Shown here: positions 1-64,000 of the stretch, in pieces
How positions within the stretch are numbered: position 1 is the first letter of the stretch
Layout: every line of letters starts with the position of its first letter
Source of the DNA: Sinorhizobium glycinis
Lineage (GTDB): Bacteria > Pseudomonadota > Alphaproteobacteria > Rhizobiales > Rhizobiaceae
Direction of reading: 5' to 3'
DNA: 64,000 nt
Assembly (NCBI RefSeq): GCF_001651865.1
Contig: NZ_LPUX01000064.1
Span: 1-64,000, forward strand
Position numbers and translations under genes: made by a program
The notes under the pieces: model-generated
Databases searched by the model: none
What the model saw: only the letters and a program-made list of their open reading frames with translations
What the model was told of the DNA's origin: nothing

Positions 1-80
1 CCATGCCGCTCGACGACATCAACAAGGGCTTCGAACTGATGCATTCCGGCGAAAGCATCAGGAGCGTCGTGGTCTACTGA
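1..80 (+). CDS. S-(hydroxymethyl)glutathione dehydrogenase, C-terminal end (partial)
   Basis: Only the last 25 or so codons are in the window; the gene begins upstream. The end reads MPLDDINKGFELMHSGES and then IRSVVVY, which matches the C-terminus of class III alcohol dehydrogenases (zinc- and NAD-dependent, glutathione-dependent formaldehyde dehydrogenase). The enzyme oxidises S-hydroxymethylglutathione to S-formylglutathione in the cytoplasm. The next gene on the same strand is gfa, whose product is proposed to form this substrate, and this pairing is known in Paracoccus and rhizobia. The reading frame enters from the left edge with two bases of a codon. The identity rests on a short tail plus context. 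Confidence 0.8.
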   Translation, partial: MPLDDINKGFELMHSGESIRSVVVY

Positions 81-102
81 GCGTATCCGCCGGGCGCTCG
101 AA

Positions 103-179
103 CTACAGCGCCGCGCGTCTTACCAGACGCACAAAGTACGATGTAGCACTTTGAATTCCTGAATGTCTTTGTCCTTAAG
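103..179. repeat. Degenerate copy of a rhizobial palindromic intergenic repeat (family 1)
   Basis: The segment starts with CTACAGCG, continues through CGCGCGTCT and an AGACGC arm, and ends with GAATGTCTTTGTCCTTAAG. It is the reverse-complement, truncated form of the elements at 32458-32563 and 54344-54445. It lacks one half of the TGCATGTCT palindrome. It lies between the formaldehyde dehydrogenase stop and gfa. This type resembles the RIME-like intergenic mosaic elements known from Sinorhizobium. Confidence 0.7.
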
Positions 180-270
180 GCGGCTACGATTCAAGGAAAC
201 ATGCAGTAGGCCGAAGCGCCACACAACATCCGAGACGGATCGGGCTTCGGCACAACAGGGAGGACACGCA

Positions 271-846
271 ATGGACAGTTCAATTCGCATTCATCCGGCG
301 GTGGACGGCGGCATCAGAGCGGCCAGCCCGAACTTTGCCGGAGGCACGCTTGTCTGTGACTGCACGGACAGGCCGGTCAAAGTGAGGATCGAGGGACAGA
401 TTGCCCACAACCACGCCTGCGGCTGCACCAAATGCTGGAAGCCCCGCGGCGCCGATTTCTCCATTGTCGCGGTTGTTCCGCACGACAAGGTGACCGTGAT
501 CGAGAACGGCGACAAGCTGCAAGTGGTCGATCCCTCCGCGCTCATTCAGCGGCATGCCTGCAGGCAATGCGGCGTACACATGTATGGGCCGGTGGAGCGA
601 GAGCATGCCTTCCAGGGGCTGGACTTCATCCACCCCGAGCGCTTCCAGGAATCGGGCTGGGCTCCGCCCGGCTTTGCTGCCTTCGTGTCCTCCATCATCG
701 AATCCGGCGTCGATCCCAGTCGCATGGATGCCATCCGGGCCCGGTTGAGGGAGATTGGGCTGGAGCCCTATGACTGCCTGTCGCCAGCCCTGATGGACTA
801 TGTCGCCACCTGGGTTGCGAAGAAATCGGGCGCACTTTCCAGCTAA
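271..846 (+). CDS. gfa: Glutathione-dependent formaldehyde-activating enzyme (Gfa)
   Basis: The 191-residue protein belongs to the GFA zinc-binding family, which is proposed to condense glutathione and formaldehyde to S-hydroxymethylglutathione. The metal-binding cysteines are visible: C-D-C near residue 30, HACGCTKCW near residue 47 and CRQCG near residue 97. Length is normal for the family. I chose ATG 271 because GGGAGGA lies just upstream and because an upstream ATG at 163 falls inside the intergenic repeat. The preceding gene encodes the dehydrogenase that consumes the product, so both probably act in cytoplasmic formaldehyde detoxification, although the repeat between them may separate transcripts. 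Confidence 0.92.
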
Positions 847-872
847 TCGGCAAAAACCGGGCCGATTCCGCC

Positions 873-902
873 TCTCAGCGCACCGATCAAGGCGCGCTGA
901 GA
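873..902 (+). terminator. Hairpin downstream of gfa, probable terminator
   Basis: TCTCAGCGC (873-881) pairs perfectly with GCGCTGAGA (894-902) around a 12-base loop, 27 bases after the gfa stop. There is no following T run, so intrinsic termination is not certain. Confidence 0.5.
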
Positions 903-1028
903 CACCTAAGCGCGAGTTGAATTTAAAAGAAAGTCAGCCGTCTACAGGGAACTCTTCGCGTAGAGCTTTGTTTGGCTCCAGGAGTGTCACGGATGCATTG
1001 CGTCCCCCAACAGCGAGCGAAGAGCAAA

Positions 1029-1424
1029 ATGTCCATACGTCTCATAGCAGCTACCGCCATCCCGCTTCTTTTGGCTGCGCCGGCATTCGCGGACTGCCGC
1101 CAAGAACTCGAGAAGCTCGGGCAAGCCATTGTTTCCGCGGAGACGGGCGCCAGCGGGTCGGGCGCGTCCGTTACGGAGCACCAGGAAGAGGTCACGGCCG
1201 GCGAACAGAAAAAAGGTGTTGGAACTGAGATAACCGGATCGACCGGCACCCAGACGGAAGCGGTTTCGCCGCATCAGGAGCAGGTCACCGGGACGCGGAC
1301 CGGTGAAAGTGCCGACAAGCCAAGCCAGCTCGCAGCGGAAGCCCGCAAGATGGCCGAAGCCGGTGATGAGCAGGGCTGCATGAAGAAGCTGACGGAAATC
1401 AAGGACCTGATCGGCGAAAAGTGA
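1029..1424 (+). CDS. Small secreted protein with HQE-V-T repeats, function unknown
   Basis: The 131-residue protein starts with a clear signal peptide (MSIRLIAATAIPLLLAAPAFA, 21 residues, cleavage before DC). The mature part is polar and rich in E, G, T and S. It contains two related segments, VTEHQEEVTAG and VSPHQEQVTGT, about 36 residues apart, which flank a Gly/Thr-rich linker. The C-terminal part (SQLAAEARKMAEAGDEQGC and following) looks helical. Two cysteines, one just after the signal and one near the C-terminus, could form a disulfide in the periplasm. ATG 1029 was chosen because it starts the signal peptide. I do not recognise a named family; a periplasmic helical protein is as far as the sequence goes. 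Confidence 0.65.
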   Translation: MSIRLIAATAIPLLLAAPAFADCRQELEKLGQAIVSAETGASGSGASVTEHQEEVTAGEQKKGVGTEITGSTGTQTEAVSPHQEQVTGTRTGESADKPSQLAAEARKMAEAGDEQGCMKKLTEIKDLIGEK

Positions 1425-1793
1425 GGACCTCGTCCAAGCGACGACGGGCTGACGTTTCCGCACGCCACATGATTTCTTGACGATCGCAACGGCGGTATGC
1501 GTGCCTTCTCAGGACCGCCGCTTCTCGCGGCGGCTATTCCCAAAGGCAATGCGCGTGATCCTCTCTTGCCGCACGACCCCGTATAAAGGCACCTAGACCG
1601 CCGTATAGGGGATCCCCTCCTCGTTGATATCCGATCCTTCCTCCCGATCAATAGTTCGGCTGGGGACCATACTGCTATGCTCAGATTGTACATAGCCGCG
1701 GAGCCGTCTCCTGCAAGCGCCATGCATGCGGACTGATAGGCGGAACGCCCGAGACCGAGCCGCTATGAAAGCGGCTCAACTGAGGTGCGGATC
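1425..1793. other. Intergenic stretch with a 5'-proximal hairpin at 1757-1777
   Basis: No convincing gene is visible in these 369 bases. Near the right end GAGCCGCT (1757-1764) pairs perfectly with AGCGGCTC (1770-1777) around the loop ATGAA. It sits a few bases before the GAGGTG ribosome-binding site of the next gene, so it would lie in that transcript's leader. Confidence 0.5.
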
Positions 1794-2114
1794 ATGAGCA
1801 AGCGAGCAGTCCTTCTCTTTGCTGTCGCTACAGCTGCTCCGGCAGTTGCGCATGATGCGACACCAACGGCGGCACAGCCGAACGGATGGACCTATCCGTT
1901 CTCGTGCTGCAGCGGAATGGACTGCCGCGAAATCCGAGATCAAGCGGTTCTCGAAGGCCCTCAAGGCTATGTCATCAAGCTCACTGGCGAGCTGATCATT
2001 CCGCGGGATACCCGCATCAAGAACAGTCCGGACGGCCAGTTCCACCACTGCACGGTGGCGGGCGAGCCCACGGGTCGCACCATTTGCCTCTTCGTTCCTC
2101 CGCGCTCCTTCTAG
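1794..2114 (+). CDS. Small secreted cysteine-containing protein, function unknown
   Basis: The 106-residue protein has a signal peptide (residues 1-20, ending AAPAVA before HDA). The mature domain carries a CCSGMDC cluster near residue 38 and two later cysteines (HHCTV and TICLF), giving five cysteines in about 65 residues, which suits an oxidised periplasmic fold. The segment GWTYPFSCC looks like a conserved family signature in rhizobial hypothetical proteins, but I cannot name a function. ATG 1794 is preferred over GTG 1785 because GAGGTG lies 7-12 bases upstream of the ATG. A hairpin lies immediately upstream of the ribosome-binding site. Confidence 0.65.
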   Translation: MSKRAVLLFAVATAAPAVAHDATPTAAQPNGWTYPFSCCSGMDCREIRDQAVLEGPQGYVIKLTGELIIPRDTRIKNSPDGQFHHCTVAGEPTGRTICLFVPPRSF

Positions 2115-2125
2115 GGATTGTGACC

Positions 2126-2470
2126 ATGACACAGGAACCCAACCGCATCGAAATCGATCTGCTCCCGTTGCAGCTGTTCTCCCGGCGCATATCGGAAGGC
2201 TGGACCGCGCTTCCGGGCCATCCGCTCTACATGCCGCCAGACTATCCATCACGGCCGAATACTCACTCGGAAGCACATTTGATGACGTTTTGCGTCACGC
2301 CACGGGACCCCACCGCCCCTCGCGGGGGCCGAGCTTTGCACGCCCGCACATCCGCCTTCACCCTGTACGTGACCGGGACGCGGTTCGGCCTTTCATGGTA
2401 CTCGCTGGAGCTTGTCCGCCTGGTGGATGAGGAACTTAGCCCTCCGGCACATTCGTTGACGATACATTAG
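2126..2470 (+). CDS. Hypothetical protein (doubtful)
   Basis: This is a 114-residue open frame beginning at ATG 2126, 11 bases after the previous stop, with a weak TAGGGA upstream. There is no signal peptide or recognised motif. The composition is rich in P, R, H and S in the middle (PRDPTAPRGGRALH), which can arise by chance in GC-rich DNA. The last third (TLYVTGTRFGLSWYSLELVRL) looks more protein-like. It may be a real small gene co-transcribed with the secreted protein upstream or a chance frame. Confidence 0.3.
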   Translation: MTQEPNRIEIDLLPLQLFSRRISEGWTALPGHPLYMPPDYPSRPNTHSEAHLMTFCVTPRDPTAPRGGRALHARTSAFTLYVTGTRFGLSWYSLELVRLVDEELSPPAHSLTIH

Positions 2471-2644
2471 GATCTAAGCAAGTCGTCCGCTTGCTGCCTC
2501 TGTCGAGGTCGCCACCAGGTTGGTGCTCCCGATCGCGGCGGCCCCTCTTTCCAACATGATCGATCCGCTAATTTGTTCCCGCTGTCGCCCGGGTGTTCGA
2601 CCACGCATGACGTCTGGAAATCAGGGGCCGATTTCGATATTGAG

Positions 2645-2676
2645 ACAAAAAAGGCCCCTCCGGGAGGGAGGGGCCT
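2645..2676 (-). terminator. Rho-independent terminator of the FixJ-type regulator
   Basis: AGGCCCCTCC (2652-2661) and GGAGGGGCCT (2667-2676) form a perfect 10-bp stem with a 5-base loop. Read on the minus strand the stem is followed by a T run (TTTTT and then GTCTC). This is the strongest intrinsic terminator in the window. It lies about 150 bases after the end of the minus-strand response regulator. The rest of 2471-2828 holds no gene I can support. Confidence 0.85.
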
Positions 2677-2828
2677 GAGGCGGGCCGATTTGGAAGAAAA
2701 TGGCCCGACGGGAAGAAGTATCCTGATGGTAACAGTACGCTTCCGCCCGGACTATCGGCCCGGAGGAAGGATCGGATACCGATGCGGAGGGGATGACCTA
2801 TACGTCGGTTCATGTGAATTATACGAAC

Positions 2829-3464
2829 CTATGAGCCTTGCGGATTTCCTGGCGCGAGCTTCAGCTTGTCCGCCATGCGGGCGAGTTCCGGCAAGGACTT
2901 CGCCCGCATCTTCTGCATGACCTGGCTTCGGTGGACCTTCACCGTTATTTCGCTTACCCCCAAGTCGCCGGCGATCTGCTTGTTCAGCCGTCCCGCCACC
3001 ACCAAGGCCATCACCTCGCGCTCCCGCGGGGTCAGGCTTTCGTAACTTGCATGCAACGTGGCCAACGCCCTTTCATTCTCAAGCCAAACGCGGTCGACCG
3101 CGAGGCCGGCGTGGACGGCGTCGAGCAGATCCTGATCGCGGAACGGCTTGGTCAGGAACTCGATCGCCCCTCCTTTCATCGCCTGTACGGACATGGGGAT
3201 GTCGCCATGCCCGGTGATGAAGACGATGGGCAACTGAATGCCTCTCCGCGATAACTCTCGCTGAAATTCAAGTCCGCTTTGTCCCGGCAGGCGGACATCC
3301 AGCACGAGGCAGGTTGGCCCGCGGGGCCGACCTGAGTTGAGCAAGTCGCTCACCGAGGCGAGGAGTTTCACGTCAAAGCCGACGGATCGCAGCAGGCTGC
3401 CAAGCGCCTCGCGGATCGCCGGATCATCATCGATGACAATGACGGTTGCGGGCACCTCGGCCAT
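2829..3464 (-). CDS. FixJ/NarL-type two-component response regulator
   Basis: The 211-residue protein has an N-terminal receiver domain (about 8-120) with acidic pocket DDD at 12-14, phospho-acceptor D56 (LVLDVRLPG) and K106 (TKPF). A LuxR-type helix-turn-helix follows (about 144-203: LTPREREVM, then SEITVKVHRSQVMQKM). This is the FixJ architecture, so it is probably a DNA-binding transcription factor activated by phosphorylation. ATG 3464 fits the start of the receiver domain, with a purine-rich GAGGGG upstream. The sensor kinase at 4338-7448 and the receiver-only gene at 3918 are the likely partners. Targets are unknown. Confidence 0.92.
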   Translation of the reverse strand: MAEVPATVIVIDDDPAIREALGSLLRSVGFDVKLLASVSDLLNSGRPRGPTCLVLDVRLPGQSGLEFQRELSRRGIQLPIVFITGHGDIPMSVQAMKGGAIEFLTKPFRDQDLLDAVHAGLAVDRVWLENERALATLHASYESLTPREREVMALVVAGRLNKQIAGDLGVSEITVKVHRSQVMQKMRAKSLPELARMADKLKLAPGNPQGS

Positions 3465-3917
3465 GTCATCGCCCCTCACAGGGAACCGCCTCTTGCGGAC
3501 GCAAGCTGCCTGCACCCGCTGCTGCGGCACCGGACGGAGCCCATGCGACGGAGCGCCGGTGACGCGATGTGAACACTCCCCTCTCCTCAGCCAGTGCCGA
3601 AACGAAGCCGCTCGCAACTTAGAATGCGCCCTAATCAACTCAGCCACAAGGCCAATTGCGAGGGCGATCGGGCTGGCCGGCCATGACGTTGCGCCTCTGC
3701 CGAATGACCCCGCCGGCTCAAAAAAACCGGCAACCGGCTGGACCGAAAAGGCCCGCAAACTCGCAAATCACGCCCGTCGCGGCGACCACCAGTTCTAAGA
3801 GAGCTATACCATTGTATAGGTTCCTGTGCCTTTGTCGCCCACGCACGCTGATGTAAGTTACGACCTGCCCGCAACGCTGGATTTCTGCAAAACGCCATCG
3901 CGTACTCGGAGTCGGCA
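3465..3917. promoter_or_regulatory. Divergent intergenic region with a 16-bp palindrome
   Basis: These 453 bases separate two divergently transcribed response regulator genes and should carry both promoters. CTATAC (3804-3809), CATT and GTATAG (3814-3819) form a perfect inverted repeat about 100 bases before the plus-strand gene. It is AT-rich in a GC-rich region, which suits an operator or promoter. No gene is supported here. Confidence 0.4.
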
Positions 3918-4313
3918 GTGCCAACCAAAAAGCTTCTAATTGCGATCGTCGATGACGACCAGTCAATGCGCGAGGCTACCAAGGGCCTGATGAGATCGCT
4001 CGGATTTGACGCGGAGGCGTTTTCATCCGCCGATGATTTCCTTAAATTCCCCCGTCTCCGCCGCACCGACTGCCTGGTAACGGACATCCACATGCCAGGA
4101 ATGAGCGGGCTTGATCTGCACCACCGGCTCGTCGCCTTGGGCGTGAGCATACCGACCGTTCTGATCACTGCCTATCCGAACGAGAATGTGCGCGCGCGCC
4201 GGTTGGGTCCGGACATAGTCGGCTATCTGGAGAAGCCATTCGGCGAGCAGGCTCTGCTGAATTGCATCCGTTCTGCGCTGGAACGCAGGAGCGACGTCGA
4301 AGGCGATGGATGA
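3918..4313 (+). CDS. Receiver-only response regulator (FixJ N-terminal type)
   Basis: The 131-residue protein is a single receiver domain with acidic pocket DDD (12-14), phospho-acceptor D56 (LVTDIHMPG), T83 (LITAY) and K106 (LEKPF). It has no output domain; the chain ends shortly after the last helix. Such proteins act as phosphate sinks, phosphorelay intermediates or partner-binding switches. The start is GTG 3918 with GGAGT upstream. It converges with the sensor kinase gene, which ends 25 bases away, and is close in sequence to the FixJ-type neighbour. The two receivers probably compete for or share one kinase. Confidence 0.88.
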   Translation: MPTKKLLIAIVDDDQSMREATKGLMRSLGFDAEAFSSADDFLKFPRLRRTDCLVTDIHMPGMSGLDLHHRLVALGVSIPTVLITAYPNENVRARRLGPDIVGYLEKPFGEQALLNCIRSALERRSDVEGDG

Positions 4314-4337
4314 CGGCCTGGCGGCCTTCTGCCTGAT

Positions 4338-7300
4338 CTAGCTCGGCGCGCTTTCGTCCAGGTCGGAAGGCAGGGTGAATTGAAACACCGCCCCGAAGGG
4401 CTCGTTCGCCTCGGCCCATAGCCGTCCCCCATGCGCCTCGATGATCGAACGGCAGATGGCCAGGCCCATGCCCAGACCCTCCGCCTTGGTCGTGTAGAAC
4501 GCCTCGAACACGCGCTCCGGATCCTCGGGGCCGAGGCCGATGCCGGTGTCCTGCACTGCCACCAGCACCATCCCGGCCGCTTCAGGCCTGGACCTGATCA
4601 TGAGCTCGCGTGGGCGGTCGGCCACCTTCTTCATGGACTCGATGCCGTTCATCACCAGGTTCAGAATGACCTGCTGCAGTTGCACCCGGTCGCCTACGAC
4701 AGGCGGGAGGTCCTGCGCCAGTTCGGTGCGCAGCAGGACGCGGTGGCCGCGCACCTCACCGTGAACGAGCGCTATCGAGTCTTCGATGAGGCCGTTCAGG
4801 TCCACCTGCGCCGTGACGATGGCTGTCTTCTTCAGGAGGCCGCGCACCCGGCCGATCACCTCGCCGGCGCGGTGGCCGTCCCGGACAATGCGCCCCAGCG
4901 TCTCGCGCGCTTCTTCGATGTTGGGCGGCTGGCTCGCGAGCCAGCGCAGGGCCGCGTTGGCGTTGGTGACCACGGCGGCCAGCGGCTGGTTGACCTCGTG
5001 GGCGATCGAGGAGGTCAGCGCGCCCATGGTCGTCACGCGGGTGACATGCGCAAGCTCTGCCTGCGCCTGCTGCAGCGCCTCCTCGGCCCGCTTTCGGTCT
5101 TCGATGTCGACGAGAAATCCATACCATTTGAGAATGCTTCCGCGTTCATCCCTGAGCGGTACCGCGCTTTCAAGCCACCGGCGATACTCGCCGTCGGACG
5201 AACGACGGATACGCACCTCAGCCTCGAAGGGACGGCCCGTCGCCAAGGACGCACGCCACTTCGACAGATACTGCTCAAGGTCGTCGGGGTGAAACCGGGT
5301 TTCGGGCTCCCAGCCCGCTCCCGGCCTTCCGTCGAGGGACAAGCCTGTGAACTCCTGCCACCGCCGATTGATGAAGTCGACGCGACCGTCGGGCAAGGCG
5401 GTCCACACCATCGCCGGAACCGTCTCGATGACCTCGCGAAGCTCCTCTTCGCTGCGCCGGGCAGCCTCTTCTGCGCGCTTGCGCTCGGTGATGTCCTCGC
5501 ACACGATCAGGATCACGGGTCGCTTCTTGATCACCATCGACCGGGCCGTCTCGCGGACCCAGAGCATGGAGCCGTCCTTGCGGATCTTGCGCAGCTCCCA
5601 GCTCATCGCCTCGCCGAGATGTTGAAGGCAGGCGGCCGCATGCCTTTGCACGGCGTCGCGGTCCGGCTCGTAAAAGACATCCGTTACCGCGCGGCCGGTC
5701 AGTTCGTCGACCGTATAGCCGAGCTGCTCCGCTCCGAAGGGATTCACGGACACGATGATGCCGGCCGCGTCCACCATGAAGTACATCGTCGGGTTGTTCT
5801 CGAAGACGGCTCTCCACTGCTCCTCACTGTCTCGCAGAGCCTCCTCCACCCTCTTACGCTCAGTGATGTCCTGGATCGTGCCGAACATGCTGCGCGGGCT
5901 CTCCGATGCATCCCTCGTCAGATCCCCCTGGCTGTGGACGAAGCGCAACTCGCCAGTGGGCCTGACGATGCGATACTCCAGTTCGTAGCGGGATTCTCCG
6001 CGCACAGCCTTTTCCGCGGCCTGGCTCCAGAACGCGCGATCCTCCGGATGTATCCGCTCAACCGCTTCGGCAAGGCTGACCACCATGCCCGCCTGCGGGG
6101 CCATCCCGAAGATGCGGAATGTCTCCTCCGACCAGGTGAGACAGTCGGTGCCGAGATCACGCTCCCAATAGCCGACATGAGCAACGCGTTGCGCTTCGGC
6201 GAAATTGGCTTCGCTTCGCCGCAGCCCCTCCAATGTTTCCTTGAGGCGGGAAGTCATGAGCGTGAACGCCTCGGCAAGCAGGCCGATTTCATCGTTCCGG
6301 CGAACCTCGGGTACTTCCTGCCATTCCCCTTTTGCGATCGCGTGCGCCGCCTGCGTCAGCCCGGTGAGCGGCCGCAGGGTGCGACCGACCACTCCAAGCC
6401 CGAGAACCACGAAGGCAGCGATGATGAGGGCGCCGACGCCCATCGAGAGAAAGGCGGCGCGGAACACAGGTTTCAGGAAATCCGAAGCCGGCACCGCCGA
6501 GACGATGGTCCACTCAAGCGCAGCCGGTTCGACCCGATCGACCGCCGCAAAGATCCTGCCGCGCTCCGGGTCGCTGAAGGAAAACACGCTCGGCCCGGAG
6601 GACCCGGCATTGATTGGGTGCCGACCAAGATAGTCCGCGGTTGCGCCGACGATGGGATCAGGGGCGTCGGATGCCTGCAGCCGCAAGTGCCCGCCATCGG
6701 CGCCGATGGTGACCGGCGACACGCCTCCCGACGCCCCGATCAGATGTCCGGTGCCGTCGACGAGAAAGGCCCGCCCGTTCTCGCCGACTTCGAGCGTCTC
6801 CAGGTACCTGGAAAGTTGCGTGAGGATGAGATCAATCCCGCCCACCCCGACGAATTTGCCGTCCTTGTCGAAGACCGGGGCGGAATGCGAGATGCCCAGG
6901 ATCGGCTCGACCCCGAGATAGGGTTCGGTCCAGTACCGCTCGCCCGTCTCCTTCGCCTTTGCGTACCAGCCCCGCCGGCGCGAATCGAAAGAGCCTTCCG
7001 ACTTCCGCAAACGGCCGACCCTGCCGCCTTCCAATGCCTCGAACTCGCGCACGACACCGGCACGAAAATCATCGGTCATCAGAAACACGACGCTTGAATC
7101 TGCCAGTCGGCCGACCGATACGAGGCCACCGGCCTCGTTGCCGAAGAACATCCAGTCAACTCCGGGTTCGTCTTCCAGCAAACCGTAGAGCTCTCGTGCG
7201 ACCGCATTCGCGTCGCCGAGCGATACGTCGCGACGGACTAGACCGCTGGTTAGGCGGGATACCGCTCGGTCGGCGCCGCGCACCAGGTGTCCGACATCGC

Positions 7301-7448
7301 GATTGACCGCCTGCGTCACCTCCCGGATGAGGCGCTCGGACATGAGCGACACAATGACGTTTCCCGTCCAGATCCACAAACCGGCCAGAACGAGACATAG
7401 AACGAGAACGACGCCCGCGACGGGGAAGATTAAGCGGTGCCGTAACAT
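4338..7448 (-). CDS. Membrane sensor histidine kinase: dCache, HAMP, three PAS, HisKA, HATPase
   Basis: The 1036-residue protein has a membrane segment at 8-27, a large periplasmic region (about 40-325) of double-Cache type, a second membrane segment at about 331-352, HAMP (353-405) and three PAS/PAC units (about 413-533, 541-659, 667-790). HisKA follows with phospho-acceptor H817 (SIAHEVNQP), then the ATPase domain with an N box near 930 (LNLVMNGIES), DTGIG at 967-971 and GLGMGL near 992. HEVNQP is typical of FixL-like kinases. No haem-binding PAS signature is evident to me. The periplasmic Cache domain suggests an extracellular small-molecule ligand. It has no receiver of its own, so the neighbouring regulators are the natural partners. 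Confidence 0.93.
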   Translation of the reverse strand: MLRHRLIFPVAGVVLVLCLVLAGLWIWTGNVIVSLMSERLIREVTQAVNRDVGHLVRGADRAVSRLTSGLVRRDVSLGDANAVARELYGLLEDEPGVDWMFFGNEAGGLVSVGRLADSSVVFLMTDDFRAGVVREFEALEGGRVGRLRKSEGSFDSRRRGWYAKAKETGERYWTEPYLGVEPILGISHSAPVFDKDGKFVGVGGIDLILTQLSRYLETLEVGENGRAFLVDGTGHLIGASGGVSPVTIGADGGHLRLQASDAPDPIVGATADYLGRHPINAGSSGPSVFSFSDPERGRIFAAVDRVEPAALEWTIVSAVPASDFLKPVFRAAFLSMGVGALIIAAFVVLGLGVVGRTLRPLTGLTQAAHAIAKGEWQEVPEVRRNDEIGLLAEAFTLMTSRLKETLEGLRRSEANFAEAQRVAHVGYWERDLGTDCLTWSEETFRIFGMAPQAGMVVSLAEAVERIHPEDRAFWSQAAEKAVRGESRYELEYRIVRPTGELRFVHSQGDLTRDASESPRSMFGTIQDITERKRVEEALRDSEEQWRAVFENNPTMYFMVDAAGIIVSVNPFGAEQLGYTVDELTGRAVTDVFYEPDRDAVQRHAAACLQHLGEAMSWELRKIRKDGSMLWVRETARSMVIKKRPVILIVCEDITERKRAEEAARRSEEELREVIETVPAMVWTALPDGRVDFINRRWQEFTGLSLDGRPGAGWEPETRFHPDDLEQYLSKWRASLATGRPFEAEVRIRRSSDGEYRRWLESAVPLRDERGSILKWYGFLVDIEDRKRAEEALQQAQAELAHVTRVTTMGALTSSIAHEVNQPLAAVVTNANAALRWLASQPPNIEEARETLGRIVRDGHRAGEVIGRVRGLLKKTAIVTAQVDLNGLIEDSIALVHGEVRGHRVLLRTELAQDLPPVVGDRVQLQQVILNLVMNGIESMKKVADRPRELMIRSRPEAAGMVLVAVQDTGIGLGPEDPERVFEAFYTTKAEGLGMGLAICRSIIEAHGGRLWAEANEPFGAVFQFTLPSDLDESAPS

Positions 7449-7591
7449 GATCGCCGAGTTCCCCCGGAAAAGCAGATCAGATATTGCTTATATTGCTCTC
7501 CTCGATGGGCTCCCGCAATCCACGGCGAACAAGGCAGTTCCCAATGCTTCGGTGTGCGATGCTGGAAGCACTGAACGGGAACCTATCCACT

Positions 7592-8347
7592 TCAGGCAAC
7601 CGCCTGGGCGCCCGTTATCTCGACGAGCGAGCCGCACATGAACGCGGATTCGTCGGAAGCGAGAAACGCTACGAGGGCGGCGACCTCCTCCGGCTTTCCG
7701 ATCCGGCCGAATGGAACGAGCTTGTCGAGATCCGCAATCGTGCGTCCCGAACGCTTCACTCCCGCCTCGAGCATCGGCGTATGGATTTCGCCGGGGCAGA
7801 CGGCGTTCACCCGGATCTTGTGCGGGGCGTAGTCGCGGGCGAGGTTCTGCGTGAAGGCAGCGACCGCAGCCTTGGAGGTGTTGTAGGCGACGTGATTCGG
7901 CGCCGGATGGAGCCCCCATTGCGAGGCGGTGTTGACGATGACGCCGCCGCCCGCCTCGATCATGTGGGGGATCGCGGCGCGGCAAAGATAGAACATTGAA
8001 TCGAGGTTCACCGCGAAGCTCGCGTGCCAGTCGTCATCCGTCAGCGACAGGAGGTTGCCGCGACGGTTGATACCGGCATTGTTGACCAGAATGTCGATGC
8101 GCTTCTTCTGCGCTAATGCTTCGGCAATCAGAGCGAAGGATGGTTGTCGCTGAGAAATGTCGGCGGCGATGGCAATGGCAGAACCTCCGGCAGCGACGAT
8201 CTCGGCAGCGACGGCCGCTGCCGCTTCGCCGTTCACGTCGGAGACGACGACCAGCGCTCCTTCATCCGCCAGCCGCCACGATATCGCGGAACCGATGCCG
8301 CCACCTCCGCCGGTGACGACCGCAACCTGGCCTTCGAATCTTTCCAT
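7592..8347 (-). CDS. Short-chain dehydrogenase/reductase (hydroxyproline-type operon)
   Basis: The 251-residue classical SDR has the cofactor motif TGGGGGIG (12-19), NNAG near 89, the catalytic Ser (NTASQWG), Tyr-x3-Lys (YNTSK) near 155-159 and the downstream PGEI segment. Asp in SDVNG at the end of beta-2 suggests NAD(H) rather than NADP(H). It is the last gene of the long minus-strand operon that starts with the amino acid ABC importer, 15 bases after a second SDR. The substrate is not evident; a hydroxy or keto intermediate of proline-derivative breakdown is a reasonable inference. Confidence 0.85.
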   Translation of the reverse strand: MERFEGQVAVVTGGGGGIGSAISWRLADEGALVVVSDVNGEAAAAVAAEIVAAGGSAIAIAADISQRQPSFALIAEALAQKKRIDILVNNAGINRRGNLLSLTDDDWHASFAVNLDSMFYLCRAAIPHMIEAGGGVIVNTASQWGLHPAPNHVAYNTSKAAVAAFTQNLARDYAPHKIRVNAVCPGEIHTPMLEAGVKRSGRTIADLDKLVPFGRIGKPEEVAALVAFLASDESAFMCGSLVEITGAQAVA

Positions 8348-8362
8348 TTCTTGCTCCTCAAG

Positions 8363-9124
8363 CTATCGAATGTAACTGCCGCCGTTGACGTCGAGCGTCG
8401 CGCCGTTCAGCGAGCACTGCGAAGGGCGCAGCGCGAAGGCGACGAGTTCGGCAATTTCGGAGGCCTCGGCCATCTCGCCGATCGGTATGTCGGCGACTGC
8501 GGCCTGCTTACCGAATTTCGCGATGAAGTCCTCGGCCATCTCCGTCCGGACCCAGCCGGGTGCGACCGCCAGCGCCACGACGCCGGCGCCACCGAAGCTG
8601 CGGGCGATCGATTTCGTGAGATTGACGAGCGCCGCCTTCGTCGCGCCATAGGGCATGGCATCGGCCGCATAGCCTCGCTGCCCCGCGCGGCTTGCCATGT
8701 TGACGATCCGCCCGCCGCCATGCGCCTTGAAATGGGTAAGCGCCTGCTTGCAGAGATCGGCGGCGGCGAAGAAGTTCACCTGAAACTCCTTCTGCCAGGC
8801 CTTACGCCAGGCTTCGGGGCCGACGTCGATCGTAATCTCGGTGCGGATACCGGCATTGTTGACGAGCGCATGGATGCGCCCGGCCGCTTCTTCTGCCCGG
8901 CGCCAGAGTTCGAATGCCCCCTCGGCCGCCGAAAGGTCGGCTTGCACTAGAAACCCCTCCCCGGAAATGCGGGCAAGCAGCGCTTCCGCTCCCGCTCTGT
9001 CGCGGCCGTAGTGTATGATCGGACAAGCGCCCTCTTCCGCCAGGCGCTCGACGATCGCGGCGCCGATGCCGCCGGAGGCGCCGGTGACGAGAACGGTCTG
9101 GCCCGACAGGGACTTGATGGACAT
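8363..9124 (-). CDS. Short-chain dehydrogenase/reductase
   Basis: The 253-residue SDR has TGASGGIG (14-21), NNAG near 91, Ser in NMASRAG and Tyr-x3-Lys in YGATK. YGRDR after beta-2 gives an Arg that favours NADP(H), unlike the neighbouring SDR. ATG 9124 is preceded by GGAGGG, a strong ribosome-binding site, which rules out a longer upstream frame. It ends 15 bases before the next SDR gene and starts 10 bases after the proline racemase-like gene, so co-transcription is clear. Its role in the pathway is unknown. The pair may act on successive or alternative substrates. Confidence 0.85.
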   Translation of the reverse strand: MSIKSLSGQTVLVTGASGGIGAAIVERLAEEGACPIIHYGRDRAGAEALLARISGEGFLVQADLSAAEGAFELWRRAEEAAGRIHALVNNAGIRTEITIDVGPEAWRKAWQKEFQVNFFAAADLCKQALTHFKAHGGGRIVNMASRAGQRGYAADAMPYGATKAALVNLTKSIARSFGGAGVVALAVAPGWVRTEMAEDFIAKFGKQAAVADIPIGEMAEASEIAELVAFALRPSQCSLNGATLDVNGGSYIR

Positions 9125-9134
9125 GCTTCCCTCC

Positions 9135-10172
9135 TCAACCGAGCTGATCGACCTGCGGGCCCCAACTGTCGGAAAGTGCAAAGCCGCTTCTGAACGGATC
9201 CTCGTCGGAAACGCGCAGCCGTTCGCGACCGTAGATCCAGCCGCGTCCGGTGATCCGCGGCAGCACTGCGGGACGTCCGCCGACCGCGGTGACACCGATC
9301 GCCTCCGCCGTGAACTCGCCGCCGATGATCGAGCGCGACGTCCGCCGGTCGCCGACGGCAATCTCGCCGCGCGCGTAAAGTGTCGCGAGATTTGCCGAAC
9401 TGCCGGTCCCGCAGGGGGAGCGATCGACCCGGCCGGGCTTCAGCGTCGTGCAGGTGCGCACCGCGCCGTCCGGCTCGCGCCCGCGGAACATCACATAGGC
9501 GATCTCGTCGACACCGCTCAGTTCCGGGTGTTTCACCGTCACCTGCTCGGAGATCAGCGATTTCAGCTCGATCCCCGCCTCGGCCAGATAGCGCGCATTG
9601 GCCGGCACAATTTCGCTGCCGACCTGATCGACATCGACGATCGCGTAGTAGACGCCGCCGAAGGCGATATCGACCCTGATGCGGCCCCAGCGTGGCGTCT
9701 CGATCTCCCGGTCCAGCGCCTCCGCGAAACTCGCCACGTTGTCGAGGCTGACTGACAAACAGCGGCCGTCCCGGCAGGTGGCGCGGGCGACGATCAGCCC
9801 GGCGGGCGTGTCGAGGCGCACGACCGTTTCCGGCTCCTGCATCGCGACCGTGCCGCTTTCCAGAAGGGCGGTGACGACGCAGATGCAATTGCTGCCGGAC
9901 ATCAGATGGGCGCGGTCGGCCTGCAGCACGATGAAGCCGGCATCGGCATCGGGCCGCGTCGGCGCGACAAGTAGGTTGACCGACATGGCGACGCTGGCGC
10001 GCGGCTCGAAGGTGACGAAGCGGCGGAGGCTGTCGTCGATCTGGTTGATGTAGTTCATCTTGTCCAGCATGGTGGCGCCGGGGATTTCCGGCGCGCCGCC
10101 GACGATCACCTTGCCGATCTCGCCCTGGCAATGGACCTCGAGGAGATCAAGCGAACGGTCCCAGTTCATCAT
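9135..10172 (-). CDS. Proline racemase-superfamily enzyme, Ser/Cys type (hydroxyproline epimerase or 3-hydroxyproline dehydratase)
   Basis: The 345-residue protein matches the proline racemase fold. The first catalytic position carries Ser (LMSGSNC, S92) instead of the Cys of the usual MCGHG motif; the second keeps Cys (DRSPCGTG, C254). Family members interconvert proline or 4-hydroxyproline isomers, or dehydrate trans-3-hydroxy-L-proline, and Cys/Cys, Ser/Cys and Cys/Thr types are known. Sequence alone does not decide which. The start ATG 10172 overlaps the stop of the aldehyde dehydrogenase gene (ATGA), which implies translational coupling. A second Ser/Cys paralogue lies at 12950-13984 in the same operon, so the two probably have different substrates. 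Confidence 0.85.
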   Translation of the reverse strand: MMNWDRSLDLLEVHCQGEIGKVIVGGAPEIPGATMLDKMNYINQIDDSLRRFVTFEPRASVAMSVNLLVAPTRPDADAGFIVLQADRAHLMSGSNCICVVTALLESGTVAMQEPETVVRLDTPAGLIVARATCRDGRCLSVSLDNVASFAEALDREIETPRWGRIRVDIAFGGVYYAIVDVDQVGSEIVPANARYLAEAGIELKSLISEQVTVKHPELSGVDEIAYVMFRGREPDGAVRTCTTLKPGRVDRSPCGTGSSANLATLYARGEIAVGDRRTSRSIIGGEFTAEAIGVTAVGGRPAVLPRITGRGWIYGRERLRVSDEDPFRSGFALSDSWGPQVDQLG

Positions 10173-11644
10173 TTGATGTACCAGCCCCATTTCTCGCCGG
10201 CAGCAAAGCGGGTGATCTGCTTTGTCTCGAGATAGTTTTCGAGACCCCACCGGCCGAGCTCGCGGCCGATGCCGGACTCCTTGTAGCCGCCCCAGGGCGC
10301 TTCGGTGAAAGTGGGCTGCGAGCAGTTGATCCAGACAATGCCGGCGCGGAAGGCGCTCGCGACCCGCTCGGCTCGGACATCATCCTTCGACATCACCGCC
10401 GCGGCGAGGCCAAAGCGAGAGTCATTGGCAAGCTCGATTGCTTCCTCTTCGGTCGAGAACGGCTTGATGCAGACGACCGGACCAAAGATCTCCTCGCGCC
10501 AGGCGTCGCTCTCCAGCGGTACGTCGGTGAGCACCGTCGGTTCGAGATAGTAACCTTTCTCGAAACCTTCCGGCCGCTTGCCACCGCAGGCAACCGTTGC
10601 GCCGGCGGCTTTCGCCGCCTTGATCGCCGCGACGACCTGCTCGTGCTGGCGCTTGGAGACCAGCGGTCCGAGAAGCACGCCGGCTTCGAGACCGTCGCCG
10701 ATCCTGATCTTCTGGGTCTCCTCGACGAGCCGCGCAAGGAGCTGATCGTAGATCCCATCCTGGACGAGCACGCGCGACGTCGCCGAGCAGACCTGGCCCT
10801 GATTCCAGAAGATGCCGAACATGATCCATTCGACCGCTTCTTCTATGTCCGCATCGTCGAATACGACGAAGGGAGATTTGCCGCCGAGTTCGAGGCTGAC
10901 GCGCTTGATGTCGCGCGCCGCGGCCGCCATGATTTTCGAGCCGACCGGACCGGAGCCGGTGAAGGCGAGCTTGTCGACTTGCCTGTGGTCGATGATCGCC
11001 TGCCCGGCGATCGAACCGGAGCCGGTGACGATGTTGAGGACGCCGGGCGGCAGGCCGATTTCATCGGCGATCGCCGCGAGTTCGAGTGCTGTCAGCGAGG
11101 TGACTTCGGCCGGCTTCAGCACGACCGTGCAGCCGGCGGCAAGCGCCGGCGCCACCTTCCATGCCGCCATCAGCAGCGGGTAGTTCCAGGGGATGATCGC
11201 ACCGGCGACGCCGATCGGCTCCTTGACCGCCTTGGAGGTGAAGCGGGCATCGGCAAGCGCGATCGGCTCCTCCGGGTTGTTGTCGAGCTGTTCGGCGAGC
11301 CCCGCATAGAAGTCGAAGCAGCCTGCGGCATCGGCGACATCCCAGTCGGCTTCCGGAAACGGCTTGCCGTTGTCGATCGACTCGAGGCGGGCGATTTCCG
11401 CCTGCCGGGCTCGGATGCCCTCGGCGATGGCGCGCAAATACTTTGCCCTCTGCGCCCCCGAGAGTTTCGGCCAGCCGTCCTTGTCGAAGGCGCGACGCGC
11501 GGCCTTCACCGCAGTATCGACATCTTCTGCCGTCGCCGCGGCAATTCTGTGGATCACTTCTTCCGTCGCCGGATTGACGACGTCGAATGTCCTACCGTTC
11601 GCGGCCGCCGTCCATTTTCCATCGATATAGAGTTCGCTGCGCAT
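10169..11644 (-). CDS. NAD(P)-dependent aldehyde dehydrogenase, likely 2-oxoglutarate semialdehyde dehydrogenase
   Basis: The 491-residue protein is a full-length ALDH-superfamily enzyme. It has the Asn of IPWNYP (N154), the general base Glu in LELGGKS (E252), the nucleophile Cys in NQGQVCSAT (C286) and EIFGPV in the C-terminal third. In hydroxyproline catabolism the last step oxidises 2-oxoglutarate semialdehyde to 2-oxoglutarate, and that is the likely job here from context. The sequence also resembles betaine-aldehyde-type enzymes, so the substrate is inferred. ATG 11644 is preferred to ATG 11656 because GGAGCG sits upstream. The stop overlaps the next gene's start. Confidence 0.88.
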   Translation of the reverse strand: MRSELYIDGKWTAAANGRTFDVVNPATEEVIHRIAAATAEDVDTAVKAARRAFDKDGWPKLSGAQRAKYLRAIAEGIRARQAEIARLESIDNGKPFPEADWDVADAAGCFDFYAGLAEQLDNNPEEPIALADARFTSKAVKEPIGVAGAIIPWNYPLLMAAWKVAPALAAGCTVVLKPAEVTSLTALELAAIADEIGLPPGVLNIVTGSGSIAGQAIIDHRQVDKLAFTGSGPVGSKIMAAAARDIKRVSLELGGKSPFVVFDDADIEEAVEWIMFGIFWNQGQVCSATSRVLVQDGIYDQLLARLVEETQKIRIGDGLEAGVLLGPLVSKRQHEQVVAAIKAAKAAGATVACGGKRPEGFEKGYYLEPTVLTDVPLESDAWREEIFGPVVCIKPFSTEEEAIELANDSRFGLAAAVMSKDDVRAERVASAFRAGIVWINCSQPTFTEAPWGGYKESGIGRELGRWGLENYLETKQITRFAAGEKWGWYIK

Positions 11645-11674
11645 TGTTCGCTCCATTGTTTCCCACGCCGGCCG

Positions 11675-12922
11675 TCAGAACCGGTCGACACGGTATGGCT
11701 TGAGATCGATCGGCGGCTGGACGCCGATGACGAGGTCGGCGATGAGCCTCCCGGTCGTGGCCGCGTAGGTAAGGCCAAGATGGCCGTGTCCGGTGGCGTA
11801 GAACACGCCGCGGTGTTTCGCCGAAGGGCCGATGATCGGTACAGTGTCGGGAAGCGCCGGCCGGTGGCCCATCCACTCGGTCGTCTTCTCGGCGCGCAGC
11901 TCCGGCAGCGCCTCCCGCGCCCGCTTGACGAGCACTTTCGCCCGTCGGTAATCCGGCGCGGCGTCGAGCCCGGCCATCTCCACCGTGCCGCCCACACGGA
12001 TGCCGCCGGCCGTCGGCGTCACCATGAAGGCGCGCGCCGGCCAAATGATCGAGTGGCTCATCGAGATGCCCGGCGCCATGATGTGCGTGTGGTAGCCGCG
12101 CTCTGTTTCGAGCGGGATCGGCTCGTCGAGAAGCCGCGCCAGCTTGCCGGTGTAGGCGCCGGCTGCAAGCACGATCTCCGATGCCTCAAGCGCACGCCCA
12201 TCCTTGAGTTGCACCGACTGGACACGGTCGCCATGAATGAAACCGGCCACCTCGCCCTGCTCGATCCTGCCGCCGAGCACCAGGAACTTGTCGCGCAGCT
12301 TCAGGAGGAGTTTGTAGGGATCGCGGATCGAGCGGTTGTCGGGAAACAGCACCGCCTTTGCAATCTTCGACGTCAGCGCGGGTTCGAGGTGGCGGATGGC
12401 GTTGCTGCCGAGGATCTCGTGGCGGAAGCCGAAGCGCTCGAGGATGGCGATGTGCTCGCGGTCTGCCCTGAACTCGGCCTCGTCGGCGTAGAGGCTGAGG
12501 CATCCCTCCTCGGTCAGCATGTCCGTCAGTTCCGCCGCCTGCAGCAGAGGCATCAGATCGTCGTAGACACGACGGCACAGCACCGCGCCTGCCGCCTCCA
12601 GTTCCTTCAGTCGCGACGGGCGGCTCGCTTCCAGGAACCGAAGAAACCACGGCGTGAGCTTCGGCATGTAGGAGGGGCGGATCCGCACCGGTCCCTCCGG
12701 ATCGATCAGCCATTTCGGCATCTGCGCCCAGACGGATGGCCGCGAGGCCGGCATGAATTCGGTGACGGCGATCGATGCCATATTGCCGTAGGAGGCGCCC
12801 TTGCCCTCCGGGTCCCGCTCGATGAGCACGGCGGCTTTCCCGCGGCGCTGCAGCTCATAGGCGATGGTAGTGCCTATAATGCCGGCGCCGACGACAACGA
12901 CAGGACCCTCGTCAATGCTCAT
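11675..12922 (-). CDS. FAD-dependent D-amino acid dehydrogenase (DadA family), likely D-hydroxyproline dehydrogenase
   Basis: The 415-residue protein starts with an FAD-binding GAGIIGTT motif followed by an acidic residue (LIERD) and ends with a DadA-like segment (GHGHLGLTYA) that closes the flavin site. In the hydroxyproline pathway a membrane-associated FAD enzyme oxidises cis-4-hydroxy-D-proline to pyrroline-4-hydroxy-2-carboxylate and passes electrons to the respiratory chain; this is the fitting role by context. I prefer ATG 12922 (GAGAAAAG upstream). An in-frame ATG at 12949 directly follows the preceding stop. It is not a deaminating oxidase of the eukaryotic type by sequence. Confidence 0.87.
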   Translation of the reverse strand: MSIDEGPVVVVGAGIIGTTIAYELQRRGKAAVLIERDPEGKGASYGNMASIAVTEFMPASRPSVWAQMPKWLIDPEGPVRIRPSYMPKLTPWFLRFLEASRPSRLKELEAAGAVLCRRVYDDLMPLLQAAELTDMLTEEGCLSLYADEAEFRADREHIAILERFGFRHEILGSNAIRHLEPALTSKIAKAVLFPDNRSIRDPYKLLLKLRDKFLVLGGRIEQGEVAGFIHGDRVQSVQLKDGRALEASEIVLAAGAYTGKLARLLDEPIPLETERGYHTHIMAPGISMSHSIIWPARAFMVTPTAGGIRVGGTVEMAGLDAAPDYRRAKVLVKRAREALPELRAEKTTEWMGHRPALPDTVPIIGPSAKHRGVFYATGHGHLGLTYAATTGRLIADLVIGVQPPIDLKPYRVDRF

Positions 12923-12949
12923 TTTTCTTTTCTCGAAGTGGCGCTGCAT

Positions 12950-13984
12950 TCAAACCGTGGTCATCCAGGTGTCGGCCACCGTGAAGCCCTCGGGATAGGG
13001 ATCGGTCGGGTCCATGCCCATCTGGTAGAGACCGGTGATCCAGGCCTGGCCGGCGATGGCCGGCACCACGGCATCATAGCGACCCACTTTGACACGACCG
13101 TCGATGGTGCAGGCGAACTTGCTGCCCGTGATGGATTCATGGATCAGCGTCTCGCCTTCCTTCATCAGGCCTTTCGCATGGAGAAGCGCCAGTCTCGCCG
13201 ACGAGCCTGTTCCGCAGGGTGACCGATCGCACCGCCCCGGCGAGACGACGACGCAGTTCTTCGCGACCAGTTGGCCGTTCTCATGGCGCAGAGGGCCCAT
13301 GAATTCGGTGTTGGTGATACCGGGGATCGCGGGATTTTCAGGATGTTCGACGGCAAGCTGTTCGGCGGCCGCGAACTTCAGCTTCTGGCCGACTTCGCAC
13401 AGGTCGCGCGCCTCGGAGGGATCGATGGAGAAGCCGAGATCGGCCGCGTCGACCATCGTGTAGGTCATGCCGCCATAGACGATGTCCACGCGGACCGTGC
13501 CCAGGCCCGCGACTTCGATGTTGCTGTCGATATGGTAGCAGAACGCCGGCTGGTTCACGAGCCGGACGCTGGTCACCTTTCCGTCCTTGCACTCGCAGCG
13601 GACGCGGATCAATCCGGCGGGGGACTCCAGCGTGAGATTGGTGACGGGTTCCTGCATCGGCAGGATCCCGGTCTCGAGAAGGACCGTCGCCACGCACATC
13701 GTGTTCGAGCCCGACATCGCCGGATATTCGGTCGTCTCGAGGATGACATATCCCATGTCCGCTTCGGGATGGTTAGACGGCAGCACGATGTTGGCGTTGT
13801 GCCACACCGCGCCCCGTGACTCGAACAGCACCATCTTGCGGATGTCGTCCATGTGGGCTTCGAGATGGAGCTTCTTGTCGAACATCGTCTGGCCCGCCAC
13901 CTGGCCGACACCTCCGACGATCACCTTGCCGCTTTCGCCCTCGGCATGGCAGTCGACAACGGACAGGACTTTCTTGAAGCGCAT
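12950..13984 (-). CDS. Proline racemase-superfamily enzyme, Ser/Cys type, second paralogue
   Basis: The 344-residue protein is a paralogue of the protein at 9135-10172. It has Ser at the first catalytic position (AMSGSNT, S91) and Cys at the second (CDRSPCGTG, C257). Since the DadA-like dehydrogenase uses D-configured substrates, one of the two paralogues is probably the 4-hydroxyproline 2-epimerase that makes cis-4-hydroxy-D-proline; this gene sits directly before the dehydrogenase gene and is the better candidate. The alternative is 3-hydroxyproline dehydratase. The start ATG has GGAGAT upstream. A 10-bp-stem hairpin lies between it and the preceding DapA-like gene. Confidence 0.85.
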   Translation of the reverse strand: MRFKKVLSVVDCHAEGESGKVIVGGVGQVAGQTMFDKKLHLEAHMDDIRKMVLFESRGAVWHNANIVLPSNHPEADMGYVILETTEYPAMSGSNTMCVATVLLETGILPMQEPVTNLTLESPAGLIRVRCECKDGKVTSVRLVNQPAFCYHIDSNIEVAGLGTVRVDIVYGGMTYTMVDAADLGFSIDPSEARDLCEVGQKLKFAAAEQLAVEHPENPAIPGITNTEFMGPLRHENGQLVAKNCVVVSPGRCDRSPCGTGSSARLALLHAKGLMKEGETLIHESITGSKFACTIDGRVKVGRYDAVVPAIAGQAWITGLYQMGMDPTDPYPEGFTVADTWMTTV

Positions 13985-14010
13985 CTCGATCTCCTCGGAA
14001 CATTAAGTCG

Positions 14011-14035
14011 GGCGGAGCGGGAGAGCCGCTCCGCC
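14011..14035 (-). other. Intra-operon hairpin
   Basis: GGCGGAGCGG (14011-14020) and CCGCTCCGCC (14026-14035) form a perfect 10-bp GC-rich stem with a 5-base loop between the DapA-like stop and the racemase-like start. No T run follows on the minus strand, so a partial terminator or an mRNA-stabilising structure separating importer genes from catabolic genes is more likely than full termination. Confidence 0.6.
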
Positions 14036-14045
14036 GGGTCGGTTC

Positions 14046-14924
14046 TTACCAGCTAAGGATTGGCTCCATTGCCGCCCTGAACTCGGCCTTCTCCGCGTCG
14101 GTCAGGGGGCCGAGCGGCGCCCGGCACTCACCCATGGGCAGGCCCTGGAGCTCGCAGCCATACTTGATCTTCTGCACGAACTTGCCGCTTTCCAGGATGT
14201 TCATCGCGCGGTAGAGCGTTTTCATCTGCGCACGCGCCTGGTCGAGATCGCCGGCCCTAAACGTCCGGTCGAGATCGCAGCAGGCCTTGGCCATGCAGTT
14301 CGACGGCCCGCAGATCCAGCTCTCGGCACCCCAGAACATGAAGTCGAGTGCGATGTCGTCGGAGCCGGAAACCAGCTGGATGCGGCCTTCGTATCGGCTG
14401 GCGATGTCGATCGCGCGCTGCAACACTCCCGAGCTTTCCTTGATGCCGATGACGCGCCGATTGTCGGCGAAATGGTCCATCAGCTCGAAGCTGATGTCCG
14501 AACCATCCTTGGCCGGATAGGAATAAAGGACCAGGTTCACATCCACCGCATCAAGCACAGTTTCGTAGTGCCGGATCAGTTCGGCCTGTGTCGGCCGGGT
14601 GTAGAACGGCGGAGCGAGCAGCACAGTGTCATAGCCGATCTCCTTGGCGATCGCCGTCTGCTCGATAACCTCGCGGGTGGCGGGCGCATTGGTGCCGGCG
14701 ATCAGGATTTCGCCCGGCTTGGCGAAATCCTTGACGAATTGCAGCACGTCGCGGCGCTCTTCCGTGGACTGGCTGAAATACTCCCCCGTCGAGCCGTTCG
14801 GAACCCAGCCGGTGACACCGGCCTCGCGCAGATGGGCCAGCAGCTTTTCAAAGGCCTTGAAGTCGATCCTGTTGTTCGCGTCGAACGGGGTGACGAGGGC
14901 GGGCATGACGCCAGAGAGTTTCAT
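14046..14924 (-). CDS. DHDPS/NAL-family lyase, likely 1-pyrroline-4-hydroxy-2-carboxylate deaminase
   Basis: The 292-residue TIM-barrel protein has the class I Schiff-base lysine K162 (IGIKESSG), the catalytic tyrosine region LYSYP (Y134) and the GSTGEYF phosphate or carboxylate-binding loop at 44-50, where DapA enzymes have GTTGE. In hydroxyproline catabolism a member of this family converts pyrroline-4-hydroxy-2-carboxylate to 2-oxoglutarate semialdehyde and ammonia, which fits the FAD dehydrogenase and ALDH next to it. ATG 14924 has AAGGAGA upstream. True dihydrodipicolinate synthase is unlikely here because the gene lies within a catabolic operon. Confidence 0.87.
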   Translation of the reverse strand: MKLSGVMPALVTPFDANNRIDFKAFEKLLAHLREAGVTGWVPNGSTGEYFSQSTEERRDVLQFVKDFAKPGEILIAGTNAPATREVIEQTAIAKEIGYDTVLLAPPFYTRPTQAELIRHYETVLDAVDVNLVLYSYPAKDGSDISFELMDHFADNRRVIGIKESSGVLQRAIDIASRYEGRIQLVSGSDDIALDFMFWGAESWICGPSNCMAKACCDLDRTFRAGDLDQARAQMKTLYRAMNILESGKFVQKIKYGCELQGLPMGECRAPLGPLTDAEKAEFRAAMEPILSW

Positions 14925-14952
14925 CGGATGTCTCCTTTCGAAAGAATTCGGT

Positions 14953-15618
14953 TCAGATTGCCAGCTTGGCGAGCACGCGCCGCTCGACCAGCGTGACGGC
15001 ACGGGTGAGCGGAAAGGCGATGACGAAGTAGATGAGGGCGACCACCGTCAGCACCTCGATAGGGCGCGCCGTATTGTTGGAAATGTTCTGGCCGACGAAC
15101 ATAAGGTCGGCCATGCCGACGGCGGAGACGAGCGCGCTTTCCTTGAACAGGCTGACGCAGTTCGAAAGCAGCGTCGGCACAGCGCGCAGCACCGCCTGCG
15201 GCAGGATGACGTTCGTCACCTGGACGCGGCGCGGCAGACCGAGTGCGACGCAGGCGTCGAGCTGTTCCGGACCGATGGACTTCAGCGAGGCGCGGAAGGT
15301 CTCGCTGGTGATCGCGCCCATATAGAGGGTGAGAGCGATCACGCCCGAGGTGAGATTGGAGAGCTCGACGCCGAGAATTAGCGGCAGGCAGAAGAAGATC
15401 CAGAAGAGCTGGACGAGCACCGGCGTGCCGCGGAAGAACTCGACATAGACGCTGGAGGCAGCGCGCAGGATGGCGCTGCGCGACGTGCGGGCGAGGCCGA
15501 TGAAGAAGCCGAGACTGCAGCCGAGAACGATGCAGACCAGCGTCAGCTTGACGGTCGTCCAGAGGCCGAGAAGCAGCGCGTCCTGGAAGCGAAGGATGAT
15601 GGAAAAGTCGAGGGCCAT
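14953..15618 (-). CDS. Polar amino acid ABC transporter permease (HisM/GlnP type)
   Basis: The 221-residue inner-membrane protein has about five hydrophobic segments and the family features YVEFFRGTPVLVQLFW (near 58-73) and the EAA loop (EQLDACVALGLPRR near 118-131) that contacts the ATPase. ATG 15618 is preceded by GAGGAGA. With the second permease, the ATPase and the binding protein upstream it forms an importer whose substrate by context is hydroxyproline or a related imino acid. The arrangement recalls the hypMNPQ transporter of S. meliloti; orthology is not established here. Confidence 0.9.
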   Translation of the reverse strand: MALDFSIILRFQDALLLGLWTTVKLTLVCIVLGCSLGFFIGLARTSRSAILRAASSVYVEFFRGTPVLVQLFWIFFCLPLILGVELSNLTSGVIALTLYMGAITSETFRASLKSIGPEQLDACVALGLPRRVQVTNVILPQAVLRAVPTLLSNCVSLFKESALVSAVGMADLMFVGQNISNNTARPIEVLTVVALIYFVIAFPLTRAVTLVERRVLAKLAI

Positions 15619-15628
15619 TGTGTTCTCC

Positions 15629-16291
15629 TCAGCTCATCATCAGCTGGCGGCGGCGTTCGAGATGGCCGACGATCTGCGAGACGGGGAACGAGACAGCGAA
15701 GTATACCAGAGCGACGATGGTGAAGGTCTCGATCGGCCTGTAGGTCTCCGTCGCCAGCGTCTTCGCCTGGTACATGAGGTCCTGGACGGCGACGATCGCA
15801 ACCAGCGCAGTCTGCTGGAAGATGCCGATGCCGTTGGTGAGCAGGACCGGTATCGAGGCCCGCACCGCGGTCGGCAGCACGATATGGAGCGTGCGCTGCA
15901 GCGGGTTGAGACCTAGCGCGATCCCGGCATCGAGCTGCTCGCGCGGAACCGCCTGGATCGCGGCGCGATAGGCCTCGGCGTTGAAGGCCATCAGGTTCAG
16001 GCCGAGCGCCAGGATGCCCATCGTCATCGAGCCGAGGAAGACGTTGAACAGCATCGGCACGCAGTAGAAGAACCAGACGATCTGGACGATCGCCGGGGTG
16101 CAGCGGAAGAACTCGACGAAGAGCATGGCGGGCAGCCGGATCGGCGCAAAGCGGCTCATGATGAGAAGCGCCAGCGGAAATCCAAGCACGACGCCGATCA
16201 GATTGGCGGCGACGGTCAGCTCGAGCGTGACGATCAGCCCTTCCCAGAGCGGCCCGAAGGAGACGGACTGGAAGTCGAAGGAATATCCCAT
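15629..16291 (-). CDS. Polar amino acid ABC transporter permease, second subunit
   Basis: The 220-residue inner-membrane protein is a His/Glu/Gln-type permease with FVEFFRCTPAIVQIVWF (near 58-74) and the EAA-type loop EQLDAGIALGLNPLQ (near 118-132). It is a heterodimer partner of the permease encoded 10 bases downstream. It starts 10 bases after the ATPase stop, so all three genes are tightly coupled. The family places both permeases in the same membrane complex with the ATPase on the cytoplasmic side. Confidence 0.9.
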   Translation of the reverse strand: MGYSFDFQSVSFGPLWEGLIVTLELTVAANLIGVVLGFPLALLIMSRFAPIRLPAMLFVEFFRCTPAIVQIVWFFYCVPMLFNVFLGSMTMGILALGLNLMAFNAEAYRAAIQAVPREQLDAGIALGLNPLQRTLHIVLPTAVRASIPVLLTNGIGIFQQTALVAIVAVQDLMYQAKTLATETYRPIETFTIVALVYFAVSFPVSQIVGHLERRRQLMMS

Positions 16292-16300
16292 CTGCCCCTC

Positions 16301-17080
16301 CTAGTGCCGGATATGGAAGACGCGGTCGATGAACTCGCGGGTGCGCTCTTCCTTGGGCGCGCCGAGCACCTGCTCGGGTGGTCCGTCCTCGACGACCACG
16401 CCGCCGGCGCAGAAGATGACGCGGGAGGCGATGTTTTTCGCAAACCACATGTCGTGGGTGACGATCATCATCGGCATGTCCTGGGCGGCAAGCTGCAGGA
16501 TCACCTGTTCGACTTCGGCGACGAGTTCGGGGTCGAGGGCCGAGGTCACCTCGTCGAACAGCATCAGCTTCGGATCGAGCATCAGGGCGCGGGCGATGGC
16601 GACGCGCTGCTTCTGGCCGCCGGAAAGCTGCGCCGGATAGGCATTCGCCTTGGCGCCGAGACCGAAGCGCTCGAGCAGCGCCTGGGCCCGCTTGGTGGCG
16701 CTCGCCTTGGCTTCGCCGCGCACCTTGCAGGGCGCGAGGATCAGGTTCTGGATGACGGACAGATGCGGGAACAGCGTATAGTGCTGGAACACCATGCCGA
16801 TCGAGCGCCGCACCTCGGAATCGATCTCCGTTTTCCTGTCGGCGCCCTCCGACGAGATATAGGGTTTGCCGCCGAAGCTGATAGAGCCGCTGTCGATCTT
16901 CTCAAGGCCCATCATCACCCGCAGCAGCGTGCTCTTGCCGCCGCCGCTCGGGCCGATGACGACGACCCGTTCGCCAGGTTTCATCTCGATATCGAGGCCT
17001 TTGAGAACCTGGATATGCGGGCCGTAGCTCTTGTAGAGGGACTGGATTTTAACAAGGGGAGCACTGAAGGACATGGTCAT
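16301..17080 (-). CDS. Amino acid ABC transporter ATP-binding protein
   Basis: The 259-residue protein is a complete ABC ATPase with Walker A GPSGGGKST (near 43-51), Q-loop FQHYTLFPHL, signature [15 protein letters not shown], Walker [13 protein letters not shown] and the H-loop VTHDM. It powers the adjacent permeases and is closest in layout to GlnQ/HisP. ATG 17080 has GAGGTCGGCG upstream. A hairpin separates it from the binding-protein gene before it. Confidence 0.93.
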   Translation of the reverse strand: MTMSFSAPLVKIQSLYKSYGPHIQVLKGLDIEMKPGERVVVIGPSGGGKSTLLRVMMGLEKIDSGSISFGGKPYISSEGADRKTEIDSEVRRSIGMVFQHYTLFPHLSVIQNLILAPCKVRGEAKASATKRAQALLERFGLGAKANAYPAQLSGGQKQRVAIARALMLDPKLMLFDEVTSALDPELVAEVEQVILQLAAQDMPMMIVTHDMWFAKNIASRVIFCAGGVVVEDGPPEQVLGAPKEERTREFIDRVFHIRH

Positions 17081-17117
17081 CGCCGACCTCGCTGGTCAAA
17101 AGAAGGGATGAGAGTGG

Positions 17118-17147
17118 CCGGGCAGGCACGTGGGGCCGCGCCCGGCT
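17118..17147 (-). other. Hairpin between binding-protein and ATPase genes
   Basis: GCCGGGC (17118-17124) pairs with GCCCGGC (17141-17147) around a 16-base GC-rich loop, 13 bases after the binding-protein stop. Such a structure after a periplasmic binding-protein gene often stabilises its message or trims downstream transcription, allowing more binding protein than membrane subunits. That role is inferred. Confidence 0.5.
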
Positions 17148-17159
17148 CCTACAGTTTCG

Positions 17160-17993
17160 TCACTGCGCGCTCTTCAGCACCTCATCGACGGCCTTGCGGA
17201 TCAGTTCTTCCACGTGGCCGGTCGCGACCTTTTCCTCGAGGAAGATGTTCACTACCTCGACATCGGCGGCCGACAGTTGATGCGGCAGGCCGAAGGCCAC
17301 GCCCTGTTTCGCCAGCGCCGGCGTCGGGTTGAGCGCGACGGCCCAATCGGGGTTCGACTGGGTGAAGAGCTGGTTCGTGTCAGAAGCATCGACGAGGATG
17401 TCGGCGCGCCGTGATACGATGGCGAGGCGCGTTTCATCGTTGCCCGGCAGCCGCAGGATGGTCGCGTTCTTGACCGCGGCGGTGATCGCCTTGTCCTGGG
17501 CGGAGCCCGACATGACCGCCAGCGTCACGTCCTTCTTGTCGATATCGGCAACCGAGGCCGCGCCGGCCGGGATTTTCGGGTTCTCCTTGTTGTAGGCGAG
17601 CGAGATCTGGTACTGCATGGCGGGAACGGAGAACTGCACGGCCATGGCACGCGCCGGCGTCCTGTTCAGCGCCAGCGAAAGATCCCACTTTCCCGCCTGC
17701 AGGCCGGCGACGATATTGTCCCAGGTGGTGTCGACGAATTCCGGCTTGACCTTCAGTGTCTCGGCGAATTCGCGGCAGAGATCGGCAAAGAAGCCGGAAT
17801 ATTCGCCGCTCGCCGGATCGCGCATCACATAGGGCGGAGCGACAGCCGCGCCGCAACGAAGGACGCCCGCCTTCTGCACGCCCTGCCAGTAACCTTCGGC
17901 GGTCTGGGCGGATGCAGCGGTGGTTGAAAGACCAGTGATCAGGGCAAGCGCAGGCAGCGCCCGCAGGACGGGCGAAAGCATCTTCGAAAGCAT
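17160..17993 (-). CDS. Periplasmic amino acid-binding protein of ABC importer
   Basis: The roughly 277-residue protein has a signal peptide (about 28 residues, ending STTAASAQT) and the family 3 solute-binding fold: GVLRCGAAVAPPYV early, then a GFFADLCREF segment and TTWDNIVAGLQAGKWDLSL. It delivers the substrate to the two permeases. It is the first gene of the hydroxyproline-type operon and lies opposite the GntR regulator across a tandem operator. ATG 17993 is favoured over ATG 17999 because AGAGGAA is well spaced from it. Hydroxyproline as ligand is inferred from the operon. Confidence 0.9.
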   Translation of the reverse strand: MLSKMLSPVLRALPALALITGLSTTAASAQTAEGYWQGVQKAGVLRCGAAVAPPYVMRDPASGEYSGFFADLCREFAETLKVKPEFVDTTWDNIVAGLQAGKWDLSLALNRTPARAMAVQFSVPAMQYQISLAYNKENPKIPAGAASVADIDKKDVTLAVMSGSAQDKAITAAVKNATILRLPGNDETRLAIVSRRADILVDASDTNQLFTQSNPDWAVALNPTPALAKQGVAFGLPHQLSAADVEVVNIFLEEKVATGHVEELIRKAVDEVLKSAQ

Positions 17994-18066
17994 CGTCATT
18001 TCCTCTGTTTGACGGGCGCGCAGCGCGCGCGGTTCCTCTCGTCGGCTTCAGCCGATCTTTGCTTTT

Positions 18067-18115
18067 TGTCGTCTACGTGTCGACAAGGAAATTTATGTCG
18101 TCTACGTGTCGACAA
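18067..18115. promoter_or_regulatory. Tandem operator for the GntR-type regulator
   Basis: The 20-mer TGTCGTCTACGTGTCGACAA occurs twice without a mismatch, at 18067-18086 and 18096-18115, 29 bases apart. Each copy has inverted ends (TTGTCG or TGTCG with CGACAA). The pair lies in the divergent gap between the binding-protein gene and the GntR regulator, so one protein could repress both promoters. GntR/FadR-type proteins commonly bind short palindromes of this kind. Confidence 0.85.
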
Positions 18116-18162
18116 AGTCAAGCGGAAATTTTACATTGTCGGCGCTGCGATTTTCTGGCCCT

Positions 18163-18912
18163 ATGGGTCGAGCATCGAAGAAAGCGAGCCAAGTGTCTGA
18201 CGAAATTGAAGTGAAACGAGCCAGGGGCACTGGCTGGAAAAACGTCTACGAGACGTTGCGCAACGAAATCCTGGCACTGACGCTCGCGCCCGGCCAGCTC
18301 CTGGACGAGAGTACGCTCGCCGAACGTTTCGACATGTCGCGGTCACCTGTTCGCGAGGCCTTGATCAGGCTCGCGGGCGAGGATCTTGTCGTGACGCTTT
18401 CGAATCGCAGCACGATCGTCGCGCCGATCGAGGTGGGGACCTTCCCGAAATATGTCGAAGCGTTGGACATCGCGCAGCGGATGAACACACGGCTCGCCGC
18501 GGAGCTGCGGACCGAGGTGGATCTGAAGGCAATTGCCAAGCGGCAGAAGGAGTTCGAGACGGCCGTGAAAACCGGCGATCACCTCAAGATGTCCGAGGCT
18601 AACAAGCAATTTCACATGGCGATCGCCCATGCCGGGAGGAACCCCTACCTGGCGGCCTTTTACGAGCGCCTGCTCAATCAGGGCCAGCGAATGCTGCACC
18701 TGCATTTCGAATATCTGGAACGCACCCACGAAGGCTATCTGCTGACGGACGAGCACAACCAGATGCTGGAGGCGATCCGGGCGAAGAACGTCGATCTCGC
18801 CGACGAACTGGCGCATGCCCATACGCGGCAGTTCCAGCAGAACTTCATCAACTTCATGCGCGAGAACTACACGACGGACGTCTCGCTCGCGCGGCGCAAG
18901 GCAGCCGAATAA
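18163..18912 (+). CDS. GntR-family regulator (FCD/FadR subgroup) of the hydroxyproline-type operon
   Basis: The 249-residue protein has an N-terminal winged helix-turn-helix (about 20-85: YETLRNEILALTLAPGQLLD, then SRSPVREALIRL) and a C-terminal helical FCD ligand domain (about 100-230) with the Asp/His pattern typical of metal-assisted ligand binding (EANKQFHMAIAHAG and later DEHNQMLEAI). It is divergent from the importer/catabolic operon. I chose ATG 18163; the further upstream ATG at 18106 falls inside the second operator copy. The likely effector is hydroxyproline or a pathway intermediate, with repression relieved on binding. Confidence 0.9.
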   Translation: MGRASKKASQVSDEIEVKRARGTGWKNVYETLRNEILALTLAPGQLLDESTLAERFDMSRSPVREALIRLAGEDLVVTLSNRSTIVAPIEVGTFPKYVEALDIAQRMNTRLAAELRTEVDLKAIAKRQKEFETAVKTGDHLKMSEANKQFHMAIAHAGRNPYLAAFYERLLNQGQRMLHLHFEYLERTHEGYLLTDEHNQMLEAIRAKNVDLADELAHAHTRQFQQNFINFMRENYTTDVSLARRKAAE

Positions 18913-18978
18913 ATGCGTGTCGGGTTCGTCGGCACGGGCACCATAACCGTCGGTCCCGGCCGCCACCGGGTCCGCTGA
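18913..18978 (+). pseudogene. Possible remnant of a pyrroline-5-carboxylate reductase-like gene (N-terminus)
   Basis: ATG follows the GntR stop directly (TAAATG). The first 12 codons read MRVGFVGTGTIT, the nucleotide-binding N-terminus typical of ProC-like reductases. The frame then loses similarity (VGPGRHRVR) and stops after 21 codons. This looks like the start of a decayed reductase gene that was once co-transcribed with the regulator. The rest of 18979-19126 holds no recognisable continuation. Confidence 0.5.
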
Positions 18979-19126
18979 CCTTTCACATCGGTGGAAGCGC
19001 TCGCAGGCTCCCGGATCGCTCCGGACGCCGCCGGCGGGCATTCTCACCCCGCCCCTGAGAACAAACCTAGATAAGGAACTCCTGCGGCAAAAAGCACGCG
19101 GTCAGCTCGCGGCGGCCTTGTGGAAT

Positions 19127-19915
19127 TCACCAGCAGCAGAAGCCGCCATCGACCAGGAGATCGACGCCGGTAACGAAGCTTGCCGCATTCGAAAGAAGGA
19201 AAACGGCGGGCCCGACCATCTCGTCCACCGTCGCCATGCGCTGCATCGGGGTCTGCTCCTCGAACAGCCTGGTCTGATGCACCATTTCAGGGCGGGTGTT
19301 CATCGGCGTGGCGGTGTAGCCGGGGCTGATCGTGTTCACGCGGATGCCGCGGCCCACCCATTCCATCGCCATCGATTTCGTCATATGGATGACGCCGGCC
19401 TTCGAGGCGTTGTAGTGGCATTGGCTGAGGCCGCGGTTGACGATCACGCCGGACATCGAGGCGATGTTGACGATCGACCCGCGGCCGTTCTTCAGCATCG
19501 CCCGGGCCTCCGCCTGGCAGGACAGGAAGACGCCTTTCAGGTTGATGTCCATCATCGTCTGGAACTGGTCTTCCTCCATCTCCTCGGCCGGATTGGCGTT
19601 GGCGATGCCGGCAGCGTTGACGGCGAGAGTGAGCGGGCCCAGTTCGGCTTCCGTGCGGGCGACGGCCTCGCTGAGCGCCGCGCCACTGGTCACGTCGGCG
19701 GCGATCTGGATGCTGCGGCGCCCTGTGCCAGCGATGAATTCCGCCGTCTTGGCGAGCCCGTTGTCGGTGCGGCGATCGAGCAGCGCGACATCCGCCCCGC
19801 ACTGCGCCAGCCCCAAGGCGATGCGTTGCCCGATACCGCTGCCAGCACCCGTCACGAGGGCGACGTTTCCGGTGAGATCGAACAGTTTCGGCGCGTTGAG
19901 CGTGATTTCGGACAT
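19127..19915 (-). CDS. Short-chain dehydrogenase/reductase (sugar or polyol type)
   Basis: The 262-residue classical SDR has TGAGSGIG (22-29), NAAG near 103, Ser in NIASMSG and Tyr-x3-Lys in YNASK. Asp in LLDRR after beta-2 favours NAD. It belongs to the group that oxidises polyols or sugar derivatives (gluconate 5-dehydrogenase-like). It is the last gene of the minus-strand sugar importer operon, 17 bases after the ATPase. A role in forming a keto sugar for the kinase and transketolase encoded on the other strand is plausible. ATG 19915 has GAGGAA upstream. Confidence 0.85.
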   Translation of the reverse strand: MSEITLNAPKLFDLTGNVALVTGAGSGIGQRIALGLAQCGADVALLDRRTDNGLAKTAEFIAGTGRRSIQIAADVTSGAALSEAVARTEAELGPLTLAVNAAGIANANPAEEMEEDQFQTMMDINLKGVFLSCQAEARAMLKNGRGSIVNIASMSGVIVNRGLSQCHYNASKAGVIHMTKSMAMEWVGRGIRVNTISPGYTATPMNTRPEMVHQTRLFEEQTPMQRMATVDEMVGPAVFLLSNAASFVTGVDLLVDGGFCCW

Positions 19916-19932
19916 GATGACGTATTCCTCGC

Positions 19933-21420
<1,488 letters not shown>

Positions 21421-21448
21421 GGCGCTGCCTTTCGAGCGTCGAGACAGA

Positions 21449-22387
21449 TTACGGATGGCTCTTCACGAACTCCGGAGCGTTCTCGCAGGTCGTCAGCACG
21501 GCATTCGGGGTCTGCCGCTCTTCCACCTTCTGGCCAGCAGCCACGGCGAGTGCGGATTCAACGGCAAGGACGCCCATCTTCTGCGTGCTCTGCGTGGCAG
21601 TGGCGATGAAAGGCCCCTTGCACTTGGCAAGATACTCGAGCGCCGAGACGTCGCCGTCATAGCCGCCGATGATCACCTTGTCGGACAGATTGGCAACGTC
21701 CACGGCTTTCGCCGCGCCCATCGCCAGGCCGTCGGCCTGGCCGAAGATGATCTTGATGTCGGGATTTGCCTGCAACATGTTCTGCGCGATCGAGAAGCCT
21801 TCGTCCGCCGACCACATGTTGCTCCACTGCTGAGCGACGAGTTCCACGCCCGGAGCCTCGTCGATGGCGCGCTTGCAGCCCGTGAAGCGGTCGACTTCCG
21901 GCGTCGTGCCCTTCTGGCCGTGAATGATCGCCATCTTGCCCGAGCCGCCAGCCTTTTCGATGATGTGCTTGCAGACGGCATAGGCCGATTCGACGCTCTC
22001 GCCGGCGATGAAAGTATCGCCCGGCGCGCCTTCCGGAACACGGTCGACATTGATTACCGGAATGCCGGCTTCACGGGCAAGGCGGGTCGGCACGGCGGCC
22101 GCGGCCGCACCTGCCGGGATGTAGATGAACGCGTTGATGTCCTGCGTCATCAGGTCCTGAACCTGGTTGACTTGGGTCGCTGTGTCGTTCTTCGCGTCGA
22201 CGACGACGACATCGATGCCCTTTTCCTTCGCGTATTTCTCGACGCCGAGCTTGATCTGGTTGAAGAAGTCCGCCTGAAGGTTCGGAACGGCGAGGCCGAT
22301 CTTCTTGACCTCCGCGGCGGATGCACCGAGCGGGGACATCAGGACCGCAGCGGTGGTCGCCACCAGCAGCAGGTTGGTCAATTTCAT
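21449..22387 (-). CDS. Periplasmic sugar-binding protein (CUT2, RbsB-like)
   Basis: The 312-residue protein has a signal peptide (about 24 residues, ending GASAAEV) and the Peripla_BP_4 pattern: IGLAVPNLQADFFNQI, DAKNDTATQVNQVQDL, GIPVINVDR and IIGGYDGD. Such proteins bind pentoses, hexoses or polyols. It lies between permease and ATPase genes; ATG 22387 is preceded by GGAGGAG. The ligand cannot be read from sequence. The opposite-strand kinase and transketolase suggest a pentose, pentulose or related short sugar. Confidence 0.92.
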   Translation of the reverse strand: MKLTNLLLVATTAAVLMSPLGASAAEVKKIGLAVPNLQADFFNQIKLGVEKYAKEKGIDVVVVDAKNDTATQVNQVQDLMTQDINAFIYIPAGAAAAAVPTRLAREAGIPVINVDRVPEGAPGDTFIAGESVESAYAVCKHIIEKAGGSGKMAIIHGQKGTTPEVDRFTGCKRAIDEAPGVELVAQQWSNMWSADEGFSIAQNMLQANPDIKIIFGQADGLAMGAAKAVDVANLSDKVIIGGYDGDVSALEYLAKCKGPFIATATQSTQKMGVLAVESALAVAAGQKVEERQTPNAVLTTCENAPEFVKSHP

Positions 22388-22516
22388 GGTTTCTCCTCCG
22401 AGTTGTTTGATGGATTTCCTGGCTTTGCAGGATTCCACCTCCCTTTTGCCGGCCCGCACCATTGCTGACCGTTTTCGCTGCCCCGCCGGCGTTTCCGCAA
22501 GCGGGATGAACAGGGG

Positions 22517-23491
22517 CTATTTCCGCTTGCGATAGGTCTCGGCGGTGACCGCCAGCACGATGACGCCGCCGATGATCACCTGCTGCATGAACGGGGATAC
22601 GCTCAGCAGGTTGAGGCCATTGCGCAGAATGCCGATGATGAGCACGCCAATGATGGTGCCGCCGATACCGCCCGTGCCGCCAGACAGCGATGTGCCGCCG
22701 ATGACCACCGCCGCGATCGCGTCGAGCTCGTAGGAGACACCGGACGAGGGCTGGACCGAGTCGAGCCGCGCCGCCAGAACCATGCCGGACAGCCCCGCCA
22801 GGAAGCTGCACACGACGTAGACAAGCACCGTCGCCCGCTGGACATTGATCCCTGCAAGCCGCGCTACTTCGGCATTGCCGCCGATGGCGTAGAGCACGCG
22901 CCCGCCGTGGCGATAGCGCTGGTAGAGGAGGCCAACGACGAAGACCACCAGCATCACCGCGACCGTCAGCGTGAGGAAGCCGCCGAAGCGCACGATGGCC
23001 ATCATGTTGAACCAGGCGGGAAAGCCGATGATCTGCTGGCCGTCGGTGATCATGTTCGCGAGGCCTCGGGCAATCGACATCATGGCAAGCGTCGCGATAA
23101 AGGCCGGCACATTGAAGCGCGTGATGAGAAGGCCGGCGATCAGACCGTTCAGCGAAGCGACCAGCAGGGCGAGCGGGATGGCCAGCCACATCGGCACGCC
23201 GGCAACGACGTTCAGATAGCCGAGGACCATCATCGCAATCGCCATGACCGAGCCAACGGCAAGGTCAATGCCGCCGATCAGGATGACCATCGTCATGCCG
23301 ACGGCCATGATGCCAAGCACCGTGATCTGATCGAGCACGTTCAGGAAGTTCCTGATCGAAAGGAACTTGTCGCTGGCGAAGGTGAGAAACAGACACAGGA
23401 CAATGAGTCCGATCAGCGGACCCGTGGCCCCCCGCACCGACGCGAACATCCCGCCCGCGAATCCTTGCCGCTCCGTCGCTGTCGCAAGCAT
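22517..23491 (-). CDS. Sugar ABC transporter permease (CUT2, RbsC-like)
   Basis: The 324-residue inner-membrane protein has eight to ten hydrophobic segments and family signatures such as GMTMVILIGGIDLAVGSVMA (near 65-84), NVPAFIATLAMMSIARGLA and the SYELDAIAAVVIGGTSLSGG loop that contacts the ATPase. One permease gene is present, consistent with a homodimer as in ribose importers. It is the first gene of the minus-strand operon, divergent from the transketolase genes over a 197-base gap. ATG 23491 has GGAGGAG upstream. Confidence 0.92.
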   Translation of the reverse strand: MLATATERQGFAGGMFASVRGATGPLIGLIVLCLFLTFASDKFLSIRNFLNVLDQITVLGIMAVGMTMVILIGGIDLAVGSVMAIAMMVLGYLNVVAGVPMWLAIPLALLVASLNGLIAGLLITRFNVPAFIATLAMMSIARGLANMITDGQQIIGFPAWFNMMAIVRFGGFLTLTVAVMLVVFVVGLLYQRYRHGGRVLYAIGGNAEVARLAGINVQRATVLVYVVCSFLAGLSGMVLAARLDSVQPSSGVSYELDAIAAVVIGGTSLSGGTGGIGGTIIGVLIIGILRNGLNLLSVSPFMQQVIIGGVIVLAVTAETYRKRK

Positions 23492-23624
23492 GGCGCCCTC
23501 CTCCCGCTATCCCGGCTTCCTCGCCCAACCATGGCATAATTATTCATTGCTGTCTGTAAATTCGTACATGATCCGTCAGCACCATGTCAACATGATCGTC
23601 GCATCCTTTCCTACGCCGTCGATC

Positions 23625-23654
23625 TTGACATGCCGCCATGGCGTGCAATTATAT
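23625..23654 (+). promoter_or_regulatory. Sigma-70-like promoter of the split-transketolase operon
   Basis: A consensus -35 TTGACA (23625-23630) is followed after 17-18 bases by the AT-rich ATTATAT (23648-23654). The spacer contains the perfect palindrome CGCCATGGCG (23634-23643), a possible repressor site. The promoter lies about 35 bases before the first start codon. Confidence 0.6.
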
Positions 23655-23660
23655 ATCGGA

Positions 23661-23676
23661 ATGTATATTTATTCAC
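23661..23676 (-). promoter_or_regulatory. Candidate SorC-family operator half-site
   Basis: Read on the minus strand this segment begins GTGAATAAA, the same nine bases that open the perfect palindrome at 27010-27025 next to the SorC regulator gene. It lies between the promoter and the first start codon of the transketolase operon. Confidence 0.45.
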
Positions 23677-23688
23677 TATGAGGGTTTC

Positions 23689-24498
23689 ATGCAGCCGAAC
23701 GATCTCGACCGCATCGCTCGACAGATCCGACTTCGCGATCTGCAGGCGGTTTTCGAAGCCGGCGCCGGCCATATCGGCGGGGAAATGTCGGCGATCGACA
23801 TTCTGACGGCGCTCTATTTCCGCGTGCTGCGCATCTGGCCCGATCAGCCGAAGCATCCGGACCGCGATCGTTTCGTGCTCTCGAAGGGGCACGTCGCGCT
23901 GGCCTTCTATGTGACGCTCGCCAAGCGCGGCTTCCTGCCAGAAGAAGAAATCAGCACGTTCCTGAAGCCGCATTCGCGACTGAACGGGCACCCGAATTGC
24001 ACCAAGGTTCCGGGCGTGGAGACGAATACCGGCCCGCTCGGCCACGGCCTGCCGGTTGCGGTCGGCATGGCAAAGGCCGCCAAGCTGACCGGCGCCGAGT
24101 ACCACACCTATGTGCTCACGGGTGACGGCGAGATGCAGGAGGGATCGAACTGGGAGGCGATCGCCGCTGCAGCCCAGTTCGAACTCGACAATCTGACGCT
24201 GATCATCGACCACAACCGCTTCCAGCAGGGCGCCACGCTGAAGGATACCAACAATCTCGCCCCCTTCCCCACCAAGCTCGAGGCCTTCGGCTGGGATGTC
24301 ACCGAGATCAATGGCAACGACATGGACGAAATCGTTCCGGCACTGGAGCGCCGCGGCAGCCGACCGCACGCGATCGTCGCCCATACCAACAAGGGCCACG
24401 GCATTTCCTTCATGCAGGACAAGGTCGACTGGCACCATAAGGTGCCGAATGCCGAACAATATCAGATCGCCCTTGCCGAGCTTTCGGAGACCCAGTGA
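23689..24498 (+). CDS. Transketolase-like, N-terminal (TPP-binding) subunit
   Basis: The 269-residue protein corresponds to the first half of transketolase. It has the GAGHIGG and SKGHVALAF histidine regions, TGPLGHGLPVAVGMA and the thiamine diphosphate/magnesium motif GDGEMQEGSNWEA with LIIDHN. Split transketolases occur in bacteria and archaea and are used for special ketose phosphates as well as pentose phosphates. ATG 23689 was chosen (GAGGG upstream); an earlier frame start would lie in the promoter. The C-terminal subunit follows with overlapping stop/start. Association with a kinase and sugar importer suggests a pathway-specific substrate. Confidence 0.9.
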   Translation: MQPNDLDRIARQIRLRDLQAVFEAGAGHIGGEMSAIDILTALYFRVLRIWPDQPKHPDRDRFVLSKGHVALAFYVTLAKRGFLPEEEISTFLKPHSRLNGHPNCTKVPGVETNTGPLGHGLPVAVGMAKAAKLTGAEYHTYVLTGDGEMQEGSNWEAIAAAAQFELDNLTLIIDHNRFQQGATLKDTNNLAPFPTKLEAFGWDVTEINGNDMDEIVPALERRGSRPHAIVAHTNKGHGISFMQDKVDWHHKVPNAEQYQIALAELSETQ

Positions 24499-25466
24499 TG
24501 AAAGACGTGATCACCTCTCCCAAGCTGCACGACTGCCGCGACGCCTTCGTTGCCGTGCTGGAGCGCCTCGGTGCGGACAATCCCAGGGTCGTGGCGGTCT
24601 GCAATGACTCGGTCGGCTCGTCCAAGCTGGGAGGGTTCAAGTCCAGATGGCCGGAGCGCCTGGTCAATGTCGGCATTGCCGAACAAAACATGGTGGGCGT
24701 CGGCGCCGGACTTGCCAATGGCGGGCTGCTGCCCTTCGTCTGCGGCGCCTCCTGCTTCCTGACCGGCCGTTCGCTGGAGCAGATCAAGGCCGATATCGCC
24801 TATTCCAACGCCAATGTGAAACTGATCGGCATATCCTCCGGTATGGCCTATGGCGAGCTTGGGCCGACGCACCATTCGATCGAGGACTTCGCCTGGACCC
24901 GGGTGCTGCCGAACCTGCCGGTGATCGCGCCCTGCGACTCGATCGAAACGGCCGCGGCCGTGGAATGGGCGGCCCACTACGAGGGGCCGGTGTTCCTCCG
25001 CCTGTCGCGCGTCGGGGTTCCGGACCTGCTGCCGGCCGGACACAGGTTTGAGCTCGGCAAGGCCAACCAGCTGCGTGATGGCGACGCCATCACCCTCATC
25101 GCCAACGGCACGCTGACCCACCGCATGCTGAAGGCGGCCGACCTCCTGGCCGGGCAAGGGATAGAGGCGCGCGTCCTGAACATGGCGACGGTGCGCCCGA
25201 TCGACGTCGAGGCGGTGGTCGCCGCCGCCCGCGAAACGGGCGCCATCCTGACGGCGGAAGAACATTCCACCTTCGGCGGCCTCGGTTCGGCCATTGCCGA
25301 ATCCGTTGTTGCCGAAGCTCCCGTGCCGATGAAGATCCTCGGCGTTCCGGGCATCTTCGCCCCCACCGGCTCGGCCGAGTTCCTGCTCGACGAATTCGGC
25401 ATGTCCCCTGCCGCCATCGCCGAAGCCGCGGTTACGCTGATTGCACGGAAGTCTTCACGCATCTGA
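24498..25466 (+). CDS. Transketolase-like, C-terminal subunit
   Basis: The 322-residue protein carries the pyrimidine-binding domain (NVGIAEQNMVGVGAGLA, whose Glu activates TPP; GPTHHSIEDFAWTR) and the C-terminal transketolase domain (ARVLNMATVRPID, EEHSTFGGLG). Its ATG shares one base with the preceding TGA (TGATG), so the two subunits are made together and presumably form an alpha2beta2 enzyme. It would transfer a two-carbon ketol unit from a ketose phosphate to an aldose phosphate acceptor. Confidence 0.9.
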   Translation: MKDVITSPKLHDCRDAFVAVLERLGADNPRVVAVCNDSVGSSKLGGFKSRWPERLVNVGIAEQNMVGVGAGLANGGLLPFVCGASCFLTGRSLEQIKADIAYSNANVKLIGISSGMAYGELGPTHHSIEDFAWTRVLPNLPVIAPCDSIETAAAVEWAAHYEGPVFLRLSRVGVPDLLPAGHRFELGKANQLRDGDAITLIANGTLTHRMLKAADLLAGQGIEARVLNMATVRPIDVEAVVAAARETGAILTAEEHSTFGGLGSAIAESVVAEAPVPMKILGVPGIFAPTGSAEFLLDEFGMSPAAIAEAAVTLIARKSSRI

Positions 25467-25547
25467 TACTGCGCGTTTAGATCCCGTGCCGGGCGCGGCA
25501 AACCCTCCCTGTCGCCGCGCCCCCAATATCTGCCTGCCGGAGCCGCC

Positions 25548-27017
25548 ATGACGACCGCCATTCTCGCCATCGACCAGGGCACCACGAATTCCAAGGCCGT
25601 GCTCGTTTCGACGACCGGGGAAATCCTGTCGCGCGGCTCGTCTCCGGTCGGCATCGAGCACCCGCAGCCCGGCTGGGTGGAACAGGGCCCGTCACGCATC
25701 TGGGAATCTGTGAGGGAGGCGATCGCCGCCTGCCTGCAGGCAGGCCCTGATGTCGACATCCTCGGTATTGCGATTTCCAACCAGCGCGAGTCGGTCACCA
25801 TCTGGGATGCCGCAACGGGCGAGCCGCTTGGCCCGGTGGTGAGCTGGCAATGCCGCCGCAGCGCACCGGCCTGCGCCGAACTGAACGCGGCCGGCCATGC
25901 CGCACGGATTCAGGCGCTCACCGGCCTGCCCATCGACCCGATGTTCCCCGGTCCCAAGATGAAATGGCTGCTCGATCGCGCGCCCGCGGGCCACGAGGTC
26001 CGGCTGGGGACGATCGACGCCTGGCTGATCCATTGCTTCACGGATGGCGCGGTCCATGCCTGCGACGCCTCCAATGCCGCCCGCAGCCAGCTCTACGACC
26101 TCAACCGCCAGGTCTGGAGCGACGAACTCTGCGACCTCTTCGGCGTGTCGAAGTCCACCCTTCCCGAGGTGCGCGACAGTGCGTCCCGCTTCGGCGTGAC
26201 CCGGAACGTGCCGGGCCTCAGGGACGGCATCCCGATCGCCTCGGCCATCGGCGACAGCCATGCCGCTCTCTTCGGGCACGGCGCGTTCAATCCCGGCGAC
26301 GGCAAGGTGACCTTCGGAACCGGCTCTTCGGTCATGACGACGCTGCCCCGCTTCATCGCGCCTGAGCAGGGCATCACCACGACGATAGCCTGGTCGATCG
26401 GCGGCCAGCCGACCTATGCCTTCGAGGGCAATATTCTCGTCTCGGCCGCGGCGCTGCCATGGATGGTCGAGATGCTCGGCCTCTCCGATGTGCAGGCCTT
26501 GACCGATCTTGCCGCAACAGCCGAGCCCGGCGGGCCCGGCTTCGTGCCGGCCTTCGTAGGCCTCGGCGCGCCCTATTGGCAGGCCGATGCAAGGGCGCTG
26601 TTCTCCGGCATCACCTTCAACACCACCCGCGCCCAGATGGCGCGCGCGGTCACGGATTCGATGGCCTTCCAGGTCCATGACGTCTTCAAGGCCATGTCGG
26701 CGCAATCGCCGACGCCGCTCGGTCGGCTCTTTGCGGATGGCGGTCCGAGCAGGAACACCTTCCTGATGCAGTGCGTGGCCGACACCCTGAACCACGTCGT
26801 CATCCAGTGCGACGCGCCCGAGGCCTCCGCCCTTGGCGCGGCCTATCTCGCGGGCCTTTCGCTGGGCGTCTGGCCCGATCTTGCCGCCATTGCGGCCCTG
26901 CCGCGCGCCGGCAACCTTGTCATTCCGCGTGCTTCCGACGCCACAGAACGGCTTCTGGTCTGGCAGGAGGCAATCTACCGCTCGACCCTTTCGGCTCCTT
27001 CAACTATGAGTGAATAA
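25548..27017 (+). CDS. FGGY-family carbohydrate kinase (pentulose, apulose or glycerol-like)
   Basis: The 489-residue protein has both FGGY actin-like domains: the phosphate loop AIDQGTTNSKAVL at the N-terminus, the catalytic Asp in IGDSHAALFG (near 240), GTGSSVMTT and the C-terminal ADGGPSRN and EASALGAAYLAG adenosine-site motifs. The N-terminal part is glycerol kinase-like, but the context argues for a ketose: the product should feed the split transketolase encoded just upstream. D-apulose kinase beside a split apulose-4-phosphate transketolase is a described precedent; D- or L-xylulose is an alternative. Confidence 0.88.
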   Translation: MTTAILAIDQGTTNSKAVLVSTTGEILSRGSSPVGIEHPQPGWVEQGPSRIWESVREAIAACLQAGPDVDILGIAISNQRESVTIWDAATGEPLGPVVSWQCRRSAPACAELNAAGHAARIQALTGLPIDPMFPGPKMKWLLDRAPAGHEVRLGTIDAWLIHCFTDGAVHACDASNAARSQLYDLNRQVWSDELCDLFGVSKSTLPEVRDSASRFGVTRNVPGLRDGIPIASAIGDSHAALFGHGAFNPGDGKVTFGTGSSVMTTLPRFIAPEQGITTTIAWSIGGQPTYAFEGNILVSAAALPWMVEMLGLSDVQALTDLAATAEPGGPGFVPAFVGLGAPYWQADARALFSGITFNTTRAQMARAVTDSMAFQVHDVFKAMSAQSPTPLGRLFADGGPSRNTFLMQCVADTLNHVVIQCDAPEASALGAAYLAGLSLGVWPDLAAIAALPRAGNLVIPRASDATERLLVWQEAIYRSTLSAPSTMSE

Positions 27018-27025
27018 AAATTCAC
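27010..27025. promoter_or_regulatory. Perfect palindrome at the SorC regulator gene, candidate operator
   Basis: GTGAAT, AAAA and ATTCAC form a perfect 16-base inverted repeat. It overlaps the kinase stop codon and ends 14 bases before the regulator start codon. The half-site GTGAATAAA recurs upstream of the transketolase genes at 23661-23676, which suggests autoregulation and operon control by the same protein. Confidence 0.6.
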
Positions 27026-27039
27026 GCCTGGAGGACCCC

Positions 27040-27990
27040 ATGGGACGGCTCAACGAGCTGCGACTGATCGCCCGAGTTGCTCAGATGTATCATATCGAAG
27101 GCAAGCGGCAGGCAGAGATTGCCGAGATCATGCACATGTCGCAGGCGACCGTTTCGCGCATGCTGAAGCGGGCCGAGCAGGAAGATATCGTCCGCACCAC
27201 CGTCTTTCCGCCGCCGGGCACCTTCGCCGAACTCGAAACCGCGCTGCGCGACCGATACGGCCTGACAGAGGCGATCGTCATCGACTGTTCCGAGGACCGC
27301 GACGGCGCGATCATGGCGCGGATCGGCGAGGCGGCCGCCCATTTCGTCGAGGTTACCCTGCAGCAGGACGAGATCATCGGCGTCTCGAGCTGGAGCCAGA
27401 CGATCCTGCGCATGGTAGACAACATCCACCCGCTCAAGAACGCCAAGGCCAAATACATCGTGCAGATCCTGGGCGGCATGGGGGACGCGTCGGTCCAAAC
27501 CCACGCCACGCAGTTGACGGCGCGTCTCGCCAGGCTGACCGGCGGCGAGCCTCGGCTGCTTCTCGTCCAGGGCATCACCTCCTCGCGTGAGGCAAAACTC
27601 GTCATGCTGGCCGACCCGGTCGTGCGCGAGACCATGGACCTCTTCAGCCGCCTCAGCCTTGCGATCGTCGGCATCGGTGCGGTGGAGCCGTCCGAACTCC
27701 TCGCCCGCTCCGGCAATACCTTCTCCCGCCAGGAAATGGCGATGCTGCACGAGGCCGGCGCCGTCGGCGAGATTTCCTACCGGTTCTACGACAAGGACGG
27801 AAAGCCGGTCGAAACGCCGCTCAACGATAGGGTCATCGGCATTTCGCTGGAAGACCTCAGGAAAGCCGACCGCGTCATGGCCTTGGCGGGCGGAGAATCG
27901 AAAACCCAGGCCATCGCCGGCGCCCTGAGGCTCGGCGTCATCAATGTGCTTGTCACCGACAAGTTCACTGCAGCTCGGCTCACGGCCTGA
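27040..27990 (+). CDS. SorC/DeoR-type sugar-responsive transcriptional regulator
   Basis: The 316-residue protein has an N-terminal helix-turn-helix (about 17-50: YHIEGKRQAEIAEIMHMSQA, then VSRMLKRAEQ) and a C-terminal sugar-binding domain of the SorC family (GVSSWSQTILRMVDNI, LGGMGDASVQTHA, GIGAVEPS). Such proteins bind phosphorylated sugars and control the adjacent operon. ATG 27040 has GGAGGA upstream. It lies within the kinase and SDR operon and so is probably co-transcribed and autoregulated. Confidence 0.9.
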   Translation: MGRLNELRLIARVAQMYHIEGKRQAEIAEIMHMSQATVSRMLKRAEQEDIVRTTVFPPPGTFAELETALRDRYGLTEAIVIDCSEDRDGAIMARIGEAAAHFVEVTLQQDEIIGVSSWSQTILRMVDNIHPLKNAKAKYIVQILGGMGDASVQTHATQLTARLARLTGGEPRLLLVQGITSSREAKLVMLADPVVRETMDLFSRLSLAIVGIGAVEPSELLARSGNTFSRQEMAMLHEAGAVGEISYRFYDKDGKPVETPLNDRVIGISLEDLRKADRVMALAGGESKTQAIAGALRLGVINVLVTDKFTAARLTA

Positions 27991-28040
27991 TCTCTCCGAG
28001 ATCACCCTTCGGCCTGCTGCGCGTTATTGAGGAAGAGACC

Positions 28041-28826
28041 ATGAGACGTTTTGCAGGCCAGACGGTTTTCGTCACCGGGGGCAACAAGGGGATCGGCCGC
28101 GGCGTCGCCAAGCGCTTCGCCGAGGAGGGGGCAAAGGTCGCCATCGCCGCGATCGAGAACGACACGCCGGCAGCCGCCGCAGCGCTCGCTGAGGAAACCG
28201 GCGCAGAAGTGATCGGCGTCGTGCTGGACGTGACCGACGCCAGGGCCGTGCAGGAGGCCTACGGCGAAGCCGAGGCGAAGCTCGGCGCCATCTCCGTTTC
28301 CGTGCAGAATGCCGGCGTCATCACCATCGCCAAGGTCGAGGACCTTACCGAGCGCGAATGGGACCTGAACCTCGACGTCAACACCAAGGGCGTATTCCTG
28401 TGCTGCCAGGAGGCGATCCGCCGCTTCCGGGCCAGCGGCACGAAGGGCCGCCTGATCAACACCGCCTCCGGTCAGGCCCGCCAGGGTTTCATCTACACCC
28501 CGCACTATGCCGCCTCGAAGTTTGGCGTCGTCGGCCTGACGCAAAGCCTTGCCAAGGAGCTCGCCCGCGAGGGCATCACCGCCAACGCAATCTGTCCCGG
28601 CATCATCCACACCGAAATGTGGGACTACAATGACCGTGTCTGGGGCCAGATGCTCGGCGAATACGGTCCGGGCGAACTCATGGCCGAATGGGTCCGCGGC
28701 ATCCCGATGGGACGGGCGGGGACGCCTGCCGAAGTAGGCGCCCTCGTCGCCTTTCTTGCCTCGGAGGATGCCGCTTACATCACGGGACAGACGATCAACG
28801 TGGATGGTGGCTTGATCATGTCCTGA
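28041..28826 (+). CDS. Short-chain dehydrogenase/reductase (sugar or polyol type)
   Basis: The 261-residue classical SDR has TGGNKGIG (13-20), QNAG where NNAG is usual, Ser in NTASGQA and Tyr-x3-Lys in YAASK. It resembles sorbitol, meso-butanediol or L-xylulose reductase types in the lid region (IIHTEMWDYNDRVWGQ). It is the last gene of the plus-strand operon, 50 bases after the regulator, with GAGGAAGAG before the ATG. With the SDR at 19127-19915 there are two dehydrogenases for one importer. They could perform two successive oxidations of a polyol. Confidence 0.87.
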   Translation: MRRFAGQTVFVTGGNKGIGRGVAKRFAEEGAKVAIAAIENDTPAAAAALAEETGAEVIGVVLDVTDARAVQEAYGEAEAKLGAISVSVQNAGVITIAKVEDLTEREWDLNLDVNTKGVFLCCQEAIRRFRASGTKGRLINTASGQARQGFIYTPHYAASKFGVVGLTQSLAKELAREGITANAICPGIIHTEMWDYNDRVWGQMLGEYGPGELMAEWVRGIPMGRAGTPAEVGALVAFLASEDAAYITGQTINVDGGLIMS

Positions 28827-28855
28827 GACCGGCGGGAAGCCCATCAGCCCATCAG

Positions 28856-28903
28856 CCTGCCCGCTGCGGAAACCCGCGCACAATTTTTTCGTCATGCCGG
28901 TCT
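28856..28903. repeat. Degenerate copy of palindromic repeat family 2
   Basis: The segment GCTGCGGAAACCCGCGCACA followed by a T-rich run and CGTCATGCCGGTCT parallels the better conserved element at 30233-30282. It sits in the convergent gap between the SDR and IclR genes and may serve both as a terminator. Confidence 0.4.
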
Positions 28904-29714
28904 AGCGAGCGGTCGCGGCCCGAACTGTGGCCGCACGGTCCTGCCGATAGCCAAGCTTCTCCGAGAGTTCGCCCGCCGCATCGAGAAGCACGCGAAGATA
29001 GTCCTCGCGATTGCGCAAGCCGTCCTCCTTTGGCGCGACGAGGCAGAGAGTCGCGATGCAGATTTCATCCGAGTCATAGACCGGCACGGCAAAGCAATGG
29101 GTGAAGCTGTCGACGATGCTGTTAAAGGTGAAGTAGCCGTCCTTCTTGGCCTCGCGCACCTGGGAGATGAATTCGGCCGGATCGAGGCGCTTGCCGTTCG
29201 GCAGCAGGAAATCCTCGTCCGGGATGAAGGCCAGGATCTCCTCGTCGCTCATGTGGTCGACGAGCAGCCGGCCGGAGGCGGTCCACGGAATGGCGACTGC
29301 CTCGCCGATATTGGTGGAGATGCGGAAGGGACGGCTGCCCTCGTTCATCAGGACGACGGCGTATTTGTTGCCCTCGAGCTGGCACATCTGCGCCGTTTCG
29401 CGCGTCTCCTCGGCGACTCTTGCAAGCAGATGCTCGCACTCGCGCATCAAGTCGAACTGCTCCGCATAGGCCGCGCCGAGGAAATAGAGCTTGCGGCCGA
29501 GGAAGACGCGGCCATCGTCGCCGCGGTATTCGATCACGCCTTGACGGAGGAGCAGGTTGACGAGCTCATAGACCGAAGAGCGCGGCGCGCCGATCCCCTG
29601 GGCTATTTCGTTCGGGCGGAGCGGCTGACGCTGCAGGCGCAGAAAATCGAGGATCTCGAACGCCCGGTCGAGACCCCGTGCTCTGCGATTGATCGTGTCT
29701 TCCGCTTCAGCCAT
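28902..29714 (-). CDS. IclR-family transcriptional regulator
   Basis: The 270-residue protein has an N-terminal winged helix-turn-helix (about 14-75: LDRAFEILDFLRLQ and GAPRSSVYELVNLLLRQG) and the C-terminal IclR effector domain (about 85-255, including AIPWTASGRLLVDHM and FAVPVYDSDEICIATLCLV). It is the last gene of a minus-strand block with RidA and an amino acid ABC importer. I chose ATG 29714 over GTG 29720. It probably controls the importer and the divergent PLP enzyme. The ligand is unknown. Confidence 0.88.
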   Translation of the reverse strand: MAEAEDTINRRARGLDRAFEILDFLRLQRQPLRPNEIAQGIGAPRSSVYELVNLLLRQGVIEYRGDDGRVFLGRKLYFLGAAYAEQFDLMRECEHLLARVAEETRETAQMCQLEGNKYAVVLMNEGSRPFRISTNIGEAVAIPWTASGRLLVDHMSDEEILAFIPDEDFLLPNGKRLDPAEFISQVREAKKDGYFTFNSIVDSFTHCFAVPVYDSDEICIATLCLVAPKEDGLRNREDYLRVLLDAAGELSEKLGYRQDRAATVRAATAR

Positions 29715-29763
29715 GCGCACTCGATCCTATCAGCGGCCTCACTGTGAACGGGCCGGCTCCACC

Positions 29764-30147
29764 TCATTTAGCCTTGTAGGCGACGCAGTCAACTTCGACC
29801 TTGCAATCGACCATCATGCGGGACTGCACGCAGGCGCGCGCCGGCGGGTTTCGGCCGAAATATTCCGCGTAGATGCCGTTGAACGTCCAGAAGTCCCGCG
29901 GGTCGTCGAGCCAGACGCCGACCCTGACCACGTCCTCGAGACCGTATTCCGCCTCATGCAGGATGGCGATCATGTTCTCGATCGCCTTGCGGCTTTCGGC
30001 GACGATGCCGCCGCCGATGATCTCGCCCTTCTCCATGGCGACCTGCCCCGAAACATAGAGCCAGCCATTCGCCTCGACGGCGCGCGCAAAGGGCAAGGGC
30101 TGCTTGCCGGCACCGGTTTCTCCCGTTCCAAAACGCTTGATCGTCAC
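29764..30147 (-). CDS. RidA/YjgF-family enamine/imine deaminase
   Basis: The 127-residue protein is a RidA-fold member with GWLYVSGQVAM, VGVWLDDPRDFWTFN and the active-site Arg in NPPARACVQS (R104), so imine deaminase activity is expected. RidA proteins hydrolyse reactive enamines or imines released by PLP enzymes, matching the divergent PLP enzyme at 33571. GTG 30147 is preferred as start: GGAG lies 6-9 bases upstream. A GTG at 30159 is the alternative. It ends 49 bases before the IclR gene. Confidence 0.87.
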   Translation of the reverse strand: MTIKRFGTGETGAGKQPLPFARAVEANGWLYVSGQVAMEKGEIIGGGIVAESRKAIENMIAILHEAEYGLEDVVRVGVWLDDPRDFWTFNGIYAEYFGRNPPARACVQSRMMVDCKVEVDCVAYKAK

Positions 30148-30182
30148 ACTACACTCCACTTCTTCATTGCACTTTGATCACG

Positions 30183-30213
30183 ATGATTTTTGGTCGTATC
30201 GACCAAAAATCAT
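30183..30213. promoter_or_regulatory. Perfect 14-bp-arm inverted repeat upstream of RidA gene
   Basis: ATGATTTTTGGTCG (30183-30196) and CGACCAAAAATCAT (30200-30213) are perfect reverse complements with a TAT centre. The element lies 35 bases upstream of the RidA start codon and after the ABC ATPase gene. Arms with T and A runs could act as a bidirectional terminator, and the TGGTCG/CGACCA core could be an operator, for example for the IclR protein. Confidence 0.65.
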
Positions 30214-30232
30214 AGCGATCGGCTCTATGTTT

Positions 30233-30282
30233 AGAGCGGGATGCGGGCGGAAAACCGCGCACACTTTTCCTCATCCCGCTCT
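30233..30282. repeat. Palindromic intergenic repeat, family 2
   Basis: AGAGCGGGATG (30233-30243) pairs with CATCCCGCTCT (30272-30282); between them lie GCGG and CCGC arms and a T-rich segment (CACACTTTTCCT). Related, less complete copies are at 39487-39534 and 28856-28903. This is a common type of small intergenic repeat in rhizobia, possibly non-autonomous. Confidence 0.7.
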
Positions 30283-30284
30283 GG

Positions 30285-31052
30285 TCAGTTGAACGTCGAG
30301 GTTTTCAGAAATTCCGCCAGCCGCTCGGTCTTCGGCTTCAGGAACATTTCGCGGGGATTGCCCTCCTCGCCGATGCGCCCCTGGTTCATGAAGATCACCC
30401 GCGACGAGACCTCATAGGCAAAGCGCATCTCATGGGTGACGATGAGCATGCTCATGCCGTCATCCGCGAGCGCCTTGATCACCTGCAGCACCTCGTTGAC
30501 GAGCTCGGGGTCGAGCGCCGAAGTCACCTCGTCGAAGAGCATCAGCTTCGGGTTCATGGCGATGGCGCGGGCGATCGCGACGCGCTGCTGCTGGCCGCCG
30601 GAAAGCTGGCCGGGATAATGATCGATGCGCGAAAGCAGGCCGACGCGGTCGAGCCATTTCTCGGCGACCGCCCGCGCCTCCTCGCGGCTCATCTTCTTCA
30701 CCTTGACGAGCCCCAGCATGACGTTTCCGGCGGCACTCATATGCGGGAACAGGTTGAACTGCTGGAAGGCCATGCCGGTAAGCGCCCGCTGACGGGCGAT
30801 CTCGCGTTCCGGCTTGCGGCGGCGCACCCCGCCCACCGTCTGGTAGCCGATTTCCTGGCCGTCGATCGAGATCGTGCCGCCCTGGAATTCTTCGAGCATG
30901 TTGATGCAGCGGAGCATTGTCGTCTTGCCGGAGCCGCTGGAGCCGATGATGCTGATCACCTCGCCCTGGCGCATCGAGCAATCGACGCCCTTCAGCACCT
31001 CGACCGTGCCGTAGCGCTTGTGAAGGTCGCGGATTTCAAGAAGATTGGTCAT
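30285..31052 (-). CDS. Amino acid ABC transporter ATP-binding protein
   Basis: The 255-residue ATPase has Walker [10 protein letters not shown] (near 37-45), Q-loop [10 protein letters not shown], signature [15 protein letters not shown], Walker [13 protein letters not shown] and the H-loop VTHEM. It is of the GlnQ/HisP group. An insert near residues 70-90 ([15 protein letters not shown]) is charged, as in some family members. ATG 31052 follows the permease gene by 14 bases. It energises the two permeases at 31067-32406. Confidence 0.93.
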
Positions 31053-31066
31053 CGGGTTGCGAAGCC

Positions 31067-31726
31067 TCACGATGGGACGGCGGTCTTGCGCTCGACGTAG
31101 CGGCCGAAGCGTCCGATGCCGTAATTGATGACGAAATAGAGGAAGCCCGCGAAGAAATAGAATTCGAGGCTCATGAAGGTGCGGGAGATCACCTCCTGGG
31201 TGCGCAAGAGCAGTTCCCCGACGCCGATGATCGACAGCAGCGTCGACGCCTTGACCATCTCGGCGGCAGTGTTGACCCAGGCCGGCAGCGCCTGGCGCAA
31301 GGCCTGCGGCCCCAGCACATAGGCGAAGGTTTGCGGGAAGGTGAGCCCGATCGCCTTGGCAGCCTCGGTCTGTCCCTTGGGGATCGACTGCAGCGCGCCG
31401 CGCACCAGTTCTCCGACATGCGAGCTGCAGAAGACGGCGAGTGCAAGCACGCCTGCCTGGAACGGCCCGAGATCGATGCCGACGGTGCTCAGAACATAAT
31501 AGCTTGCAAGGACGAGGACGAGCACCGGCGTGCCGCGGATGAAGTCCGTATAGCCGCGTACCAGCCACTTCAGCGGCCTGTAGCCGTAGGTGAGCGCCAG
31601 TCCGACGAAGACGCCGAGAACGGTGCCGACGACGATCGAAAGGAGCGAGATCGAGATCGATGCGCCAAGCCCCTTGAGGAGCGGAATGCGGGCGACCCAG
31701 AGCTGATCGAGAAAACCGAAATCCAT
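31067..31726 (-). CDS. Polar amino acid ABC transporter permease
   Basis: The 219-residue inner-membrane protein has about five membrane segments, [19 protein letters not shown] near 57-75 and an EAA-type loop ([14 protein letters not shown] near 119-132). ATG 31726 has GAGGTGAT upstream and lies 5 bases after the stop of the other permease, so the two are coupled. The substrate is unknown; the nearby RidA and PLP enzyme suggest an amino acid, perhaps D-configured or hydroxylated. Confidence 0.9.
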
Positions 31727-31731
31727 GGCGA

Positions 31732-32406
31732 TCACCTCGGAACCGCGAGCCGCCGCTCGACGGCGCGCATCAGCGCGGCCAAGAGCGAACAGGTTGCGAC
31801 GTAAAGGCAGCTTGCGACGATCCAGGTCTCGATGACGCGGAAGGTCTCGACATTGATCTTGCGCGCTTCGAAGGTGAGCTCCGGCACGGCGATCGCGGCC
31901 GCGAGCGAGGTGTCCTTGAACAGCGAGATCATCGTGCTGCCGAGCGACGGCAAAACGTTGCGCAGCATCAGTGGGATGATGATCGAGGTGCGGATCTGCA
32001 TTTCCGTGAGCCCGATCGCCAGCCCCGCCTCGCGCTGACCCGGCGGCACGGCGATGAGGCCGCCGCGGAACACTTCGGCAAGATAGGCGCCGGAATAGAT
32101 GGCGAGCGTCAGCACGAAGCTCTCGATCTTGCCGAGCCGAACGCCGAGCTCCGGAAGGGCGAAGTAGCTGAAGAGCACGAGAACGAGGATGGGCGTGTTG
32201 CGGATGACCGTCACGTAGAGGCCAGCCGGCTTGCGCAAGAGGACACTCTTCGAAACGAGACCGAAGGCGGTGATCAGCCCGATCAAGCAACCGGCGGGGA
32301 TCGCCACGATCGCGAGGCCAAGGCTGAGCGCCAGTCCCTGCAGAAGCAGGTCGAACGAGCGCCAGACAGCCGCGAAGTTCAATGAATAGGTCATGGGCGC
32401 AGCCAT
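31732..32406 (-). CDS. Polar amino acid ABC transporter permease, second subunit
   Basis: The 224-residue inner-membrane protein has the HisM/GlnP features [19 protein letters not shown] (near 64-82) and an EAA-type loop ([14 protein letters not shown] near 124-137). It is the heterodimer partner of the permease at 31067-31726. The gap to the binding-protein gene before it is filled by a 106-bp palindromic repeat. ATG 32406 is taken as start; an internal ATG four codons later is possible. Confidence 0.9.
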
Positions 32407-32457
32407 TGCTATGCATCAGTCAAGGCAGCCCCGCCGGTAGACGGAGCCGCCGATGAC

Positions 32458-32563
32458 TGCTGCATGTCTCCTTAAATCGACGTCGATTTAAGGACAAAGA
32501 CATGCAGCAATTAAAAGAGCTACAGCGACCTTTGCGCGTCTGATACGACGCGCGGCGCTGTAG
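32458..32563. repeat. Full-length palindromic intergenic repeat, family 1
   Basis: Two joined palindromes. The first (32458-32509) has arms TGCTGCATGTCT and AGACATGCAGCA around the perfect 22-base palindrome at 32471-32492 (half-site CTTAAATCGAC). The second (32520-32563) has arms CTACAGCG and CGCTGTAG around CGCGTC and GACGCG. The same two-part element occurs at 54344-54445 and, truncated, at 103-179. Here it lies directly between the binding-protein gene and the first permease gene. Confidence 0.9.
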
Positions 32564-32566
32564 GGC

Positions 32567-33409
32567 TTACTTGTACTCGACCGGGAAACCGATCTGCGGC
32601 GGCGTCAGGTCCTTGCCGAACCAGGTCTTGAAGGACTTGGCGTAGAAATCGAATTCGACGCCGGTCATCGCTTCATGCAGCGCCGTGTTGACGAAGTTCA
32701 GCCAGTCCTGGTCGCCGCGCTTCACGCCGCAGGCATAGGTCTGCGGGTTCCAGCCGTAGCCGGCATCCTTGTAGCGGCCCTGGTTCTGGGTCATGTACCA
32801 GGCCAGCGACGACTGGTCGGTGGCCGCCGCATCGGCGCGGCCGGATTCAAGCGCCTGATAGATCAGGTCCTGGGACTCGTACTGGTCGACCGTCGCCTCG
32901 GGAAGGGCGGCATGCACCATGTCTTCCGCATAGACATTTTGCAGCACCGAGACGGTAACCGACGAGCCGGCGGCCTTCAGCGCCTCATAGTCAGCATACT
33001 TGCCGTCACCCTTCAGCATCAGGCCGACGCCCTCGCGGTAATAGGGAATGGTGAAGGCGATCTGCTGGGCGCGTTCGCCGGTGACCGTCATGAACTGGCA
33101 GGTGAGGTCGACCTTGTCGGTGGTGATGTTCGGAATGCGGGCATCCGATGACTGGTTGACGTATTCGATCTTGTCCGGATCGCCGAACAGCGCCTTGGCA
33201 ATGATGCGGCCCATGTCGACGTCGAAACCCTGCAATTTGTCCTCGGCGCTCTTGAAGTGCCACGGCGCGTTGGTGCTGCCGGTGCCGAGGATGAGGTGGC
33301 CGCGCGCCAGAACCTCGTCGAGCTTACTGGAAGGCTGCTGCGCTTGCGCGGGCATGGCGGCGAGCGCGGCGACTGCGAGGCTCGCAGCGATAGTGATTGT
33401 CTTGATCAT
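32567..33409 (-). CDS. Periplasmic amino acid-binding protein of ABC importer
   Basis: The 280-residue protein has a signal peptide (about 23 residues, ending MPAQAQQ) and the family 3 solute-binding fold: GHLILGTGSTNAPWHF, LQGFDVDMGRIIAKALFG and the VDLTCQFMTVTGERAQQIAF hinge segment. ATG 33409 has GGGGAGAT upstream. It begins the minus-strand operon and lies opposite the PLP enzyme gene across a 161-base gap, so uptake and catabolism are probably co-regulated. Confidence 0.92.
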   Translation of the reverse strand: MIKTITIAASLAVAALAAMPAQAQQPSSKLDEVLARGHLILGTGSTNAPWHFKSAEDKLQGFDVDMGRIIAKALFGDPDKIEYVNQSSDARIPNITTDKVDLTCQFMTVTGERAQQIAFTIPYYREGVGLMLKGDGKYADYEALKAAGSSVTVSVLQNVYAEDMVHAALPEATVDQYESQDLIYQALESGRADAAATDQSSLAWYMTQNQGRYKDAGYGWNPQTYACGVKRGDQDWLNFVNTALHEAMTGVEFDFYAKSFKTWFGKDLTPPQIGFPVEYK

Positions 33410-33444
33410 CGGAGATCTCCCCTTTTTCGTTCCCGGCGGATTGT

Positions 33445-33462
33445 TGTCCGTTATATTGGACA
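33445..33462. promoter_or_regulatory. Inverted repeat in the divergent gap, candidate IclR operator
   Basis: TGTCC (33445-33449) and GGACA (33458-33462) flank the AT-rich 8-base centre GTTATATT. The element lies between the divergent binding-protein and PLP enzyme genes. The IclR regulator encoded at the far end of the operon is a candidate ligand; this is inference. Confidence 0.4.
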
Positions 33463-33570
33463 TGCGTCCTCAATACCGGATTGACCTATCAAATGCCTCG
33501 CGTCATAACTTGTCAAGCGGCATCGGCGAGATTCGCCGTCCGTGAATTCTCGTGGGAGGAACCGAGCCCT

Positions 33571-34629
33571 ATGAACCTGCCGATCGAAACGCCCGCCGTG
33601 CTCGTCGATCTCGACATTGCCCGCCGCAACGTCCGTGCCTTCCAGGCCTATGCCGATCGCCACGGCATCCGCGTGCGTCCGCACATCAAGACGCACAAGC
33701 TGCCGCAGATGGCCGAATTGCAGCTCGAGACAGGGGCGATCGGCATAACCTGCCAGAAGGTGTCCGAGGCGGAGGCCATGGTTGACGGCAGCGCGCGGAT
33801 CAAGGACGTGCTGATCACCTACAACATCCTCGGCGAAGCAAAGCTCGCGCGCCTGGCGCGGCTGAATGAGCGGGTCACCCTCAGCGTCGTGGCGGACAAC
33901 GCGGCTGTCATCGACGGATTAGCGGAATATTTTTCTGGCGCGCGGAAGCCGCTAGCCGTGCTTGTCGAGTGCAATACGGGCGCCGATCGCTGCGGAGTCG
34001 CGACCCCAGACGAGGCGGCAGCCCTCGCCCGGCGCATTGCCGAGGCACCCGGATTGCGGTTCGGCGGTTTGATGACCTATCCGCCCGTCGGCGGCGCGGC
34101 ACGGGTGCAGTCCTTCATGAGCGAGGCAAGGCGGCTGATCGAGGCGGATGGGTTGCAGGTCCCCATCGTCACATCCGGCGGCACGCCGAGCATGATGCAA
34201 GCGGCCGAGGCGCCGGTTGCGACCGAATACCGCCCGGGCACCTATATCTACAACGATCGCTCCCTCGTCGCCCGCGGCGTCGCGACTTGGGATGACTGCG
34301 CGCTCACCGTGCTTGCGACGGTCGTCTCCGTCCCGGCGCCCCACCGGGCGATCATCGATGCCGGCAGCAAGGTATTGACCTCCGATCTCCTCGGCTTGGC
34401 GGGCTATGGCCATGTGCTCGGCCGCGACGACATCCACATCGACCAGCTTTCCGAAGAACATGGCCGGCTTGTTTCGGACGGGCCTATCGGTTTGAAGGTC
34501 GGCGAACAGCTTCGCGTCGTTCCGAACCACGCCTGCGTGGTGACCAACATGGTCGATGCGATCCATATCATCGAAGCCGGCGAGCCGAAGACCGAGTGGA
34601 GTGTCGTCGCGCGCGGTCGCGTCCTTTAA
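33571..34629 (+). CDS. D-threonine aldolase / D-hydroxyaspartate dehydratase-like PLP enzyme (alanine racemase fold III)
   Basis: The 352-residue protein matches the DSD1/D-threonine aldolase family: PLP-binding lysine K40 in RPHIKTHK near the N-terminus and the C-terminal metal-binding NHAC motif (H320, C322; PNHACVVTN), which binds a divalent ion. Members cleave D-threonine or D-3-hydroxy amino acids to glycine plus an aldehyde, or dehydrate D-serine or D-3-hydroxyaspartate. The divergent amino acid importer, RidA and IclR regulator support catabolism of an imported beta-hydroxy amino acid. ATG 33571 has GGGAGGA upstream; an earlier in-frame ATG lies in the regulatory gap. Confidence 0.85.
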   Translation: MNLPIETPAVLVDLDIARRNVRAFQAYADRHGIRVRPHIKTHKLPQMAELQLETGAIGITCQKVSEAEAMVDGSARIKDVLITYNILGEAKLARLARLNERVTLSVVADNAAVIDGLAEYFSGARKPLAVLVECNTGADRCGVATPDEAAALARRIAEAPGLRFGGLMTYPPVGGAARVQSFMSEARRLIEADGLQVPIVTSGGTPSMMQAAEAPVATEYRPGTYIYNDRSLVARGVATWDDCALTVLATVVSVPAPHRAIIDAGSKVLTSDLLGLAGYGHVLGRDDIHIDQLSEEHGRLVSDGPIGLKVGEQLRVVPNHACVVTNMVDAIHIIEAGEPKTEWSVVARGRVL

Positions 34630-34930
34630 CGACTCCACCATCTTCCGAGGATCGAGGCGCGCGTGAGTCGCCAAGGCGACGATCGGCGAGCCACTCTCGT
34701 TCCACCGCATTCGCAAGATGCGGCAAATACAGTTATATTAGCGCGGCCCCAAGAATGGGCTATTCTCCCGCCGTCTCGATCGGGGCTTGAGTCCCGCCGC
34801 GGGCAAGGAATTTCGGGAAATGCTTGAACAAGGATACGACATTTCCCGAATCCGCTCGCCGGCGTCATATGTTTGCGTTGAGATAGTCGATTAAATTGAT
34901 AGTTTTATCTGGCAAAGGATGGAGGTCGAC
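34630..34930. promoter_or_regulatory. Leader region of the sulfate operon with an 11-bp-arm inverted repeat
   Basis: The 301-base gap contains TTCGGGAAATG (34812-34822) and CATTTCCCGAA (34840-34850), perfect complements around 17 bases. It could end the PLP enzyme transcript or regulate the sulfate operon. AT-rich sequence follows (34880-34915), suitable for a promoter. No gene is supported. Confidence 0.5.
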
Positions 34931-35956
34931 ATGAGTTCGAAGAAACTTGCCGGAATAGTGAAACTAGCATTTTTGGTCGGAAGCCTGCAGCTCGGCTCGA
35001 TTGGCCTTGCTGCCGCAGATACCACACTTCTGAACGTGTCCTATGATCCGACACGGGAACTCTACAAGGACTTCAACGCTGCCTTTGCGGAAAAATGGAA
35101 GACGGACACGGGTGAAACCGTCACCATCCAGACCTCGCATGGCGGCTCGGGCAAGCAGGCCCGATCGGTGATCGACGGCCTCGAAGCCGACGTGGTGACG
35201 CTGGCGCTTGAGGCCGATATCGACGCGATCGCCAAGGCGACCGGCAAGATCCCGGCCGACTGGAAGGCCCGCCTCGAAAACAACAGCTCTCCTTATACCT
35301 CGACGATCGTCTTCCTCGTTCGCAAGGGCAACCCGAAGGGCGTCAAGGACTGGGGTGATCTGACCAAGGAAGGCATCCAGGTCATCACACCGAACCCGAA
35401 GACCTCGGGCGGCGCCCGCTGGAACTTCCTCGCCGCCTGGGCTTGGGCGCGCGCTGCCAACAACGGCGACGATGCCAAGGCACAGGAATATGTGACGCAA
35501 CTCTTCAAGCACGTTCCGGTCCTCGATACCGGTGCGCGCGGCGCAACCACCACCTTCGTCCAGCGCGGCCTCGGCGACGTTCTGCTCGCCTGGGAGAACG
35601 AAGCCTATCTCTCGCTCGAGGAACTCGGCCCCGACAATTTCGAGATCGTCACGCCGTCGATTTCGATCAAGGCCGAGCCGCCGGTGGCGCTTGTCGACGG
35701 CAATGTCGATACGAAGGGCACCCGCAAGGTGGCCGAAGCCTACCTCAATTATCTCTACAGCGATGCCGGCCAGAAGCTCGCGGCCAAGCACTACTACCGG
35801 CCGTTCAAGCCGGAGCTTGCCGACCCGAAGGACACGGCCCGCTTCGCCGATCTCAAACTGGTCACTATTGACGAATTCGGCGGTTGGAAGGAAGCTCAGC
35901 CGAAGTTCTTCGCCGATGGTGGGGTTTTCGACCAGATCTACAAGCCGGGACAATAA
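34931..35956 (+). CDS. sbp: Periplasmic sulfate-binding protein
   Basis: The 341-residue protein has a signal peptide (about 29 residues, ending IGLAAADT) and typical sulfate-binding motifs: [53 protein letters not shown] and [15 protein letters not shown]. These residues line the sulfate or thiosulfate pocket in Sbp/CysP. ATG 34931 has GGAGG upstream; an ATG four codons earlier has none. It heads the operon with cysT, cysW and cysA, so it supplies sulfate to that importer. Confidence 0.95.
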
Positions 35957-35962
35957 CAACAT

Positions 35963-36820
35963 ATGGCCCTTCGCAGCAGCACGCGATGGCGGTTTCGGCA
36001 GCCGAGCGTCATTCCGGGTTTCGGATTGGCGCTCGGCGTCACACTGACATGGCTTACCCTCATCGTTCTCATTCCGCTCTCCGGCCTGATCTGGCGCTCA
36101 AGCGGCCTCGGCTGGTCCAATTTCATGGCCCTGGTCCTTGACGAGCGCACAGTCAACGCCTTGACGATCAGCTTCGGCACGGCCTTCATCGCCGCAGTGG
36201 TCAACCTGTTCTTCGGCGTCGTCCTCGCCTGGGTGCTGGTGCGTTATCGCTTCCCGGGCAAGCGGGTGATCGACGCCATGGTCGATCTGCCCTTCGCGCT
36301 GCCGACGGCGGTGGCCGGCATTGCCTTGACGGCGCTCTATGCGCCGAACGGCTGGATCGGCTCGCTTCTCGAACCGCTCGGCATCAAGATCGCCTTCACG
36401 CCGGCCGGCATCGTCGTGGCGCTCGTCTTCGTCGGACTGCCCTTCGTCGTGCGCACGGTTCAGCCGGTCATGGAGGAAATCGACAAGGAAGTCGAAGAGG
36501 CGGCCGCGACGCTAGGTGCCAGCCGGTTTCAGACGATCAGCCGGGTCCTGCTGCCGGGTCTCCTTCCGGCCGGGCTGACCGGCTTCGCGCTCGCCTTTGC
36601 CCGCGGCGTCGGCGAATACGGTTCGGTGATCTTCATCGCCGGCAATCTGCCTTATGTCTCGGAGATTGCCCCGCTGCTCATCATTATCCGCCTGGAGGAA
36701 TTCAATTACCCCGCTGCGACCGCAATCGCCACGGTGATGCTGTTCCTCTCCTTCATCATGCTGCTCGTCATCAACTCGATCCAGGCCTGGAGCAGACGGA
36801 GATACAGCAATGGCGCTTGA
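35963..36820 (+). CDS. cysT: Sulfate ABC transporter permease CysT (CysU)
   Basis: The 285-residue inner-membrane protein has about six segments, the start [39 protein letters not shown] (near 109-127) and the EAA loop [15 protein letters not shown] (near 177-191). It lies 6 bases after sbp and overlaps cysW by 11 bases, so translation is coupled. It forms the channel with CysW. Confidence 0.95.
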
Positions 36821-37694
36821 CACCAGCCCGGCGCCGTCGGCGTCATCCAAACTTGTGAAAGCGGCCACCTCGGAAACGCGGATCGCGCGCCTGACACTGA
36901 TCATGGTCGCGCTTGGTTTCGTTGCCCTCTTCCTGCTCCTGCCGCTCGCGACGGTCTTTATCGAAGCGTTTCGGAAGGGACCGGCCGAGTTCGCGACGGC
37001 ACTTCGCGATCCCGAGACCTTTTCCGCCATCCGGCTGACGCTGATCGTCGCTGCGATCTCCGTGCCGCTGAACCTGGTTTTCGGGGTAGCGGCCGCCTGG
37101 GCCATCGCCAAGTTCGAGTTCAAGGGCAAGGCGTTCCTGACGACCCTGATTGACCTGCCTTTCTCCGTGTCTCCCGTGATCTCGGGCCTGGTCTTCGTCC
37201 TGATCTTCGGCGCCAACAGCGCGCTTGGCCCCTTCCTGCAGAAGTACGGAATTCACATTCTCTTCGCCGTGCCGGGCCTGGTGCTTGCCACCGTCTTCGT
37301 GACCTTTCCTTTCGTCGCCCGCGAACTGATCCCGCTGATGCAGGAGCAGGGGACGAGCGACGAGGAGGCCGCGCTGTCGCTCGGGGCCACCGGCTGGCAG
37401 ACCTTCTGGCATGTCACACTGCCGAACATCAAATGGGGCCTGCTCTACGGGGTGCTGCTCTGCAACGCCCGGGCCATGGGCGAGTTCGGCGCCGTGTCCG
37501 TCGTTTCCGGTCATATTCGCGGCCAAACGAACACCATGCCCTTGCAGGTCGAAATCCTCTATAATGAGTACAATTTCGTCGCCGCATTCGCGGTGGCGGC
37601 AGTCCTTGCGCTTTTGGCGCTGGTGACGCTCGTCCTGAAGACGGCGCTTGAACTTCGTTACAGCGACGAGATCGCTGCCAGCCGCAGGCATTGA
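36810..37694 (+). CDS. cysW: Sulfate ABC transporter permease CysW
   Basis: The 294-residue inner-membrane protein has [20 protein letters not shown] (near 113-132), the EAA loop [17 protein letters not shown] (near 186-202) and the [20 protein letters not shown] region typical of CysW. The order sbp-cysT-cysW-cysA is the classical sulfate/thiosulfate importer order. The start at 36810 overlaps the end of cysT. Confidence 0.95.
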
Positions 37695-37709
37695 AAGGTC
37701 CAGACATCC

Positions 37710-38819
37710 ATGGAAGTCCGCGTCCAGAACATACGCAAGGAATTCGGCCGCTTTCCGGCGCTCGACGACGTCTCGCTCGACATCCGGTCCGGCGAGTTGA
37801 TCGCGCTGCTGGGCCCCTCCGGGTCGGGCAAGACGACGCTGCTCCGGCTCATCGCCGGGCTCGAAAGCCCGACCGACGGGACGATCTTCTTCGGTGCCGA
37901 GGACGCTTCGAGGAAGAGTGTGCAGCAGCGAAACATCGGTTTCGTCTTCCAGCACTATGCGCTGTTCCGGCACATGACCGTGCTTGACAACGTGTCCTTC
38001 GGCTTGAAGGTGCGGCCATCCAGCCGGCGGCCGCCGGCCGCCGAGATCCGCCGCCGGGCCCTCGATCTGCTTGAACTGGTGCAGCTCTCGGGGCTCGAAA
38101 AGCGATATCCCGCCCAGCTTTCCGGCGGCCAGCGCCAGCGCGTCGCGCTCGCGCGCGCCATGGCGGTCGAGCCCAACGTGCTGCTGCTCGACGAGCCCTT
38201 CGGCGCGCTCGACGCGCAGGTGCGCAAGGAACTGCGCAAGTGGCTGAGGGAGATCCACGACCGCACCGGCCACACGACGGTTTTCGTCACCCACGACCAG
38301 GAGGAGGCGCTCGAGCTTGCCGACCGCGTCGTGGTGATGAGCAAAGGCGCGATCGAGCAGGTCGGCACGCCCGACGAAATCTACGACCATCCGGTCTCCC
38401 CCTTCGTCTACGGCTTCATCGGCCAGTCGAACTGCATCGACGTCACGCTTTCGAGCGGTGAGATCTGGTTCGAGGACCGGCCGATCGGCCTGCGTGCGGC
38501 GAGCGAGCCGGACGGGGCGGCAACCCTCTATTTCCGTCCCCACGACATCGAGCTGATCGACGGCTGCGGCGGCTGTCTCGCCGGCCTCGTCACGGCGAGC
38601 CGGCGCGTCGCGGGAACGCGGCACCTGGAGCTCGATCTCGGCAAGGCCCATCCCCCGGTCGAGATCGAACTGCCGCCGGAGCGCGCCTCCTCGACGGACC
38701 ACACCCGTATCGCCTTCCGGCCGACCAAATGGAAGCTTTTCCGCAAGGAAGGCGACGTCGCAGTCGCTCCGCGACAGGTGGAAGCACCGGCGACCGAACT
38801 GGTCCGCACCGGCACCTGA
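37710..38819 (+). CDS. cysA: Sulfate ABC transporter ATP-binding protein CysA
   Basis: The 369-residue protein has an ABC domain with Walker [10 protein letters not shown] (near 35), Q-loop [10 protein letters not shown], signature [15 protein letters not shown], Walker [13 protein letters not shown] and the H-loop VTHDQ, followed by a C-terminal TOBE-like regulatory domain (about 235-360). It powers sulfate import through CysT and CysW. It ends the operon; a strong hairpin follows within 10 bases. Confidence 0.95.
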
Positions 38820-38828
38820 ACGGGAGCC

Positions 38829-38859
38829 GGCGTGCCGCGTCCTCACCACGCGGCACGCC
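38829..38859 (+). terminator. Hairpin terminator of the sulfate operon
   Basis: GGCGTGCCGCGT (38829-38840) and ACGCGGCACGCC (38848-38859) form a perfect 12-bp stem with a 7-base loop just after the cysA stop. No T run follows, so termination may be partial or assisted. Confidence 0.65.
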
Positions 38860-38980
38860 TATCGCATCTGGATCTAAATCGGGGCGGGGCGAGAACTGAA
38901 AGGGTGCCGCGAACCCCCTTCGCCCCTGCTTGGGTGCGATGAGGCCGGCAGGCCGGTTGAGGGGCGGCTGGACAACAGTT

Positions 38981-39481
38981 TCACTCACCTCCGATCCAGG
39001 AGGCGGGTGATTTCGGCAGCCGGCCCTCGGGATCGATGACGTCGAGGCGCGGTTCGCCGGAACCGTTCCAACGCCAGAGCGCGACGCAGGTGCCGCCGGG
39101 CGACATGAAGGACGGATAGATCACGCCGTGAAATCCGCGCCTCAGAAGGTCGGCCTGCAGCCTGTGCGTCTGCGGCACGGTATCCTTGTCGAGCGCGTCG
39201 CGCCATTCGCAGCGATGGATCGCCTCATCGAGCTCAAGTTCCGCAAGCACGCCTGCGTCTGTCAGATTGGCGAGCTGCGCGCTGCGAAGCTTGAGCTGCA
39301 CGATCAGCGCCGGATGCTGCACGAAGCCCTGATTATATTCCGCCCAGGCGGTAGAAAGTTCGCGCGCGGCATAGATCGTCGGCGTGCCGACCGGGTTCCA
39401 TCGGCCGCCGAAGCGGGCAGCGCCCTCGCCGGAAAGCGGCATATGTGCCCAGCGCGGCACGAAGGCGCGCCAGAGCGTCAT
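38981..39481 (-). CDS. RES-domain toxin (type II toxin-antitoxin)
   Basis: The 166-residue protein is a RES-domain protein named after its conserved Arg, Glu and Ser. It starts TLWRAF, has GGRWNPVGTPTIYAARELSTAWAE near 25-50 and a C-terminal PSFMSPGGTCVALWRW. Studied RES toxins deplete NAD or modify a metabolic enzyme. The Xre-type antitoxin gene precedes it on the same strand. I chose ATG 39481; any longer frame would be coded by the intergenic repeat at 39487-39534. Confidence 0.85.
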   Translation of the reverse strand: MTLWRAFVPRWAHMPLSGEGAARFGGRWNPVGTPTIYAARELSTAWAEYNQGFVQHPALIVQLKLRSAQLANLTDAGVLAELELDEAIHRCEWRDALDKDTVPQTHRLQADLLRRGFHGVIYPSFMSPGGTCVALWRWNGSGEPRLDVIDPEGRLPKSPASWIGGE

Positions 39482-39486
39482 CGGCT

Positions 39487-39534
39487 CGGAGCGTGCGGGC
39501 GGAGAGCCGCTCACGCTTTTCCTCAACCCGCTCT
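39487..39534. repeat. Degenerate copy of palindromic repeat family 2
   Basis: GAGCGTGCGGGCGGAGAGCC and later CACGCTTTTCCTCAACCCGC with CTCT follow the order of the element at 30233-30282 (GCGG and CCGC arms, then a TTTTCCTCA segment, then CCCGCTCT). It fills the gap between the antitoxin stop and the toxin start. Confidence 0.6.
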
Positions 39535-39905
39535 CAAGCGTAGACGCCGGCGCGGATGGCCTCGAGATAGGCGAGAACCTTGTCGGCCTTGCCTTCGCCG
39601 ACCAGATCGTATGCGGTCTTGCCGGCCCAGCCGGGGATCGGCTGATGCTTGAACCAGATGACGGCGCGAGCTTCGTCGCCGGCCATTTCGGACGCCATGG
39701 CGAGGATGCGGACGACCTTGCTCAAGGCGCTGTCGACCTTTCGCGCGCCGGACTTTGCCGTCAGCGTGTTGCGCGCGACGCCAATCAGCTTGGCAAGTTC
39801 GGCGAGCGTGACGCCGAGCCTGTCGGCGACGAGACGCGCCGACAGGAATCGGGAATGATCATCTCCGAAGCGCGCCGCTGGAATTTGGAAATCGACAGCC
39901 ATCAT
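39534..39905 (-). CDS. Xre/MbcA/ParS-type antitoxin (DUF2384)
   Basis: The 123-residue protein has an N-terminal Xre-like helix-turn-helix (about 30-55: LVADRLGVTLAELAKLIGV, then ARNTLTAK) and the C-terminal DUF2384 toxin-binding domain (about 75-120: AVIWFKHQPIPGWAGKTAYDLV). This domain partners RES toxins. Start at 39905 (ATGATG) with AGGATCGAG upstream. It precedes the toxin gene and probably represses the shared promoter. Confidence 0.87.
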   Translation of the reverse strand: MMAVDFQIPAARFGDDHSRFLSARLVADRLGVTLAELAKLIGVARNTLTAKSGARKVDSALSKVVRILAMASEMAGDEARAVIWFKHQPIPGWAGKTAYDLVGEGKADKVLAYLEAIRAGVYA

Positions 39906-39995
39906 GACAAAACTCGATCCTGGTTTGACCAGTGCATTATTAAACTATGATCAGTCTCTGCTCAATTCAAGCTTATTTCGAGTTGGTCAAGGAGG

Positions 39996-40781
39996 TTAGC
40001 TCCGCCAGGAAGGTTCCCGGCGCTCGAAGAAGGCGGCGACCCCTTCTCGCGCTTCGTCCGTCTCCCACGCGTCGGCGAGTTGCTCGATCGTCGCGGCTAT
40101 GACGGCATCGGTGATCGGGCTCCCGAGCGACCGCGCAAGCCGCTTGGCGCGACCGACCGCCCCCGGGGCCGCCGCCAGATAGGAGGCGACTTCTGCTTCG
40201 ACGGCGGCATCCAGCGTGGCGACGTTGACAACCATCGACACCAGTCCGGCGGTTTTCGCTTCCTCGGCCCCGAAAATTCGTGCCGACATGAACAGAGGCC
40301 GAACCCTTGCCTCACCAAGCCGGGCGATGACATAGGGGCTGATGGTGGCCGGGATCAGCCCGAGGCGGGTTTCCGTCAGTCCGAACTTCGCACCGTGCTC
40401 GGCGACAACGGCATCGCATACGCTGATCAGGCCAACGCCGCCGCCGAAGGCGTTGCCATGGACGCGCGCCACCAGCGGTTTCGGCATCTCGTTCAACGCC
40501 TTGAACATCATCGCCAGCCGCGTCGCCTCGGCGATCCGCGTCGGTCTGTCTGCCGTGAACTGCTGCCGCATCCACGCCAGATCGCCCCCCGCACAGAAGC
40601 TCTTTCCTTCCGCCTCGAGAATGACTGCCCGCACGGACGCATCAGCTCCAAGCCGGGCCGCCACGTCGGTCAGTTCGCTGATCATCAGGGCAGAGAGGGC
40701 ATTGTGCTTCTCCGGACGCGTGAGCGTCAGTCGGACAATGCCACGTTCATCGCTGTCGGAGCGGATGGTCTGATAGATCAT
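39996..40781 (-). CDS. Enoyl-CoA hydratase family, likely methylglutaconyl-CoA hydratase
   Basis: The 261-residue crotonase-fold protein has the oxyanion-hole segments SFCAGGDLAWM (near 59-69) and HGNAFGGGVGLISVCD (near 105-120). LSALMISEL near the N-terminus and a catalytic Glu in GLTETRLGLIP follow the hydratase pattern. In the leucine pathway it hydrates 3-methylglutaconyl-CoA to HMG-CoA. The start ATG overlaps the HMG-CoA lyase stop (ATGA) with GAGGAGGG upstream, so it belongs to the same operon. Confidence 0.85.
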   Translation of the reverse strand: MIYQTIRSDSDERGIVRLTLTRPEKHNALSALMISELTDVAARLGADASVRAVILEAEGKSFCAGGDLAWMRQQFTADRPTRIAEATRLAMMFKALNEMPKPLVARVHGNAFGGGVGLISVCDAVVAEHGAKFGLTETRLGLIPATISPYVIARLGEARVRPLFMSARIFGAEEAKTAGLVSMVVNVATLDAAVEAEVASYLAAAPGAVGRAKRLARSLGSPITDAVIAATIEQLADAWETDEAREGVAAFFERREPSWRS

Positions 40782-41647
40782 GCCGCCCTCCTCAAGGATC
40801 GCGCGAAGGCTGCGGCCCTTTCGAGCTTTTCCGGATCGAGTCCTGTTGAAAAACCTCTCTTCTGCAGGAAAGCGTTCACCGCGACCGTGTCGACATTCCC
40901 CGCCGCACCCGGTGCATAGGGACAACCGCCCAGACCCCCGGCGGAGGCGTCGAACACTCTGAGGCCACGCTCCAGGGACACCGCTATATTCTCGAGCGCG
41001 CGACCGGAAGTATCGTGGAAGTGCCCTGCGAGCTTCGTTGCGGCAACCTCGCCGAGCGCGGCTTCCAGCATGGCGTCGACGGCCTCCGGCGTGCCGCGCC
41101 CGATCGTGTCGCCGAGGCTGATCTCGTAGCAGCCGAGATCGGAAAGCAGCCGCGCCACGCGGGCGGCAGCTTCCGGCCCGATCGCGCCCTCATAGGGGCA
41201 TTCGACGACGCAGCTCACATAGCCGCGCAGCGGAATGCGGTGATGGCGGCTCGCCTCGGCCACCGGTCGGAACCGTTCTATGCTCTCGGCGATCGAACAG
41301 TTGATGTTTTTCTGGGAGAAGCTTTCTGACGCGGAAGCGAAGATCGCCGCCTCGTCGGCGCCGGAGGCAAGCGCTGCCTCGAAGCCGCGCATATTCGGGG
41401 TCAGCGCCGAATAGCGCGTTCCCTGGCGTCTCGCAATTCCCGCCATCACCGCCGGAGCATCGGCCATCTGCGGCACCCAGCGAGGACTGACGAAGCTCGT
41501 CACCTCGATCCGCTCGTAGCCGCAGTCGGAAAGAAGGTCGACAAGCCTGATCTTGTCGCCCGTATCGACGAGCCTCGCCTCGTTCTGAAGACCATCCCGA
41601 GGCGCCACCTCGACGATGGTGACACGTTCGCCTTGCTGCGGCGTCAT
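40778..41647 (-). CDS. hmgL: Hydroxymethylglutaryl-CoA lyase
   Basis: The 289-residue TIM-barrel protein has the N-terminal VEVAPRDGLQNEA (catalytic Arg/Asp) and the metal-binding HFHDTSGRALEN (near 207-218). The C-terminal GGLGGCPYAPGAAGN supplies the mobile catalytic-loop Cys. It cleaves HMG-CoA into acetyl-CoA and acetoacetate, the last leucine-degradation step. It starts inside the stop of the carboxylase alpha gene (ATGA), so translation is coupled. Confidence 0.93.
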   Translation of the reverse strand: MTPQQGERVTIVEVAPRDGLQNEARLVDTGDKIRLVDLLSDCGYERIEVTSFVSPRWVPQMADAPAVMAGIARRQGTRYSALTPNMRGFEAALASGADEAAIFASASESFSQKNINCSIAESIERFRPVAEASRHHRIPLRGYVSCVVECPYEGAIGPEAAARVARLLSDLGCYEISLGDTIGRGTPEAVDAMLEAALGEVAATKLAGHFHDTSGRALENIAVSLERGLRVFDASAGGLGGCPYAPGAAGNVDTVAVNAFLQKRGFSTGLDPEKLERAAAFARSLRRAA

Positions 41648-43632
41648 TCCGCGGCCTCCTCATGAAGCTTGACGAGCACCGTGCCTTCGGCGACCTGCAC
41701 GCCCTCGGCCACGTGCACGCTTGCGACCTTGCCTTGCCGTGTGGCGGAGAGCGTCAGCTCCATTTTCATCGCTTCCATGACAACGAGCGGCTGACCCTTG
41801 GAGACTTCCTCGCCGGCGCCGACACGCACCAGCTTGATCAGGCCCGGCATCGGCGCGACGAGTTCGTCATCGGCGATCTCGCCGCTGTGCCCGCCCGACA
41901 GGGAATCCGGCAGGTGGAAGACCACGTTGCGGCCGTGAAGGAACAAGGTCAATGTCTCGCCGTCCCGGATGAAGCGGAGCATCCGCTTCTGGCCGGCGAC
42001 TTCGAGCCGAGCGCCGTCTTCGAACCGCCCGAGCACCAGGACCGGCAGGGTGCTCGACCCGGCATGCACCGCGAACTGATCGCGGCCGCGCGCCTTCAGG
42101 GTCGCCGCCGAGCGGCCTCCTTCATGTTCGACCGTGATCGTACGTTGCGAGTCGCCCCAGATCTGCCAATAGCCGAGGGATGTCCACGGATCGACCGCGG
42201 CGACGGGGTCGAGAACGCCGGTTGCAACGATTGCCGCCAAAGCGAGCGCTTCATCGTCCGGCGCCAGCGGCGCCGTCAGCCGCTCGATTTCCCGGTCGAT
42301 CAGCCCCGTGTCCGGCATGCCCGAACGGAAATCGTGCTCTTCCGTCAGGCGAATGAGGAAATCGAGATTCGTGACCGTTCCGCCGATGCGGCATCCCTTG
42401 AGCGCCGCCTGCAATTGACCAAGGGCCGCCGACCGGTTGGGTCCATGCACGATCAGCTTGGCAATCAAGGGATCGTAGTACGGCGTGACCATGTCGCCCT
42501 GCCGCACCCCGGAATCGATCCGCACGTTACCATCCGGAAAGTGCAAGTGATTCAATCGGCCGATTGCGGGCAAGAAACCCTTGGCGGGATCCTCCGCATA
42601 GATCCGTGCCTCGAACGACCAGCCGTCGATGCTGATGTCGGCCTGCTTTTTCGGCAGCGGCTCACCGGCGGCGACACGAAGCTGCCACTCGACGAGGTCG
42701 AAGCCGGTGATCGCCTCGGTGACCGGGTGCTCCACCTGCAGCCTGGTGTTCATCTCCATGAAAAAGAACCGATCCGGCCAGAGCCCGTTCGTGACGTCTG
42801 CGATGAACTCGACCGTCCCGGCGCCGACATAGCCGATCGCCCGCGCCGCCCGCACCGCCGCATCGCCCATGGCGCGGCGCACCTCGGCGGTCATGCCCGG
42901 GGCCGGCGCCTCCTCGATCACCTTCTGGTGCCGGCGCTGCAGCGAGCAGTCGCGCTCGAAGAGATGAACGATATTGCCGTGCCGGTCGCCGAAGACCTGA
43001 ACCTCGATGTGGCGCGGCCTGGTCATGTACCTTTCGATCAGCACCGATCCGTCGCCGAAAGCGGCCTCGGCCTCCCGCCGGGCGGCTTCCAGCGCCGAGG
43101 GGAAATCCTCCGGCCGATCGACGCGACGCATGCCCTTCCCGCCGCCGCCTGCGCGGGCCTTGATCAGCACCGGATAACCGATCTCAGCCGCCTGTCCGTC
43201 GAGAAAGGCCGCGTCCTGCACCTCACCGTGATAGCCCGGCACGACCGGCACGCCAGCGCGTTCCATCAGCGCCTTGGCGGCGTCCTTCAGCCCCATGGCG
43301 CGGATCGCATCCGGAGAGGGTCCGACGAACGTCATGCCTGCCGCCTCGACAGCGGCCGCGAAGTCGGCATTCTCCGACAGGAAGCCGTAGCCCGGATGAA
43401 TGGCGTCTGCCCCGACGCTTCTGGCCGCCCCGATGACGCGCTCTATCGACAGATAGCTCTCGGAGGCCGCTGCCGGCCCGATCCTCACCGCTTCGTCGGC
43501 AAGCGCCACATGAAGCGCGTCATCGTCGACGTCGGAATAGACGGCCACGGTGCGGATGCCGAGCCGGCGGGCGGTCCGCATGACACGGCAGGCAATTTCA
43601 CCACGATTGGCTATCAGGAGCTTCGAAAACAT
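41644..43632 (-). CDS. mccA: 3-methylcrotonyl-CoA carboxylase, biotin-containing alpha subunit
   Basis: The 662-residue protein has biotin carboxylase domains (residues 1-445: LIANRGEIACR, GYGFLSENADFA, ATP-grasp KARAGGGGKGMR, EMNTRLQVEHPV) and a C-terminal biotinyl domain with biotin-accepting K623 in the EAMKM motif. With the beta subunit it carboxylates 3-methylcrotonyl-CoA. The layout is of MccA rather than acetyl-CoA or propionyl-CoA carboxylase by context (isovaleryl-CoA dehydrogenase, HMG-CoA lyase). ATG 43632 has AGAGAGG upstream. A RidA-like gene lies just before it. Confidence 0.93.
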   Translation of the reverse strand: MFSKLLIANRGEIACRVMRTARRLGIRTVAVYSDVDDDALHVALADEAVRIGPAAASESYLSIERVIGAARSVGADAIHPGYGFLSENADFAAAVEAAGMTFVGPSPDAIRAMGLKDAAKALMERAGVPVVPGYHGEVQDAAFLDGQAAEIGYPVLIKARAGGGGKGMRRVDRPEDFPSALEAARREAEAAFGDGSVLIERYMTRPRHIEVQVFGDRHGNIVHLFERDCSLQRRHQKVIEEAPAPGMTAEVRRAMGDAAVRAARAIGYVGAGTVEFIADVTNGLWPDRFFFMEMNTRLQVEHPVTEAITGFDLVEWQLRVAAGEPLPKKQADISIDGWSFEARIYAEDPAKGFLPAIGRLNHLHFPDGNVRIDSGVRQGDMVTPYYDPLIAKLIVHGPNRSAALGQLQAALKGCRIGGTVTNLDFLIRLTEEHDFRSGMPDTGLIDREIERLTAPLAPDDEALALAAIVATGVLDPVAAVDPWTSLGYWQIWGDSQRTITVEHEGGRSAATLKARGRDQFAVHAGSSTLPVLVLGRFEDGARLEVAGQKRMLRFIRDGETLTLFLHGRNVVFHLPDSLSGGHSGEIADDELVAPMPGLIKLVRVGAGEEVSKGQPLVVMEAMKMELTLSATRQGKVASVHVAEGVQVAEGTVLVKLHEEAAE

Positions 43633-43648
43633 GCGCCTCTCTTCCGCT

Positions 43649-44032
43649 TTACTGCGCCGCCACCACCTCGACTTCGAGGAGCCAGGCAGCATCGAAGACG
43701 CCGGCGATCACCACCGTCATCGCCGGCGCCAGCGAACCCAGATAGTCGTTGCGGATTTCGCGGTTCGCCACGAGATGGTGCCTGTCGGCAAGATAGGTCG
43801 TAACCTTGACGATGTCGGCCTTGGACATGCCGGCGGCCTTCAGCTGTGCGTCGATGTTCAGCCAGACCTGGCGGGCCTGCGCCTCGAAGCCCTCCGGCAC
43901 GACATCGTCCGATGTCATCGGGATCTGGCCGCTGACGAACAGCAGGCGCCGGAAGTTCTCGATGCTGACGGCCTGCGAATAACCGCCGCGCGGCTGCGGC
44001 GCGCTCATGGCGTTGATATTGTCGCGTTTCAT
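43649..44032 (-). CDS. RidA/YjgF-family protein lacking the active-site Arg
   Basis: The 127-residue protein has the RidA-fold core (SQAVSIENFRRLLFVSGQIPM, VTTYLADRHHL, LLEVEVVAA). At the usual active-site Arg position (PAR in the other RidA here) it reads PAMTVVIAG, so classical imine deaminase activity is doubtful. It is placed between the two carboxylase genes, 16-17 bases from each, and must be co-transcribed. Its role in leucine breakdown is not known. It may act on a different imine or bind a ligand. Confidence 0.82.
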   Translation of the reverse strand: MKRDNINAMSAPQPRGGYSQAVSIENFRRLLFVSGQIPMTSDDVVPEGFEAQARQVWLNIDAQLKAAGMSKADIVKVTTYLADRHHLVANREIRNDYLGSLAPAMTVVIAGVFDAAWLLEVEVVAAQ

Positions 44033-44048
44033 CCCCAGCCTCTCCCCC

Positions 44049-45656
44049 CTACATCCTGAACAACCCGAAGCGCGTGTCCTCGACCGGCGCGTTCAGCGCT
44101 GCCGACAGCGACAGCGCCAGCACCTCCCGGCTCTTGCGCGGATCGACGACACCATCGTCCCATAGCCGCGCCGAGGCATAGAGCGGGTGGCTCTGGCGCT
44201 CGAAGAGGTCGAGAACCGGCTGACGGAAGCGGGCCTCCTCTTCTTCATTCCACGGGGTGCCGGCGCGCCTCAGCGCCTCGCCGCGCACCGTCGAGAGTAC
44301 GCCCGCCGCCTGTTCGCCGCCCATCACCGAGATGCGGCTGTTCGGCCAGGTCCAGAGGAAGCGCGGCGAGAACGCCCGTCCGCACATGCCGTAATTGCCG
44401 GCCCCGAACGAGCCGCCGACCAGCATGGTGACCTTCGGAACCTTGACCGTTGCGACCGCCGTCACCAGCTTGGCCCCGTGCTTGGCGATGCCCTCGGTCT
44501 CGTATTTGCGCCCGACCATGAAGCCGGTGATATTCTGCAGGAAGACGAGCGGGATCCTGCGTTGCGCGCAGAGCTCCACGAAATGGGCGCCCTTCAGCGC
44601 CGACTCCGAGAACAGCACGCCGTTGTTGGCAACGATTCCGACCGGGATGCCGTGGACATGGGCGAAGCCGCAGACGAGCGTCGTGCCGAAGCGCGCCTTG
44701 AACTCGTCGAATCGAGAGCCGTCGGCGATCCGGGCGATCACCTCGCGAATTTCATAGGGCGTCTTCAGGTCGCCGGGCACGATGCCGGCGATCTCGTCCG
44801 GATCGTAGAGCGGCGGTTCCGGCTCGCGGAGCTCCACGGACTGCGGCTTCTCCCGGTTGAGCGCGCCGACGGCGCGACGGGCAAGCGCCAGCGCATGTGC
44901 GTCGTCGCGCGCCAGGTGATCGGCGACGCCGGAAAGCCGTGTATGCACGTCGGCGCCGCCGAGGTCCTCGGCCGACACCACCTCCCCGGTCGCCGCCCTG
45001 ACCAGCGGCGGGCCGGCCAGAAATATCGTCCCCTGGCCCTCGACGATGATCGTCTCGTCGGACATCGCCGGCACATAGGCGCCGCCGGCGGTGCAGGAGC
45101 CCATCACCACGGCGATCTGCGGAATGCCGGCCGCGGACATGTTGGCCTGATTGTAGAAGATGCGGCCGAAGTGGTCGCGATCCGGGAAGACCTCGTCCTG
45201 GTTCGGCAGGTTCGCGCCGCCGGAATCGACCAGATAGACGCAGGGAAGCCGATTCTCGGCGGCGATCTCCTGCGCCCTCAGATGCTTCTTCACCGTGATC
45301 GGGTAGTAGGTGCCCCCCTTCACGGTCGGGTCGTTGCAGACGACCATGCATTCGCGGCCGGAAATCCGCCCGATGCCGGCAATCAGCCCGGCGCCGGGCG
45401 CGTCGCCGTTGTACATCCCATGCGCCGCCGTCGCGGCAATCTCGAGAAATGGCGTGCCCGGATCGACGAGGCCGGCAACCCGGTCGCGCGGCAGGAGCTT
45501 GCCGCGGCTGACATGGCGCTCGCGCGCGGTTTCGCCCCCGCCGCCGACCGCCAGCCGCACCGCTTCCTCTATCGTCGAGATCGCTTCCCCCATGGCGGCA
45601 CGGTTTGCCTTGAACACATCCGAGGATGGCGAGATGTGCGATCGCAATATTGTCAT
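44049..45656 (-). CDS. mccB: 3-methylcrotonyl-CoA carboxylase, carboxyltransferase beta subunit
   Basis: The 535-residue protein has the carboxyltransferase N- and C-domains: an oxyanion region [16 protein letters not shown] (near 188-203), LANLPNQ-type segment [10 protein letters not shown], and [13 protein letters not shown] followed by [16 protein letters not shown]. These match methylcrotonyl-CoA carboxyltransferases. It is made with MccA, and the complex carries biotin on the alpha subunit. ATG 45656 has GGGGGACA upstream. It follows the isovaleryl-CoA dehydrogenase gene by 37 bases. Confidence 0.93.
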
Positions 45657-45693
45657 TGTCCCCCAGCCCTGCCCTTCCTCATTCCGTCCCCCG

Positions 45694-46857
45694 CTATTTC
45701 GTCTCGGCAAAGAGTTCGCGCCCGATCAGCATGCGGCGGATCTCGCTCGTGCCGGCGCCGATCTCGTAGAGCTTGGCGTCGCGCAGCAGCCGGCCGGCCG
45801 GATAGTCATTGGTATAGCCGTTGCCGCCGAGCGCCTGGATCGCTTCGAGCGCCATCATGGTGGCCTTCTCGGCCGCGTAGAGAATGCAGCCGGCAGCGTC
45901 CTTGCGCGCCGTCTCGCCGCGGTCGCAGGCCGACGCCACCGCATAGACATAGGCGCGCGCCGCATTCATCGTCACGTACATGTCGGCAAGTTTTCCCTGC
46001 ATCAACTGGAATTCGCCGATCGGCTGGCCGAACTGCTTACGTTCATGGAGATAGGGGAGGACGACATCGAGGCAAGCCGCCATGATGCCGAGCGGGCCGG
46101 CGGAAAGCACGACGCGCTCGTAATCGAGGCCCGACATCAGCACCTTGACGCCCTCGCCGACCTTGCCGAGCACGTTCTCTTCCGGCACCTCGCAGTCCCG
46201 GAAGATGAGCTCGCACGTGTTCGAGCCACGCATGCCGAGCTTGTCGAGTTTCTGGCCGGTCGAGAAGCCGGGGAAGGTCCTTTCGACCAGGAAGGCGGTA
46301 ATACCGCGCGGCCCGGCCGCAGGGTCGGTCTTGGCATAGACGACAAGCACATCGGCATCGGGGCCGTTGGTGATCCACATCTTGTTGCCGTTCAAGACGT
46401 AGCGGTCGCCGCGCTTGTCTGCCTTGAGCTTCATCGACACGACGTCCGAGCCGGCCCCCGGCTCCGACATGGCGAGCGCTCCGACATGTTCGCCCGAGAT
46501 CAGCTTCGGAAGATATTTCGCCTTCTGCGCCGGGTTGCCGTTGCGGTTGATCTGGTTGACACAGAGGTTGGAATGAGCGCCGTAGCTCAAGCCCACCGAA
46601 GCGGAAGCGCGGCTGATCTCCTCCATGGCCACACAATGGGCGAGATAGCCGAGACCGGCGCCGCCATAGGCCTCGTCGGCAGTGATGCCGAGCAGGCCGA
46701 GTTCGCCCATCTCCCGCCAGAGCGGCGCCGGGAAGGCATTGCTGCGGTCCGTTTCGTCCGCCAGCGGCGCGATCCGCTCGGACGCGAAGCGGCGCACGCT
46801 GTCCCGCAATGCATCGATCTCCTCGCCAAGGGCGAAGTTCAAACCACCTTCGAACAT
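45694..46857 (-). CDS. ivd: Isovaleryl-CoA dehydrogenase
   Basis: The 387-residue acyl-CoA dehydrogenase has the FAD-binding [10 protein letters not shown] and [10 protein letters not shown] motifs, the base E247 in [12 protein letters not shown] (the isovaleryl-CoA dehydrogenase position) and a C-terminal [12 protein letters not shown] in which the position of the medium-chain enzyme's Glu is Ala. This pattern is diagnostic for isovaleryl-CoA dehydrogenase. It oxidises isovaleryl-CoA to 3-methylcrotonyl-CoA with electrons to ETF. It is the first gene of the leucine operon; GGAGGAGA lies before the ATG. Confidence 0.94.
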
Positions 46858-47160
46858 CCCATTCTCCTCCCAGCGCCCGCTGACGATCTCCTCATCATCG
46901 GCTGTCGCCCATGTTACCGCTCTGCGGTCCTCTCACGAACGATAACATCGCCGCCGGCTAATTTCCTTCCAAAGAGCCGGGCGGCCAAGCATGAATTGCA
47001 AAGGAGCCGGCGCGAAAGCGGCGCAATGATGCTTTGATGGCGTAAGGCGTATACCGCTGGGACGAGTGGCCGGCGCGGCCACTGCTTCATCGGGGACAAA
47101 GATACGAAGTTATTCCGCGGCTTGCCTCGAATTTCTCACATTCAACATTCCATATAGGGT
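46858..47160. promoter_or_regulatory. Upstream region of the leucine operon
   Basis: These 303 bases separate the isovaleryl-CoA dehydrogenase gene from a small plus-strand gene and should hold the operon promoter. I see no clear operator palindrome and no convincing gene. Confidence 0.4.
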
Positions 47161-47304
47161 ATGCCGAAGCGCACCGACAAAGCAGGCATAGCCTTCCTCG
47201 TGCTTATCTGTATCCTCGTCGCTCTCGTGGTCAGTCTTCTCGCACTGGATCCGGGAGTGGAGGAGGCCCCACCCCTCAGACCGGCAATTGTTCCGGACAA
47301 CTAG
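47161..47304 (+). CDS. Small single-span membrane protein, 47 residues
   Basis: The frame from ATG 47161 to TAG encodes 47 residues: a basic start (MPKRTDKAG), one strongly hydrophobic segment (IAFLVLICILVALVVSLLAL, about 20 residues) and an acidic, Pro-rich tail (DPGVEEAPPLRPAIVPDN). The charge order predicts the N-terminus inside. AGGGT directly before ATG is a poor ribosome-binding site, so expression is uncertain. Function is unknown. Confidence 0.45.
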   Translation: MPKRTDKAGIAFLVLICILVALVVSLLALDPGVEEAPPLRPAIVPDN

Positions 47305-47414
47305 ATTGGTTCACGCCGACCACCCGGTTGCCGGCGATCGGCGGCGGCCCTTGCCTACTTTCTCGGATTATGGCCCCATCACAGTCTGCGTGTGGCAACA
47401 ATTGGTGGCCTCCA

Positions 47415-47648
47415 ATGTCTGATGCAAAACCGGAAATTACAGATCAGGTCCTGGCCGATCTGATCAGTGACCAGATCGAGCAGCGTCATGCAACCGAACT
47501 CCGAGCAATTCTCTCAACCGGTAATGAGATCACCATGCACGGAAAGTTCACCGTCGGCCGGGACTTCATCATTTATCGAACGACGAAGGATAATAGCGGC
47601 AAGTGGGCGATGACACCCTTCTCTCATATCGTGCAGTTGATAATCTGA
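47415..47648 (+). CDS. Small hypothetical protein
   Basis: The 77-residue product from ATG 47415 is soluble and acidic at the N-terminus (MSDAKPEITDQVLADLISDQ), with a basic centre (IIYRTTKDNSGKW). There is no signal peptide or membrane segment. GGTGGCC lies upstream of the start. It converges with the aldolase gene, 22 bases away. I do not recognise a family. Confidence 0.5.
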   Translation: MSDAKPEITDQVLADLISDQIEQRHATELRAILSTGNEITMHGKFTVGRDFIIYRTTKDNSGKWAMTPFSHIVQLII

Positions 47649-47670
47649 TACCGAGGCCGCGACGGAAGAT

Positions 47671-48375
47671 TCACGCCTTGCTGCGCGGGCGGGCAACATC
47701 GTTCACCCCATCCGCATCCGGCGCCTGGCCGTAGCTCATGCGGCGCATCTGGGCGATGACGCGCTCCATCTCGTCGTCGGGCAGGATCGGCGGTTCGCCA
47801 AGGGTGAGAGCCTGGACATAGATCCTCGACAGCGTCTCGACCTCGATCGCGAGCCAGAGCGCCGATTCGAGCGTCTTGCCGAGCGAGATCTGGCCGTGCT
47901 GGCCAAGCAGACAGGCGGTGCGGTCCTTGAGCGCGACGAGCGCGTTGTCGGAGAGCGCCTGCGTTCCGAAGGTGGCGTATTCGGCGCAGCGGATCGTCGT
48001 GCCGCCGGCAATGCCCGTCATGTAGTGGAAGCTCGGAATGGTCTTGTGGTGGCAGGCAAGCGTCGTCGCATAGATCGAGTGGCAATGCAGCACGACGTCG
48101 ATATCGGTGCGTGCGCGCAGGATATCGCGATGGAACCGCCATTCCGACGACGGCCGATGGCCGGCGTAGGTCCCGTCGAAATCCATCTCGACCAGATCTT
48201 CCGGTTGCATCGTGTCATAGGGCATCGAAGAGGGCGTGATCAGGAATCCATCACCGGCCCGGACCGAAAGATTGCCGGCCGTGCCCTGGTTGATGCCGCT
48301 CGAGTTCATCCGCCGGCAGATGTCCACCATCTCGCGCCGGAGCGCCAGCTTGTCGGTCGTCGCGGTTTCAGTCAT
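47671..48375 (-). CDS. Class II aldolase (fuculose-1-phosphate aldolase-like)
   Basis: The 234-residue protein is a zinc-dependent class II aldolase/adducin-family member. Its metal and catalytic residues E78 (SSEWRFH), H97 and H99 (LHCHSIYATT) and H160 (GQHGQ) match FucA's E73, H92, H94 and H155 with a constant offset of five. It should split a ketose-1-phosphate into DHAP and an aldehyde. The start overlaps the kinase stop by 8 bases, so it probably uses the kinase product. AGGAAG precedes ATG 48375. Confidence 0.88.
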   Translation of the reverse strand: MTETATTDKLALRREMVDICRRMNSSGINQGTAGNLSVRAGDGFLITPSSMPYDTMQPEDLVEMDFDGTYAGHRPSSEWRFHRDILRARTDIDVVLHCHSIYATTLACHHKTIPSFHYMTGIAGGTTIRCAEYATFGTQALSDNALVALKDRTACLLGQHGQISLGKTLESALWLAIEVETLSRIYVQALTLGEPPILPDDEMERVIAQMRRMSYGQAPDADGVNDVARPRSKA

Positions 48376-49813
48376 GAAAGCTTCCTTTCGTGTGTTCGAA
48401 TTCGTCTTGCCTGCCCGGCGCGGCGCGGGCAAGGCTGCGCCAATCGGCGGCGTAGCCGCGAAGTTCGGTCTTCAGCGCCGTGAGATCGGCCGGCTCGCCA
48501 AGGGAAAGCAGTGCCGGGCGGCGGCGCGTTTCCTCGCCGGCGAGCAGCGCCGCACCGGCCGCGACGCCGTAGGCATCGAGGTTGACGCGCACCTGCCGAT
48601 CAGGAAGCACTGCCGCCACCAACTGCGCGTAAAGGGGATCGCGCAAGAAACTGCCATCCAAGACCACGAGGCTGTCGTCGCCGAGCGCCTCAAGGCACTC
48701 GATCGTCAGCAGCGCGCAATAGAGGATGGCCAAGGCCTTGCGCTCCATCGGCGTCTCGGCCGATCGGCCAAGAATACGACCTCTGCCGGCGCTTCCGGGG
48801 AACAGTCCGTCGTCGTCCCCGAAGGAAGGAGTGGCGAATACGCGTTCGCTGATGAGGCGGCCTAGAATATCAACCGGAACGTCCGCTGCCGGAGCGTCCT
48901 TGCCGGCAATGTGGGAGAACTCCCGTCCGCCCATCGTCAGGATGCCGCCGAGCGGCTTGCCGAACACATCGCTGTTCAAGGTCATGCCGCGGTGCTCGTC
49001 GAGCCGCTCGATCGGTGTCGAACCGGAAAAGCCGACGATCCAGGTTCCCGTCGAGATCACCGTGAAGTCCCGCAGGCCTGCGGCATGATAGCGATAATGA
49101 TTGAGGCTGCTGTCATGGCCGCCCGTCAACACAGACAGACCATTCGGCAACCCGAAGCGCTTGACAAGTTCGGGCCGGACAGGCCCAAGCGCATGCCAGG
49201 CCTTGGCGAAGGGCGGCATCAGGTGCTCCCAGCCGCGGGCGCTGACGATCGGCGCCCAGCGCCCTTCCGCGACGTTCCAGAGATGCGACTGGGCGCCGAG
49301 AAAGCTCGCTTCCGAAGCTGCGACGCCGGAAAGCCGCCAGGCCCAATATTGCGGCAGGCCGAGATACCAGCGAGCCTTGGCAAAGGCGCCTGGCTCGCGC
49401 TGTGCCATCCAATAGAGCTGGCGGGCCTGATGCGTCGCGCCATGCATCGTGGCACTGCCGCGGTCGAGAAAGGTACCGGCGAACGGCGCATAGGCCTCGC
49501 GGATGTCGTCCGGCAGCGGCTGCTCGTAGTCGATCATCGGCAGCACGGCACCATCGCCGGCATCCGGGTCGGCGCCGGTCAGCACACCGCCGGAGCCGTG
49601 CCCCGCCGTCACCAGGGCGGCGAGATCGTAGCGCCGCGACAGAGCCGCGAGAGTATCGAAAACCCACTCACCCAAGCTCTGGAGATCGTGATGACGCCAG
49701 GGCGGACCCGGCCGAACAGGGTTGGGAACGCTGAGCGTCTCGACGATCGTGCCGTCCGCCGCGGCGGCGCTGAGCTTGACATTGGTCTTGCCGACGTCGA
49801 GGACGGCGATCAT
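48368..49813 (-). CDS. FGGY-family ketose kinase
   Basis: The 481-residue protein has the N-terminal phosphate loop VLDVGKTNVKL, the catalytic Asp in GGHDSSLNHY (near 235), ISTGTWIVGFSG and a C-terminal VLDGSFLRDP and AYGVAAGAAL adenosine site. It resembles the rhamnulokinase/fuculokinase side of FGGY more than xylulokinase. ATG 49813 is preferred (GGAAGGA upstream); the in-frame ATG 49912, which overlaps the epimerase stop, would add a charged 33-residue extension not typical of the family. It probably phosphorylates the ketose made by the adjacent 3-epimerase. Confidence 0.87.
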   Translation of the reverse strand: MIAVLDVGKTNVKLSAAAADGTIVETLSVPNPVRPGPPWRHHDLQSLGEWVFDTLAALSRRYDLAALVTAGHGSGGVLTGADPDAGDGAVLPMIDYEQPLPDDIREAYAPFAGTFLDRGSATMHGATHQARQLYWMAQREPGAFAKARWYLGLPQYWAWRLSGVAASEASFLGAQSHLWNVAEGRWAPIVSARGWEHLMPPFAKAWHALGPVRPELVKRFGLPNGLSVLTGGHDSSLNHYRYHAAGLRDFTVISTGTWIVGFSGSTPIERLDEHRGMTLNSDVFGKPLGGILTMGGREFSHIAGKDAPAADVPVDILGRLISERVFATPSFGDDDGLFPGSAGRGRILGRSAETPMERKALAILYCALLTIECLEALGDDSLVVLDGSFLRDPLYAQLVAAVLPDRQVRVNLDAYGVAAGAALLAGEETRRRPALLSLGEPADLTALKTELRGYAADWRSLARAAPGRQDEFEHTKGSFHD

Positions 49814-49911
49814 CGCCGCGTCCTTCCCTCGATCGCTCACCACCGCCTCCACCTCCTGTTCCTTCGAGGGCCGCGCGCGGCCAGACCGAGCCTGCCCGCC
49901 GTTCTGGCTCA

Positions 49912-50766
49912 TCAGATCAGGCCATATTGCCTGGCCTTGTTGCGCAGGAAAGGCAGGCCGTTGCCCATCACTTCCTCCTCGTCCTTCGCGACCGGACGCC
50001 AGACGGCAAGGCCGTAGGCCACTTCCGGCGGCATATTGATGAAGCTTTCCATGGCAAGCCCGCCCTTGAAGCCGATCGCCGCGAGCGTCGCGAAAATCTC
50101 ATCCCAGTCACAGGTGCCATATCCGGGCGTGCCGCGGTCGCTCTCCGACAGATGGATATATTTCAGGTGCTCTCGGGCATCGAGGATGCCGTTGGCGACG
50201 CCCTTCTCCTCGATGTTCATGTGGTAGGTGTCGAGGTGCACGAAGATGTTGTCGGCGCCGACCCGCTCGATCATTTGCACCGCCTGCCAGCCGGTATTGA
50301 TCAGGTGGTTCTCATAGCGGTTGACGGCTTCGACGCCGAGTTCGATGCCGCGCGACCTGGCGTGCTTGGCGGCTGCCGTCAGCACGCGGGCGATATTGTC
50401 GTATTCCGCTTCGGTCGGCGGCACGCCGGTCCGCTCGCCGATACCGCCATAGATCACGCCGGAAAGCGCCTCGCCGCCGAGATCGGCAGTCTTGTCGATC
50501 GCCACCTTCAGGTGGTCGATCGCCGCGTCCGGGCGCACCGATGCCCAGGCGCGCTCGGGCAGGCCCAGCGAGCAGAGCGCGCGCAGCCGGTGTTTCTCGA
50601 GCAGCGCACGGGTGTGTTCCGTGTCGACGGCCGGCGGATTGAGCATCGGGATCTCGATGAAATCGACCTTATATTTGATCGCGGCCGCGACGGCCCGCTC
50701 GGCACCCGGCCGATCCCAGTTCATGGTCCACATGCTCGTATGGACGCCAAAACCCTGCATGGTCAT
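49912..50766 (-). CDS. D-tagatose/D-allulose 3-epimerase-family TIM barrel
   Basis: The 284-residue protein has metal ligands E146 (VEAVNRYE), D179 (LDTYHMN), H205 (IHLSES) and E240 (AMES), plus H182 and R211 (SDRG). They match Pseudomonas cichorii D-tagatose 3-epimerase positions 152, 185, 211, 246, 188 and 217 with a constant offset of six. Such enzymes epimerise free ketoses at C3 using Mn or Co. It overlaps the end of the permease gene; ATG 50766 has AGAGGAT upstream. It probably converts the imported ketose to the form the kinase accepts. Confidence 0.9.
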   Translation of the reverse strand: MTMQGFGVHTSMWTMNWDRPGAERAVAAAIKYKVDFIEIPMLNPPAVDTEHTRALLEKHRLRALCSLGLPERAWASVRPDAAIDHLKVAIDKTADLGGEALSGVIYGGIGERTGVPPTEAEYDNIARVLTAAAKHARSRGIELGVEAVNRYENHLINTGWQAVQMIERVGADNIFVHLDTYHMNIEEKGVANGILDAREHLKYIHLSESDRGTPGYGTCDWDEIFATLAAIGFKGGLAMESFINMPPEVAYGLAVWRPVAKDEEEVMGNGLPFLRNKARQYGLI

Positions 50767-51761
50767 GATCCTCTTCTGACGATTGAAATCTTGATCCTGG
50801 AAGCGACCCATCGAAGGATCATCACGCCGACGAGCAGGATGCCCCAGACGGCGGTTGCAAGATGCTGGTTGGCTCCGATGAGATTGAGCCCGGACGAGAG
50901 AAGCTGCAGCACGACCAGCGCCACGAAGACCGGGATGACCCGGCCGAAGCCGCCGAACGGATTGACGCCGCCGAGGAAGCAGGCAAGCACGGTGATCAGC
51001 AGGTAGGACTCACCGTGGCCGATGCGCACCGAATTGAACCGTGCCAGCATGATGATGCCGGCGATGGCGCACATGACGCCGGAGAGCGTGTAGACGAGCA
51101 CGATCGCCTTGCGCGTATTGATGCCGGAATAGCGGGTCGCCTCGAGGTTCGAGCCGATCATATAGGTGTTGAAGCCCAGCTTGGTGCGGCCGAGCAGCAC
51201 GTGCCAGCCGAGCACGCAGGCGATGAAGACGATGAGCGGCACGGGGATACCGGCGATCGAGCCATGGCCGATCGGCCCCATGAAGGCGGGGAAGCCGGAA
51301 ATATCGCCGCCGCGCGTCAAAAACTCGCCGAGCCCACGCAGAAAGATCATCATCGAGAGCGACACGAGGATCGGATGGGCGCGGGTAAAGGCGATCACCA
51401 GCCCCATCACGACGCCGCTCGCCGCGCCGACCATCAGCGCCAGCAGGCAGCCGGCGATGAAGATACCGATGCCGGCGTCGACGCCGCCATTTTCCCTGAG
51501 GACCCAGGCGACCGTCAGCCCGGCGATGTTCGCCGTAAAGGTGATCGCCAGATTGAGGCCGCCGGTAAGGATAGGCAGCAGCATGGCTAGCGTCAGCAGG
51601 CCGAGTTCCGGAAGCTGGAAGGCGACGGAACCGAAGGTCGCGGCACTCAGGAACTGCGGCGAGGCAATGCCGAAGACGAGGACGACGGCGACGAAGGCGA
51701 GGCCGGGACCGGCCATCTCGGGTCCCAGGGCGGTTTTGACGCGTTCGAGGATCGAGATCAT
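50763..51761 (-). CDS. Sugar ABC transporter permease (CUT2), second subunit
   Basis: The 332-residue inner-membrane protein has about nine hydrophobic segments and CUT2 motifs: LLTLAMLLPILTGGLNLAI (near 54-72), FTRAHPILVSLSMMIFLRGL and ESYLLITVLACFLGGVNPFGG (ATPase contact). Its start overlaps the stop of the first permease (ATGA) and its end overlaps the epimerase start. It pairs with the permease at 51758-52756 as a heterodimer. Confidence 0.9.
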   Translation of the reverse strand: MISILERVKTALGPEMAGPGLAFVAVVLVFGIASPQFLSAATFGSVAFQLPELGLLTLAMLLPILTGGLNLAITFTANIAGLTVAWVLRENGGVDAGIGIFIAGCLLALMVGAASGVVMGLVIAFTRAHPILVSLSMMIFLRGLGEFLTRGGDISGFPAFMGPIGHGSIAGIPVPLIVFIACVLGWHVLLGRTKLGFNTYMIGSNLEATRYSGINTRKAIVLVYTLSGVMCAIAGIIMLARFNSVRIGHGESYLLITVLACFLGGVNPFGGFGRVIPVFVALVVLQLLSSGLNLIGANQHLATAVWGILLVGVMILRWVASRIKISIVRRGS

Positions 51762-52756
51762 CGTCCCGCCCCCCGTCCGACGAAAGGCAGCAGACGCTCT
51801 ATCCGGGTGTTGGAAAGCGTGATGGCGACGAGGATGATGGCGCCGACGATCATCTTGAAGGCGAAGGGGGAGACGCCCATCAGGTTGAGGCCGTTCTGGG
51901 TAATCGAGATCAACAGCACGCCGAGCACGCAGCCGAGCACCGAACCCTTTCCGCCGCCGAGGCGGGCCCCGCCGAGCACGACCGCCGCAAGCACGTCGAG
52001 CTCGCGGCCGTAGAGCGCGTTCGGCACCACCTCCTGCGCATAATGCGCCTGGATGAGCCCGCCGATGCCGGCCATCAGGCCGAGCCAGCCGAAGGCGATG
52101 AACTGCATCGCGCCGATATTGATGCCGAAGCGGCGCGCCCCCTCCGGATTGTCGCCGAAGGCGTAAAGCTGCCGGCCGATCGTGGTGCGGGTGATCAGCA
52201 TCCAGGTGGCGACGACGCAGATCACCATGACGAGAACCGGCAGCGTGATCTCGATCCAGGTGCCGTCCGGCATCTCCTGCTCGAAGAGAATGACGCGGTC
52301 GGTCAGCCATTCGGGCAGGTCGTAGATCGACACGCCCCTGGTGAAGAACATCAGCAGCCCGAAATAGATGTTGAAGGTGGAGATCGTCGCGACGATCGAG
52401 ATGATCCGGAAGCGGTGGATCAGAAAGGCGTTGAGGCAGCCGAGCAGCACACCGAGCGAGCCGGCGATCAGGAGCCCGGAGATCCAGCCGCCTCCGCCGA
52501 TCCAGCCGAGCGCGATCGCCGTACAATACTGGACGACGGAAGCGGCGACGGCAAAGGAGATGTCGATGCCGCCGGCGATCAGCACCACCAGGAGACCGAC
52601 GGCGAAGATGATGTTGACGGCGCTGATGTTCAGGAGGTCGAAGGCGTTGCCGAGCGAGAAGAAGTTCGCCGTGGCGACGGAAAGCACGGTGCTGATGATG
52701 ACGATCACCGCCAGCAGCGAGAACTCGGTCGCGTGAGTGCGGATCAAGCTACGCAT
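51758..52756 (-). CDS. Sugar ABC transporter permease (CUT2), first subunit
   Basis: The 332-residue inner-membrane protein has the RbsC-like LLVVLIAGGIDISFAVAASV (near 53-72) and RELDVLAAVVLGGARLGGGK (near 268-287). ATG 52756 overlaps the ATPase stop by 8 bases. A longer frame upstream is shadowed by the ATPase gene. The two different permeases in a row indicate a heterodimeric importer like AI-2 or rhamnose systems. Confidence 0.9.
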   Translation of the reverse strand: MRSLIRTHATEFSLLAVIVIISTVLSVATANFFSLGNAFDLLNISAVNIIFAVGLLVVLIAGGIDISFAVAASVVQYCTAIALGWIGGGGWISGLLIAGSLGVLLGCLNAFLIHRFRIISIVATISTFNIYFGLLMFFTRGVSIYDLPEWLTDRVILFEQEMPDGTWIEITLPVLVMVICVVATWMLITRTTIGRQLYAFGDNPEGARRFGINIGAMQFIAFGWLGLMAGIGGLIQAHYAQEVVPNALYGRELDVLAAVVLGGARLGGGKGSVLGCVLGVLLISITQNGLNLMGVSPFAFKMIVGAIILVAITLSNTRIERLLPFVGRGAGR

Positions 52757-54263
52757 AGACGGCGGCCTCGATCTCCTCCAGGCGCGCCTGGCGCGGGTCA
52801 TAGGTGCCGACGATGCGACCCTGCGCCATATGCAGCACCCGGTCGGCATTGAAATAGACCTCCGGCACCTCGTCGGAGATCAGGATGATCGCCAGCCCGC
52901 TCTCGGCGAGCCTGGCAACGATGTCGAAGATCCCGGCGCGGGCGCCGACATCGACGCCGACGGTGGGGCAGTCGAGGATGAGGAGCTTCGGGTCGGTAGC
53001 GAGCCATTTGGCGATCGCGACGCGCTGCTGGTTGCCGCCGGAAAGCGTCGAGATCGCATCCGCCTGGCGGCCGATCCTGACGCCGAGATCGGCGATCCAG
53101 CGGGACACGAGGCTGCGCTTGCGATCCTCCGAAAGAAGCCCTCCGGAGAGAATTTTGCGCAACGAGGCGATCACCAGATTGTCGGCAATCGCCTGCGGCT
53201 GGATGAGCCCCAGCGACAGCCGGTCCTCCGAGAGATAGGCGACACCCGCCTTGATCGCGTCGCGGTTCGAGCCGAAGCGGACCTCCTTGCCCTCGATGCT
53301 GATCGCCCCCGAGGCAGGCTTCAGCATGCCGAACAGGGCGAGCGCCAGCTCGGTCCGCCCCGCCCCGAGCAGGCCGGTGATACCGACGGTTTCGCCGCGG
53401 CGGACGGTCAGAGAAATATCCTCGAATTGGCCCGGTCGCGTCAGCCCGCGAACCTCGAGCACCACCGGCTGATCGTCCCTCGGGCGGGCGCGGACGTGCT
53501 GGTCGAAGGTCTTGCCGGTCATCAGTTCCGTGATGCGCGACTGCGTCATGCCGGCGGCCGGATAGACCCCGACCAGCGCGCCGTCGCGCAGTACCGTGAT
53601 GCGGCTCGAAATCTCCAGCACCTCGGCCAGGCGGTGGCTGACGAAGACGACGGCAACGCCGGAGGCTGAAAGCGTGCGGACGATCTCGAGAAGATGGTCG
53701 GTCTCCGACTGCGTCAGCGATGCCGTCGGCTCGTCCATGAAGACGAGCTTCGCCTCGCCGATAAGGGCCCGGGCGATCGCGACGATCTGGCGCTGGGCGA
53801 TCGCGTATTCCTTGAGGGGGAGCTCGACGTCGAGCGTGACGCCGAGACGGGCGAGCGCGTCGATGGCGATCCGCCGCATGCGATTGTAGTCGACGAGGCG
53901 CGGCCGGCGACCGAGGACCTCGTGGAAGGCGATGTTCTCGGCGACGCTCATTTCCGGGAAAAGCGCCAGATCCTGCCAGATCACCTGGATGCCGCGGTCC
54001 TGGGCGGTGACCGGCGACATGTGCGAATAGATCTCGCCGTCATATTCGATGACCGCCCCGTCCGCGGGGCGATAGACGCCGGTGATCACCTTGATCAGCG
54101 TGCTCTTGCCGCAGCCGTTCTCGCCTGCGAGACAATGCACCTCACCCGGACGCCCCTCGAAGCTCACATTCTTCAGCGCCTTGACGCCGCCGAAGGTCAT
54201 GTTGATGTTGCGAAGGGACAGAAGCGGCTTTTCGCCGACCGTCGCGCTCGTTGCCTGATGCAT
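52749..54263 (-). CDS. Sugar ABC transporter ATP-binding protein, two ABC domains
   Basis: The 504-residue protein has two ABC domains. The first has Walker A GENGCGKST, YAIAQRQIVAIARAL in place of the usual LSGGQ signature, and Walker B LVFMDEPTASL. The second has the degenerate GLLGAGRTELAL, signature LSGGNQQRV and Walker B LLILDCPTVGVD, where the catalytic Glu is Cys. The second site is therefore probably non-hydrolytic and the first site does the work. The organisation is of RbsA/XylG/RhaT type. It lies after a family 1 repeat that follows the binding-protein gene. Confidence 0.92.
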   Translation of the reverse strand: MHQATSATVGEKPLLSLRNINMTFGGVKALKNVSFEGRPGEVHCLAGENGCGKSTLIKVITGVYRPADGAVIEYDGEIYSHMSPVTAQDRGIQVIWQDLALFPEMSVAENIAFHEVLGRRPRLVDYNRMRRIAIDALARLGVTLDVELPLKEYAIAQRQIVAIARALIGEAKLVFMDEPTASLTQSETDHLLEIVRTLSASGVAVVFVSHRLAEVLEISSRITVLRDGALVGVYPAAGMTQSRITELMTGKTFDQHVRARPRDDQPVVLEVRGLTRPGQFEDISLTVRRGETVGITGLLGAGRTELALALFGMLKPASGAISIEGKEVRFGSNRDAIKAGVAYLSEDRLSLGLIQPQAIADNLVIASLRKILSGGLLSEDRKRSLVSRWIADLGVRIGRQADAISTLSGGNQQRVAIAKWLATDPKLLILDCPTVGVDVGARAGIFDIVARLAESGLAIILISDEVPEVYFNADRVLHMAQGRIVGTYDPRQARLEEIEAAVYA

Positions 54264-54343
54264 GAACCCTGCGCCTGTCGAAACTTCGTTTCATGAGACT
54301 TGCCAGGCCGGCCGGAGCCGGCCCAGCAGCCGGGAGAACCCGT

Positions 54344-54445
54344 CCGCATGTCTCCTCAAATCGACCCCGATTCGAGGACAAAGACATGCGGCAATTCTAA
54401 GTGCTACAGCGACCTTTGCGCGTCTCATTACGCGCGGCGCTGTAG
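54344..54445. repeat. Full-length palindromic intergenic repeat, family 1
   Basis: The same two-part element as at 32458-32563: arms CCGCATGTCT and AGACATGCGG around a degenerate CTCAAATCGACC centre, then CTACAGCG and CGCTGTAG around CGCGTC and TTACGCGCG. It lies between the sugar-binding-protein gene and the ATPase gene. The rest of 54264-54483 is otherwise featureless. Confidence 0.88.
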
Positions 54446-54483
54446 GCGGGATGCACGGCGCGGCATCCCGCCAGGAACCACTA

Positions 54484-55476
54484 TCAGAGACCCATAGCGG
54501 CGAGATCGGCGACCGTGTCCTTGTTGATGGGCACGAGCTGGTCAACGATGATGTTGCGGTTCTGGAAGTCCGGATGAACCACGCCCAGGCCTTCTATCTC
54601 GTCGCCGTCCTTGATCTCCTCGCCCTTGAGGAGCTTATCGGCCATCGTCACGAAGACTTCGCCGGCCTGCTTCGGGTTCCACATGAAGCCGCCGGAGATC
54701 GCGTCGGACTTCACCAGCTTCTGGCCCTGTCCGGGCGAGAATGGCCCGAGAACGAAGATCTGGCCCACCTTGCGGCGTTCTTCGATGGCGCGGCCGGCGC
54801 CGATCGGACCCTGGCTGCCGAAGGCCAGGAAGCCTTTTAGGTTCGGATGGGCGGAGATCAGGTCGAGGGCGGTCGAGCGGCTCTTGTCGACGTCCTCGGC
54901 AACGCCGTAGCGTTCACCGACCAAAGTCATCTCGGGGTAGTTCTTCTTGATATAGGCGATCGCAGCGTCCGCCCAGGCGTTGTGCAGCGGCACGGTCAGC
55001 GATCCGACGAAGACCGCATATTCGCCCTTGCCGCCCATCTTCTCGGCCAGAAGCTTGCCGTGCGCCTCGCCGAAACCCTGAGATGAAGCAAGCTCGAAAT
55101 CCCAGTCGGCCCCTTTCTGGCTCGGCGACTCATGGGTGATCACGATGATGCCCTTTTCCTTGGCCTTGGTGAGGACCGGCTCCAGCACCTTGGCGTCATT
55201 GGGCACCACGCCGATGACTTTCACGCCCTGGGCGATCAGATCCTCGATGGCGCGGACCTGTAGTGCTGGGTCGGCGCTGGTCGGGCCGACCATGAAGGCA
55301 TCGAGGCCGAGCTTCTGGCCGCGTTCCTTGATTCCGACCTCCATGGCATTGAACCACGGGATGCCGCCGATCTTCACGACGACGCCGACCTTCGGCGCTT
55401 CCTGCGCCGCGACGGAAAAGGCACCGGCGAGCGAAAGCGAAGCCGCCAGAGCGGCAGCAAGAAATGTCTTGAACAT
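54484..55476 (-). CDS. Periplasmic sugar-binding protein (CUT2)
   Basis: The 330-residue protein has a signal peptide (about 24 residues, ending AFSVAAQE) and Peripla_BP_4 features: GVVVKIGGIPWFNAMEVGI, GPTSADPALQVRAIEDLIAQG, VVPNDAKVL and LGPFSPGQ. IGGIPWFNA and GPTSAD resemble the AI-2/rhamnose-type binding proteins (LsrB, RhaS). The ligand is likely a ketose or deoxy sugar handled by the epimerase and kinase. ATG 55476 has GGAGGAGA upstream. It heads the operon, opposite the LacI regulator. Confidence 0.92.
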   Translation of the reverse strand: MFKTFLAAALAASLSLAGAFSVAAQEAPKVGVVVKIGGIPWFNAMEVGIKERGQKLGLDAFMVGPTSADPALQVRAIEDLIAQGVKVIGVVPNDAKVLEPVLTKAKEKGIIVITHESPSQKGADWDFELASSQGFGEAHGKLLAEKMGGKGEYAVFVGSLTVPLHNAWADAAIAYIKKNYPEMTLVGERYGVAEDVDKSRSTALDLISAHPNLKGFLAFGSQGPIGAGRAIEERRKVGQIFVLGPFSPGQGQKLVKSDAISGGFMWNPKQAGEVFVTMADKLLKGEEIKDGDEIEGLGVVHPDFQNRNIIVDQLVPINKDTVADLAAMGL

Positions 55477-55608
55477 GTCTCTCCTCCACAGGTTCCCGCA
55501 ACGGGAACTCTCCCGGGCGCTGACGCGCCGGCCTCCAGTTTCAATCCTCCATGACGAGAAGCGAGTTTCCCGCCGCTGACCGCCGCCTCCTCAGACGACC
55601 CAAAGACC

Positions 55609-55650
55609 TGCACAATCGATATTTCTTATTTGCACAATCGATGGTGCAAA
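55609..55650. promoter_or_regulatory. LacI-type operator with a direct repeat
   Basis: TGCACAATCGAT occurs at 55609-55620 and again at 55631-55642. The second copy belongs to a longer inverted repeat (TTTGCAC, 8 bases, GTGCAAA at 55629-55650). The element lies in the divergent gap between the binding-protein gene and the LacI-type gene, so it probably binds that regulator. Confidence 0.75.
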
Positions 55651-55716
55651 GACTATCCTGCAGACTTAATCTTTCGTCAAGCGGAAATCGGCTCTAAGAG
55701 ATTCGAGAGGGCTCAG

Positions 55717-56793
55717 ATGGCGAACAGCGGCAAGAAAAAGGCGACGATCTACGATCTCTCGGTGCTCTCCGGCAGCTCGCCCTCGACGGTGAGCGCGGTG
55801 CTGAACGGCACGTGGCGCAAGCGCCGCATCAAGGAAAGCACTGCCGAGTTCATCCGCAGCCTCGCCGAGACCCACCAATATACGGCGAACCGCCAGGCAC
55901 GCGGGTTGCGCAGTTCTCGCTCGGGCCTCGTCGGGCTGCTCCTGCCCGTGCATGACAACCGTTATTTCTCCTCTCTCGCCCAGACCTTCGAGGCGCATGT
56001 GCGCAGCAAGGGCCAATGCCCGATCGTCGTCAGCGCCAGCCGCGACCCGGAGGAGGAGCGCAAGACGGCCGCAACGCTGATCTCCTATTCCATCGACGAG
56101 TTGTTCATCTGCGGCGCAACGGACCCGGACGGGGTGCATGAAGTTTGCGAAGCGGCCGGGCTGAAGCACATCAATATCGACCTGCCCGGCACCAAGGTTC
56201 CGTCCGTCATCAGCGACAATTTCGAGGGCGGGCGGATCCTGACCGAGGCGATCATCCGCCATTTTCCAACCGACCGCCCGCTCGGGCCGAACGATCTCTA
56301 TCTGTTCGGCGGCCGCAACGATCATGCGAGCCACGAGCGCATCCGCGGCTTCCGGGCCGTCAAAAAGGAATTGCTCGGGGGTGATCCGGACGAATGCATT
56401 CAGCCGACCGGCTACGCCGCGAACAACGCGCGAAAAGCATTCGAGGCCTTTTACGCCCGTTGCGGCAAGCTCCCCCGCGGGCTCTTCGTGAACTCGTCGA
56501 TCAACTTCGAGGGCCTGTTGCGCTTCATGGCCGAGCATCCGCACGACAACTTCACAGACCTCGTCGTCGGCTGTTACGACTACGATCCCTTCGCCTCCTT
56601 CCTCCCCTTCCCCGTCATCATGATCCGGCAGGATGTCGAAGGGATGATCGCCAAGGCCTTCGAAGTGATCGAGCAACCTCGGGCGGCACCGCGAATACAT
56701 CTCGTCGAGCCGGAACTCGTGCCACCGAGGACGGCACTGACGGGGCCGCTCGACGCCCTGAAGGACATCGATCTGCCGCGGGGAAAGCCTTAA
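55717..56793 (+). CDS. LacI-family transcriptional regulator
   Basis: The 358-residue protein has the N-terminal LacI helix-turn-helix (about 8-60: ATIYDLSVLSGSSPSTVSAV, then LNGTWRKRRIKES) and a periplasmic-binding-protein-like ligand domain (about 70-330: SGLVGLLLPVHDN, VISDNFEGG, LFGGRNDHASHERIRGF). LacI regulators with this C-terminal domain bind sugars. ATG 55717 is preceded by GAGAGGG; a longer frame would run into the operator. It is divergent from the rare-ketose operon, which it probably represses. Confidence 0.9.
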   Translation: MANSGKKKATIYDLSVLSGSSPSTVSAVLNGTWRKRRIKESTAEFIRSLAETHQYTANRQARGLRSSRSGLVGLLLPVHDNRYFSSLAQTFEAHVRSKGQCPIVVSASRDPEEERKTAATLISYSIDELFICGATDPDGVHEVCEAAGLKHINIDLPGTKVPSVISDNFEGGRILTEAIIRHFPTDRPLGPNDLYLFGGRNDHASHERIRGFRAVKKELLGGDPDECIQPTGYAANNARKAFEAFYARCGKLPRGLFVNSSINFEGLLRFMAEHPHDNFTDLVVGCYDYDPFASFLPFPVIMIRQDVEGMIAKAFEVIEQPRAAPRIHLVEPELVPPRTALTGPLDALKDIDLPRGKP

Positions 56794-56829
56794 TTATCCC
56801 TGTACATCGCCATTGATACGCTGTATTTT

Positions 56830-56849
56830 TCTGTGATGGACATCACAGA
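56830..56849. promoter_or_regulatory. Palindrome over the start codon of the Lrp-type gene
   Basis: TCTGTGATG (56830-56838) and CATCACAGA (56841-56849) form a perfect inverted repeat with GA at the centre. It includes the ATG start codon and is flanked by T- and A-rich sequence. Lrp/AsnC proteins bind such palindromes, so autoregulation at the start codon is likely. Confidence 0.7.
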
Positions 56850-57309
56850 CAGAAAAATCGTTGGAATACTCGCCGACGACGCCCGCGCTTCGCTGACCGA
56901 TATTGGCGCGGCGGTGGACCTCTCACCGTCGGCGGTCAACGAACGCATCCGCCGTCTGACGGCGAGCGGCGTCATCCGCCGCTTCACGCTTGACGTCGAC
57001 CACCGGATCCTCGGCTTCGACGTGCTCGCCTTCGTCTGGATCGCCCTGGCAAACGATGCCGACGAGGGCGAGTTCCGCAGCTTCATCGCCTCCCACCCTG
57101 CGGTTGCGGAATGCCATCACGTGACCGGCGCCTGGTCCTATTGCGCCAAGGTGCGCATGCCGACGCTCGGCGATATCGAGCCCTTTCTGTCGGAACTGAA
57201 GGCGCGCCGCTATCTCGCCCGGAGCGAGACCGTCATCGCGCTTTCCACCGCCGCGGAGCGCTCCGTCACCTTGCCCGCGCCGGACGGAGGAAAGCGAGAC
57301 AGAGGATGA
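56836..57309 (+). CDS. Lrp/AsnC-family transcriptional regulator
   Basis: The 157-residue protein has the N-terminal helix-turn-helix (about 5-55: DRKIVGILADDARASLTDIG, then SPSAVNERIRRL) and the C-terminal RAM (ligand/oligomerisation) domain (about 65-140). It is probably an amino acid-responsive regulator. The LysE-type exporter gene starts inside its stop codon (ATGA), so export of an amino acid is probably what it controls. No good ribosome-binding site precedes ATG 56836; a palindrome overlaps the start. Confidence 0.87.
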   Translation: MDITDRKIVGILADDARASLTDIGAAVDLSPSAVNERIRRLTASGVIRRFTLDVDHRILGFDVLAFVWIALANDADEGEFRSFIASHPAVAECHHVTGAWSYCAKVRMPTLGDIEPFLSELKARRYLARSETVIALSTAAERSVTLPAPDGGKRDRG

Positions 57310-57932
57310 CCGCGTTGCTCTTCGCAAAAGGACTGCTCCTCGGGCTTGCCATTGCGGCACCGCTCGGTCCGATCGGCGCGCTTTGCATCAGCCGTACGCT
57401 GGAACGCGGTTTCTGGGCCGGCGTCGCAGGCGGTCTCGGGACGGCGCTTGCCGATGCAACCTACGCGATGATGGCGGCGGCCGGCTTTGCGGCGTTTGCG
57501 ACGTTTCTGTCGACGCTTTCGATTCCGCTCGGCCTCGTCGGCGGTGCCTTCATGCTTTGGCTCGGCTGGCGCGGATTGAGCCCCCAGCCGGTCGCGGCGC
57601 CAGCCGAGATCGGCGCGCGTGACCTGCTGCACACGACGACCGCGACCTTCCTGCTGACGATGGCGAACCCTACGACCATCCTGACTTTCGCCGCGATCTT
57701 CGCGGGCCTCGGCCTTGCGGCCGTCGGCGATGGGGCGAGCGCGGCGATCGTCGTCGCCGGCGTCTTCCTCGGGTCGCTCGGCTGGTGGTTTCTCCTGAGC
57801 GGCGGCGTCACGCTCGCGAAGACCAGGCTGCCTGACGGTTTCGCCGCCTGGACGTCGCGGCTTTCCGGCCTGCTGCTGATCGCTTTCGGCCTCGCCGCCC
57901 TTGCCTCGGCGGCTGCCGGTCTGGCCGAGTAG
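57306..57932 (+). CDS. LysE/RhtB-family amino acid exporter
   Basis: The 208-residue inner-membrane protein has six hydrophobic segments and the family pattern GLLLGLAIAAPLGPIGALCI at the N-terminus and MANPTTILTFAAIFAGLGLA (near 119-138). It exports amino acids or derivatives out of the cytoplasm. Its ATG overlaps the regulator's stop, with AGAGG upstream, so both are co-translated. An Lrp-type partner is common for this family; the specific amino acid cannot be read. Confidence 0.87.
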   Translation: MTALLFAKGLLLGLAIAAPLGPIGALCISRTLERGFWAGVAGGLGTALADATYAMMAAAGFAAFATFLSTLSIPLGLVGGAFMLWLGWRGLSPQPVAAPAEIGARDLLHTTTATFLLTMANPTTILTFAAIFAGLGLAAVGDGASAAIVVAGVFLGSLGWWFLLSGGVTLAKTRLPDGFAAWTSRLSGLLLIAFGLAALASAAAGLAE

Positions 57933-58086
57933 TTGCCTCATTTGTCAGCTTGCTGACGCTGCCCCCGAACCCTGCCGCAAAAGCGCCATTTCAACCAGAG
58001 AATTTAGCGCGCAGTGATTGCATCCGCTCGCCTATTCGAGCAAACTTATATATAACTGAGGCGAAAGATCGCGAGGAGAATCGCAG

Positions 58087-58539
58087 ATGAAGAAGAATCC
58101 CAATCCGATCGATACCTTCGTCGGTTCACGCGTCCGCATGCGCAGGTTAATGGTCGGAATGAGCCAGGAAAAACTTGCAGACGGCCTCGGCATCACGTTC
58201 CAGCAAGTGCAGAAATACGAGAAGGGCACGAACCGGATCGGCGCAAGCCGGTTGCAGGCGATCGCCGATATTCTCGGCGTGCATCCAAGCTTTTTCTTCC
58301 AGCAGGACGAGAATCCCCAGGCGCGCGAAACTGCGGCCGACGTTAGTGAGTCGCACGAAATCTCTTCCTTCGTCGCTTCGAAGGAAGGTATCGCCCTCAA
58401 CAGGGCCTTCCTGAAGATCGCCGATCCGGTGTTGCGGAAGAAGATCATCGCTCTCGTCGCCGCCATGGCGCATTCGGGCGAAACGGAACAGGCGGCCGTG
58501 CCGTCGGCAGCCCGCCAGGCGGAACCTCTGCATGGTTGA
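58087..58539 (+). CDS. XRE-family helix-turn-helix regulator (PraR/PhrR type)
   Basis: The 150-residue protein has an HTH_3 domain at about 12-70 (RVRMRRLMVGMSQEKLADGL, GITFQQVQKYEKGTNRIGAS) and a C-terminal extension (about 85-135, FVASKEGIALNRAFLKIADP). This layout is widespread in rhizobia, where relatives control quorum sensing, biofilm formation or stress. AGGAGAA lies upstream of ATG 58087. It stands alone between the exporter and paaX. A GTCAGC/GCTGAC inverted repeat at 57944-57957 is a possible operator. Confidence 0.87.
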   Translation: MKKNPNPIDTFVGSRVRMRRLMVGMSQEKLADGLGITFQQVQKYEKGTNRIGASRLQAIADILGVHPSFFFQQDENPQARETAADVSESHEISSFVASKEGIALNRAFLKIADPVLRKKIIALVAAMAHSGETEQAAVPSAARQAEPLHG

Positions 58540-58798
58540 GGCGTAGGAAGATCCCGGTCGTCGTATGAGCATGGGGCCGATCGGTCCCTTTCGCCTCACG
58601 CGGCCCCCACAAGCCTCTGGGCGACAATGCCGAGCCAGTTGCCGCTCTCCACGAATGAGCGGACGTCTGAAGCAGAGGGCAAAATGGCTCATCATCCAGA
58701 ACCCCGCGATCGCCAGCGCCAATCTTGATTGTGTTCTGCCGCTGCCCGTGAAAAGTGATGAAGGCGGCAGGCGGCGTGGAGGCGAGGCGAGTCGAGCG

Positions 58799-59686
58799 AT
58801 GGCAGCAGGCAAAGGGGCAGACGATCGCATCGCTGAACTCGTCGAAAGCATCCTCGTTCAGACGCCCCTGAAGGCGGCCGGTTTCATCGTGACGATCTAT
58901 GGAGACGTTGTGGAGCCTCGGGGCGGCGTCGTGTGGATCGGCAACCTGATCGAGACCTGCGCCGCCGTCGGCATCAGCGAAACGCTGGTGCGGACGGCCG
59001 TTTCGCGGCTCGTTGCCGCCGGTCAGTTGCTGGGCGAGAGGGCGGGCCGACGCAGCTACTATCGGCTTTCGAAGGCCGCCGGCAGCGAGTTCGCTGCCGC
59101 TGCACGGATCATTTTCAGCGGCGCCCAGGAGGAGAACTGGCAGCTTGTGCATCTGGCCGGCGCTGAAGCGGAGGAAACGATGCAGGCTCTGGAGCGTGCC
59201 GGCTATGCGCGTCTGGACCCACGCTTGGCAATTGGGCCGGCAAGGCAGGCACCCCCATTGGCCGGCGGGCTCATCCTTCGTGCCGACTCGCCCGATCCAA
59301 AGGCACTTGCCGCTTTCGTAAGGGCATACTGGGACCTCGCGCCCCACGCCGCCGCCTATCGCACGTTCCTCCAACAATTCGCTCCCGTGGCCCGTCTGGC
59401 GGAGAAGCGCTCCCTTGCTCCGGCCACGGCGCTCACGATGCGGCTCCTTCTGATCCACCGCTTCCGCAGCGTGCTGCTCAATGACCCTCGCTTGCCCGCC
59501 GCTGCCTTGCCGGAGGATTGGCCCGGCCGCGAGGCACGCCGTCTCTTTGCCACGCTTTACCGGCACTTGTCTCCCGCCGCCGACGACCACATCGCGCGCA
59601 CATTCATCAGCGGTTCCGGTGCGCTCAGTGCCGTAACCGAGGACACGAGGAAGCGTCTGTCGCTGCTCGAAACGCAGGCCCTCTAA
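58799..59686 (+). CDS. paaX: PaaX-type phenylacetyl-CoA-responsive repressor
   Basis: The 295-residue protein has the PaaX N-terminal winged helix (about 20-95: GFIVTIYGDVVEPRGGVVWI, TLVRTAVSRLVAAGQL, RRSYYRLS) and a C-terminal domain (about 105-280) with the PaaX-family WDLAPHAAAYRTFLQQF and LLIHRFRSVLLNDPRLP. PaaX represses paa genes and releases DNA on phenylacetyl-CoA. It is upstream of paaABCDE on the same strand. The start is uncertain, since no strong ribosome-binding site precedes ATG 58799. The 259 bases before it hold nothing clear. Confidence 0.92.
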   Translation: MAAGKGADDRIAELVESILVQTPLKAAGFIVTIYGDVVEPRGGVVWIGNLIETCAAVGISETLVRTAVSRLVAAGQLLGERAGRRSYYRLSKAAGSEFAAAARIIFSGAQEENWQLVHLAGAEAEETMQALERAGYARLDPRLAIGPARQAPPLAGGLILRADSPDPKALAAFVRAYWDLAPHAAAYRTFLQQFAPVARLAEKRSLAPATALTMRLLLIHRFRSVLLNDPRLPAAALPEDWPGREARRLFATLYRHLSPAADDHIARTFISGSGALSAVTEDTRKRLSLLETQAL

Positions 59687-59792
59687 GCTCGGAACCAAGC
59701 TCGCAGGGCCGTTTTTCGGGCCGTTCAGGTGCATTTGTGCTAAGCTTTCTTGCGCGAATGACGAAACATCACAAAAATATGCAAAATGCGCA

Positions 59793-59841
59793 TTGATCTG
59801 TGACGTCTACTGCGCTAGATAAGTGACCGATCGGTCGGTCA
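59793..59841 (+). promoter_or_regulatory. paaA promoter with overlapping operator
   Basis: A sigma-70-like pair TTGATC (59793-59798) and TAGATA (59816-59821), 17 bases apart, is followed immediately by TGACCGATCGGTCGGTCA (59824-59841). The latter has TGACCG/CGGTCA arms and an internal ACCGATCGGT palindrome. Its position at the expected transcription start suits repression. The core is like TetR-family (PaaR) sites, though PaaX is the regulator encoded here. Confidence 0.6.
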
Positions 59842-59881
59842 GTAATTCGCATCATGGCCGCGAAGGCGAAGCAGGAGGCGA

Positions 59882-60886
59882 ATGATGTACGCACAGATGG
59901 TCAAAACCGATGGCGCCTGCGTCAAGTCGCTCGAGGACATGGAACCCCAGGAGCGTGCCTTTCAGGAACGGATCGACGCGGGACAGAAGATCGAGCCCAA
60001 GGAATGGATGCCGGAGGGCTACCGCAAGACATTGGTCCGGCAGATCAGCCAGCACGCCCATTCGGAGATCGTCGGGCAACTGCCGGAAGGCAACTGGATC
60101 ACCCGCGCGCCGACGCTGGAGCGCAAGGCGATCCTGCTCGCCAAGGTCCAGGACGAAGCCGGCCATGGCCTCTACCTCTATTGCGCCGCCGAGACGCTCG
60201 GGATCAGCCGCGACGAGATGTATGAACAACTGCACTGCGGCAAGGCCAAGTATTCCTCGATCTTCAATTATCCGACACTCTCCTGGGCGGACATCGGTGC
60301 CATCGGCTGGCTCGTCGACGGCGCCGCGATCATGAACCAGGTGCCGCTGCAGCGCTGTTCCTACGGGCCCTACGCGCGCGCCATGGTCAGAATCTGCAAG
60401 GAGGAAAGCTTCCATCAGCGACAGGGCTTCGACGTCCTCGCAAAGATGGTGAAGGGCACGCCGGCGCAGAAGGCGATGGTCCAGGATGCTCTTGATCGCT
60501 GGTGGTGGCCGTCACTCATGATGTTCGGCCCTTCGGATGATGCCTCGGTTCATTCGGCACAATCGATGGCCTGGAAGATCAAGCAGAACTCGAATGATGA
60601 ACTCCGTCAGAAGTTCGTCGACCAGACCGTGCCGCAGGCCGACTATCTCGGCCTGACGGTCCCCGATCCGGAGCTGAAGTGGAACGAGGCGAAGGGGGGC
60701 TACGATTTCGGCCAGCCGGACTGGAAGGAGTTCTTCGAGGTGATCGCCGGCAACGGCCCCTGCAACGCCGAGCGGCTCGGGGCGCGCCGGAAAGCCTGGG
60801 ACGACGGAGCCTGGTTCCGCGAGGGACTGGCCGCTCACGCCACCAAAGCCGAACAACGCCGGACCGCGGGACAGGCCGCAGGCTAG
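59882..60886 (+). CDS. paaA: Phenylacetyl-CoA 1,2-epoxidase catalytic subunit PaaA
   Basis: The 334-residue ferritin-like protein carries the di-iron ligands: E62 (HAHSEIVG), E92 and H95 in DEAGHG, a middle helix and E175 and H178 in EESFH. Together with PaaB, PaaC, PaaD and PaaE it forms the ring-1,2-epoxidase that acts on phenylacetyl-CoA. AGGAGGCGA precedes ATG 59882. It begins the paaABCDE operon. Confidence 0.96.
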
Positions 60887-60914
60887 AACGAGGCGTCCAG
60901 CAGGAGGAATGCCG

Positions 60915-61199
60915 ATGTCAAGCGAGTGGCCCCTTTGGGAGGTCTTCATTCGAGGCCAGCACGGCCTGAATCACCGCCACGTCGGAAGCCTGCACGCGCC
61001 CGATGCGGAAATGGCGATCCACAATGCCCGCGACGTCTATACCCGCCGCAACGAGGGCGTCAGCATCTGGGTCGTGCGATCGACCGACATCACCGCCAGC
61101 GTACCCTCCGAGAAAGGGCCGCTGTTCGATCCGTCGAACTCCAAGGTCTATCGCCATCCGACGTTCTTCGACGTTCCCGAGGAAGTGGGGCACATGTGA
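60915..61199 (+). CDS. paaB: Phenylacetyl-CoA epoxidase subunit PaaB
   Basis: The 94-residue protein matches PaaB: WPLWEVFIRGQHGLNHRHVG at the N-terminus and VYTRRNEGVSIWVVRST in the middle. It is a small structural subunit linking the catalytic PaaA/PaaC heterodimers. ATG 60915 is preferred to ATG 60909 since AGGAGGA is correctly spaced from it. Its stop overlaps the paaC start (TGATG). Confidence 0.94.
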   Translation: MSSEWPLWEVFIRGQHGLNHRHVGSLHAPDAEMAIHNARDVYTRRNEGVSIWVVRSTDITASVPSEKGPLFDPSNSKVYRHPTFFDVPEEVGHM

Positions 61200-61978
61200 T
61201 GAGCAGCGCCCCCTTCCCGACTGTCGATCAGGCCGCGCTTTTCGAATTCCTGCTGCGCATGGGTGACAACGCCCTGATCCTCGGCCATCGCCTGTCGGAG
61301 TGGTGCGGCCACGCCCCGGCGCTGGAGGAGGACATCGCCCTTGCCAACACCGCCCTCGACCTGATCGGCCAGACCCAGCTGTGGCTCGGCCTCGCAGGCG
61401 AGATGGAGGGCAAGGGCCGCACAGCCGATAACCTCGCCTATCTGCGCGACGCGACGGAGTTCCGCAACGTGCTTCTCGTCGAGCGCCCGAACGGCGACTT
61501 CGGCAAGACGCTGATGCGCCAGTTCCTGTTCGACGCCTGGCATTTGTCGATGCTGCAAGCGCTGCGCTCCTCCGCCGACAAGCGGATCGCCGATATCGCC
61601 GAAAAGGCCGCCAAGGAGGTCGCCTATCACCTCGACCGCAGCCGCGATCTTGTCATCCGACTCGGCGACGGGACGGCAGAAAGCCACCGCCGCATGCGGG
61701 AGGCGCTCGACGATCTCTGGCCCTATACCGGAGAGCTTTTCATCGGCGACGCGGCCGATGAAGAACTCGCCGCGGCGGGTCTTGGCCCCGCTCCGGAAAG
61801 CCTGAAAGCGGAATGGGACGGCGTGGTCGGCGAGACCCTCACCGAGGCAACGTTGAAGAAGCCGGCCGACGGCTACATGCAGAGGGGCGGCAAGCGTGGG
61901 GTCCATACCGAGCATATGGGCTTTATCCTTGCCGAAATGCAGTTCCTCCAGCGCGCCTATCCGGGCGCCACGTGGTAG
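61199..61978 (+). CDS. paaC: Phenylacetyl-CoA epoxidase structural subunit PaaC
   Basis: The 259-residue ferritin-like protein is related to PaaA but lacks the metal ligands at key helices, as is known for PaaC. It has MGDNALILGHRLSEWCGHAP at the N-terminus and GGKRGVHTEHMGFILAEMQF at the C-terminus. It pairs with PaaA to shape the substrate site. Its start shares a base with the paaB stop. Confidence 0.94.
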   Translation: MSSAPFPTVDQAALFEFLLRMGDNALILGHRLSEWCGHAPALEEDIALANTALDLIGQTQLWLGLAGEMEGKGRTADNLAYLRDATEFRNVLLVERPNGDFGKTLMRQFLFDAWHLSMLQALRSSADKRIADIAEKAAKEVAYHLDRSRDLVIRLGDGTAESHRRMREALDDLWPYTGELFIGDAADEELAAAGLGPAPESLKAEWDGVVGETLTEATLKKPADGYMQRGGKRGVHTEHMGFILAEMQFLQRAYPGATW

Positions 61979-61993
61979 GGGAGGAAGTTGGCC

Positions 61994-62518
61994 ATGGCGA
62001 CCGCGACGCTGCCCTCAACCGCGGAAATCTGGCGGTGGCTGGGCGAGGTGCCGGATCCCGAAATCCCGGTGATCTCGGTCGTCGACCTCGGCATCATCCG
62101 CGCCGTCAGGTGGGAGGGCGATAGATTGGTCGTCACCGTGACGCCCACCTATTCGGGCTGTCCGGCGACGGCGGTGATAAACCTCGAGATCGAGCGGGCG
62201 CTTCGGGAGAAAGGCATCGTAAAGCTCAAGTTGGAGCGGCAGCTTTCTCCCGCCTGGACGACCGACTGGATCAGTGCCGAGGGGCGGGAGAAACTCCGGC
62301 GCTACGGCATCGCGCCACCCGCCGACGGCACCGCCATCGATGGCGTACTGCGCCAGCGTAGCGAGCGGCTCTCGGGCCGCGCCGATCCGATCGTCGCCTG
62401 CCCGCAATGCGGATCGACGAAGACCGAGAAGATCAGCCAGTTCGGTTCGACGCCGTGCAAGGCAAGCTACCGCTGCACCGACTGTCTCGAACCGTTCGAT
62501 TATTTCAAGTGCATCTGA
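61994..62518 (+). CDS. paaD: PaaD (DUF59/MIP18-type assembly factor)
   Basis: The 174-residue protein has an N-terminal DUF59 domain (about 10-100: VPDPEIPVISVVDLGII and VTVTPTYSGCPAT) and a C-terminal zinc-ribbon-like region (CPQCGS, then CTDCLEPFDYFKC). PaaD-type proteins help mature or insert metal clusters in the epoxidase system. ATG 61994 has GAGGAAG upstream. It lies 15 bases after paaC. Confidence 0.93.
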   Translation: MATATLPSTAEIWRWLGEVPDPEIPVISVVDLGIIRAVRWEGDRLVVTVTPTYSGCPATAVINLEIERALREKGIVKLKLERQLSPAWTTDWISAEGREKLRRYGIAPPADGTAIDGVLRQRSERLSGRADPIVACPQCGSTKTEKISQFGSTPCKASYRCTDCLEPFDYFKCI

Positions 62519-62543
62519 ATCCTTGCTCAGCGAGATCCGCCAG

Positions 62544-63620
62544 ATGGCCCGTTTCCATTCCCTGCAGGTGACCGAAATCCGTCGCGACACACGCGATGCC
62601 GTGGTCGTGACGTTGACGCCGCAGGACACCGACCACGACCTCTTCGATTTCACGCAGGGGCAATACCTGACGTTCCGCCGCAGCTTCGATGGCGAGGAAC
62701 TGCGTCGCTCCTACTCGATCTGCTCCGGACGGCACGAAGGTGTCTTGCGCGTCGGCATCAAGCGGGTCGACGGGGGCTGCTTCTCGACCTGGGCGAACGA
62801 GGCGTTGCGCGTCGGCGACACATTGGAGGCGATGCCGCCGATGGGTGCCTTCTTCACGCCGATCGAGCCGGATGCAGCGAAGAACTATCTGGCCTTTGCC
62901 GGCGGCAGCGGCATCACACCCATTCTTTCCATCATCAAGACGACGCTCGCCAGCGAGCCGCGCTCGCACTTCACGCTCGTCTATGCCAATCGCCAGATCG
63001 GCTCGATCATGTTCCGCGAGGAACTGGACGACCTGAAGAACATCTATCTCGGCCGGCTCGCCATCCTCCACGTGCTCGAGAGCGAGTCCCAGGATATCGA
63101 TCTCTTCGCGGGGCGCGTCGACGCGGAAAAATGCGCCGCACTGTTCAAGCACTGGATCGATATCGAGGCGGCCAATACGGCTTTCATCTGCGGCCCCGAG
63201 CCGATGATGCTGGCGGTCGCCGCGACGCTCCGCGGGCACGGGATGCGTGACGAGCAAATCAAGTTCGAGCTCTTCGCCTCCTCGCAACCGGGCCGCGCTC
63301 GTCTCAAGGTGGAGAGCATTGCGGCGGCGGAGCGCGGCACCGCCTGCGAGGCAACCGTCACGCTCGACGGCGCCACCCGCATTTTCAACATGCCGAAACA
63401 GGGGCAGACGCTTCTCGAGGCGGCGCTCGAGAACAGGATGGATGCGCCCTTCGCATGCAGGGCCGGTGTCTGCTCCACCTGTCGTGCCAAGGTGCTCGAG
63501 GGCGAAACGGAAATGGAAGTCAACCACGCGCTCGAGGACTACGAGGTCCGCCAGGGCTATGTCCTCACCTGCCAATGCTATCCGCTGAGCGACCGGATCG
63601 TCGTCAGCTACGATCAATGA
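62544..63620 (+). CDS. paaE: Phenylacetyl-CoA epoxidase reductase PaaE
   Basis: The 358-residue protein has an N-terminal FAD/NAD(P)-binding reductase module (RRSYSICSG for flavin, LAFAGGSGITPILSI for NADP and FICGPEPMM) and a C-terminal plant-type [2Fe-2S] ferredoxin domain (CRAGVCSTC near 310, with a fourth Cys in LTCQC). It passes electrons from NADPH to the di-iron site in PaaA. The start is ATG 62544; its ribosome-binding site is weak, suggesting coupling with paaD. Confidence 0.95.
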   Translation: MARFHSLQVTEIRRDTRDAVVVTLTPQDTDHDLFDFTQGQYLTFRRSFDGEELRRSYSICSGRHEGVLRVGIKRVDGGCFSTWANEALRVGDTLEAMPPMGAFFTPIEPDAAKNYLAFAGGSGITPILSIIKTTLASEPRSHFTLVYANRQIGSIMFREELDDLKNIYLGRLAILHVLESESQDIDLFAGRVDAEKCAALFKHWIDIEAANTAFICGPEPMMLAVAATLRGHGMRDEQIKFELFASSQPGRARLKVESIAAAERGTACEATVTLDGATRIFNMPKQGQTLLEAALENRMDAPFACRAGVCSTCRAKVLEGETEMEVNHALEDYEVRQGYVLTCQCYPLSDRIVVSYDQ

Positions 63621-63646
63621 GGCTCGACGGCGGAGGGAGGATGCCG

Positions 63647-64000
63647 ATGTCCGAAACGATGCCCATCGAGGAATACCTCCAGCAAGGAGGCGTGCTGACT
63701 TCGCCCGCCAACGCGCCGCCGCGCTATCGCGGCGAGTTGCTGCGTCTGATGGCAAGCTTCGTCGATAGCGAGCTCGCCGGTGCCGCCGGTTTCGCCGACA
63801 CCATCAACGATGCGCCGGGCATCAAGGAGCGCATCGCTGCCGCCCGAATCGTGCTCGAGAAGACCGACCATGCGGGCCGTGTCCTCGACGTCATGGGTAC
63901 GTTCGGCGCGGATGTCGAGCGCTATGCCGTCCACCACGCCTGGGACGCGCGGCTTTCCCGGGGCGCCGATATCGGCGCGGCGCGCCAGGGCGGCGACATG
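63647..64000 (+). CDS. PaaA/PaaC-like ferritin-fold protein, 5' part (truncated by window)
   Basis: The first 118 residues of a gene downstream of paaE begin MSETMPIEEYLQQGGVLTSP and are rich in helical segments (LLRLMASFVDSELAGAAGFAD, RIVLEKTDHAGRVLDVM) that resemble the PaaA/PaaC ferritin-like family. A Glu near the start of one helix (DSELAGAA) and EKTDHA in the next could be metal ligands, but this is uncertain. AGGGAGG precedes ATG 63647. The rest of the gene is outside the window. Confidence 0.6.
   Translation, partial: MSETMPIEEYLQQGGVLTSPANAPPRYRGELLRLMASFVDSELAGAAGFADTINDAPGIKERIAAARIVLEKTDHAGRVLDVMGTFGADVERYAVHHAWDARLSRGADIGAARQGGDM

Follow-up and report, generated by a model that had tools for sequence, protein, structure and literature searches.

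Two distinct Ser/Cys proline racemase-superfamily enzymes in a Sinorhizobium glycinis operon that may cleave hydroxylated cyclic imino acids through retro-aldol chemistry

Background

In the hyp clusters of S. meliloti and P. denitrificans, the epimerase carries Cys at both catalytic positions, and operons combining a proline racemase superfamily (PRS) protein with DAO-, DapA (DHDPS)- and ALDH-family enzymes are readily assigned by neighbourhood to the hydroxyproline-to-alpha-ketoglutarate pathway. A Ser/Cys 4-hydroxyproline epimerase (4HypE) from Rhizobiaceae, A. vitis Avi_0518 (PDB 4LB0), was published in 2014 (eLife 2014). The same work placed the Ser/Cys (orange) cluster as 4HypE on the basis of DAAO/DHDPS/ALDH neighbourhoods and assays, reported cluster 9 to be promiscuous for 3HypE, and described proximal PRS pairs consisting of 4HypE and trans-3-hydroxyproline dehydratase (t3HypD) in several species. 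The original prediction that canonical rhizobial hydroxyproline epimerases have Cys at both sites holds for the two hyp clusters but not for the 4LB0 type. The view that the Ser/Cys dyad is unusual among epimerases of this superfamily was not supported, and the dyad was ruled out as a novelty in itself.

Here, we describe an operon of Sinorhizobium glycinis encoding two Ser/Cys enzymes, PRA and PRB. With confidence somewhat short of even, we propose from its sequences that it serves the uptake and retro-aldol breakdown of at least one 4-hydroxylated cyclic imino acid, with PRA and PRB as the two Ser/Cys enzymes.

Organization of the operon

The window, a 64,000-nucleotide stretch of contig NZ_LPUX01000064.1, contains the operon on its minus strand. 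Between the solute-binding protein gene and the last short-chain dehydrogenase (SDR) gene, neighbouring genes are spaced by -4 to 79 bp. The transporter genes encode a family 3 solute-binding protein (SBP_bac_3; 17160..17999), an ABC ATPase (16301..17080), a second permease (15629..16291) and a permease of the polar amino acid type (14953..15618); gene position and conservation were the grounds for assigning the ATPase and the second permease to one transporter with the others. These genes are followed by those for a DapA/DHDPS-family protein (14046..14924), PRB (12950..13984), a DAO-family FAD dehydrogenase (11675..12949), an ALDH (10169..11656), PRA (9135..10172), and SDR1 (8363..9124) and SDR2 (7592..8347). 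The FAD dehydrogenase, a putative D-imino-acid dehydrogenase, is 38-39% identical to HypO. A divergent GntR/FCD regulator gene (18106..18912, plus strand) adjoins the operon in many relatives.

PRA and PRB belong to separate Ser/Cys clades

PRA (345 aa) contains MSGSN with Ser92 and DRSPCGTG with Cys254, and PRB (344 aa) contains the same motifs with Ser91 and Cys257, as originally predicted for both paralogues. Both matched PF05544 over the full length (PRA: 388.8 bits, E 2.5e-116; PRB: 427.6 bits, E 3.8e-128; cutoff 27), which places them in the superfamily and excludes chance. Among non-fragmentary proteins sharing 60% identity or more with the window copy, the dyad was kept in 20/20 sequences of the PRA clade and 26/26 of the PRB clade, and both window proteins have the dyad plus the MSGSN Asn that characterize cluster 9 4HypE. 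Both scored below the cutoff of the canonical Cys/Cys 4HypE model NF010578 (PRA 229.8 and PRB 260.7; cutoff 376) and below the curated cutoff of the t3HypD model NF047722 (PRA 339.3 and PRB 424.4; cutoff 550). The top NCBIfam model of PRB was T3LHypDht (424 bits; cutoff 550). The second catalytic residue was Cys in 26/26 PRB sequences, rather than the Thr of type II t3HypD. Modelling PRB by itself gave a poor structure (mean pLDDT 34.7), which was set aside.

In a tree of 64 PRS sequences, from which fragments (two pieces of L030, the PRA of L016 and one piece of L025) and duplicate copies of the own genes were excluded, PRA and PRB formed separate, well-supported clades (98/95 and 100/96, respectively). 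The single clade of identical activity that would have contradicted the original prediction was not found. PRA was the sister of the 4LB0 type (joint node 100/98, with one further sequence included) but outside that clade. PRB was also outside the 4LB0-type clade and formed its own Ser/Cys clade closer to the Ser/Thr t3HypD proteins, with t3HypD-cluster proteins as its nearest solved relatives. We know of no assayed member of the PRB clade. A recent duplication was ruled out by the 41% identity between PRA and PRB and by their separate clades. The idea that at least one of the two is probably an epimerase gained support.

Across 33 genomes of the genus, 26 core DHDPS loci were counted, all of which have PRA (14 loci), PRB (5 loci) or both (7 loci) within 7 kb. 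This count used all 26 DHDPS matches, 13 of 39 PRB matches (at least 74% identity) and 27 of 49 PRA matches (at least 68%); 21 PRA matches at 59-61%, which are of the type found on contig C53 of the own genome, and one at 46% were dropped. Complete cores were found with PRB as the sole PRS in the locus (L010, L021 and L022) and with PRA as the sole PRS (L031, L036, L037, L038, L040 and L044). When 385 genomes were sampled evenly from the own class, PRB exceeded 60% identity only in the own genome, with relatives at 49-58% in eight others; among 369 genomes of the class of genome G001, G001 itself has PRB at 76% and six others have relatives at 46-49%.

Two of the five PRB-only genus loci were examined (L066 and L068). 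In both, a gene for a Cys/Cys epimerase lies at a distance of about 5 kb, so PRB need not serve as an epimerase there, and both carry a cis-3-hydroxyproline dehydratase (AcnX)-type gene and an Ldh_2-like reductase gene, which fits 3-hydroxyproline chemistry, for which a DapA-type cleavage would be of no use. Both points weigh against the proposed route. Where PRB lies in a separate unit, a ketimine-reductase family gene was found nearby in L023 (OCD) and L016 (Ldh_2). L016 additionally encodes an AptA omega-aminotransferase (723 bits; cutoff 500) and an MMSDH (574 bits; cutoff 448.5) about 4 kb from PRB. In L017 (Paraburkholderia), genes for an AmaB-like piperideine-6-carboxylate dehydrogenase, a DAO and ETF precede PRB and PRA; this link to pipecolate-type genes is loose because of an interval of some 690 bp and a nearby IS6 transposase. 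In two relatives (L067 and L069), a choline-sulfatase-type sulfatase gene lies between an ABC transporter and a PRA paralogue of 75-76% identity, and this group is about 20 kb from a PRB-only operon.

The DapA-like protein and the ALDH are not orthologues of HypD and HypH

The aldolase triad is Tyr-Thr/Ser-Tyr (PMC9795676; PMC3188589). The operon DHDPS, a putative retro-aldolase, has the triad S44-Y107-Y133 and the Schiff-base lysine K161 (E. coli DapA numbering), and S44, T/S45, Y107, Y133 and K161 were found in 26/26 sequences, in agreement with class I pyruvate aldolases. It is 26-28% identical to canonical HypD, with Tyr107 in place of the Leu of the HypD-type protein in L042. The HypD residues (M45 and L107 in L042, and an IPRVLSRG stretch common to L042 and three solved relatives) come from a single gene, identified as HypD through synteny, and those three structures. 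Gly at 44 and Leu at 107 were present in 9/9 KdgD dehydratases read, comprising eight of the nine matches over the cutoff (those given as loci) and one slightly below it. Y107 also occurs in DHDPS proteins beyond this operon type, namely in actinobacterial L019, L026, L028 and L029 and in L033 of the own genome. If Tyr107 is present in the deaminases LhpC of P. aeruginosa or SCO6292 of S. coelicolor, the residue test would be weakened; SCO6292 has a DapA-type domain (PMC6608401), and loci L051-L069 yielded no Pseudomonas LhpC.

The protein is slightly below the cutoff of the model for DapA proper (TIGR00674; 202.3 versus 206.15), and another locus of the own genome encodes a protein that shares 45% identity with E. 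coli DapA. K/R138 was kept in 26/26 operon DHDPS sequences. In DapA, residue 138 holds the carboxylate of the aldehyde, and its retention is not accounted for by aminoacetaldehyde or 3-aminopropanal.

The ALDH is 57% identical overall to the plant enzyme PsAMADH2 (3IWJ) and shares 12 of the 13 non-catalytic pocket residues named in PMC11362210, a level reached by 1,229 of 200,000 random residue sets; for the same residues, HypH scored 1/13 and ten other ALDHs of the loci 1-6/13. The outcome depends on residue choice: a first set of 12 out of 17 positions, with three catalytic and two differing positions (447 and 453) dropped, gave 12/12, and restoring 447 and 453 gave 12/14, a score that 4,384 in 200,000 random sets also reached. 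Asp110 and Asp113, which are reported to recognise protonated amino-aldehydes (PMC11362210), are Asp in 25/25 operon ALDHs, whose agreement is not independent because they are related by descent, and Glu/Arg in HypH. All six ALDH10 residues (Asp110, Asp113, Tyr163, Trp170, Trp288 and Trp459) are present in the window ALDH. Its identity to canonical HypH is 24-29%, and it has none of the HypH Arg residues at 106, 113 and 444, so that neither orthology nor pocket residues point to a KGSA dehydrogenase.

As judged from these comparisons, the DapA-like protein and the ALDH are not orthologues of HypD and HypH. The best relative of either anywhere in the own genome is at most 31% identical, and together with residues typical of other reactions this leaves a canonical deaminase and KGSA dehydrogenase unsupported. 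The three further pathway enzymes originally recognized are present only at the level of superfamily, along with the SDRs; two of them are not orthologues of the canonical enzymes. The expectation that the operon probably does something beyond the textbook pathway gained support.

Proposed route and alternatives

In the proposed route, PRA and, less surely, PRB would convert the L-imino acid to its D form, which the DAO-family enzyme would oxidize to a 4-hydroxy cyclic ketimine. Ring opening would give a 4-hydroxy-2-oxo-omega-amino acid. The active-site residues of the DapA-like enzyme suggest cleavage of this compound into pyruvate and an amino-aldehyde, and the pocket residues of the ALDH10-like dehydrogenase suggest oxidation of the latter. 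With 4-hydroxyproline as the starting compound, pyruvate and glycine would result; with 4-hydroxypipecolate, pyruvate and beta-alanine. Speculatively, two PRS proteins and two SDRs may broaden the stereoisomer range; neither SDR is given a step in this route.

4-Hydroxypipecolate is a non-protein amino acid of legumes. That the operon serves its conversion into pyruvate and 3-aminopropanal, and on to beta-alanine, seems unlikely. In this scheme, PRA/PRB would form the D isomer, the DAO would yield 4-hydroxy-piperideine-2-carboxylate, the DapA-like enzyme would reverse the chemistry of lysine biosynthesis on this decarboxy analogue of the DapA product, and the ALDH10-like enzyme would oxidize 3-aminopropanal, with the choline-sulfatase-type sulfatase hydrolysing a sulfate ester to set the ring alcohol free. 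The beta-alanine genes of L016, the pipecolate-type genes of L017 and the sulfatase of L067/L069 point to a pipecolate-type substrate; in L066/L068, genes of the HypE and cis-3-hydroxyproline dehydratase types close to the core point to a hydroxyproline-type one. Literature searches on hydroxypipecolate catabolism and on aminoacetaldehyde with hydroxyproline gave nothing relevant among the matches listed, and a search for proline racemase together with amino-aldehyde dehydrogenase gave no match.

Alternatively, divergent enzymes might carry out the canonical pathway, PRA and PRB being partly redundant 4-hydroxyproline epimerases, the DapA-like protein a KGSA-forming deaminase and the ALDH a KGSA dehydrogenase. 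The four superfamilies of the known pathway, the published 4HypE assignment of the Ser/Cys cluster, the sister position of PRA, the lack of a close HypD or HypH elsewhere in the own genome and the HypE- and AcnX-type genes of L066 and L068 are consistent with this, but we consider it rather doubtful given the low identities to HypD and HypH, the kept aldolase triad, the mostly kept amino-aldehyde pocket, the missing HypH Arg residues and an Avi_0518-type epimerase already encoded on C53 (74% identity to 4LB0). A proline or pipecolate racemase unconnected to hydroxy imino acids is very improbable for either protein: Phe 28 residues ahead of the first catalytic residue marks proline racemases (PMC1964878), and this position is Ser/Thr in 20/20 PRA sequences and, among the 26 PRB sequences, Asn in 25 and Ser in one, which disfavours a proline racemase. 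The DapA-like enzyme would also lack a task on unhydroxylated rings, and only the loose L017 association speaks for such an activity.

A different question is whether PRA is the core epimerase and PRB a t3HypD or a PaLhpL-like dehydratase/epimerase, the operon feeding two pathways; it bears on PRB alone and would fit both core routes. The prediction of a 3-hydroxyproline dehydratase stood in part, and we regard it as quite possible for PRB while leaning against it. The solved relatives and best model of PRB, the published 4HypE/t3HypD pairs, the reported dehydratase and 2-epimerase activities of PaLhpL (PA1255; PMC5144071), the listing of Q9I489 as S/C (PMC1964878) and the ketimine-reductase families near PRB in L016, L023, L066 and L068 argue for it. 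Against it stand the score below the T3LHypDht cutoff, the invariant Cys, PRB as the sole PRS found with a complete core in three loci, and the lack of an Ldh_2 or OCD match in the window operon among the families scanned; an Ldh-type query, run without a positive control, also found no match in the own genome.

If cleavage replaces deamination, pathway assignments by neighbourhood would err for such operons at two of the four steps. The retro-aldol route, if true, would be a rhizobial path from hydroxylated imino acids to pyruvate and glycine or beta-alanine, not found in the literature searched. The operon is also a natural example of two distinct Ser/Cys clades of one superfamily in one operon.

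Comparison with known systems

The canonical S. meliloti/P. denitrificans cluster (HypRE, HypO, HypD and HypH) shares PRS, DAO, DHDPS and ALDH proteins and a polar amino acid ABC transporter with the operon; however, its epimerase is Cys/Cys, and its DHDPS and ALDH are non-orthologous and differ in active-site residues. Human HOGA1, a 4-hydroxy-2-oxoglutarate aldolase of the DHDPS family, runs its reaction toward cleavage during hydroxyproline catabolism (PMC3188589), whereas the proposed operon substrate retains its amino group, and the similarity is modest (111 bits). Plant ALDH10 (PsAMADH2) shares 12 of the 13 named pocket residues with the operon ALDH, which is bacterial, lies in a putative catabolic operon and has Thr at 453 in 25/25 sequences.

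Type II t3HypD of cluster 3 (A. vitis Avi_7022, PDB 4K7G, Ser/Thr) is 45% identical to PRB and shares the first Ser and the Asn motif, but PRB has Cys in place of Thr, forms its own clade and scores below the NCBIfam cutoff. Three relatives of S. meliloti t3HypD at 65-67% identity (L061-L063, in the class of G001) are likewise Ser/Cys, and PaLhpL has the Ser/Cys dyad in common with PRB. The PA1255 PCR primers printed in the eLife paper appear to encode cluster-3-like stretches; their sequences were absent from all loci examined. Cluster 9 4HypE (4LB0, and by similarity 4Q2H) shares the dyad and the MSGSN Asn and is 56% identical to PRA, which nevertheless forms its own sister clade and differs from three 4LB0-type sequences at 12 positions conserved in at least 95% of the 20 PRA sequences.

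Operon organization and the Ser/Cys dyad

The operon is encoded on the minus strand and comprises, in order, genes for a solute-binding protein, an ATPase, two permeases, a DapA-like protein (DHDPS), PRB (12950-13984), a DAO-family FAD dehydrogenase (DAO), an aldehyde dehydrogenase (ALDH), PRA (9135-10172), SDR1 and SDR2, with intergenic gaps of −4 to 79 bp and a divergent GntR gene. Both proline-racemase-superfamily proteins (PRSs), PRA and PRB, carry MSGSN and SPCGTG, confirming the Ser/Cys dyad of the original prediction. The dyad is not new, since a Ser/Cys 4-hydroxyproline epimerase cluster (A. vitis structure 4LB0), also promiscuous for 3-hydroxyproline epimerization, had been published in eLife in 2014, together with a functionally mixed cluster 3 with a Ser/Thr structure; the Asn of MSGSN was reported to position the catalytic Ser (sections of PMC4113996). 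General background was drawn from parts of PMC4364671, PMC5343134 and PMC13398020.

The 6.04-Mb genome contains four PRSs: PRA, PRB, a 4LB0 relative on C53 (74%) and a Cys/Gly protein on C64. The C53 gene lies near an ORF labeled PutA-like from its size and ALDH part only. The C64 protein (C64:606382-607353; L033:8365-9363) scored as a 4-hydroxyproline epimerase (560 bits; cutoff, 376) and carries MCGAG/SPGGTG, with Gly for the second catalytic Cys and Ala for the His of MCGH. These residues occurred in all five sequences read, namely our own and L080-L083, from Sinorhizobium fredii (two), Rhizobium indicum and Mesorhizobium; the C64 gene is accompanied by DHDPS and ALDH genes and by one for an ABC ATPase that matches CBS weakly. 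Elsewhere in the window and outside the operon, the product of 33481-34629 combines an alanine-racemase N-terminal domain with one of the D-serine-dehydratase type.

Relatives of PRA and PRB

In a tree of 64 PRSs, with several long branches flagged by the program, the PRA clade (20 rows; support, 98/95) was placed beside the 4LB0 type. The PRB clade (26 rows; 100/96) was apart from PRA/4LB0 and joined to one Ser/Thr protein, L035, at just 82/85; Cys-first PRSs were distant. The hosts of the PRB rows include Rhizobiaceae, Methylobacteriaceae, Burkholderiaceae, Halomonadaceae, Microbacteriaceae, Streptomycetaceae, Nocardiaceae and others. The best solved relatives were 4Q2H and 4LB0 for PRA, and 4K8L, 1TM0 and 4K7G for PRB.

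Although PRB has a Ser/Cys dyad, its nearest relatives are dehydratases. Q9I489, listed as Ser/Cys in part of PMC1964878, is by inference from accession order PA1255 (PaLhpL), which was reported as both a dehydratase and an epimerase (part of PMC5144071). PRB may be a dehydratase/epimerase of the PaLhpL kind.

Among 65-67% relatives of S. meliloti t3HypD, Ser/Cys (L061-L063) and Ser/Thr (L060 and L064) were mixed, so the second catalytic residue varies inside one close group. The PRB relative of Mesorhizobium sp. SOD10 (L030:8001-9034) is split between two frames. Identity to PRB is 83% in the first part and 64% in the second, which carries SPTGTG (Thr); this pattern could reflect separate histories of the two halves or an assembly fault. 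The Ser/Thr protein of L035 is accompanied by oxoprolinase-subunit genes and an Ldh reductase.

Conservation of PRA, PRB and the core

The 27 loci from the PRB search were classified by gene content. PRB occurred with the core (DHDPS, DAO and ALDH) and a PRA-type gene in 14, including L016, where the latter is an edge fragment, and L020, where it is 52% identical; the core was more distant in L016 and L018. In four loci, PRB and the full core were present and PRA was absent (L010, L021, L022 and L030, the last with PRB split in two pieces), and no further PRS was found in L010, L021 and L022 by a locus search that detects Cys/Cys types elsewhere. L031 had PRA and the core without PRB, seven loci had PRB without a window-type core, and in L023 the core extends past the locus end, so that PRA presence cannot be judged. 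Five of six PRA plasmid matches inspected (L036, L037, L038, L040 and L044) had PRA and the core with no PRB in the locus; the sixth, L043, had hydantoinase/oxoprolinase genes in place of the core.

Across 33 genomes of the genus, 26 core DHDPS loci were found in 22 genomes, with PRA only (14), PRB only (5) or both (7) within 7 kb. PRB lay beside the core in 12 of 13 cases, the exception being a 74% copy, and PRA in 21 of 27; four of the remaining six were 19-23 kb from a PRB-only core. Thus a complete core can occur with PRA alone or with PRB alone, and this is most simply explained if both perform the same type of step. That reading is weaker for PRB because both PRB-only loci examined (L066 and L068, two of five) carry a Cys/Cys HypE-family gene on the opposite strand at a distance of approximately 5 kb.

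Other arrangements were also seen. Ventosimonas gracilis (L018:3107-9035) has three PRS genes (MCGHA/SPCGTG, PRA and PRB) in a single stretch that also holds DHDPS, DAO and ALDH, and on a Devosia plasmid (L043:4204-9035) a PRA-like protein (50%, Ser/Cys) directly follows the two hydantoinase/oxoprolinase genes. In L066:10300-11755, the DAO gene of the PRB-only operon appears as a pair of overlapping ORFs, 71% and 75% identical to its window counterpart; it is whole in L068.

Predicted route and ring substrate

S44, T/S45, Y107, Y133 and K161 (DapA numbering) were kept in 26/26 operon DHDPSs. Our own L045 protein, 45% identical to E. coli DapA, has T44, T45 and Y107. G44 and L107 occur in nine KdgD dehydratases, of which eight exceed the curated cutoff and one falls slightly short of it; the HypD-type L042 has M45 and L107, with 5czj, 4mpq and 2hmc reading IPRVLSRG at the corresponding stretch. 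Y107 is not exclusive to operon DHDPSs, also occurring in L019, L026, L028, L029 and our own L033.

The ALDH pocket was compared with PsAMADH2 at 13 non-catalytic residues named in parts of PMC11362210. The window ALDH matched at 12 (equally good random sets, 1,229/200,000), HypH at 1, and ten other ALDHs of the loci at 1-6. For the six residues stressed in that paper's discussion, the values were 6, 0 and 0-3, respectively. An alternative residue set gave 12/14, or 12/12 with the two differing positions omitted. Among 25 operon ALDHs, Asp110, Asp113, Trp170 and Trp459 were invariant, and Tyr163 and Trp288 were replaced by Phe in five and one, respectively.

A 4-hydroxy ketimine would accordingly be a candidate for retro-aldol cleavage to pyruvate and an amino-aldehyde, the simplest reading because a predicted amino-aldehyde dehydrogenase adjoins a predicted pyruvate aldolase. 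We adopt this route tentatively as the main reading, at slightly less than an even chance. Our confidence was lowered slightly by the stricter test of the ALDH and by the presence of HypE genes in the L066 and L068 loci, which also made the rival explanations slightly more likely and the reading with 4-hydroxypipecolate as the substrate slightly less so.

Neighboring genes point different ways on ring type between loci. Legumes contain 4-hydroxypipecolate as well as its sulfate. A choline-sulfatase-type protein with a CAPSR motif is encoded directly upstream of the PRA paralogue in two same-genus genomes: in L069 (7528-9087; 603 bits; cutoff, 433) with an ABC ATPase on one side and a 75% PRA on the other, and in L067 (10870-12435; 96% identical to that of L069) before a 76% PRA. 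In L017, an AmaB-like enzyme (607 bits, below the cutoff of 730, its ORF beginning at the locus edge), a DAO and ETF precede PRB and PRA, with an IS6 transposase nearby. L016 has AptA and MMSDH (beta-alanine breakdown) approximately 4 kb from PRB. HypE- and AcnX-type genes lie near the PRB-only core in L066 and L068, scored in L066 alone (NF010578, 460, cutoff 376; NF051439, 765, cutoff 700); an Ldh_2-like reductase is downstream in both, and a class III aminotransferase in L066 too. Hydroxyproline is perhaps the likelier ring for this type.

Comparison with the canonical hydroxyproline pathway

The window DHDPS, DAO and ALDH showed 26-28%, 38-39% and 24-29% identity to canonical HypD, HypO and HypH, respectively. 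The genome encodes a further protein, on C62, with 40% identity to HypO, and no HypD or HypH match above 31% identity was found in it. Less expected was that, of the four pathway enzymes, two resemble enzymes of other reactions, and by sequence comparison the window core differs from the textbook hydroxyproline pathway of HypRE, HypO, HypD and HypH.
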